Positions 1 to 34,711 of a stretch of DNA of 34,711 nucleotides are shown here, one piece after another. Origin of the DNA: Bacilli bacterium (GTDB taxonomy: Bacteria; Bacillota; Bacilli; Paenibacillales; KCTC-25726); contig DASVDB010000028.1 in assembly GCA_036381315.1 (NCBI GenBank), forward strand, positions 1-34,711. Reading direction: 5' to 3'. How positions within the stretch are numbered: the stretch's first letter is position 1; each line of letters starts with the position of its first letter. The translations under genes and the position numbers were made by a program. The notes under the pieces were generated by a model. That model searched no databases, had not been told where the DNA came from, and saw only the letters and a program-made list of their open reading frames with translations.

Positions 1-72
1 GTCAACATGAATGGAAATTCGTATCGCATGAAAGAAACAAAGGAGTGGTTGCAAAAACAGCAGTTGGCGTAG
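1..72 (+). CDS. IS21-family IstB-like helper ATPase, C-terminal fragment
   Basis: Only the last 23 codons are inside the window, in frame from base 1 to a TAG at 70-72. The peptide contains NGNSYRMKETKEW, which resembles the conserved C-terminal tail (G-x-SYR-x-K) of IstB, the AAA+ ATPase that assists the IS21 transposase. The DNA just after the stop has the repeated GTGGCCGGA blocks and a TTGACA end expected of an IS21 right end, which supports the call. Most of the gene lies to the left of the window, so whether it is intact cannot be judged. Confidence 0.6.
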   Translation, partial: VNMNGNSYRMKETKEWLQKQQLA

Positions 73-135
73 CTTTTATTTTTATGCCGCGTGGCCGGAA
101 ATTAAATGACGATGTGGCCGGATTTTCAGTTGACA
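1..135 (+). mobile_element. Right end of an IS21-family insertion sequence
   Basis: After the istB-like stop codon there are two direct repeats, GTGGCCGGAAATT at 91-103 and GTGGCCGGATTTT at 114-126, followed by CAGTTGACA ending near 135. IS21-family elements typically carry such internal terminal repeats and end in ...CA. The exact boundary and any target-site duplication cannot be fixed without the left end. The element stops about 85 bases from the 3' end of the glycosyltransferase gene and so sits at the edge of the glycan island. Confidence 0.55.
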
Positions 136-218
136 AATACAAGTCCGAATCCTGACGGAATAGTTGGCACATCAAATCTGCCCCCAATAATTTCCATTTT
201 TTGATCGCAAAAGCCGGT

Positions 219-1118
219 TTATCGCAAGGCGCCGGTCAAATCGAAATAGCACGATTCATCGGTATCTTCATCCGCATATCTTTTCTTGATCAGTTGAATC
301 TTTTTTTCCAGCACGCGTTGATACGGTTCGTAGAAAAGCGGCTTCGCCATATAGGGCAGGCGATACGTGCCGTAGTTAAAATTCATGTTTGCGTCCCACG
401 TCAATTGGGTGAAGTGGTAGAATACAACGGGATAGCCGTTCACCGTCGGGCCTTCGCTAAGCTTGAACTGCTGGACGTTCCAGCAGGCCACACCGCCTCC
501 GGGATGTTTTGCGACATGGATGCCATCAAACAACTCGGGAAAACGCTCCACGTATTTCTGATCGCCGAACCTGCCGGGCTCGGGCGTCGCATAGCACCAT
601 TCCAGGCACCGGTCGCCCCACCACCGCAAGGCGGCAACACCGTTTTCATCGGCTTTAAACGTCATAAATTGGACGCAATAAATCCCGGCCGATTCGGAAT
701 TTTCCGTCTCCGGCGTAAAGCGGTGCTCCGTCAACAGGATCGAGCCGCCGCTTTGCTGAAACTCTTCCAGTAAAATCGCGGGATCGTGAAAGAAATAAAG
801 ATCGGCATCCAGATAAGTTACCTCATTTAGCCCAAACCGCATAAGCACATGCAAGATAAAATGCGAGGTGCATGTCCAACAATATTCATAATCTTCGCGG
901 TCGCCTCTGACCGCTCGCAAATCGTCCGTTTCAAAATCCTCCATTTGCACCAGCACAACACCGGAGAGATTTTGTTCGGATAATATCCGGAAAGTCAAAT
1001 CGTCCATACATAATATATATAATGCAAAAGGCTCTCGGCATGTTTTAAGCAGCGAATCATGCAAGGCAAGCAGTCGGGTGATATATCCGGCGTTTAACAA
1101 CGTGCAAAATTGCCGCAT
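219..1118 (-). CDS. Putative glycosyltransferase (GT-A fold, DxD)
   Basis: A predicted cytosolic protein of about 299 aa that probably transfers a sugar from a nucleotide donor. It carries the metal- and nucleotide-binding signature YLDADLYFF (D104, D106), preceded by hydrophobic beta-strand segments and followed by a region rich in aromatic and Trp residues. No signal peptide or membrane segment is evident. I chose the ATG at 1118 because GAGGTG lies six bases upstream; an in-frame GTG at 1127 falls inside that site. It is the last gene of a leftward operon and starts five bases after the aminotransferase stop. The context indicates assembly of a modified surface or flagellar glycan. Donor and acceptor cannot be read from sequence. 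An IS21 end lies just beyond its stop. Confidence 0.7.
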   Translation of the reverse strand: MRQFCTLLNAGYITRLLALHDSLLKTCREPFALYILCMDDLTFRILSEQNLSGVVLVQMEDFETDDLRAVRGDREDYEYCWTCTSHFILHVLMRFGLNEVTYLDADLYFFHDPAILLEEFQQSGGSILLTEHRFTPETENSESAGIYCVQFMTFKADENGVAALRWWGDRCLEWCYATPEPGRFGDQKYVERFPELFDGIHVAKHPGGGVACWNVQQFKLSEGPTVNGYPVVFYHFTQLTWDANMNFNYGTYRLPYMAKPLFYEPYQRVLEKKIQLIKKRYADEDTDESCYFDLTGALR

Positions 1119-1123
1119 GCAAC

Positions 1124-2281
1124 TCACCTCTTAGGGAAATGTGTGAAAAAGTCGGCGATAACTTCGATGATCCGGGTTTGTTCGGCATCGGTCAGCACGG
1201 GATTGAGCGGCAGAGAGACAATGCATGCCGCCAGATGCTCGGTTACGGGCAGTTCTTTTTTACAGATGGCAAACCGCTCGGCATAGGCAGCGAAAGCGGG
1301 CTGCCGGTGCAGCGGTATGGGATAATGAATCAACGTTTCGACACCGTTGTCCGCCAAATATCGGCGGAAAAGATCGCGGGTTTCGGAGTCGGGCAGTTTA
1401 ACCACGCACAAATGCCATGCAATCGTGCAACCAGTCGTCGGCTGCTGAAATTGCACGGGAACATCGCGCAGTTCATGTCGGTAACGTTTCATCAGCATCG
1501 TTTTTCGCAAGTTCCACTTTGCCATCAACGGTAGTTTGATTTTCAGAAAAGCCGCTTGCAATTCATCCAGGCGGCTGTTCAATCCATCGGCAGTATCCGC
1601 CAGGTAGCGGTCTTTCTGTCCGTAATGGCGCAGTTGCCGCAGCCGCTCGGCCTGCTCCGGCGAACGGCAGTATACGGCGCCGGCGTCACCCAGCGCGCCG
1701 AGGTTTTTCGTCGGATAGAAGCTGAATGCGCCGAAGTCGCCGATGGTTCCCGCCTGGCGTCCGTCGAGAATGGAACCGTGCGCCTGCGCCGTATCTTCAA
1801 TCACGGCGACATCACTTCTGCCCAGTTCCGCAAGCAGTTGGCGGATTCGCGGAATATCCGCCATATTGCCGTATAGATGGACCGGCACAATTGCTTTTGT
1901 TTTTGGGCTCAACCGCTCGGCGAGCCGGTTGCAGTCCAGCATCCAGGTCACGGCATCCACCTCCGCGAACACGGGGATTGCGCCGATCGAACAGATCGCC
2001 GCCGCGGTAGGAATTGCGGAATTGGCGACGGTAACGACTTCGTCGCCCGGTTTTACGCCATGCGCAAGAAGCGCCAGGCGGATGGCGTCAGTGCCTGAAT
2101 TGCAGCCGATCATATAGCCCGGACGGCGGTTGTCCAGCATGTGCGCCAGCTCTGTTTCAAACGCCTGCAAGCGTTCGCCCAAAATATAGGTTCCGCTGCC
2201 AATAATCTCCCGGAAGGCCGCGAGCAGTTGTTGTTCCAACTGCTGGTTCCAGGCGCCGACATTAAAAAAAGGAACTTTCAT
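1124..2281 (-). CDS. DegT/DnrJ/EryC1/StrS-family sugar aminotransferase
   Basis: A PLP-dependent fold-type I aminotransferase of 385 aa, the usual length for the DegT/DnrJ/EryC1 family, which aminates nucleotide-linked keto-sugars. Visible landmarks are the N-terminal PFFNVGAWNQ segment, GCNSGTDA (residues 59-66, phosphate contact), the IEDTAQAHG block (E171, D172) and SFYPTKNLG with the expected Schiff-base lysine K202. It overlaps the upstream epimerase gene by four bases (ATGA), so translation is probably coupled. The epimerase/dehydratase and aminotransferase together would build an amino-sugar nucleotide used by the downstream glycosyltransferase. The exact sugar is unknown. Confidence 0.85.
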   Translation of the reverse strand: MKVPFFNVGAWNQQLEQQLLAAFREIIGSGTYILGERLQAFETELAHMLDNRRPGYMIGCNSGTDAIRLALLAHGVKPGDEVVTVANSAIPTAAAICSIGAIPVFAEVDAVTWMLDCNRLAERLSPKTKAIVPVHLYGNMADIPRIRQLLAELGRSDVAVIEDTAQAHGSILDGRQAGTIGDFGAFSFYPTKNLGALGDAGAVYCRSPEQAERLRQLRHYGQKDRYLADTADGLNSRLDELQAAFLKIKLPLMAKWNLRKTMLMKRYRHELRDVPVQFQQPTTGCTIAWHLCVVKLPDSETRDLFRRYLADNGVETLIHYPIPLHRQPAFAAYAERFAICKKELPVTEHLAACIVSLPLNPVLTDAEQTRIIEVIADFFTHFPKR

Positions 2282-3267
2282 TTGCGCAGCACCTCATAAT
2301 GATCCAGGTTATCGCGATAAAATTGCACGGTTTGCCGCAGTCCCCGTTCGAGGGAAACCCGCGGCTTCCAGCCGGTCGCCTGCTGAAATTTGCGGCAATC
2401 CGAAAAAATGCTGCCGATTTCGATGCGCCGCTGATCGATCGGGGCCGGCACGGATTGAATGGTGGCGCCGGGGCAACATTGTTGAATGATTTCAGCGACG
2501 CTGCGGATGCTGGCAATTTCACCGCCCAGATTGAAAAAATCGCCGATGCAAGCATCCGTAACGGCGGCCAATAGCAAGGCTTCGACCACATCATCGACAA
2601 AATGAAAGTCGCGCATCATTTCTCCCCCGCCATAAACGGTTAACGGAACGCCCCGGATGGCCCGGTTGATAAACCAGCCGACAAAGCCGAAGCGGGGGTC
2701 GGCTATGCATTGCCTGGGGCCGTACGTATTGGTCAGGCGCAGCGAAATCGTTTTTAGCCCGTAAGCCTTCGCATACAGAACGTGATATTGTTCGCCGGCC
2801 CATTTGTGAATTCCGTTTACGTCCGGCGGCCGCGGGGAATGCGCTTCATCAACCGGCAAATAAAGCGGCGGGCCGTAAAATTGCCGCGTGCTCGTATACA
2901 CGATAACCGCTTCCGGGTTCAATTTCCGGCATGCTTCCATCAACTGCAAATGCGCCTTCGCATTCACTTCCAGATCAAAGAACGGGTCCGCCATGCTGAA
3001 GCTGTGCCCAACCTGCCCGGCAAGATTGAAGATGAAATCCTGCCCCCTTACCAGGCGGGCCAATTTCCGCCGGTCCCGCATATCGGCGTGCTCCACGCGC
3101 ACATGGGCGCGCACCGGTTCGATATTGAACGGGTTGCCGCCGCAGTCGGAAAGCAGCGAATCCATAATCGTGACGTCCGCTCCCTCGCGCACAAGCCGAA
3201 TGGCAAGATTGCTGCCGATAAATCCGAGACCGCCTGTAACAAGCGTTTTTTTCCCGGAAAAGGCCAT
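2278..3267 (-). CDS. NAD-dependent epimerase/dehydratase (extended SDR), atypical active site
   Basis: A nucleotide-sugar epimerase/dehydratase family protein of 329 aa. The Rossmann motif GGLGFIG is at residues 12-18, and LRLTNTYGPRQ and DFHFVDDVVEAL match the family's C-terminal half. Where the family normally has the catalytic YxxxK, this protein reads NGIHK (N151, K155), so the general-base tyrosine is absent while the lysine is kept. The start is the ATG at 3267, preceded by GGAGGTG; a longer reading frame extends to 3363 but has no ribosome site. First gene of the leftward glycan operon. Substrate is unknown; likely GDP-, UDP- or dTDP-linked hexose. Confidence 0.8.
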   Translation of the reverse strand: MAFSGKKTLVTGGLGFIGSNLAIRLVREGADVTIMDSLLSDCGGNPFNIEPVRAHVRVEHADMRDRRKLARLVRGQDFIFNLAGQVGHSFSMADPFFDLEVNAKAHLQLMEACRKLNPEAVIVYTSTRQFYGPPLYLPVDEAHSPRPPDVNGIHKWAGEQYHVLYAKAYGLKTISLRLTNTYGPRQCIADPRFGFVGWFINRAIRGVPLTVYGGGEMMRDFHFVDDVVEALLLAAVTDACIGDFFNLGGEIASIRSVAEIIQQCCPGATIQSVPAPIDQRRIEIGSIFSDCRKFQQATGWKPRVSLERGLRQTVQFYRDNLDHYEVLRK

Positions 3268-3414
3268 TTCCGCACCTCCGCTAAGCTTAACGGAACACTT
3301 TTGTGCCCCGCTAACAGTATATGTGGACAAAGCTTGCAAGCCACGGCGCATGAATATGTACAAAAGCGTTTTAACAAATTGCCGAACTGTCCAAACAAAT
3401 CGGCGAACGCGCCA

Positions 3415-3420
3415 TATAAT
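3415..3420 (+). promoter_or_regulatory. Possible -10 box for the methyltransferase pair
   Basis: The 213-base gap between the divergent epimerase and methyltransferase genes contains a perfect TATAAT at 3415-3420, 60 bases before the chosen start codon. No convincing -35 hexamer lies 16-18 bases upstream, so the promoter is tentative. No other clear signal was seen in this gap. Confidence 0.3.
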
Positions 3421-3480
3421 GTGGAAAAGCCTATATCATGACGGCGCCTGACGGCTCGTGTGACGATTGGGAGTGATAAA

Positions 3481-4227
3481 ATGGGCGACGATTTTCAGGG
3501 GATTTATCCTTCATGGGAAGACGCCATGGAGGTGGCAACCGGTTACGGCGCGCCGGAAATTCTGGAGAAAGCGAAAATTGCCGTGCAAAAAATCAAGTCG
3601 GGGGAGGCGGTCTTTGAACGGGATACGATTTTATACGATGAGCCGCACTACTCCTATCCCGTAATTTCTTACCTGTTATATGCGGCATCCGCCGGAAACA
3701 ACCGTTTGCGCGTCCTCGATTTTGGCGGCTCGCTCGGCTCGCTCTATTTTCAATGCCGGCCGTTTTTGGACGGTCTTGCGGAGTTAAGCTGGAATGTGGT
3801 GGAACAACCCGGTTTCGTGGAGTACGGCCGATCCCATGTGGCGGAAGGTCCGCTTAGTTTTTACCACACGATCGAGGAATGCATGGCGGAAGAAAAACCC
3901 GACGTGCTGTTGCTTTCCGGCATTTTGCAGTTGCTTAAGGACCCGTACGATTTTCTTTCCCGAGTATTTGCGCATCGCTTCAAGTACATCATTATTGACC
4001 GGACGCCAATGACGCAGGAGGAACACTTTTTGAGCGTCCAGTTCGTTTCCCCGGAAATTTATGACGCCTCTTATCCGTCGTGGTTTTTCAACCAGGACGA
4101 ATTTATGAATTTCTTGGAAACGGAGTATGAAATTCTGGACTATTTTGATTCGTTCGAGAGTTGGGTAGTTGAAGGCATACACGCGCAAAATATGGGATTT
4201 TTGTTGCAACGGAGGGATTGGGATTGA
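3481..4227 (+). CDS. TIGR04325-type putative methyltransferase, copy A
   Basis: A protein of 248 aa resembling the TIGR04325 family of putative methyltransferases found in polysaccharide clusters. It has LDFGGSLGS (a glycine-rich SAM-binding-like strand-loop), WNVVEQP, PDVLLLSGILQ and YIIIDRTPM segments in the order typical of that family. The start is the ATG at 3481 with GGGAGTG seven bases upstream; an in-frame GTG at 3460 has no ribosome site. It overlaps the next gene by four bases. The next gene is a diverged copy, so the pair arose by tandem duplication. It probably methylates a glycan made by the divergent operon; the target is inference. Confidence 0.7.
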   Translation: MGDDFQGIYPSWEDAMEVATGYGAPEILEKAKIAVQKIKSGEAVFERDTILYDEPHYSYPVISYLLYAASAGNNRLRVLDFGGSLGSLYFQCRPFLDGLAELSWNVVEQPGFVEYGRSHVAEGPLSFYHTIEECMAEEKPDVLLLSGILQLLKDPYDFLSRVFAHRFKYIIIDRTPMTQEEHFLSVQFVSPEIYDASYPSWFFNQDEFMNFLETEYEILDYFDSFESWVVEGIHAQNMGFLLQRRDWD

Positions 4228-4982
4228 GCGAATTTACCGGCAACTATGCCACATGGGAAGACGCGTTGGCGGATGCCGACGGATATGACGTTCCGCGCAT
4301 TCTGGAACGGGTGCGGGAAGGCGCGCTCAAGGTGAAAAACGGTGAAGCCGCATATGAAATGGACTCGCTCACTTACGACAAGCTTGACTTTTTCCACCCG
4401 TTTCTGGCGCAACTGTTGCATGTCGCCTCGTGCAAAGGAAACAGGTTGAATGTGTTGGACTTCGGCGGTTCGCTCGGTTCCACCTACTATTTATACCGCA
4501 GCTTTTTCACGGAATTGAACGAGCTCAAGTGGAATATTGTGGAGCAGCCTCATTTTGTGCAAGTCGGCAGGCGGGAATTCGCGGAAGGTCCGCTGAAATT
4601 TTACTATTTCGTTGAAGATTGCATTGCCAAAGAACATCCGGACGTCATTTTATTTTCCGGCTCCCTGCAATATCTGGAGGATCCGTACGGATTTCTCGGG
4701 CACGTCATCCGCTTCGGATTCGAATATATTTTATTCGACCGGACGCCGTTTATCGATCTGGATGACCGCATCACACTGGAAAATGTCCCCGATTTTGTGT
4801 ATGGCGCGAGCTACCCTGCGTGGTTTTTCAATGAACAAAACTTTCTCGGCATGTTTGCGGACGATTACGAACTGCTGGACAAATTCGATTCGTTTGAAAG
4901 CTGGGATCTTGGGGATACGCGGGCGCAAAACAAGGGAATGCTGTTTCGGCGCAAAATTGCCGGCGGGCTGAGCGGCGGGTAA
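4224..4982 (+). CDS. TIGR04325-type putative methyltransferase, copy B
   Basis: A protein of 252 aa, collinear with the preceding gene product throughout. Shared blocks include WEDA near the N-terminus, LDFGGSLGS, EQP, AEGPL, PD followed by a hydrophobic strand and SGxLQ, DRTP, ASYPxWFFN and DSFESW. The start is a TTG at 4224 within TTGA overlapping the upstream stop, eight bases after GGAGG; this is a classic coupled arrangement. A TTG at 4218 is too close to the ribosome site. Divergence between the copies is substantial, suggesting an old duplication with possibly different acceptor positions. No clear rightward terminator follows. Confidence 0.7.
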   Translation: MSEFTGNYATWEDALADADGYDVPRILERVREGALKVKNGEAAYEMDSLTYDKLDFFHPFLAQLLHVASCKGNRLNVLDFGGSLGSTYYLYRSFFTELNELKWNIVEQPHFVQVGRREFAEGPLKFYYFVEDCIAKEHPDVILFSGSLQYLEDPYGFLGHVIRFGFEYILFDRTPFIDLDDRITLENVPDFVYGASYPAWFFNEQNFLGMFADDYELLDKFDSFESWDLGDTRAQNKGMLFRRKIAGGLSGG

Positions 4983-5036
4983 AAAAGAAGCCATCAAGGC
5001 TGTGCAGTTCAGGGGAATGTTGGATGGCGGATCGAC

Positions 5037-5189
5037 TTAAACCGATGGTGCCGCATCAGAGGCATGAACAGCCAACGGACGCCGGTCACCTGCGTCCGTT
5101 AAAACTTCCCCATGGTCATTTTTCGCAAAAATTACGGCAATTGCAACCGTTAGCGCGGACAGCCCCGTATAAGCGCATACCGCATACAA
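5037..5189 (-). CDS. Possible small membrane peptide or gene fragment
   Basis: An open frame of about 50 codons ending with TAA at 5037-5039. From a TTG at 5189 it reads a strongly hydrophobic stretch (YAVCAYTGLSALTVAIAVIFA) followed by a polar tail, as in a single-pass membrane peptide. The frame stays open upstream to a stop near 5214, with no ATG and only a weak AAGAAGA ribosome site. On the leftward strand, AGCC-TTGAT-GGCT followed by TCTTTTTT at about 4982-5001 could terminate it. I do not recognise it. It could equally be a remnant left by the rearrangement that damaged the neighbouring chemoreceptor gene. Confidence 0.2.
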   Translation of the reverse strand: MYAVCAYTGLSALTVAIAVIFAKNDHGEVLTDAGDRRPLAVHASDAAPSV

Positions 5190-5255
5190 AATCTTCTTGC
5201 GGCCGGTCTTGATTTATATTAAAAATAACATAAGAAAACATTAAGGGGATGACAT

Positions 5256-5813
5256 ATGGCAAATTGGAAGCGCTTTACTTGAAAGTTGGACAACATTGCC
5301 AAGATTCGCCAGGAGACGGAAGACGTCACGAAGCAGGCAATAATCCTGGAACAGTTTGCCGAACAAATCAGAGGGATCAACAAATTGGTCAGCGATGTGG
5401 CGGACCAGACCCACTTGCTGTCGTTAAATGCGGCAATCGAGGCTGCCAGGGCGGGAGAACAGGGAAGAGGTTTTGCGGTGGTGGCGCAAGAAGTGCGGAA
5501 ATTGTCGGAGCAAACCAAGCAATCGGTATTTCAGATAACGGAACTGATCGAAGAAACCGGCGCCAAAATCCGCACGATTTCCGACTCTGTGTCGAAGGCA
5601 AGCAGATTTGCCAGCGAAGTTCAGCAACAGTCGCGCACGGTGGACGATTCGTTCCGGAAAATCGTGGAGAGCATCGGCGCAAACAAACAGATGAACGAAC
5701 GGATTGAGGCCGATCTTCATTCATTGCTCCTGACCATTTCGGAAATCGGCAAAACGCATGCCACGCTCGCCACGGCGTCGGAGAAGCTGGACTCGTTCAT
5801 GCAGGAGCTGTAA
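5256..5813 (+). pseudogene. Truncated methyl-accepting chemotaxis protein (internal deletion)
   Basis: A ribosome site (AAGGGG) precedes ATG at 5256, which starts an eight-codon peptide MANWKRFT ended by an in-frame TGA at 5280-5282. The same frame then continues as the cytoplasmic signalling coiled coil of a chemoreceptor. This includes the highly conserved hairpin tip [20 protein letters not shown] and the following [13 protein letters not shown], and runs on to TAA at 5811-5813. Sensor, transmembrane and HAMP regions and much of the descending helix are missing. The simplest reading is an internal deletion leaving the original start and the C-terminal half. A 175-aa soluble product from a TTG at 5286 is possible but has no good ribosome site. 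Confidence 0.7.
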
Positions 5814-5846
5814 AACTAGCAAAAAAAGCTTTGATACGCGTTTGCA

Positions 5847-5878
5847 CCCGCTTTGGACATAAAGCGGGCATTTTGTTT
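5847..5878 (+). terminator. Rho-independent terminator after the chemoreceptor remnant
   Basis: An eight-base-pair stem CCCGCTTT (5847-5854) / AAAGCGGG (5861-5868) with a six-base loop is followed by CATTTTGTTT. Confidence 0.75.
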
Positions 5879-5883
5879 ATAAT
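5853..5883 (+). promoter_or_regulatory. Candidate glnS promoter overlapping the terminator
   Basis: A perfect -10 TATAAT at 5878-5883 lies 48 bases before the glnS start. TTGGAC at 5853-5858 could be a -35 but with a long 19-base spacer, and it lies within the preceding terminator stem-loop. Confidence 0.4.
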
Positions 5884-5930
5884 GGATGAAATGAGACGGT
5901 CTGATGAAAGGCAGATGAAGGATGGATAGC

Positions 5931-7586
5931 ATGCAATCAACGTCAAATTTTCTAAAAACAATCGTTGCCGAGGATTTGCGGTCGGGCAATGTCAAAAGCG
6001 TCGTTACGCGTTTTCCGCCCGAGCCGAACGGTTATTTGCATATCGGGCACGCCAAATCGATTTGCTTGAATTTTGAGCTTGCGGACGAGTTTGGCGGCAA
6101 GACCCATCTGCGCTTTGACGATACAAACCCGCTCAAAGAAGACACGGAATATGTCGAGGCGATTAAAGAAGATGTAAGGTGGCTGGGCTTCGAATGGGAA
6201 GGGCTGTTTTTCGCGTCCGGCTATTTTGAGGAAATGTACAAGCGCGCCCAATTGTTGATCAAAAAAGGCCTGGCGTACGTATGCGATCTCTCCGCCGAGG
6301 AAATTCGCCAAACGCGCGGCACGCTGACCGAACCCGGGCGGGAAAGCCCGTATCGCAACCGCAGCATCGCGGAAAATCTCGACCTGTTTGCGCGCATGCG
6401 CAACGGCGAGTTCAAAGACGGGGAAAAAGTGCTGCGCGCCAAAATCGACATGTCGTCGCCAAATATCAATTTGCGCGATCCCGTGCTGTACCGGATCGCC
6501 CATTCCGCGCATCATAACACCGGCGACACCTGGTGCATTTATCCGATGTACGATTTTGCCCATCCGCTCGAAGATGCGATTGAAGGCGTGACGCATTCCA
6601 TCTGCACGTTGGAATTTGAGGATCATCGCCCGCTGTACGAATGGGTGGTGCGGGAATGCGAAATGGAGCATCAGCCCAGACAATACGAATTCGCCCGATT
6701 AAATTTGACCAATACGGTCATGAGCAAACGCAAACTGAAACTGCTTGTGGACCAAAAAATCGTGGACGGCTGGGACGATCCTCGCATGCCGACCATTTCC
6801 GGATTGCGGCGGCGCGGGTATACGCCGGAGTCGATTCGCGCATTTTGCCGGGAAATCGGCGTAGCCCGCAGCTATAGCACGGTGGATGCCGCGATGCTGG
6901 AACATTTTATCCGGGAAGATTTAAAGCTGAAAGTTCCGCGCGTGATGGCGGTGCTGCGTCCGCTGAAAGTGGTCATCATAAATTACCCGGAAGGACAGAC
7001 GGAATGGCTGGAAGTGGAGAACAATCAGGAAAATCCGGACATGGGAGTGCGGAAAGTTCCTTTTTCCCGGGAGATTTACATCGAGCGGGACGACTTTATG
7101 GAAAACCCGCCAAGCAAGTATTACCGGCTGTTCCCCGGCAACGAAGTACGTTTGAAAGGCGCTTATTTTATCACCTGCGTCGAAGCGGTGAAAGATGCAG
7201 CCGGCAACATAGTCGAGCTGCATTGCACCTATGATCCCGCAACCAAAAGCGGCGGCGGTTTCAGCGGGCGCAAAGTGAAGGGGACGATCCATTGGGTGGA
7301 TGCCGCGCACGCGGTTCCCGCCGAATTCAGGCTGTATGAACCGCTAATTTTGGATGAAAACGATGATGAGGAAAAAGATTTCAGCGAGCGCATAAACCCG
7401 CATTCGCTCGAAATTGCGCTTGGGTTTGTCGAACCGGGCATGAAAACGGTGAAGCCGCACGATAAATTCCAGTTTTTCCGGCACGGCTATTTCAATGTCG
7501 ATCCCCGCTTGAGCATGGGGGAGCGCCTTGTGTTTAACCGCACCGTTTCGCTGAAAAGCTCGTTTGACGCAAAAGCCCGAAAGTGA
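5931..7586 (+). CDS. glnS: Glutaminyl-tRNA synthetase
   Basis: A class I aminoacyl-tRNA synthetase of 551 aa that charges tRNA-Gln with glutamine in the cytosol. It has [14 protein letters not shown] (HIGH at 37-40), [20 protein letters not shown], and the KMSKS equivalent VMSKRKLK, followed by the anticodon-binding beta-barrel region. Length matches bacterial GlnRS. The start is taken as the ATG at 5931 because AAGGA lies eight bases upstream; the ATG at 5922 abuts that site. Many Bacilli lack GlnRS and form Gln-tRNA by the GatCAB amidotransferase route. A dedicated enzyme is therefore lineage-informative, and it may coexist with GatCAB. It converges tail to tail with the methyltransferase gene with only three bases between stops. 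Confidence 0.95.
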
Positions 7587-7589
7587 CCG

Positions 7590-8903
7590 TCATTTGCGCA
7601 CATACACAATCGATTCGTACAAATCCTTGCCGCTGTTGCGAAAGCGGAAGCGTTCGATTTTTTCGGTGGCGCAGCCCAACCCCAATTGTTCAAACAAATC
7701 GCCCACAAGCCGGTCAGTCTCCACGTATACGCCTTTGATGCGGGAGCAGCCGACCACGTAGGCAAGCCGCGCGTCATGCGCCAGGAGCTTGTCCTGGGCG
7801 ATGATTTGCGCCGCCAGCAAATTGAAGTATTTCATGACATAATTGGCCATGAGCGGGTCGATTTCGCCGATCTGTTTGGCGAGCGGAGACACAACCGCGG
7901 CAACCGCGGGATGCGCCGGCTCGACGCGCCCTTTTGCCAATATGGAGGTAGCTGTTCCCCATGTGCCGCCGATCGTGCGTTTGTCGAGCTCGGCGGCTTC
8001 GCTTTTGTTTTCCATAAAGCCGAAAAAATATAAAAAGGGACGGGTGTTCCATACGTAACTGTAACGGTTCGGGTACGGCGGCGAGGTGACAACGCGATCG
8101 ATCGGAGCGGGAATGTGCACGCCGGTTAATTGCGTCGCATCCGTATGGAACAAAGTGGCGGGCGTTTGCACCGCCTGCGCTGCCAACTGTTCCAAATCGG
8201 CAATCATTTGCTTAGCATGCCGCGAAAAGCTGCCCCAAACGTCGATGGCATCCGCCGACCGGTCGATAAAATGCAGTTGCAGCCGTCCCAGCGTCACATT
8301 GCTCAAATCCGGCACGAGCACGCCCGCCAACGCGAGCGTAAAGAAATCCCGCGTTTCTTGCGTCCGCGCCTGAACGCGGATCGTCTCGCGCAAAATCAGC
8401 AAATCTTTCAGCACGTCCTTGCGCCACCAACGGAAAACATTGTGTATCGGCGGCAGCGGAATGCCGATTTCGCCCACTTCCGCGTTTTTCAGCTCTGTTC
8501 GCCGCTTATGGAATATTTCCGCAATCGCCAAAAAGGTTTTCCGCAGCTTGTCCGGATTCACTTGCAGATTCGTTGCCGTACGGCAAACGAACGCTAGAAA
8601 CGGATTGATTTCAAAGCCAAAGCTCCGCAAACCGCGAAATTTTGCTTGATAGAGCGTGGTGCCTGCTCCCGCGAACGGATCGAGTACAGTATGATGCGGC
8701 TTTGTTTCCATCGCCGCCAGCATCTCGTCCACCAAATCCGGCCCGAAGCTCGGCGTCAGGCGGAACCAGCGGTGCACCGGGCTCTCCAAACCGCCGCGAA
8801 AGGTGGACTGTCTGACATGAATCGGGCGATACACCACCCGCTCGGCGTGTTCTGTCACAACGACGGCTCCTTCCTCGATTGGTCGACTCGTCATTTCAGT
8901 CAT
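7590..8903 (-). CDS. Orphan SPPY-type DNA methyltransferase
   Basis: A SAM-dependent DNA amino-methyltransferase of 437 aa. The SAM-binding motif DPFAGAG is at residues 75-81 and the catalytic TSPPY at 273-277, an order of motif I first and motif IV second. About 190 residues lie between them and could hold the target recognition domain. SPPY is common in N4-cytosine enzymes, but N6-adenine activity cannot be excluded. No restriction endonuclease gene is adjacent. Start choice is uncertain: ATGs at 8903 and 8894 both lack a ribosome site. TATACT lies at 8904-8909 on the leftward strand, so a nearly leaderless transcript starting around 8894-8897 is possible. Confidence 0.8.
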   Translation of the reverse strand: MTEMTSRPIEEGAVVVTEHAERVVYRPIHVRQSTFRGGLESPVHRWFRLTPSFGPDLVDEMLAAMETKPHHTVLDPFAGAGTTLYQAKFRGLRSFGFEINPFLAFVCRTATNLQVNPDKLRKTFLAIAEIFHKRRTELKNAEVGEIGIPLPPIHNVFRWWRKDVLKDLLILRETIRVQARTQETRDFFTLALAGVLVPDLSNVTLGRLQLHFIDRSADAIDVWGSFSRHAKQMIADLEQLAAQAVQTPATLFHTDATQLTGVHIPAPIDRVVTSPPYPNRYSYVWNTRPFLYFFGFMENKSEAAELDKRTIGGTWGTATSILAKGRVEPAHPAVAAVVSPLAKQIGEIDPLMANYVMKYFNLLAAQIIAQDKLLAHDARLAYVVGCSRIKGVYVETDRLVGDLFEQLGLGCATEKIERFRFRNSGKDLYESIVYVRK

Positions 8904-9029
8904 AGTATAGCATCTTATTCATGGAAATGCGGAACATCATCTGGGCATACACCTATCTCTTGACGCATGCATACGATAGCAGGGAAAGAAACGTGAATGT
9001 TTGCAGACGAAGAGAGGGAGTGCATTAAA

Positions 9030-10112
9030 ATGGCAAGTAGTTCAATTCGTTACTTCGCCACAGGCAACACCGCCAAAGGGTTTCACAGTTTGCTTGCTTC
9101 GGCGCTGCAGGGGCTGAAGCGGATCATCATGTTGCAGGGCGAGCCCGGCTGCGGGAAGTCTACGCTGATTCGGCAAATCGGCGAAGCGTTGGAAAGCCGG
9201 GGAACCGGCGTGGAATGGATCCATAGCGCCTTCGCCAGCAGTTCGGTAGACGGGGTAATCGACAGGGAAGCGCAATTGGGCGTTATCGCCGGCTCCGCCC
9301 GCCAAGCCGATGAACTTACGCGAGCTGGGGTGCGTTTTGCGACGATTGATTTGTCGCACGTGCTCGACGCCGCTAAACTTGGCGGCAAAGAAGCGGAAAT
9401 CGCCAAATTGGCCAACTTGGTCGGGGAAGCGCGAACGCGGGCTTATGCGCATTTTGCCGACGCGCTCGCCATACACGACGAATGGGAAAAAATTTATATC
9501 GCCAATCTGGATAAGGATGCGGCAAACTTCGTAACCGAGAACATGATCAACATGATTTTCGGCAAGCGGGAACAGGCGCGGGAAGGCGTTATGTTCCACC
9601 GTTTTCTGGGAGCGGCCACGCCGGATGGAGCGGTTGATTTTATCGGCAATTTGACCGCAGGCGTAAACAAACGCTACTTCATCAAAGGCCGCCCCGGCAC
9701 AGGCAAATCGACGATGCTGAAGCGTATTGCCGCGGTGGGCGCCAAGAGAGGTTATGCTGCGGAAGTTTACCATTGCGGATTCGACCCGGACAGTCTGGAT
9801 ATGGTGATCATCAGGCAGCTGGGCGTCGCAATCTTTGACAGTACCGCTCCCCATGAGTATTTTCCCGAACGTAAGAACGATGAGATCATCGATATGTACG
9901 AATTGGCGGTTGCGGATGGGACGGATGAACGGTTTCAGGAACAGTTGGATCATGTGAAAAGCCGCTACGCGGAAAAAATGAAGCTCGGCATCGAGTTTCT
10001 GGCGCAGGCGCAAGCTTCTTACAACCGTTTGCGGGAAATCTATGTGCACGCGGCGGATTTTAGCGGCAGCGAAAAAATTCGCGCGGAGATAATGGCGGAT
10101 GCTATAGTTTGA
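9030..10112 (+). CDS. Duplicated P-loop ATPase (PRK06851-like), function unknown
   Basis: A predicted cytosolic protein of 360 aa with two complete Walker A motifs, GEPGCGKST at 37-45 and GRPGTGKST at 220-228. Each is followed by a similar strand-helix arrangement, so it is an internal duplication of a P-loop NTPase. It resembles the uncharacterised PRK06851-type ATPases of Bacilli. ATG 9030 is chosen because GAGGGAG lies about ten bases upstream and the product then begins directly with the domain; an in-frame ATG at 8997 has a poorly spaced site. It is divergent from the methyltransferase gene, and a strong terminator follows. Substrate unknown. Confidence 0.7.
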   Translation: MASSSIRYFATGNTAKGFHSLLASALQGLKRIIMLQGEPGCGKSTLIRQIGEALESRGTGVEWIHSAFASSSVDGVIDREAQLGVIAGSARQADELTRAGVRFATIDLSHVLDAAKLGGKEAEIAKLANLVGEARTRAYAHFADALAIHDEWEKIYIANLDKDAANFVTENMINMIFGKREQAREGVMFHRFLGAATPDGAVDFIGNLTAGVNKRYFIKGRPGTGKSTMLKRIAAVGAKRGYAAEVYHCGFDPDSLDMVIIRQLGVAIFDSTAPHEYFPERKNDEIIDMYELAVADGTDERFQEQLDHVKSRYAEKMKLGIEFLAQAQASYNRLREIYVHAADFSGSEKIRAEIMADAIV

Positions 10113-10116
10113 ACGG

Positions 10117-10161
10117 GCAAAAAGCGGGCGGGGACAAGACGGCGCAAGGCCCGCTTTTTGC
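10117..10161 (+). terminator. Rho-independent terminator after the P-loop ATPase gene
   Basis: A 13-base-pair perfect stem GCAAAAAGCGGGC (10117-10129) / GCCCGCTTTTTGC (10149-10161) encloses a 19-base loop, with the T-run forming the 3' side of the stem. Confidence 0.8.
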
Positions 10162-10249
10162 CTGCCCGCCAACGGACAAGCTTTTTTGGCAAGCAATCCG
10201 GCAAGCAAACAATTGTCACGCAGTCATCGTTTTCCCACCAAAATTGTGC

Positions 10250-10255
10250 TACAAT
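10250..10255 (+). promoter_or_regulatory. Possible -10 box for ilvA
   Basis: TACAAT at 10250-10255 lies 29 bases before the ilvA start; the -35 region at the proper distance (TCGTTT) is weak. No T-box or leader hairpin is visible in the short gap. Confidence 0.3.
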
Positions 10256-10283
10256 GAATTCTAAATTTTTTTGATGAAGGAAG

Positions 10284-11552
10284 ATGGCACAGATGGGCAA
10301 GGCAGAAGAAAGCATCCAGATAGCGGATATCATTCATGCGGGCAGGGTGCTGCACCAGGTGGCGGAACCGACGCCGCTGCAAAAAAACGAACTCCTTTCG
10401 GCGCAATACGAGTGCAATATTTTTTTTAAAAGGGAAGACTTGCAAGTAGTGCGCTCGTTTAAAATCCGCGGCGCTTATTACAATATCAAAAGCTTGTCGG
10501 CAAAAGAACTGAAATCCGGCGTCGTTTGCGCAAGCGCCGGCAACCATGCGCAAGGCGTCGCTTATTCCTGCAACGCGCTGGGGATCAAAGGGAAAATATT
10601 TATGCCTACGACCACGCCCAGGCAAAAAATTTCGCAGGTTAAGCTGTATGGCGGCGACAATGTGGAAGTGGTGCTGACGGGAGACACGTTCGACGATTCG
10701 TTTGCGATAGCCAAACAGCACAGCGAAAAAGAAGGAATGAAGTTTATTCATCCGTTTGATGATGCGAAAACAATTGTCGGACAAGCTACTGTCGGCTTGG
10801 AAATCATGAACCAAACAGCCGACCCGATCGATTATGTATTTGGCACAATCGGCGGCGGCGGCTTAATGGCGGGCGTCGGCACTTACTTCAAAAGCGTCAG
10901 CCCGGAAACGAAAATCATCGGCGTCGAGCCGGCAGGCGCGCCCGGCATGAAGCGTTCGCTGGAAGAAAACCGCGTGGTGCCGTTGGATTCGATCGACAAG
11001 TTTGTCGACGGTGCGGCAGTGAAGCAAGTCGGGCAATTAACCTTTGACATTTGCCGCCAGGTATTGGATGATATAGTAATCGTGCCCGAAGGCAAAGCAT
11101 GTTCAACCATTCTGGAATTGTACAACAAGAATGCGATCGTCGTTGAACCGGCTGGCGCCATCCCTGTCGCCGCGCTTGATTTTTATCGCGAACAAATTCG
11201 CGGCAAAACGGTGGTATGCGTCATCAGCGGCGGAAACAACGACATCGACCGGATGCAGGAGATCAAGGAGCGCTCGCTGATTTACGAAGGGTTGATGCAC
11301 TATTTTATCATTAATTTTCCGCAGCGGGCGGGCGCGTTGCGCGAGTTTATCGACGGCGTGCTGGGTCCGAACGACGATATTACCCGCTTTGAGTACACCA
11401 AAAAGAACAACCGCGACAGCGGTCCGGCATTGGTCGGGATCGAGCTGAAATTCCGCGAGGATTACGAAGGGCTAATCCGGCGTATGAACGAAAAAGGCAT
11501 TTCTTATATTGAAGTGAATAAAGACCAGCAATTGTTCAATTATCTTGTGTAG
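10284..11552 (+). CDS. ilvA: Threonine ammonia-lyase (threonine dehydratase)
   Basis: Deaminates threonine to 2-oxobutanoate, the first committed step of isoleucine synthesis. It is 422 aa, the short Bacillus-type length with one C-terminal ACT-like regulatory domain (about residues 330-422). The PLP lysine is K60 in RSFKIRGAY; ASAGNHAQG and the phosphate-binding GTIGGGGL follow in the expected order. The start could be ATG 10284 or ATG 10293; AAGGAAG sits just before the first and about ten bases before the second, so the N-terminus is uncertain by three residues. The MFS exporter gene begins 11 bases after its stop, indicating cotranscription. Confidence 0.93.
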   Translation: MAQMGKAEESIQIADIIHAGRVLHQVAEPTPLQKNELLSAQYECNIFFKREDLQVVRSFKIRGAYYNIKSLSAKELKSGVVCASAGNHAQGVAYSCNALGIKGKIFMPTTTPRQKISQVKLYGGDNVEVVLTGDTFDDSFAIAKQHSEKEGMKFIHPFDDAKTIVGQATVGLEIMNQTADPIDYVFGTIGGGGLMAGVGTYFKSVSPETKIIGVEPAGAPGMKRSLEENRVVPLDSIDKFVDGAAVKQVGQLTFDICRQVLDDIVIVPEGKACSTILELYNKNAIVVEPAGAIPVAALDFYREQIRGKTVVCVISGGNNDIDRMQEIKERSLIYEGLMHYFIINFPQRAGALREFIDGVLGPNDDITRFEYTKKNNRDSGPALVGIELKFREDYEGLIRRMNEKGISYIEVNKDQQLFNYLV

Positions 11553-11563
11553 GAGATGACAAT

Positions 11564-13183
11564 ATGACGAAGGAAGCAGCTATCGCAGCTCAGCCGGAAA
11601 AAGATATCAACCGCAAAGTTGTCCTGTTGGGCCTTATCATCGGGATGTTTTTCAGCGCCATGGAACAGACGGTGGTAGGAACGGCAATGCCGACCATTAT
11701 CGGCGTGCTGAATGGATTTAAAATTTTCGCCTGGGTCACCACCGCCTATCTGATTACCTCCACTACCGTCATTCCGATAGTCGGCAAATGGTCGGACATG
11801 TTCGGCCGCCGCAAATTGTATTTGTTCGGCATCATTATCTTTGTGACCGGATCGGGGTTGTGCGCGACGGCGACTACCATGGAGCAATTGATCGCTTACC
11901 GCGCCTTGCAGGGTATTGGCGGAGGCATGATTATGCCGCTCACGCAAACGATTGTCGGCGATATTTTCACAGCCGAGCAACGCGCGCGCTGGCAAGGCGT
12001 TTTTGGGGCGATCTTCGGCTTGAGTTCGGTAATTGGACCGCTCCTCGGCGGATTTTTGGTCGATAACATTTCCTGGCATTGGATTTTCCTGATTAACGTG
12101 CCGTTTGGGCTGTTGTCGGCAATTTTGCTTTATGCCGGATTAAAGCATGAAATTGTGGGGGACGCCAAAGCGGGAAACATCGACTGGCCTGGTATTGCGG
12201 TATTTGTTCCGGCGCTCGTGCTGATGCTTTTATGGTTAAGTTTTGGCGGCGACAAGTTTGCCTGGAATTCGTTCACAAGCTATGCGTTGATCATCAGTTC
12301 GCTCATTTTGACGATTATTTTCGCCATGGTCGAGACAAAGGCGGCGCAGCCGATCATCGACATGCGTTTGTTTAAAAACCGGGTTTTCACTGTGACGAAT
12401 GTTCTGGGACTGTTGCTCGGATTCGGCATGTTTGGCGCGATCATGTTTGTGCCGATGTTTATGCAAGGAATTTTGGGCGTTTCGTCGACCAAAGCGGGAT
12501 CGACCATGACGCCGATGATGATCGCGCTTATTATCGCCAGCATCATTGGCGGCCAACTGCTGCTGCGCTTCCGCTACCGCACCGTGTTGACGGTAGGCAT
12601 GATCATTATATGCGCCGGCTTTTATATGATGAGCACAATGGGGCTTGCCACCACCATGTTGACAGCCTATTCATACATGATCATTTTGGGCCTTGGCATG
12701 GGGCTTGTGATGCCCACTTTGATGATTGCCGTGCAGAACGAGTTTCCGAAAAACCAATTGGGGGAAGTCACTTCCGCCTCGACGTTTTTCCGGGCGATCG
12801 GCGGCACGTTCGGCATGACCGTGTTGAATGCGGTGATGAACCATTCGTTGGGAGTGAAAGTGGCTGAGGGCGCCAAAACGCCGCAAATCCAAAATGACCC
12901 GCTGTTGAAGCAACTTGCGGACAACCTTCAGGATAAAATCGACGATTTGTTCAGCATTTTGATTCAGCCCGATTTGCTGCCCATCCAGGGGCAGCCGAAG
13001 GAAGTGATCCTGCACTTCATCAAAGTGGCATGGGCGGATTCATTTGTGCTTGTATTCCAGGTAGGGCTGGGCTTTCTCGTGTTGGGCGTGCTTGTAGCGC
13101 TTATGGTCGGCGGCGGCAAAATCAAACGGGATCGCAAAGCGAAAACAGGCGGCAGCTCGCCAGCCGAAACGCCGCAGGCTTAA
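11564..13183 (+). CDS. MFS transporter, DHA2 (EmrB/QacA-like) family
   Basis: A membrane protein of 539 aa with about 14 hydrophobic segments, the DHA2 drug:proton antiporter layout. Visible motifs are the charged loop GKWSDMFGRRK (motif A), RALQGIGGG, and the antiporter motif C-like stretch GLSSVIGPLLGGF. The N-terminus (about 20 residues) and C-terminus are hydrophilic and presumably cytoplasmic. The start has GGAGATG nine bases upstream. Its position directly after ilvA in one transcript suggests a substrate linked to amino acid metabolism, but this family mostly exports drugs or other hydrophobic compounds and the substrate cannot be read from the sequence. Confidence 0.85.
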   Translation: MTKEAAIAAQPEKDINRKVVLLGLIIGMFFSAMEQTVVGTAMPTIIGVLNGFKIFAWVTTAYLITSTTVIPIVGKWSDMFGRRKLYLFGIIIFVTGSGLCATATTMEQLIAYRALQGIGGGMIMPLTQTIVGDIFTAEQRARWQGVFGAIFGLSSVIGPLLGGFLVDNISWHWIFLINVPFGLLSAILLYAGLKHEIVGDAKAGNIDWPGIAVFVPALVLMLLWLSFGGDKFAWNSFTSYALIISSLILTIIFAMVETKAAQPIIDMRLFKNRVFTVTNVLGLLLGFGMFGAIMFVPMFMQGILGVSSTKAGSTMTPMMIALIIASIIGGQLLLRFRYRTVLTVGMIIICAGFYMMSTMGLATTMLTAYSYMIILGLGMGLVMPTLMIAVQNEFPKNQLGEVTSASTFFRAIGGTFGMTVLNAVMNHSLGVKVAEGAKTPQIQNDPLLKQLADNLQDKIDDLFSILIQPDLLPIQGQPKEVILHFIKVAWADSFVLVFQVGLGFLVLGVLVALMVGGGKIKRDRKAKTGGSSPAETPQA

Positions 13184-13210
13184 ATTGAACAGCTTGATAT
13201 CGGGGAAAGC

Positions 13211-13252
13211 GCCGGAGTTGACGAATTTTGTCGGCTCCGGCTGTTGTTTTAT
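13211..13252 (+). terminator. Rho-independent terminator after the MFS gene
   Basis: Stem GCCGGAG (13211-13217) / CTCCGGC (13235-13241), with an inner GAC/GTC pairing in the loop, followed by TGTTGTTTTAT. A weak promoter-like pair, TTGTCG at 13228-13233 and TATAGC at 13250-13255, overlaps it and might serve the next gene. Confidence 0.7.
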
Positions 13253-13371
13253 AGCGAAATTTTCAACATGGAAAAGGATTTTCCAACCGATTTGTCGAAA
13301 GCATTGTTGAACAAAATGGATGCATTCGCATGGCTATCATCGCACGCAACGCCGAGGGGGTCTTTGTTTTA

Positions 13372-15258
13372 ATGCGCAATTCGGCGGCATACACCATAAC
13401 CGCAACAGCCATCACATTTTTAGCCGGAACGATATGGACTTTCATTTTTGTTCGGCTTGCCGGGGGCGGTTGGACCGTTTCAGTGCCCGTTGAATTATTA
13501 AACGCAATCGTGCCTGCATGCATAGCGGGGGCGACTTTTTCAGTATTGACCGGCGTATATAGGCGCAATTCCGCAAAACGGCATCACCCGTCGACCCAAA
13601 ACGACGTTCGGTTTTTCGACTTTTTTCATCAGGCCAATGACGGTATGTTGCTCGTCGAGGTGGACGAGCGGGGAAGCATTAGTCGAATTGTTGACGTGAA
13701 CGCGGTGCTTTGTGCGCAAATGGGCTTTATGAAATGGGAATTCATTTCGTTTGGAAAAGAAATATTGTCCGGATTAAACCGGGAATTGCTAGGCGGCGTA
13801 TGGGAAAAGCTCCTCGTAAACGGCGGCTGCACCTTTGACTGGAAATTTGTTTCCAAGATGGATCGGCTGTATTGGTACGAAGTTAGCGCCAGCCGGACTT
13901 CTGTCGACGGCCAGGATGCGGTGCTGGGAATCTTGCGTGACGTGACCGAACGCAAAAGGTCGGAGCGAAAGATCCGAAAGCTGGCATTTTATGACGCCGT
14001 AACCGGATTGCCCAACCTGCGCGTGTTTGAAGAGCGTTTTTACCATGAATTGCATGAGGCCAAACGGAAACATTGCCAGCTTGCCGTGTTCGTCCTGGAC
14101 ATTGACCGGTTTCGCGTTTTTAACGATACGATGGGGCGCGCGTTCGGAGACAAGCTGTTAATGCGGGTAGCCGGCAGAATCAAAGGCTGTCTAAGCGACC
14201 GGGATTTGCTCGTACGCATGGACGGCGACGATTTTCGCTTGCTGCTCCCGCAAATTGCGGATGCGAAAGCGGCCGTCGAAATGGCCGAAAAGCTGCAGAA
14301 AGCGTTTCAGGACAGCTATATGATTGACGGAAACGAAGTTCATGCGACGATCCATATCGGCATCGCCTTGTACCCGACAGACGGCGAGGATTTGGAGACG
14401 TTGTACCGTTGCGCAAACTTCGCCATGTACCATGCGATCGAAAGAAGTGCGCCGTACCAGTTGTACGGACCGGAGATGAACCCCGGATTGCAGCAGTTGA
14501 TGATGATCGAGAGCGATCTGAAGAGAGCGATCCAGCGGGGACAGTTCCAGATGTACTACCAACCGCAGGTCAACTTGGCCGACGGAAAAATGATCGGCAT
14601 GGAAGCGCTGATCAGGTGGATTCATCCGGAAAAAGGACCGATCTCGCCAACGCAGTTTATTCCCGTCGCGGAAGAAACCGGCATGATCATTCAAATTGGC
14701 GAATGGGTGATCCGCGAAGTGTGCGCGCAGCAAAAAAGATGGCAGAACGAGGGGATTGCGCTTTTGCCGGTCGCCATTAACTTGTCGATGCGGCAATTTA
14801 CGCAGTCTAACATCGTGGACGTCGTACGCGAGGCGTTGGCCCAAAATGATCTTTCGCCAGCATGCATCGTATTGGAAATTACCGAGTCCATGACGATGAA
14901 TGCGGAAAGAGCCACTGACGTGCTGCGCCAGTTCCGCGGCGTGGGCGTCGGCATCCACTTGGACGATTTCGGAATCGGCTACAGTTCGTTAAACTATCTG
15001 AAACGTTTCCCCCTGGACAAAATCAAAATAGACCGTTCGTTTGTCCGCGATATGCTGGATGACGAAAATGACGCCAGCATCGTTTCCACCATCATATCGT
15101 TGGCTCACCACCTTGGATTGAAGGTCATCGCCGAGGGCGTGGAAAAACAGGAACAGTCGAAATTCCTGCAAGAGCAGCGCTGCGACGAAGTCCAAGGATT
15201 TTATTACAGCCCTCCCGTACCTTCCGCGGAATTGGCCAAAATGTTAAAAGCGCAATAG
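13372..15258 (+). CDS. PAS / degenerate GGDEF / EAL cyclic di-GMP phosphodiesterase
   Basis: A membrane-anchored c-di-GMP enzyme of 628 aa. Two N-terminal transmembrane segments (about 6-28 and 40-62) are followed by a PAS domain (about 75-200, ending in GILRDVTERKRSE), a GGDEF-fold domain and an EAL domain. The diguanylate cyclase signature is degenerate (DGDDF at 284-288 instead of GGDEF), and the inhibitory RxxD site is not kept. The EAL domain retains EAL (411-413), EITES, DDFGIGYSSL and KIDRSFV, so hydrolysis of c-di-GMP is the likely activity. ATG 13372 has GAGGGGG about ten bases upstream; an in-frame ATG at 13330 does not. A c-di-GMP riboswitch and a PilZ gene follow immediately. Confidence 0.9.
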   Translation: MRNSAAYTITATAITFLAGTIWTFIFVRLAGGGWTVSVPVELLNAIVPACIAGATFSVLTGVYRRNSAKRHHPSTQNDVRFFDFFHQANDGMLLVEVDERGSISRIVDVNAVLCAQMGFMKWEFISFGKEILSGLNRELLGGVWEKLLVNGGCTFDWKFVSKMDRLYWYEVSASRTSVDGQDAVLGILRDVTERKRSERKIRKLAFYDAVTGLPNLRVFEERFYHELHEAKRKHCQLAVFVLDIDRFRVFNDTMGRAFGDKLLMRVAGRIKGCLSDRDLLVRMDGDDFRLLLPQIADAKAAVEMAEKLQKAFQDSYMIDGNEVHATIHIGIALYPTDGEDLETLYRCANFAMYHAIERSAPYQLYGPEMNPGLQQLMMIESDLKRAIQRGQFQMYYQPQVNLADGKMIGMEALIRWIHPEKGPISPTQFIPVAEETGMIIQIGEWVIREVCAQQKRWQNEGIALLPVAINLSMRQFTQSNIVDVVREALAQNDLSPACIVLEITESMTMNAERATDVLRQFRGVGVGIHLDDFGIGYSSLNYLKRFPLDKIKIDRSFVRDMLDDENDASIVSTIISLAHHLGLKVIAEGVEKQEQSKFLQEQRCDEVQGFYYSPPVPSAELAKMLKAQ

Positions 15259-15294
15259 CCGCCCAACCGCGAGATGCGCAATCGTGTGGACCGG

Positions 15295-15324
15295 AAGTCC
15301 CCTGTTCGGATGCGGGACTTTTTG
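15295..15324 (+). terminator. Rho-independent terminator after the EAL gene
   Basis: Stem AAGTCCC (15295-15301) / GGGACTT (15314-15320) with a 12-base loop, continuing into TTTGCTT. It separates the EAL gene from the riboswitch transcript. Confidence 0.75.
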
Positions 15325-15337
15325 CTTATAAAACTGG

Positions 15338-15367
15338 TTGCCAAGAACTAGAAAATCATTGTATAAT
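15338..15367 (+). promoter_or_regulatory. SigA-type promoter of the riboswitch-PilZ transcript
   Basis: TTGCCA (15338-15343), an 18-base spacer and a perfect TATAAT (15362-15367). The predicted transcription start near 15374 lies a few bases before the riboswitch aptamer, so essentially the whole leader is the riboswitch. Confidence 0.8.
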
Positions 15368-15380
15368 ACTGGCATTAACG

Positions 15381-15472
15381 ATAAAGGCAAAGCTATCGAA
15401 AGGTAGTGACGCAAAGCTGAGGGTCTAAAGCACTGCTTCATGCAAGCGGAGCAATGACAGCCTGGTTGCCGA
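15381..15472 (+). promoter_or_regulatory. Cyclic di-GMP-I (GEMM) riboswitch aptamer
   Basis: The leader matches the class I c-di-GMP aptamer in both conserved bases and pairing. P1 is GGCAA (15386-15390) with TTGCC (15466-15470). The first internal hairpin is CTATC-GAAA-GGTAG with a GNRA tetraloop, followed by GACGCAAAGC and GGGTCTAAAG. The second hairpin is around GCACTGCTT...AAGCGGAGC, then the tetraloop-receptor side GACAGCCTGG. An intrinsic terminator follows 22 bases later, so control is probably at transcription elongation. The downstream gene encodes a PilZ protein, itself a c-di-GMP effector. Whether ligand turns the gene on or off cannot be decided by eye. Confidence 0.9.
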
Positions 15473-15493
15473 GATATGTGTTTTTTTGCATAT

Positions 15494-15518
15494 TGCGGCC
15501 CATTATGGCCGCATTTTT
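15494..15518 (+). terminator. Intrinsic terminator, riboswitch expression platform
   Basis: Stem TGCGGCC (15494-15500) / GGCCGCA (15507-15513), loop CATTAT, then TTTTTC. A small ATATG/CATAT hairpin (15474-15478 with 15489-15493) lies between aptamer and terminator. The position, 84 bases before the PilZ start codon, fits premature termination control. Confidence 0.8.
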
Positions 15519-15601
15519 CATCTTAACCAACGGGAGATCATGAACAGCTCAATCTGCATACGGCAAAATCAATGATAGAGACAGGAAGGGGGAAAATAGC
15601 A

Positions 15602-16339
15602 TTGATCAACAATGGCAGAGTCGAGTTTGGCGCGAATTATCTCCGCAGCGAAGCGCAACTTTCCCTGCTGGCCTTAATGCACAGCAGAACGGTGCTTGAA
15701 AGCATCGATTATGTTTCGACCGGCACGATTTCCTATGCGGAGGGAGATATCCTGGAAGTGGAGATCTTCGACACCGAACGATTCTCGCTGGGCGAGACCT
15801 TAAAGGTTACCGTCTATTCGCCCATCGGGATTTTCACGTTCTACTCCACAATCATTGCCAGGGCGGAAGATGCGTTAATGATTTTCCATCCCCCGGAGCA
15901 CCAGAAGAAGTTCGGAGAGAAGCGGGATTATCCCCGCATACCGGTTACGAAGGAGGCCTCGATTATTAGTTTAAGCGCTCCAAGCGAAACGGACGTTATT
16001 TCGCCGGACCTGCCGCTTGCAGTCAGTTTGCGGAATATGAGCATGGGCGGCATCGGATTTGTCGTGGAAGAAACGTTGCATATCCCGGAACGCGCACGAT
16101 TAACGCTGGAACTGGAATTTGACGAGCCGTTCGCCTGTACGATGGAAGTTGTCAGAAACAAGCCGGAGACGGATGGCTTCAACTACATCGGCGCGAAATT
16201 TGTCGATTTGCAAGATCCGTTGTTTTCATTTTTGCGCAGTTACATCCTGCACGCGCAGGTGGAACTGTATTATCAAAACAAAATCGCCAACAAACATGAT
16301 CAAAGCAAAGAAAAACGCCACTATCGTTCATTGGTATAG
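15602..16339 (+). CDS. PilZ-domain (YcgR-like) cyclic di-GMP effector
   Basis: A protein of about 245 aa with an N-terminal YcgR-like beta-barrel region (about 1-100) and a C-terminal PilZ domain. The c-di-GMP-binding RxxxR motif is R108-R112 in RDYPR, and the second motif reads NMSMGG at 145-150 (D/NxSxxG). Such proteins bind c-di-GMP and commonly act on the flagellar motor or exopolysaccharide machinery; the target here is unknown. The start is taken as TTG 15602 because GAAGGGGG lies nine bases upstream; an ATG at 15572 is in frame but lacks a ribosome site. Expression is controlled by the upstream riboswitch, so c-di-GMP governs both level and activity of the protein. Confidence 0.85.
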   Translation: MINNGRVEFGANYLRSEAQLSLLALMHSRTVLESIDYVSTGTISYAEGDILEVEIFDTERFSLGETLKVTVYSPIGIFTFYSTIIARAEDALMIFHPPEHQKKFGEKRDYPRIPVTKEASIISLSAPSETDVISPDLPLAVSLRNMSMGGIGFVVEETLHIPERARLTLELEFDEPFACTMEVVRNKPETDGFNYIGAKFVDLQDPLFSFLRSYILHAQVELYYQNKIANKHDQSKEKRHYRSLV

Positions 16340-16351
16340 CGGGCGGCCCGC

Positions 16352-16387
16352 ATCCTTCCGGATTAATTCGGAGGGATTTTTTTTGTC
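16352..16387 (+). terminator. Rho-independent terminator after the PilZ gene
   Basis: Nine-base-pair stem ATCCTTCCG (16352-16360) / CGGAGGGAT (16369-16377) with one G-T wobble and an eight-base loop, followed by a run of seven or more T. Confidence 0.85.
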
Positions 16388-16554
16388 CTGATGCATCTGT
16401 ACCACTATAATGCCTAAACTGTAGCAACAAATTGGCGAATAAAAGTAAAAAATATCACAGTCCAATAAATACCTGTATATTATACTAAAAGAGCTTTTTT
16501 TTATTTGCTGACAGCCGCAAAAAATGTGTGTTCAGAAGCGGGTGATGGCGTTTA

Positions 16555-16569
16555 CAACATTTATTGTTG
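16555..16569. promoter_or_regulatory. Palindromic candidate operator CAACA-N5-TGTTG
   Basis: A perfect inverted repeat CAACA (16555-16559) TTTAT TGTTG (16565-16569) overlaps the -35 element of the downstream promoter. A related half, TGTAGCAACAA at 16420-16430, is the exact reverse complement of TTGTTGCTACA at 16564-16574. The arrangement suggests a repressor or redox regulator site for the oxidoreductase genes. I do not recognise the regulator. Apart from these and a TATACT-like sequence near 16485, the 343-base gap 16340-16682 shows nothing else. Confidence 0.45.
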
Positions 16570-16595
16570 CTACATTTTTTAGTTGCTGTTATGAT
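16567..16595 (+). promoter_or_regulatory. Candidate promoter of the 2-oxoacid:ferredoxin oxidoreductase operon
   Basis: TTGCTA (16567-16572), a 17-base spacer and TATGAT (16590-16595), giving a leader of about 80 bases before the start codon at 16683. Confidence 0.55.
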
Positions 16596-16682
16596 GATAT
16601 TAAAACCAAAATTTGAATTTTTCTTGAACAAAATTAGGTGCGTTTTTGGTTGCAAGTCCAGATGGGAAAGGGGATACATGGC

Positions 16683-17696
16683 ATGTCAACCGTATTGCCG
16701 AAAGTGAATGAGCTTGGTTTTTTTCAGTTGCGGCTGGAATCGATCGGCGGATTGGGCGCCAATTTGGCCGGGAAGATGCTGGCGGAAGCCGGGGTGGTAG
16801 GCGCGGGACTGAACGGCGTGAGCTTCTCGTCTTACGGTTCGGAGAAAAAAGGCTCGCCCGTGAAAGCGCATATCCGCTTTTGTGATCCGGAGACGAAAAT
16901 ACGCGACACTTCTCCGGTCGAGCGGCCGCATGTGGTTGGTATTTTCCATGAGAATTTGGCCAAGACAATCAACGTTGTCAGCGGCATTTACGAGGACAGC
17001 ATCGTACTGGTCAATTCCACAAAAAGCCCGGAAAAATTGAAAGAAAAACTGAAAATGGTTGCGGGGACCATTGCCGTAATCGATGCCACCGGCATTGCCC
17101 TCGAGGAAAACAACCGCGTAAACATGGCGATGTTAGGCGGTTTATTCCGTTTATGCAGCTTTTTGGACCCGCAAATTATGCGCGATGTCATTCGCAATTC
17201 CCTGATCAAAAAATATCCGCAGGCGGTGGAACCGGCGCTGCGCACCTTCGAGCGCGGGTACAACGAAGTAAAGTCCCAGACGTTCGCCTTGCCGAAAGGC
17301 GCGCAAATGCCCGCCTACACGCGCATGGATACTCCCATTCTCGGCTACGAAACGCAGGCGATTGGCGGGACGATTATCAATCCCGGCAACAGCATCCTGA
17401 AAGATTTAAGCATTTCGCGTTCCGGGATGATGCCGCATTTCGATCAGGAAAAATGCATCCATTGCGCCAACTGCGACAATGTTTGCCCGGATTTCTGCTT
17501 TGTTTGGGAAGAACAGCCGGATAAAAAAGGCCGCCCGCAAATGTTCCTGCAGGGCATTGACTATCAATATTGCAAAGGCTGCTTGAAGTGCGTCGTCGCT
17601 TGCCCCACGGATGCGCTTACCGAGGCGCGCGAATACGACGACGGCTACGCGGATGAACACAGAGTGGCCCATCGCTGGAATTTGATAGCGAATTGA
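16683..17696 (+). CDS. 2-oxoacid:ferredoxin oxidoreductase, fused gamma + delta (ferredoxin) subunit
   Basis: A protein of 337 aa joining a gamma (coenzyme A-side) domain (about 1-190, beginning LRLESIGGLGANLAGKML) to a 2x[4Fe-4S] ferredoxin-like delta domain. The two cluster motifs are CIHCANCDNVC (C258, C261, C264, C268) and CKGCLKCVVAC (C297, C300, C303, C307), each followed by P. It would carry electrons from the thiamine centre of the partner subunit to ferredoxin. ATG 16683 is used because AAGGGG lies nine bases upstream. The alpha-beta fused subunit starts 28 bases after its stop, giving a two-gene operon. The fusion order differs from the common four-gene delta-gamma-alpha-beta form and from one-chain PFOR. 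Confidence 0.85.
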   Translation: MSTVLPKVNELGFFQLRLESIGGLGANLAGKMLAEAGVVGAGLNGVSFSSYGSEKKGSPVKAHIRFCDPETKIRDTSPVERPHVVGIFHENLAKTINVVSGIYEDSIVLVNSTKSPEKLKEKLKMVAGTIAVIDATGIALEENNRVNMAMLGGLFRLCSFLDPQIMRDVIRNSLIKKYPQAVEPALRTFERGYNEVKSQTFALPKGAQMPAYTRMDTPILGYETQAIGGTIINPGNSILKDLSISRSGMMPHFDQEKCIHCANCDNVCPDFCFVWEEQPDKKGRPQMFLQGIDYQYCKGCLKCVVACPTDALTEAREYDDGYADEHRVAHRWNLIAN

Positions 17697-17724
17697 AATC
17701 CCTAATTAAAATCGAGAGGTGAGC

Positions 17725-20037
17725 ATGCCGATGGCGATTGAGATTAAACGCGAAGTGGGCGCCGGGAAAGTGGAACAGCGCATGGTGTACGAATCCGGCA
17801 ACGAGATGGCCGCCTACGCCGCGCATCAGATCAACTACCATATCATGGGGTATTTTCCGATTTCGCCTTCCACCGAAGTTGCGCAATTTCTGGATTTAAT
17901 GAAAGCAAACGGCCAACATGACATCAAGCTGATTCCGGCGGACGGCGAACATGGTTCGGCCGGAATATGCTACGGCGCCTCCACGGGCGGCGGCAGGGTA
18001 TTCAATGCGACCAGCGCCAACGGTTATCTGTATATGCTGGAACAGATGCCGGTGCAATCGGGGACGCGGTTTCCGATGGTCATGAACCTGGTTTGCCGTT
18101 CGGTGTCCGGCCCGCTCGACATTCACGGCGATCACTCCGATCTGTATTATGCGCTTTTAACCGGCTGGCCGATCTTGCTTGCGCGCGATCCGCAGGCGGT
18201 TTACGACATGAACCTGATCGCGCTGAAACTCGCGGAGGATCCGGAGGTGCGCCTGCCTGTCCTGGTCGCGTTTGACGGTTATTTTACTTCGCACCAAAAA
18301 CGCCGGGTTTGGACGATCGCCGAGCGCGAAGACGTGCTGAACTTCGTGGGCAAAACTCCGCCGGACGGTTTCTTGCATACGCTCGACCGCAACAATCCGA
18401 TAACGGTCGGACCGTATATGAACGAGCCGGACTATATCAACAACTGCTATCAACAATCCGTAGCAATGTATAACGCCGAAAAAGTATACGACCGCATCCG
18501 CCAGGAATATGCGGAGCTTACCGGACGCGATTATCCGCACCTTGACTTGTACCGCATGGAAGATGCCGAAGTGGCGGTTTTCCTGCTCAATTCCGCTGCC
18601 GAGATCACCAAGGATGTGGTCGACCAGCTGCGGGAAAAAGGCGTCAAGGCGGGTTCGATCTCGCCCAATATCATCCGCCCGTTCCCGGCAAAACAAATCG
18701 CCGAGGCGCTGCGCAACGTCAAAGCCGTAACCGTCGGCGATCGTGCGGACGGATACGGCGCGCACGGCGGCAGCATGGCGAATGAAATCAAAGCCGCCCT
18801 GTATACCGCGGGCAACCGCGACACGCTGGTCATCAACCGGATTTACGGCCTAGGCGGCAAAGACTTTTATGCGGAAGACGCCCAGCACTTTTTCCAACTG
18901 GCGATTGACGCGGCAAACAGCGGAAAAGTTGCTGTGCCATACGATTATTGGGGCCACACGCCCGGCGACCCGGAAAAAGCGCCGAAGCGCATTGTCAGCC
19001 CGTTGAAATACGAAGATCTGAAAACAGGGCTGATCACGGTAAAACAAGATGAGGAAACAGGCAAGCTGAGCGTGAAAATCCCGCCGCTGCGCAACCTGAC
19101 GGGAAAACCGAAGCGGATTTCGTCCGGTCACGGCGCCTGCCCCGGTTGCGGCATTTTCTCCGGCCTGGAGCTGTTCTTTAAAGGCATTGAAGGCGATATC
19201 ATCGCCCTTTTCCATACCGGATGCGCCATGGTAACCACCACAGGGTATCCGTATTCCGCGCATAAAGCGACTTACATTCACAATCTGTTCCAAAACGGCG
19301 CCGCCACCTTGTCCGGGTTGGTCGAAATGTTCTGGCAGCGGAAAAAACGCGGCGAACTGGATCATCTTGGTTTGAAGGACGACTTCACGTTCGTCATGAT
19401 CACGGGCGACGGCGGCATGGATATCGGGATGGGGCCGGCCATCGGCGCGGCGTTGCGCGGTCATAAGATGATCATTGTCGAATACGACAACGAAGGCTAC
19501 ATGAACACGGGCGCGCAATTATCGTATTCCACGCCGCTCGGGCACAGAACTTCAACGTCCAACGTCGGCAAGTATCAAGGCGGCAAGCTGTTCCATCATA
19601 AAGATACGGCGCAGATCATGGCGGCGACCAACATCCCGTATGTGTTTACCGGATCGGAGTCGCATCCGCAGGACCTCGTGAAAAAGGGCGCCAAAGCGCA
19701 ATGGTACGCGCAACATGAAGGGCTTGTGTACGGCAAAATTCTGATCACTTGCCCGCTTAACTGGTTATCGCAAGAAAAAGACGGCTGCACGATTTTGGAA
19801 AGGGCTGTCGACTCCTGCTTCTTCCCGCTATATGAAGTGGAGCGCGGCATTACCAACATCACCTATAACCCGGAGGAAAAAGGCAAGCGGATTCCGGCCA
19901 GCGAATGGCTGAAGATGATGGGCAAAACGAGACATTTGCTCAAACCGGAGTATGCCGAAACGCTGCGCGAATTTGAACAGGAAATCGAACGCCGCTGGCG
20001 GAAGCTGAAAGCAAAGCACGAGCATCCGGACCTGTAA
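17725..20037 (+). CDS. 2-oxoacid:ferredoxin oxidoreductase, fused alpha + beta subunit
   Basis: Catalyses reversible CoA-dependent oxidative decarboxylation of a 2-oxoacid, probably pyruvate, with ferredoxin as acceptor. The 770-aa chain has an alpha half (about 1-400) with YFPISPSTEVAQ, DGEHGS and VCRSVSGPLDIHGDHSDL. A beta half (about 455-770) follows, with CPGCG (C472, C475), HTGCAMV and the thiamine diphosphate motif GDGGMDIGMG (561-570) running to YDNEGYMNTG. The cluster-type cysteines of the beta subunit, including one in ITCPLNW, are present. The start is ATG 17725 after GAGAGGTG; a GTG at 17719 falls in the ribosome site. Substrate specificity (pyruvate versus other 2-oxoacids) is not certain. 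Confidence 0.87.
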   Translation: MPMAIEIKREVGAGKVEQRMVYESGNEMAAYAAHQINYHIMGYFPISPSTEVAQFLDLMKANGQHDIKLIPADGEHGSAGICYGASTGGGRVFNATSANGYLYMLEQMPVQSGTRFPMVMNLVCRSVSGPLDIHGDHSDLYYALLTGWPILLARDPQAVYDMNLIALKLAEDPEVRLPVLVAFDGYFTSHQKRRVWTIAEREDVLNFVGKTPPDGFLHTLDRNNPITVGPYMNEPDYINNCYQQSVAMYNAEKVYDRIRQEYAELTGRDYPHLDLYRMEDAEVAVFLLNSAAEITKDVVDQLREKGVKAGSISPNIIRPFPAKQIAEALRNVKAVTVGDRADGYGAHGGSMANEIKAALYTAGNRDTLVINRIYGLGGKDFYAEDAQHFFQLAIDAANSGKVAVPYDYWGHTPGDPEKAPKRIVSPLKYEDLKTGLITVKQDEETGKLSVKIPPLRNLTGKPKRISSGHGACPGCGIFSGLELFFKGIEGDIIALFHTGCAMVTTTGYPYSAHKATYIHNLFQNGAATLSGLVEMFWQRKKRGELDHLGLKDDFTFVMITGDGGMDIGMGPAIGAALRGHKMIIVEYDNEGYMNTGAQLSYSTPLGHRTSTSNVGKYQGGKLFHHKDTAQIMAATNIPYVFTGSESHPQDLVKKGAKAQWYAQHEGLVYGKILITCPLNWLSQEKDGCTILERAVDSCFFPLYEVERGITNITYNPEEKGKRIPASEWLKMMGKTRHLLKPEYAETLREFEQEIERRWRKLKAKHEHPDL

Positions 20038-20051
20038 ACAATAAAAAATCG

Positions 20052-20081
20052 GCCACCGATTGCGAAATCGGTGGCTTTTGA
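20052..20081. terminator. Bidirectional terminator between the oxidoreductase and LysM/3D genes
   Basis: Perfect ten-base-pair stem GCCACCGATT (20052-20061) / AATCGGTGGC (20066-20075) with a GCGA loop. It is followed by TTTTGATTT rightward and by CGATTTTTTATT leftward, so it can serve both convergent genes. Confidence 0.85.
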
Positions 20082-20103
20082 TTTAGGCGCACGCCGCCAA
20101 ACG

Positions 20104-20904
20104 TCACATGATTTTTTTTTCATCTTCGGACAGCACGTATACTTTCCGATTTTTCTTCACACCGAACTTGCGAGCCTGCTTGACGTCATTCATAAACACG
20201 TCGATTTTTGCGCCTTTGATGGCGGAGCCGGTGTCTTCGGCTGTACGGAAGCCGATTCCCTCGATATATACTTTTGTGCCGATAGGGATGACCTTCGGAT
20301 CGACGGCAATTGTGCGCCCTTCCTGCGCATGCGTTCCGCTTGCGGTGATGCCGTACAGCGGATGGCCAGGCCTTTTGCCTGTAGATTCAACTCCGGCGGT
20401 ATAAGCGGTCAAAGTCGCTTGTAAAACCTTTACTACGCTTGTTTTTTCATCTATCGCCGGAATGGATTCAAATGTTTTTGCCCCCGGAATATGTAATACA
20501 GTCCCGATCTGCAGTAGCCTCGGCTCGTTTATATGATTTTTTGTTTGCAATAATTCGACCGAGGTGCCGAAAAGTTTGGCGATTCCGTATAGCGTGTCGC
20601 CTTTTTTGACTGTATAGGTGATGTCCGCTTGTGTCTGCTTGTTTGCGGCGTTTATCGGCGCGGCGGGTTGTTTGGCCGGTGTGGCGCGAGTTTTGGCGAC
20701 AATGGAGTTTGCTTTCGCTGCCGATTGCGCCGCCGATTGTCCCGCCGATTTTGTTATCGCCGGCACGCTAGTTTGATATGATTGCGCAGCAATTGCGCGT
20801 TCAGCTTTTGATCCTGCGAGGCCGTTGGCCCGAGCGGTTAAGGCGGCCATGAGGCTCAAGCAAGCCAAAACGAATGTCGCGCGCAAGATGAAATGCTTAG
20901 TCAA
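20104..20904 (-). CDS. Secreted LysM + 3D-domain cell-wall protein
   Basis: A secreted protein of 266 aa, similar in layout to B. subtilis YocH. It has a positively charged N-terminus with a hydrophobic core (signal peptide about 1-27), an Ala/Gln/Lys-rich low-complexity linker (about 30-95) and one LysM peptidoglycan-binding domain (96-139, YTVKKGDTLYGIAKLFG). A C-terminal 3D domain (about 165-262) follows, with the conserved aspartates in VDPKVIPIG, EDTGSAIKG and KIDVFMND. The 3D fold is a catalytic-type double-psi barrel, so it probably cuts or remodels peptidoglycan. The start is TTG 20904, nine bases after AGGAGG. Confidence 0.88.
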   Translation of the reverse strand: MTKHFILRATFVLACLSLMAALTARANGLAGSKAERAIAAQSYQTSVPAITKSAGQSAAQSAAKANSIVAKTRATPAKQPAAPINAANKQTQADITYTVKKGDTLYGIAKLFGTSVELLQTKNHINEPRLLQIGTVLHIPGAKTFESIPAIDEKTSVVKVLQATLTAYTAGVESTGKRPGHPLYGITASGTHAQEGRTIAVDPKVIPIGTKVYIEGIGFRTAEDTGSAIKGAKIDVFMNDVKQARKFGVKKNRKVYVLSEDEKKIM

Positions 20905-21009
20905 GTGATTCTCCCTCCTTGCTACTAGAATTTCCCGTTTTTCACGAGACTATACAGCAGGAGGAAGAATATTTGGGAAATGCGAGAATGGAAGAAAAGG
21001 ATAAGACGA

Positions 21010-21651
21010 TCAGTCGGAGCTTTGAATAACCAGAAGCAAGCCGGAAGAAATGGTGATTTCGCCTTCATCCGCCGTGATCATGTTGCTGATGCCGAGCGAT
21101 TGTCCGATTTGCAATGTGGCGTCGACAAGCGGATATTGGAAGCCCTGCAGGTTGATGCCGGCGACTGTCAACGTGAACGGCAGCAGCGAGACATGGGTGA
21201 AGCGGCTTTTGCGGATGACGGTCCGGCTGTCAATCAGCCGGATTTCGTTTTTTTCGCCGCAGATGCGACACGGGATGCCTTGCTCCACCGCCCGCCGCAA
21301 CAGGTGCACATTGGCAAGCGTATGGTCAAAGCGCGTGCCGATTGCGCCGCACAACACAATTTCGCTTGGCGCCGGCCGCAATTTAAGCGCCGTGTCAAAC
21401 GCCATCTCCGTATCGGTCAAATCCTTCATCACCGGATCGCAGGCGAAAAATTGGCCGCTTTTTTCCCGGATGATGCCGAGCTGCCCGGCATTGACGGAAT
21501 CGAAATCACCCAGGGCGATATCGGGCCGAATGTCGTGCTCAAGCAAAAACCATGCGCCCCGATCGGCGCCGATAATCAAATCATGTTCCTGAATTTCGGC
21601 AAGCGCCCACTCTCCCAGTTGCCCGCCCGAGAAAATTACAACGCGTTGCAT
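21010..21651 (-). CDS. thiN: Thiamine pyrophosphokinase
   Basis: Transfers pyrophosphate from ATP to thiamine to give thiamine diphosphate, the cofactor of both the PDH E1 and the 2-oxoacid:ferredoxin oxidoreductase in this window. The product of 213 aa matches the Bacillus ThiN length. It shows SGG near the N-terminus, GADRGA, ALGDFDS, KDLTDTEMA and GAIGTRFDHTLAN in order, then the C-terminal thiamine-binding half ending in GISN and GLLLVIQSSD. ATG 21651 is chosen over an in-frame ATG at 21693 because it gives the family length and because the promoter at 21704-21732 would make the longer form nearly leaderless. Confidence 0.88.
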   Translation of the reverse strand: MQRVVIFSGGQLGEWALAEIQEHDLIIGADRGAWFLLEHDIRPDIALGDFDSVNAGQLGIIREKSGQFFACDPVMKDLTDTEMAFDTALKLRPAPSEIVLCGAIGTRFDHTLANVHLLRRAVEQGIPCRICGEKNEIRLIDSRTVIRKSRFTHVSLLPFTLTVAGINLQGFQYPLVDATLQIGQSLGISNMITADEGEITISSGLLLVIQSSD

Positions 21652-21703
21652 GTCGCGCCCGACCTTCCACAAAGAAAATATTTGATGAATCATCAATACC
21701 GTT

Positions 21704-21732
21704 ATTGTAAAACCAGCCCGTTACGAAGGCAA
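21704..21732 (-). promoter_or_regulatory. Promoter of thiN
   Basis: On the leftward strand, TTGCCT (21727-21732), a 17-base spacer and TACAAT (21704-21709) lie in the gap between the lipid kinase and thiN. The predicted start of transcription is about 45 bases before the thiN start codon. Confidence 0.6.
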
Positions 21733-21745
21733 ATGTCATATTCAT

Positions 21746-22675
21746 TCAGGGACGTTCGGAATCGGCATTTGCAGCGGGCTTGATAACGGGGAGCGCGTTC
21801 GCCAGCACCCGGATCTCGAGCGGCGTTTCCCCGGCAAATTCCCCGTCTTTATGCACTGCCAAGGGGGTCTCGGAACGAATGAGAATATGGCTTCCCCGGT
21901 GAAAATGGACGGCCGGGTGCATCGCATGCTTTCCGGAATATACAAGCGGAAATACACGCAAAAACTCCAATTTGCCGATGCGGTTTACGATGCAAATTTC
22001 CGCTTGCCCGTCATCGGGCCGCGCCGTGGGGCATATTTTCATGCCGCCGCCGATATAGGGGATGTTCGCGGTAGCGACAAGCCAGACGTCCGGATAGACG
22101 AACGTTTCGCCATCCACGACCAACTCCACGGAAACAGGTTTGTAAGCAAACAATACCCGGACGACGGTGAGAAAATAGGCGAGAAAGCCTAACCCGATGC
22201 GGTTCAGCCACTTTTTATAGGCGGCGCGGTTGGTTTCCTGCGCCACTTTGCCGTCGAAGCCGGCGCCGATTGAGCTGGCGGCGATGCCTTGCCTAAGCGA
22301 AAGAATGTCAATGGAAAGCGGCTTCGTGTCGGCAAACAATAATTTGAGCGCTTCCATTTGATCTTTTGGGATGAGATGTCCGCGGGCAAAGTCGTTTCCC
22401 GATCCGGCGGGGATATGCCCGAAAGGGAGCATGCTGTTGGCTTGAAAAAGACCGGTTATAACCTCATTTACGGTTCCGTCGCCGCCTAACGCCACGATTT
22501 TCCGAAATGTTTGCGCGGATGCCATGCGCTGCGCATACACGCTTGCGTCTCCGGGCTTTTCCGTAAACAAAACTTCATAAGGCCGGTTTTCCTTAGCCAA
22601 AGCGCGGGCGATTTTTTTCCAGGTTTTTTTGCCGCGTCCGTTGCCGGAAACGGGATTGACGATAAAACCGATCAT
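21746..22675 (-). CDS. Diacylglycerol kinase-family lipid kinase (YegS/BmrU-like)
   Basis: Predicted to phosphorylate diacylglycerol or a related lipid at the cytoplasmic face of the membrane. The 309-aa protein has FIVNPVSGNGRG at its start, the nucleotide-binding LGGDGTVNEV (GGDGT at 64-68), PAGSGNDFARG, and the later GAGFDG, all in family order and length. ATG 22675 follows GGAGGA by five bases; an upstream in-frame extension to 22774 has no support. The physiological substrate among the several paralogues found in Bacilli is not decidable here. Probably transcribed separately from thiN, which has its own promoter. Confidence 0.85.
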   Translation of the reverse strand: MIGFIVNPVSGNGRGKKTWKKIARALAKENRPYEVLFTEKPGDASVYAQRMASAQTFRKIVALGGDGTVNEVITGLFQANSMLPFGHIPAGSGNDFARGHLIPKDQMEALKLLFADTKPLSIDILSLRQGIAASSIGAGFDGKVAQETNRAAYKKWLNRIGLGFLAYFLTVVRVLFAYKPVSVELVVDGETFVYPDVWLVATANIPYIGGGMKICPTARPDDGQAEICIVNRIGKLEFLRVFPLVYSGKHAMHPAVHFHRGSHILIRSETPLAVHKDGEFAGETPLEIRVLANALPVIKPAANADSERP

Positions 22676-22764
22676 GGATTTCCTCCGCTTTGCCGGTTGG
22701 ATAGGTTCTGTCATTATTTTGCGGGTTGCGTCGCCATTTGTAAAGAAAAATCGAAACGGGCAGT

Positions 22765-22794
22765 TTGCCAACAAAAGCGGGTAAAGTCTATAAT
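22765..22794 (+). promoter_or_regulatory. SigA-type promoter of the aldo/keto reductase gene
   Basis: TTGCCA (22765-22770), an 18-base spacer and a perfect TATAAT (22789-22794), about 50 bases upstream of the start codon. Confidence 0.75.
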
Positions 22795-22844
22795 ATTAAC
22801 CAGGAAGAGGTACTGCCAAATACAGAAGATAGGGGTTGGGAAAG

Positions 22845-23798
22845 TTGGAGATGAAATACCGGAGGTTAGGTAGATCGGGACTGAAGGTAAGCGAGATCAG
22901 TTTGGGCAGCTGGCTTACATACGGCAATTCCACGGAAAAAGAAACGGCGACCAAAACGATAGACAAAGCATATGAACTGGGCGTCAACTTTTTTGATACC
23001 GCCAACGTGTATGCGCACGGCGAAGCGGAAAAAATCGTCGGGGAAGCTTTGCGGCGGTATCCGCGGGAGTCTTACGTCGTCGCGTCCAAAGTGTTTTGGC
23101 CGATGGGCGATGGGGTAAACGAACGCGGTTTGTCGCGCAAGCATGTGTTTGAGCAGGCGCATGCCACGTTAAAGCGGCTTGGGCTTGATTATATCGATAT
23201 TTACTATTGCCATCGCTATGATCCCGAAACACCGGTGGAAGAAACGTTGCGGACATTCGACGATCTTGTGCGCCAGGGCAAGGTGCTGTATATCGGCGTC
23301 AGCGAGTGGACGGCGGCGCAAATACAGGAAGGGCTGCGGGTTGCGGATCGTTATTTGCTTGATCGGATTGTCGTAAATCAGCCTGTATATAATATGTTCA
23401 ATCGATATATAGAAAAAGACGTCATTCCGGTAAGCGCGGCGAACGGTATCGGACAAGTGGTCTTTTCGCCGCTTGCGCAAGGTGTATTGACCGGCAAGTA
23501 TAAACGCGGCGCGGCGATCCCGCAAGGAACCCGCGCGGCCGATCCGAAGTCGAACGCGTGGATCAAAAACTTGCTGACAGACGATGTGCTGTCCAAAGTC
23601 GAGAAGTTGACGGAGATCGCTCGCGAACTGGACATGTCGCTTGCGCAGTTGGCGCTTGCCTGGATTTTGCGCCAGCCCAATGTGGCCAGCGCGTTAATCG
23701 GCGCAAGCCGTCCCGAACAAGTGGTTGAAAATGTCGCCGCGGTAGGCAAAACGATCCCGCAAGAAGCGCTGGAACGCATCGAGGCCATTTTGGCATAG
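22845..23798 (+). CDS. Aldo/keto reductase
   Basis: An NADPH-dependent oxidoreductase of about 317 aa with a TIM-barrel fold, closest in motifs to the voltage-gated potassium channel beta-subunit-like AKRs. The catalytic tetrad is visible: D51 and Y56 in FFDTANVYAHG, K82 in VVASKVFWP and H123 in YYCHRYDP. The C-terminal cofactor region contains SPLAQGVLTGKY and LIGASRPEQV. The start is uncertain between TTG 22836, TTG 22845 and ATG 22851. TTG 22845 is preferred because AGGGG lies nine bases upstream. It is a single-gene unit with its own promoter and terminator; the substrate is unknown. Confidence 0.85.
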   Translation: MEMKYRRLGRSGLKVSEISLGSWLTYGNSTEKETATKTIDKAYELGVNFFDTANVYAHGEAEKIVGEALRRYPRESYVVASKVFWPMGDGVNERGLSRKHVFEQAHATLKRLGLDYIDIYYCHRYDPETPVEETLRTFDDLVRQGKVLYIGVSEWTAAQIQEGLRVADRYLLDRIVVNQPVYNMFNRYIEKDVIPVSAANGIGQVVFSPLAQGVLTGKYKRGAAIPQGTRAADPKSNAWIKNLLTDDVLSKVEKLTEIARELDMSLAQLALAWILRQPNVASALIGASRPEQVVENVAAVGKTIPQEALERIEAILA

Positions 23799-23824
23799 CC
23801 CGCAATAAAGGAACGATGTGAGTT

Positions 23825-23858
23825 GGGGCCGCGTAGAAGCGGCCTCTTTTGCGGTTTT
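23825..23858 (+). terminator. Rho-independent terminator after the aldo/keto reductase gene
   Basis: GGCCGC (23827-23832) / GCGGCC (23839-23844), extended outward by one G-T and one G-C pair, with loop GTAGAA. It is followed by TTTTGCGGTTTTT. Confidence 0.7.
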
Positions 23859-23892
23859 TGAATATTTTGCTTCGCTGGAAAGAAGTGAATGA

Positions 23893-24717
23893 ATGGTGAA
23901 TGTTCCTTTTGCGGCAGCCGAATCATTGCAACTTGTGGATGTATCGGCGCGGGCGATGGATGAAACAATCTTGCTGCCGTTTGCCTTTGATGAACTGTAT
24001 TGCCGCGGCGCTGCGCAAGGATGGGTGCCCGCCGTCCATATTTGGCGGCACAACCGCGCGTTTGTGCTGGGCTTGCGCGATCGGCGGTTGCCCTTTGCGG
24101 AAACGGCGATGCGCGAACTAACGGCGCAAGGCTACTCCGTTTGTGTGCGCAATTCCGGCGGCGCGGCGGTGCCCCTTGATCCCGGAGTGGTAAATATTTC
24201 GGCCATCATTCCGAAGCCGCAGGCGAAGGCGGATATACGCGCCGATTTTGTGGAGATGGCGCAGCTTATCCGGGCGACTGTCGCACGGATTTCCGGCCTG
24301 GCGATTAAAGATGGAGAAGTAGGCGGCGCCTATTGCCCCGGAGAATTTGATTTAAGCGCTGCCGGAAAAAAGTTTTGCGGCATTTCGCAACGCAGGCAAA
24401 TCGGCGCCATTGTCGTGCAGGCGTTTGTGAACGTGGAAGGAGATTCCGGAAAGCGCGCGGAAGCGGTGCGGCATTTTTACCAAACCGCAAGCGGAAAAGT
24501 ACCGGGCGAACAGGAAAAGTCTTACCCGCTTGTGGTCAAGGACATGATGGCCAGCTTGTCCGAATTTGACCCTGCCATTACCGTGGATAAGTTTACCGTT
24601 GCCCTCATCAGCGTATTGCAAGAGCGCATTGCCCTTTCCGTTAAGGCATATCCCCCGGAACTCAAGGCAAAGCTCGGACAGACCATTCAACTGCTTAAAG
24701 AGCGCTACGACCGTTAG
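23893..24717 (+). CDS. lipL: Octanoyl-[GcvH]:protein N-octanoyltransferase
   Basis: Transfers the octanoyl group from GcvH to the E2 subunits of 2-oxoacid dehydrogenases, a step of lipoate synthesis in Bacilli. The 274-aa protein belongs to the lipoate-protein ligase A/BirA-like fold. It shows RNSGGAAVPLDPGVVNIS and then GAYCPGEFDLS and KKFCGISQRRQ. Cys148 in the YCPGEFDL block corresponds to the acyl-accepting cysteine of B. subtilis LipL (C150). The start is ATG 23893 after GAAAGAAGTG. It lies about 1.8 kb upstream of the PDH operon, whose E2 lipoyl domain is the obvious acceptor. Its 3' end overlaps that of the convergent esterase gene by 23 bases. Confidence 0.88.
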   Translation: MVNVPFAAAESLQLVDVSARAMDETILLPFAFDELYCRGAAQGWVPAVHIWRHNRAFVLGLRDRRLPFAETAMRELTAQGYSVCVRNSGGAAVPLDPGVVNISAIIPKPQAKADIRADFVEMAQLIRATVARISGLAIKDGEVGGAYCPGEFDLSAAGKKFCGISQRRQIGAIVVQAFVNVEGDSGKRAEAVRHFYQTASGKVPGEQEKSYPLVVKDMMASLSEFDPAITVDKFTVALISVLQERIALSVKAYPPELKAKLGQTIQLLKERYDR

Positions 24718-25447
24718 TCCGATGCAAAAACAGCAGCAATCCTTCCGGCAATTCGCTTTGCCACAAGCCCCATGTATGTCCTCCCGCTTTTTCGCGGTAT
24801 GCCACTTCCGCTCCCCGCTCCACAAGCAATTTATGCGTCAGACGATTGTAACCGAGAAAATCGTAAACTCCGGTTTCCGTCTTGACCGCTGTTTCGTCCG
24901 CGCCGATCAGCATGTACATATGCAGGTGGGACAGGTCGTGGAATGCGGCTATTTTCCCCTGCGTTTTCGGCAGGAAAGCGCCCGACAACGAAATAATACG
25001 CCGAAAAAGGTGCGGCGCATCAAGCGCAATATGCAGCGATACGGTTCCCCCTAACGAGTCGCCCGCCAAAATCCGCCTGTTCGCCACGGCATCAACCGCG
25101 TAGCGCGATTCGATATACGGCACAAGTTCCTCGGCAAAAAACCGGGTGTACGCGACAAAGCGCGCGCCGTAAGGCGAATATTCGGCTGTGCGCACCTTTT
25201 TGTCCACACTGATTCCCACAATGATTACAGGTTCGATGCGTTCTTCCAAAATCAACCGGGTCGCATGCGTGGCAATCCGCCCCATACTGAAGAAATCGTC
25301 GCCGTCCTGGCAGTAGATGACCGGATAGCGGCTTTTTTCGTCATAGCCGGGCGGCAGGAATATTTTGCACTCGCGGACTTCGCCAAGCAGCGCCGAGTTG
25401 ATTTGTTCTTTTGCCATTTTGCGTTTATAAATTAGCGCTTCATCCAT
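24695..25447 (-). CDS. Esterase D / enterochelin esterase-like alpha/beta hydrolase
   Basis: A predicted cytosolic serine hydrolase of 250 aa of the putative-esterase family. PVIYCQDGDDFF near residue 45 and GISVDKKVRTAEYSPYG near 80-94 are followed by the nucleophile elbow AGDSLGG (S131), an aspartate around D184 (IGADE) and H224 in AGGHTWGLW. No signal peptide is visible. ATG 25447 lies about nine bases after GGAGG. Its relatives include siderophore esterases and carbohydrate esterases, so the substrate is open; no siderophore genes are nearby. Confidence 0.8.
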   Translation of the reverse strand: MDEALIYKRKMAKEQINSALLGEVRECKIFLPPGYDEKSRYPVIYCQDGDDFFSMGRIATHATRLILEERIEPVIIVGISVDKKVRTAEYSPYGARFVAYTRFFAEELVPYIESRYAVDAVANRRILAGDSLGGTVSLHIALDAPHLFRRIISLSGAFLPKTQGKIAAFHDLSHLHMYMLIGADETAVKTETGVYDFLGYNRLTHKLLVERGAEVAYREKAGGHTWGLWQSELPEGLLLFLHRTNGRSAL

Positions 25448-25537
25448 TCATGAAACCTCCTCGGTTGGGTGAAACTACAAGCTGGTTGGGCAAACGCCAA
25501 ATTTTTGATTTTCGTGTGACTTTTTTAACAGTTTATA

Positions 25538-25566
25538 TAGACATCCAGGTGACTGTATTATATAAT
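25538..25566 (+). promoter_or_regulatory. Promoter of the pdhABCD operon
   Basis: TAGACA (25538-25543), a 17-base spacer and a perfect TATAAT (25561-25566). The predicted start near 25573 gives an AT-rich leader of about 130 bases before pdhA. No recognisable riboswitch or CcpA-type site was found in it. Confidence 0.65.
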
Positions 25567-25680
25567 TTAAATACCTGTTATACAAGTTAATTTACAGCAT
25601 AGGTTGCCAAATAGGAGTTATTGACGAATTAGTTTTATATAACAGATCATCTTTAATTGTACTACAGCTTGTGAATTTAA

Positions 25681-26808
<1,128 letters not shown>

Positions 26809-26814
26809 CGGAAA

Positions 26815-27795
26815 ATGGCGCAAATGACGATGATTCAAGCGATTACCGACGCGATGCGGGTAGAATTGAGAAGAGATGAAAACGTGCTTTTGTTTGGCGA
26901 GGACGTCGGCCATTACGGCGGCGTGTTCAGAGCGACGGAAGGTTTGCAAAAGGAATTCGGCGTAGAGCGCGTATTTGATACGCCGCTTGCGGAATCGGGC
27001 ATCTGCGGCCTGGCGATTGGTCTTGGGCTGCAAGGGTATCGCCCGATTGCGGAAATCCAGTTTGTCGGCTTTATCTTTGAAGCGTTGGACTCGATCATCA
27101 ACCAGGCGGCGCGGATGCGTTTCCGCTCGGGCGGGCGCTACCACAGCCCGATCGTTTTCCGCACGCCGTTCGGCTCGGGGGTTAAAGCGGCGGAATTGCA
27201 TACCGACAATCTGGAAGGCCTGATCGCGCAAAGCCAGGGTATCAAAGTGGTCATTCCGTCCAATCCTTACGACGCGAAAGGGCTGTTGATTTCAGCGATT
27301 CGCGACGAAGATCCGGTATTTTTCATGGAGCATATGAAGCTGTACCGTTCGTTCCGGCAGGAAGTGCCGGAAGGCGAATATACGGTGCCGATCGGCAAAG
27401 CGAATGTGGTGCGCGAAGGGTCGCATGTCACGATTATCACCTATGGAGCAATGGTGCAAACTTCGCTGAAAGCAGCCGAAGAAATCGAGAAATCGCGCGG
27501 CGTCAAAGCGGAAGTGATCGATTTGCGAACGGTCAGCCCGCTGGACATGGAAACGATTATAACGTCGGTGAAAAAGACGAATCGCGCCATCGTGGTGCAA
27601 GAAGCGCAAAAATCGGCGGGTATTGGCGCGGAAGTGGTCGCCCAAATCAACGAAAAAGCGATTTTGCATTTGGAAGCGCCCGTTTTACGCATTGCGACGC
27701 CGGATGTGCCGTTCAACTTCCCGATGATGGAAGAAGAATTGGTGCCCGATGTAAAACGGATTATCGACGGGATGAACCGCGTGCTGGATTTCTGA
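26815..27795 (+). CDS. pdhB: Pyruvate dehydrogenase E1 component, beta subunit
   Basis: Beta subunit of E1, 326 aa, the family length. It contains [18 protein letters not shown] near the N-terminus, the [22 protein letters not shown] segment split around residue 70, and [18 protein letters not shown]. The C-terminal transketolase domain has [12 protein letters not shown] and [14 protein letters not shown]. It starts six bases after the pdhA stop, with AGGAGG upstream inside pdhA. It completes the thiamine diphosphate site at the alpha/beta interface. Confidence 0.94.
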
Positions 27796-27849
27796 GTTTG
27801 CGCTTACGAAGCCTGATTGCTGACGCAAACCGTTTAGGAGGTTTTACCT

Positions 27850-29214
27850 ATGGCGTTATTTGAATTCAAGCTGCCGGATGTCGGCGAAGGGATGCACGAA
27901 GGCGAAATTGTGAAATGGCATGTCAAACCTGGGGATACGATAGATGAGGACCAGGTGCTTTTGGAAGTGCAAAATGACAAGGCGGTCGTAGAGTTGCCGA
28001 CCCCTGTTAAAGGTGTTGTAAAAGAAATCAAGGTTCCCGAGGGCACGGTCACGACTGTGGGCAGCGTGCTTGCCGTGATTGACGCGGAAGGAGCGCTGCC
28101 GGCTGCGGCGGGCGGCGGTCAGGCTGCCGAAGCTGCGCCTGCGGAGCCTGTTCCCGCGGCATCCGCGCCGGCGCAGCAGGCTGCGCCACCGCAACCGGCG
28201 CCGGCGATTCCGCCGGCAGCCGCAGTACCGCCGGCGGCGGCTCCCGCGCCCGCCGCGCTGAACGCGGCCGGCAAGCGGGATGGACGGGAAGTGTTGGCTA
28301 CGCCAAGCGTCCGCAAACTGGCCCGCGAAAAAGGCATCGATCTTGCTTCCGTTATCGGAACAGGCAAACATGGTCAAGTTACGCGCGAAGATATTTTGAA
28401 CTATCAGCCGAATGCCGCGGCAGCGGCGGCTCAGGCCGAACAAGCGGCGCCGTCCGCCCAGGCACCGCAGGCTGCGCAAGCGCCGGCGGCAGCCGCACCG
28501 CAGGAAACCTTCGCTGCGGAAGAACGCGTTCCGTTCAAAGGAATCCGCAAGGTGATTGCCGCTGCCATGGTCAAATCCGTCTATACGGCGCCGCACGTTA
28601 CCGTGATGGACGAAGTGGACGTGACAAGACTGGTGGAATTCCGCGAAAAGATGAAGCCGCTCGCCGAACAAAGAGGCGTCAAGCTGACATATCTGCCGTT
28701 TATCGTCAAAGCGTTGATCGCGGCGGCGCGGAAATTTCCGGTTATCAACGCGTCGCTTGATGAGGAAGCGGGCGAGATCGTTTATAAAAAGAACTATCAT
28801 ATCGGCATAGCCACCGATACGGACAACGGCTTGATCGTGCCGGTCGTCAAAGACGCCGACCGCAAAAATCTGTGGACGATCGCGAACGAAATCCGCGATC
28901 TGGCGGCCCGGGGCAGAGACGGCAAACTTGCTCCGCAGGAGTTGAAGGGAAGCACGATTTCGATCACGAATATCGGATCGGCAGGCGGTATGTTCTTTAC
29001 GCCGGTAATCAATTATCCGGAAGTCGCGATTTTGGGAACCGGCCGCATTACCGAAAAACCGGTTGTCAGAAACGGCGTGTTGGCAGTAGGCAACGTGATG
29101 GCGCTGTCGTTAAGCTTTGATCACCGCATCATTGACGGCGCAACCGCGCAGCATGCTCTAAACCATATCAAGCAACTGCTGGAAAATCCCGATTTGTTCG
29201 TGATGGAGGTGTGA
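27850..29214 (+). CDS. pdhC: Dihydrolipoyl acetyltransferase (PDH E2)
   Basis: Forms the structural core of the PDH complex and transfers acetyl to CoA. The 454-aa chain has one lipoyl domain (1-78, lipoylated K44 in [10 protein letters not shown]) and a long Ala/Pro linker (about 81-140). A peripheral subunit-binding domain (149-186, [13 protein letters not shown]) follows, then a second Ala-rich linker and the catalytic domain with H425 and D429 in [15 protein letters not shown] precedes ATG 27850. The single lipoyl domain is usual for Bacilli. LipL, encoded 3 kb upstream, would octanoylate K44. The Ala/Pro linkers give strong GC-rich low-complexity DNA at 28090-28260 and 28410-28510. Confidence 0.94.
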
Positions 29215-29217
29215 TCG

Positions 29218-30630
29218 ATGGTTGTTGGAGAAGTGACAAATGAAGTTGACGTGTTGGTGATCGGCGCCGGTCCCGGCGGGTATGTTGCCGCCATCCGCGC
29301 CGCACAGCTTGGCAAATCGGTTACAGTCGTGGAAAAGGACGAGGTGGGCGGCGTATGCCTGAACCGCGGATGCATTCCGTCCAAAGCGTTGATTTCCGCC
29401 GCGCATAAATATGAAACAATCAAGGATTCGGGCGAAATCGGCATCAGCGCCGAAGGGGTCAAAGTCGACTTCGCCAAAGTGCAAACATGGAAAAACGGCA
29501 TCGTCAAGAAATTGACCGGCGGCATTTCCTCCTTGTTCAAGGGAAACGGCGTTCAGGTTGTGAAAGGCGAGGCGTTTTTCACGGCGCCGAACGAAGTGCG
29601 CGTTGCCAGCGAATACGAAGGAGCGCGTTATCGCTTTAACCATTGCATTATCGCGACCGGTTCGCGTCCGATTGAATTGAAAAGCTTTCCGTTTGGCGGC
29701 AGAATCTTGTCGTCGACAGAAGCGCTGGCGCTTACGGAGATCCCGGAAAGCCTTATCGTCATCGGCGGCGGTTATATCGGCACGGAACTTGGGCAAACGT
29801 TCGCCAAGCTGGGCACAAAACTGACGATTCTGGAAGGAACGGACTCGATTTTGCCCGGCTTTGAACAGGACGCCACCAGGCTCGTCGTCAAAAACCTGAC
29901 GAAACTGGGCGCGGAGATCGTAACCAATGCGATGGCGAAAAGCGCGAAGCAGACCGATAAGGATGTTACGGTAACTTATACCGTCAATGGCGAAGAAAAG
30001 AGCGTTACCGCCGAATATGTGCTGGTTACGGTCGGACGCCGTCCCAACACCGACGAGTTGGGTTTGGAAATGATCAATTTGCAGAAAAATGAACGCGGCT
30101 TTATCCAGGTTGACGACAAAGGCCGCACCAACATCCCGAATATTTACGCCATCGGCGATATTGTTGCCGGACCGGCGCTCGCGCATAAAGCTTCTTATGA
30201 GGGAAAAGTCGCGGCCGAAGTGATTGCCGGGCAGGCAAGCGCCGTCGATTACAAAGCCATTGCCGCCGTTGTCTTCTCCGATCCGGAAATTGCCGGAGTC
30301 GGCTTGACAGAGGCGCAAGCGAAGGAAAAAGGCCATAACGTCGTGGTCGGGAAGTTCCCGTTTGCCGCCAACGGGCGGGCGTTGTCGCTGGGGGCGGCGG
30401 AAGGCTACGTCAAGCTCGTGGCCGACAAAGAAACGGGGCTGGTTCTGGGGGCGCAAATCGTCGGACCGGAAAGCTCCAATCTGATCGCCGAAATCGGCCT
30501 GGCCATCGAAATGGGCACGACTTTGGAAGATATAGCGCTCACCATTCACGCGCATCCAACCTTGGGAGAAATCGTGATGGAAGCGGCGGAAGGCGCGCTC
30601 GGCCAAGCGATTCACCAGATCAACAAGTGA
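29218..30630 (+). CDS. pdhD: Dihydrolipoamide dehydrogenase (PDH E3)
   Basis: An FAD-dependent disulfide oxidoreductase of 470 aa that reoxidises dihydrolipoamide on E2 with NAD. FAD-binding GAGPGG is at 16-21, the redox pair C47 and C52 in CLNRGCIPSK, and the NAD-binding GGGYIGTELG in mid-chain. The second FAD motif is IYAIGDIV, and the C-terminal catalytic HPTLGE has H446 and E451. It starts three bases after the pdhC stop with GGAGG upstream. Last gene of the operon and followed by a strong terminator. Confidence 0.95.
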   Translation: MVVGEVTNEVDVLVIGAGPGGYVAAIRAAQLGKSVTVVEKDEVGGVCLNRGCIPSKALISAAHKYETIKDSGEIGISAEGVKVDFAKVQTWKNGIVKKLTGGISSLFKGNGVQVVKGEAFFTAPNEVRVASEYEGARYRFNHCIIATGSRPIELKSFPFGGRILSSTEALALTEIPESLIVIGGGYIGTELGQTFAKLGTKLTILEGTDSILPGFEQDATRLVVKNLTKLGAEIVTNAMAKSAKQTDKDVTVTYTVNGEEKSVTAEYVLVTVGRRPNTDELGLEMINLQKNERGFIQVDDKGRTNIPNIYAIGDIVAGPALAHKASYEGKVAAEVIAGQASAVDYKAIAAVVFSDPEIAGVGLTEAQAKEKGHNVVVGKFPFAANGRALSLGAAEGYVKLVADKETGLVLGAQIVGPESSNLIAEIGLAIEMGTTLEDIALTIHAHPTLGEIVMEAAEGALGQAIHQINK

Positions 30631-30652
30631 ATACGAAATAACATGACGCCAT

Positions 30653-30832
30653 AACGGCAAATCGTCAGATGTTTAATGGAGTTGGGGGAATCCCCAACTC
30701 CATTTGGCTTTGCTCAGTCGGTTGCGCTAACGGTCGTCTAACGGGCGCAGGAGCCGCTATTTGCCGTTTCCATGTCCGAATATCCACTAGCGTTGCATCA
30801 AACTTTTGCAAACCGGCTCCTTTAACGGCAAA
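30653..30832. repeat. Intergenic short repeats AACGGCAAA / TTTGCCGTT
   Basis: The 407-base gap between the convergent PDH and hydrogenase-like operons has no gene. AACGGCAAA occurs at 30653-30661 and again at 30824-30832, and its reverse complement TTTGCCGTT at 30760-30768. AGGAGCCG (30749-30756) and CGGCTCCT (30814-30821) form another complementary pair. The two pairings cross rather than nest, which would make a pseudoknot if both formed in RNA. I do not recognise a named element. Confidence 0.5.
30675..30712 (+). terminator. Rho-independent terminator of the pdh operon
   Basis: Perfect 13-base-pair stem AATGGAGTTGGGG (30675-30687) / CCCCAACTCCATT (30692-30704) with a GAAT loop, followed by TGGCTTTGCT. 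Confidence 0.8.
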
Positions 30833-30960
30833 AATGTCGATAAACCGCCTCATGCATGCAGGAAATCCTCCGGTATAAATGCAGGAAAAATCGTTTATCA
30901 GATCTTATGTCGGAAAAACTCACATATAAATTGACTGTTTTTCAGCTATTGGCAGTTTTC

Positions 30961-31046
30961 GGAAAATTATGCGGGAGGTTTTCCAGTATCATTTTATTTT
31001 TGCGTAAATTCGCCGAAAATAACGGGAGGTTTTCCCGTTATTTTCG
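30961..31046. repeat. Paired hairpin repeats with shared GGGAGGTTTTCC core
   Basis: The 12-mer GGGAGGTTTTCC occurs at 30973-30984 and 31024-31035, each preceded by a GAAAAT-containing arm. The right copy folds into a 14-base-pair hairpin (31014-31027 with 31033-31046) that contains the stop codon of the leftward HyfI-like gene. The left copy can pair GGAAAA (30961-30966) with TTTTCC (30979-30984), followed by a T-rich run. They may act as transcription terminators between the convergent operons, or be two copies of a dispersed palindromic repeat. Confidence 0.55.
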
Positions 31047-31634
31047 CAATTTCTCCGTTTTCTCCACCGCCGTCAATATTCCGTGCAAAATTTCCCGGGG
31101 TGAGGGCGGATCGCCCGGCACATAGACGTCGACGGGAATGATTCGGTCCACTCCGCCCAAGTTCGCATACGTTTCGCCGATCAGATCGTCGCCGCACGCG
31201 CTTGAGCCGACAGCGACCACAAGTTTGGGCGACGGCGTGGCGGCATACGTTTTGCGCAGCGCTTCTTCCAAATTCCGCGTAACGCCGCCGGTAACCAGCA
31301 GCATGTCGGCATGGCGCGGCGAAGCGACAAAGTCGATGCCGAACCGCTGCACATCATATACGGGGTTCAGCATTGCCGCCAACTCCCATTCCGCCCCGTT
31401 GCAAGACCCGGTATCCACATGCCGCACGTGCAGCGAGCGCCCGAATGCCTTTTTGATCGCCTTAGGCAGCCGCTCCCGCAACTCGCTCAACGCTGCCGAA
31501 CTTTGTGCGGCCATATGCTTCTGCGCGGTTTCGGCAAACACCGCCGCTTCTTCCGGCGAAAGCGCGAGATGTTGCGGATTGGCGGTTCCCAAGCCGTATT
31601 TCCATAATCGTTTGATGACAGCAAGCAAGTCCAT
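31038..31634 (-). CDS. Group 4 hydrogenase/complex I-like small subunit (HyfI/HycG/NuoB-like), altered cluster site
   Basis: A 198-aa homologue of the small subunit that carries the [4Fe-4S] cluster next to the catalytic centre in membrane-bound hydrogenases and complex I. The family signatures are DTGSCNG, FGIDFVASPRHADMLLVTG, AVGSSACGD and PVDVYVPGDPP. Of the four normal cysteine ligands, C78 and C147 are present, but the second position of CNGC is Ala81 and the PGC position is Asp175. The cluster is therefore probably missing or differently bound. The ATG at 31634 follows GGGGG. It is the last gene of the leftward operon; the HyfH polyferredoxin gene that normally precedes it is absent. 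Its stop lies within a hairpin. Confidence 0.8.
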   Translation of the reverse strand: MDLLAVIKRLWKYGLGTANPQHLALSPEEAAVFAETAQKHMAAQSSAALSELRERLPKAIKKAFGRSLHVRHVDTGSCNGAEWELAAMLNPVYDVQRFGIDFVASPRHADMLLVTGGVTRNLEEALRKTYAATPSPKLVVAVGSSACGDDLIGETYANLGGVDRIIPVDVYVPGDPPSPREILHGILTAVEKTEKLRK

Positions 31635-31660
31635 ATCCCCCTTTCATCCGGGATCGTTGA

Positions 31661-33166
31661 TTAACGGTCACAGCAGGCGTAGCATAATTCAAAACTTTTG
31701 TTGATCAGCGGAAAATCGGGCACGATCGTTCCGGGAACGCATAACGGCACAACCGGCCAGTTGGCATAGGCCGCGGAACGGACACGATAGCGGAAAATCG
31801 CGTTGCGTTCGCCGGTCATGACAAAATGCACGTTTTCTCCCCTTGGCGACTCCGTGATGCCGATCCCGTACCGATAGGCCGGCAAGTCGCCGATTTTCCC
31901 CGCGATTTCGCCGTCCGGCATTTTATTGATGATTTGGTTGATCAGCGAAACCGACTGCCCGGTTTCCAAAGCCCGCATGTTAAACCGCGCCAGCACATCG
32001 CCGCCCGATTGCAGCGGGACCTCGAAGGCAAGCTGCGAGTAAGCGGCGTACGGATGGTCTCGGCGCGCATCGACATCCACTCCGGAGGCTCGCGCCGCCG
32101 GACCGACCGCGGCAAACTTCCTGACAATATCGGCCGCCAACACTCCGGTGTTCGCATATCGGTCTACGGCGATGCCGTTAGCCAACACATCGTTTGCGAC
32201 TTCGCCGGCATTTTTGCCGATTTCTTGCGTGAGGCGCAAAATCTCTTGCAGTTGCCCGTCGTCCAAATCGCGAGCAACTCCGCCCAAGGCGATTGTCCCG
32301 CGCAGATATCGATGGCCGGTCATGCGTTCGTTTAGCTGCAGCAGCATTTCTTTCAGCCTGGCCCCATGGTTGGAACCATAAGCAAACCCGATGCCGGCGC
32401 AAATGTTGCCGATATCCCCGACGTGGTTGTACAGCCGCTCCATTTCCGCGAACAGCATGCGCAAATACTGCGCGCGCGCTGGAATTTGCGCCCCGGCGAT
32501 CTGTTCCACCGCCTGCGCGTACGACATGGCATGCGAAACGTTGCAGACCGTGCAGATTCGCTCGGCCAACCGCAAACCTTTTTCAACATCCATATTTTCG
32601 CTTTTCTTCTCAATGCCGCGGTGCGTGAAAAATACTCTCGTCTCCAAATGCAATATCGTATCGCCCATCACCTGAAACCGGAAATGCCCCGGTTCGATCA
32701 CCCCGGCGTGAATCGGGCCGACCGGCACTTCAAACACGCCTTCGCCTTTAACGAGCGGGTATGTAAAAGCGGACTCCGTGCGCGGGATAAATGTATGGGA
32801 CGTAAAATCTTTGCGCAACGGATAGATTCCTTCCGGGAACCGGTCATGGAAGATCAAATTGCGCGGGTCGGGATGACCGTCGGGTACGACACCCATTAAA
32901 TCGCGCGCTTCCCGTTCATACCAGGATGTTGCAGGCAGCACCTCGGCAAGGGACGGATAGTGCGGGTCCGCTCCGGGCACGATCGTCTCCAGGCACACAA
33001 GTTTTCCCGCATCTTTCGCAAAAAAGTAGCGCAGCACAAACCGGTCGACGCCGCATTCTTTCTCATCGCTTGCAACCATCGTGAGAAAGCGCAACCCTTG
33101 CCCGGCTAAAGATGCGTAAGCGGCTGTTAATTCGGTTCTCTCCGTGCGCAATGTTTCGATTTCCAC
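31661..33166 (-). CDS. Group 4 [NiFe]-hydrogenase-like large subunit (HyfG/HycE; NuoC-NuoD fusion)
   Basis: A 501-aa protein joining an N-terminal NuoC-like 30-kDa domain (about 1-145, with SWYEREARDLMGV) to a NuoD/hydrogenase large-subunit domain. The metal-site motifs are RICTVC (C205, C208; usual form RxCGxC) and a C-terminal LCYACCDR (C495, C498; usual form DPCxxC), so all four cysteines expected to bind NiFe are kept. The chain ends right after that motif and lacks the peptide extension that is cut off in many hydrogenases, as known for CooH/Ech types. The GTG at 33166 is chosen, nine bases after GGAGG and six after the HyfF-like stop; a reading frame to 33289 overlaps that gene and is unsupported. 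Confidence 0.82.
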   Translation of the reverse strand: MEIETLRTERTELTAAYASLAGQGLRFLTMVASDEKECGVDRFVLRYFFAKDAGKLVCLETIVPGADPHYPSLAEVLPATSWYEREARDLMGVVPDGHPDPRNLIFHDRFPEGIYPLRKDFTSHTFIPRTESAFTYPLVKGEGVFEVPVGPIHAGVIEPGHFRFQVMGDTILHLETRVFFTHRGIEKKSENMDVEKGLRLAERICTVCNVSHAMSYAQAVEQIAGAQIPARAQYLRMLFAEMERLYNHVGDIGNICAGIGFAYGSNHGARLKEMLLQLNERMTGHRYLRGTIALGGVARDLDDGQLQEILRLTQEIGKNAGEVANDVLANGIAVDRYANTGVLAADIVRKFAAVGPAARASGVDVDARRDHPYAAYSQLAFEVPLQSGGDVLARFNMRALETGQSVSLINQIINKMPDGEIAGKIGDLPAYRYGIGITESPRGENVHFVMTGERNAIFRYRVRSAAYANWPVVPLCVPGTIVPDFPLINKSFELCYACCDR

Positions 33167-33171
33167 GAAAA

Positions 33172-34638
33172 TCAGCCTCCTGCCATGATCGTTGCGGCTT
33201 GCCGGATCAGTTGCGAGACGGCGGGCGGGATATACAGGCCGAATACCGCAACAAAAAGAAGCGGAATCATGAGCGGCCATACGGACCACCGGCTCAAGCT
33301 TCCCGCGGCCGGCTTGTCTCTCGGCACGCCGAACGACATTTTGCCGATATGAAAAATCATGGCGCCGAAAATAAACGCAACAAACGCCAGCATGATCGAC
33401 GCAATGTAGGGATGCCCTGCGGAGAAGCCGGTTGCGATAATGGAAAATTCACTCGTAAACAGGCTGAACGGCGGCACGCCGGTGATCGCCAATGTGCCGA
33501 GCAACAGCAAGGGCCCCGTAATCGGCATGGCGGGCAAAACGCCGGTCACGCGCCCGATTTGCTTTGTATGATAAGTTTGGTAGATGTTGCCCGCCGTCAA
33601 AAACAACATCGATTTTGCCATCGAGTGGTTGATCATCTGCAAGAGCGCCGCAGCATACCCCATAACTCCTCCGAAACCGATGGCGACGGCGATAATGCCC
33701 ATATGCTCAACGGTGGAAAAAGCAAGCATCCGCTTGTAATCCTGCTGCACGACGATAAAAGGAAACGCCACAATGATGGACAAAAGTCCGAAGCCGATAA
33801 ATAAATGCTGCACCAGTTCCATACCGACGGAATGGCCGGCGATCACGGAAAAACGGATAAGCCCTAGCAATGCGCAGTTGAGCAGCACACCGGACAAAAT
33901 GGCGCTGATCGGCGACGGCGCCTGGCTGTGCGCGTCCGGCAGCCAAAAGTGCAGCGGCGCGAAACCGATTTTCGTGCCCAGCCCGACGAACAGAAAGACG
34001 AACGCCAGGCTGACCATGGATGGCTGCAGCTTAATGCCCGGTTCTTTCAGGAACGACCAATTCAAAATTTCCTTCGACGCTCCGAGCGTATCGACCGCCG
34101 AGGCATACAGAATGATAACGCCCAAAAGGGCGACCGCGATCCCCGCGCTGCAGAGCATCAAATATTTCCATGCCGCTTCCAGCGTTTCGCCTTTGCGGTA
34201 CAATGCCACGAGGAACGCCGAGACGATTGTCGTCGCTTCGATCGCCACCCACAACAGCCCCAAATTGTTTACGGTGCAAACGCACAGCATGGCCGCGATA
34301 AACAGATGATACCACAGGTAATAATGCCTAAACTGGTTTCCGTCAACCGCGCCCTCCCGGCGTTCGCGGCGCATAAAGCCGATGGAGTGCAAAGAGGCGG
34401 TTAAGCCGACAATCGCGATGATGGCAATTTCGATGGCGCCTAAAGCGTCCACATAAAAAAATTGATTGGCGCCGACCACGGTTCCGTAAACGGCTACATC
34501 CCATACAAGCCAGAGCGCGAGCGCAGAAGTTATCGCGCTTCCGGCAAAATGAATCCATTCGATGATCCGCTCCCGCTGCAGGGCGAAGCATGCCAGGGCA
34601 GTAACGGCAGGTGTAAGCAATGTCATAAACGGCAGCAT
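33172..34638 (-). CDS. Proton-translocating membrane subunit (HyfF/NuoN/MrpD-like)
   Basis: A membrane protein of 488 aa with about 13-14 hydrophobic segments and the antiporter-like fold shared by HyfF, NuoL/M/N and Mrp subunits. Key charged residues of the proton path are visible: E134 in WVAIEATT and K223 in GTKIGFAPLHFWLPDAH, which continues into SQAPSPISAILSG. It would couple electron transfer in the soluble arm to proton or sodium movement. The ATG at 34638 lies ten bases after the HyfE-like stop, with GGGGTG as ribosome site. Gene order E-F-G-I matches hyf-type operons except for the missing H. Confidence 0.85.
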   Translation of the reverse strand: MLPFMTLLTPAVTALACFALQRERIIEWIHFAGSAITSALALWLVWDVAVYGTVVGANQFFYVDALGAIEIAIIAIVGLTASLHSIGFMRRERREGAVDGNQFRHYYLWYHLFIAAMLCVCTVNNLGLLWVAIEATTIVSAFLVALYRKGETLEAAWKYLMLCSAGIAVALLGVIILYASAVDTLGASKEILNWSFLKEPGIKLQPSMVSLAFVFLFVGLGTKIGFAPLHFWLPDAHSQAPSPISAILSGVLLNCALLGLIRFSVIAGHSVGMELVQHLFIGFGLLSIIVAFPFIVVQQDYKRMLAFSTVEHMGIIAVAIGFGGVMGYAAALLQMINHSMAKSMLFLTAGNIYQTYHTKQIGRVTGVLPAMPITGPLLLLGTLAITGVPPFSLFTSEFSIIATGFSAGHPYIASIMLAFVAFIFGAMIFHIGKMSFGVPRDKPAAGSLSRWSVWPLMIPLLFVAVFGLYIPPAVSQLIRQAATIMAGG

Positions 34639-34648
34639 GTTGGTTGAT

Positions 34649-34711
34649 TCACCCCTTCAGCCTTCGCAGCCAATCCGTGCTGATGCTTTTAAACGTCTGA
34701 TTCATCCGGTA
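34649..34711 (-). CDS. HyfE-like membrane subunit, C-terminal fragment
   Basis: Twenty codons ending in TGA (34649-34651) run off the right edge. The peptide ends STDWLRRLKG, resembling the hydrophilic tail of HyfE (NuoK-like) proteins, and the position directly before a HyfF-like gene fits. Identification rests mainly on context. Confidence 0.5.
   Translation of the reverse strand, partial: YRMNQTFKSISTDWLRRLKG

Follow-up and report, generated by a model that had tools for sequence, protein, structure and literature searches.

The window, as we call the whole stretch of 34,711 nucleotides that was analysed, is the entire contig C28 of genome G000, from a Bacilli bacterium of the Paenibacillales. 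At its right end, on the minus strand, lie genes for subunits of a hydrogenase-like complex, hyfF, hyfG and hyfI, preceded by the 3′ end of hyfE (Table 1). The remainder of the operon was recovered on contig C82 by a HyfC-family search of the genome. The first 10 bases of C82 are the last 10 of the window, an overlap of contig ends, and joining the two contigs gives a complete HyfE; the joined frame ends in TLNYRMNQTFKSISTDWLRRLKG followed by a stop codon, a tail that matches HyfE of genome G010. The completed operon, spanning two contigs, has the order hyfB-hyfC-hyfE-hyfF-hyfG-hyfI.

Table 1. Positions of the hyf genes and of the altered ligand codons. Plain numbers refer to the window; those preceded by L020 to contig C82.
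Feature	Position	Strand	Remarks
hyfI, small subunit, 198 aa	31038..31634	minus	ligand positions C78, A81, S145, D175
D175 codon GAT	31110..31112	minus	fourth ligand position
S145 codon AGC	31200..31202	minus	third ligand position
A81 codon GCG	31392..31394	minus	second ligand position
hyfG, large subunit, 501 aa	31661..33166	minus	GTG start; C205/C208, C495/C498
hyfF, antiporter-like membrane subunit, 488 aa	33172..34638	minus	Pfam Proton_antipo_M, 7.5e-55
hyfE, 3′ end	34650..34711	minus	rest on C82, L020:2-586 minus; 10-base overlap
hyfC	L020:634-1569		upstream of hyfE; Pfam NADHdh
hyfB	L020:1577-3604		upstream of hyfC; Pfam Proton_antipo_M

Inspection of the translations by eye places motB- and motA-like genes upstream of hyfB and an lpdA-like gene (29218-30630) past hyfI. 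A separate nuo locus is present elsewhere in the same genome, on contig C176. On the plus strand of the window at 16638-17693, some 13 kb away from hyfI, a 2-oxoacid:ferredoxin oxidoreductase domain of the gamma type is joined in one gene to a ferredoxin domain with two clusters, a possible source of ferredoxin in the genome.

No stop codon or frameshift interrupts any of the six genes, and both Mrp-type and HyfC-type membrane subunits are retained. Conserved positions kept in the membrane subunits number 84/87, 34/38, 16/17 and, for HyfF, 70/77. They include transmembrane lysine and glutamate residues (Glu146, Lys226 and Lys257 of HyfB; Glu134, Lys223 and Lys342 of HyfF). Lys210 of HyfF, conserved among relatives, is serine in the window.

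The metal-site cysteines and the proximal cluster site

A preliminary description of this DNA had reported intact NiFe cysteines in the large subunit, and they are indeed present, Cys205 and Cys208 within ERICTVC and Cys495 and Cys498 within ELCYACCDR at the end of the protein. The RxCGxC motif of group 4 enzymes reads RICTVC. There is no C-terminal extension, the last residue, Arg501, being three past the final ligand. Glu158 and Arg442 align with Glu193 and Arg478 of HycE from Escherichia coli, and Asp529 of HycE is glutamate in the window and its clade. When compared with relatives that have intact NiFe cysteines, the window HyfG keeps 72/74 near-invariant columns and that of G221, a genome (70% complete) from another family within the same order, keeps 73. 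HyfG and HyfI, modelled separately, gave confident folds matching HycE and MbhJ, with pLDDT values below 50 for HyfG residues 497-501. The best structural match of the predicted HyfG model is HycE (7z0s_E, TM 0.93). Among solved structures HyfI is closest to MbhJ of Pyrococcus furiosus MBH (6cfw_J), with 50% identity over the aligned core.

The ligand positions of HyfI were set by alignment to P. furiosus MbhJ, E. coli HycG, NuoB of complex I and about 50 relatives. Three of the four canonical cysteines of the proximal [4Fe-4S] site are missing and only Cys78 is left. The ligand set had been read earlier as C78-A81-C147-D175; the assignments of C78, A81 and D175 hold, but that of C147 does not, as the third ligand aligns with Ser145. 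Cys147 is the second cysteine of a GACxCSGG loop, and many relatives have it besides the ligand cysteine. The tandem cysteine pair of the complex I type is absent. Conserved columns of HyfI are otherwise well kept, 29/33 in both the window and G221; those lost in the window are ligands 81, 145 and 175 together with Gly149 of the loop, and G221 likewise lacks three ligands and Gly149. By our own hypergeometric estimate, four lost columns would include three of the four ligands with a chance of about 0.003.

Could a sequencing or assembly error account for the missing ligands? This was rejected since two of the codons are more than one base from a cysteine codon, only the AGC of Ser145 being a single base away, and a second genome, G221, also lacks the third and fourth ligands. 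The earlier proposals of an Asp-ligated cluster and of a rewired electron exit fare poorly in the same comparison. G221 has P78/C81/D145/D175, a different set, and in each protein at most one of the canonical cysteines is left. As G221 retains the other N-terminal cysteine, with aspartate as opposed to serine at position 145, the two proteins show no common alternative set of ligands, and the differing cysteine speaks against a cluster of any kind.

Relatives, HyfH and maturation factors

HyfG/HyfI pairs gathered across many genomes fall into three cysteine patterns. In classical Ehr sequences HyfG positions 205/208/495/498 are S,E,S,G, and HyfI retains its cluster and carries a fused HyfH; 12 rows of this kind bear out the earlier statement that Ehr relatives display the opposite pattern to the window. 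An Ehr-like pattern, S,x,S,G, occurs in the second copy of G1119 and in G951, G984 and G960. These loci (L152, L153, L154 and L155) represent a distant second Ehr-like lineage in the same class, with an intact HyfI cluster. The remaining group, which is the largest, has all four NiFe cysteines and mostly no C-terminal extension. In locus L150 (G826) Cys208 of HyfG is aspartate though HypD is present, and the HyfI open frame includes masked sequence. The scan of the named genomes returned no homologues from Mycobacterium, where the Rv0082-Rv0087 operon is described only as a putative NiFe hydrogenase (PMC6901956).

Loss of HyfI ligands was seen in just two genomes of the set, that of the window and G221. 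In a tree built with the ligand columns left out these two are sisters (support 100/98), within a six-row clade that adds G866, G941, G1127 and G892 (95/95) and a ten-row clade that further adds G1079, G1064, G1032 and G1008 (100/99). The description of a distinct lineage that retains the cysteines of the metal site and has lost its electron exit is upheld by this sister pair. Close homologues with the full cysteine set, which had been named as evidence to the contrary, do exist (G1127, G866, G892), but the window gene is not a lone decayed copy. That candidate was rejected on conservation, dN/dS and branch length: the window end branch, 0.35, does not stand out as long beside those of its relatives, and the comparison with G221 gives dN of 0.32 against dS of approximately 2.3, the latter saturated. 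Cys205, Cys208, Cys495, Cys498, Glu158, Arg442, Glu493 and Arg501 belong to the 138/501 columns that are invariant through the ten-row clade. In the six-row clade all four cysteines are unchanged over a summed branch length, from our own addition, of about 2.9 substitutions per column. Judged from its genes, the six-subunit complex is shown to be intact and under purifying selection. On the same comparisons the electron relay is lost precisely, in a maintained complex, and the changes are targeted.

As had been noted, no ferredoxin gene lies between hyfG and hyfI. The possibility of HyfH elsewhere in the operon was ruled out once the C82 half was recovered, since no ferredoxin cluster motif occurs in the whole six-gene operon. 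The 2x[4Fe-4S] part is missing, as claimed, but HyfH is not totally absent, its N-terminal helix apparently surviving on HyfI. The HyfI N-terminus (MDLLAVIKRLWKYGLGTA) resembles the amphipathic leader of relatives with fused HyfH-HyfI, and HycF of E. coli FHL has its N-terminal amphipathic helix at the membrane (PMC9474812). A suggested co-occurrence of A81/D175 with the absence of HyfH is not borne out, HyfH being missing from at least 10 other genomes that have a full HyfI cluster. Some of the relatives with four NiFe cysteines have the ferredoxin part and others do not, and it has apparently been lost several times within this group.

HypD and HypF build the Fe(CN)2CO unit of [NiFe] hydrogenases. 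Of the six maturation factors, HypA to HypF, the search covered these two. HypD was not found, nor HypF over the cut-off, in the window's genome (a draft, 98.9% complete), in G010 or in any of the ten clade rows. Weak HypF matches were partial and turned up in all the genomes searched, even in controls that lack HypD; as positive controls, E. coli and many relatives score strongly for both factors. Either factor may have escaped detection in the draft of the window's genome, or others may stand in for it. G1127 and G866 are single contigs, estimated as 100% complete, and neither HypD nor HypF was found there. All ten clade genomes keep the four NiFe cysteines, and hence the pocket is conserved where NiFe(CN)2CO apparently cannot be made. 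The earlier claim that the NiFe site itself is retained is therefore correct for the cysteines only. We found no description, in the open-access literature, of NiFe cysteines kept without Hyp factors or without a proximal cluster.

Three members of the clade, G1127, G866 and G892, keep HyfH and the HyfI cluster with no HypD or HypF found; HyfH of G1127 was called from its location, with hyfG on one side and hyfI on the other, and from a pair of CxxCxxCxxxC motifs. These loci (L136, L137 and L138), which encode complete Hyf-type complexes with the NiFe cysteines and have a ferredoxin gene of two motifs standing separately, are a cleaner case than the window of a 'hydrogenase' without HypD and HypF. 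G1119 and G1087, with similar HyfI and a HyfG too short to place, have both factors, so that the history of Hyp loss is not one clean event and may have recurred. In G602 (locus L089), where HypD and HypF were not found, Cys495 is phenylalanine and the HyfI cluster and HyfH are intact, which means that decay of the NiFe site can happen. L089 looks like an intermediate on the way to Ehr.

Comparison with known systems and possible function

The window complex resembles group 4 [NiFe] hydrogenases (E. coli Hyf/Hyc) in subunits B, C, E, F, G and I and in the NiFe cysteines, but it differs in having no HyfH clusters, three of the four proximal ligands lost, no HypD or HypF found and no extension. 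Ehr complexes are defined by missing NiFe ligands (PMC6349859, PMC10284858, PMC4378227) and are excluded from HydDB as non-hydrogenases (PMC5037454). Like the window complex they are hydrogenase-like with Mrp-type membrane subunits and are not expected to handle H2, and they form a sister clade in one of the trees built. Here, however, four cysteines are present, and where Ehr rows keep the HyfI cluster and HyfH the window is the reverse. With its reversed cysteine pattern the complex fails the definitions of both hydrogenase and Ehr, though a homologue of each. In MBS only two of the original four NiFe cysteines are left, but its proximal cluster is still catalytic (PMC7684303); the window is the opposite, with four cysteines and no complete cluster site. 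Complex I has lost the NiFe cysteines and has the N2 tandem cysteines in NuoB, whereas the window keeps the former and has no tandem. Mrp antiporters share the antiporter-like membrane subunits with conserved lysine and glutamate, but have no arm of the HyfC/G/I type.

What might such a complex do? In the absence of an Fe(CN)2CO pathway and of a relay, the complex is not expected to turn over H2 in a reaction coupled to electron transfer. As a membrane energy complex descended from H2-producing enzymes, it probably moves ions and leaves hydrogen alone. We favour, with a probability of about 0.5, a redox-disconnected, complex-I-like, putatively ion-translocating complex with a conserved, non-hydrogenase Cys4 pocket. 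HyfG would be without a standard NiFe(CN)2CO centre, and electrons would be unable to reach its pocket via clusters. The pocket, formed by Cys205, Cys208, Cys495 and Cys498 with Glu158, Arg442 and Glu493, would probably hold a simple metal ion or serve as a thiol or ligand site, acting mainly by conformation on the ion path through HyfB, HyfC and HyfF. The complex would then be a gated, Mrp-like translocator of protons or cations and not an electron-driven enzyme. The retained pump subunits and the pocket suggest an ion-translocating complex in which the cytoplasmic arm may act through binding of a ligand or metal. Hyp factors were likely lost first, then HyfH, then cluster ligands. More tentatively, the invariant Cys4 pocket of the clade as a whole might be a Hyp-independent centre of another kind, or a thiol switch, coupled to ion pumping, with the window and G221 as members devoid of any relay.

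We regard it as unlikely that the complex is a relic, caught in early decay after hydrogenase function was lost and before the NiFe cysteines had drifted. The Hyp factors, HyfH and cluster ligands are gone, and the C495F change in G602 is an instance of site decay, but a relic is at odds with six uninterrupted genes, the retention of 72/74 and 29/33 conserved positions, a low dN/dS, the lack of a long branch and the constancy of the four cysteines in the six-row clade.

Just as doubtful is a redox enzyme that employs another metal in the Cys4 pocket, with a soluble donor, or CxxC thiol chemistry, and no cluster relay. Invariance of the pocket throughout a clade without HypD and HypF would fit, and G1127, G866 and G892, with HyfH and the HyfI cluster, keep an electron path to it; on the other hand the two of these cysteines that MBS retains have been shown to be non-catalytic (PMC7684303). 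With the relay broken in the window and G221, electrons would have to take a new route.

Aspartate can ligate [4Fe-4S] clusters in some proteins. A HyfI cluster with the unusual ligands C78, C147 and D175, feeding a new redox partner, nevertheless appears improbable. C147 and D175 are common to the window and G221, and MBS has a cluster with only three cysteine ligands (PMC7684303), but the set is not conserved, G221 having P78/C81/D145, and Gly149 is lost in both. Least credible is a working hydrogenase, its Hyp genes missed or replaced by another maturation route. In its favour, the NiFe ligands and second-shell residues are intact, and every member of the clade lacks a C-terminal extension, processing at that end being dispensable for some group 4 large subunits. 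Against it, neither HypD nor HypF was found in any of the ten genomes, of which two are single contigs, and the window has no proximal cluster or HyfH, whereas in E. coli FHL a relay through HycF and cluster G1 of HycG leads to the NiFe site (PMC9474812).

Implications for annotation and evolution

Annotation usually takes intact CxxC pairs to mean a NiFe hydrogenase and missing ones to mean Ehr. The clade suggests that these cysteines can be conserved even where HypD and HypF are absent, so motif-only annotation may overcall hydrogenases. A stepwise loss of cysteines has been proposed from MBH to MBS to complex I (PMC7684303). The route seen in the window, where the wiring was lost before the metal-site cysteines, is the reverse of that proposal and adds an evolutionary route. 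The complex makes ion pumping without redox chemistry a testable question.
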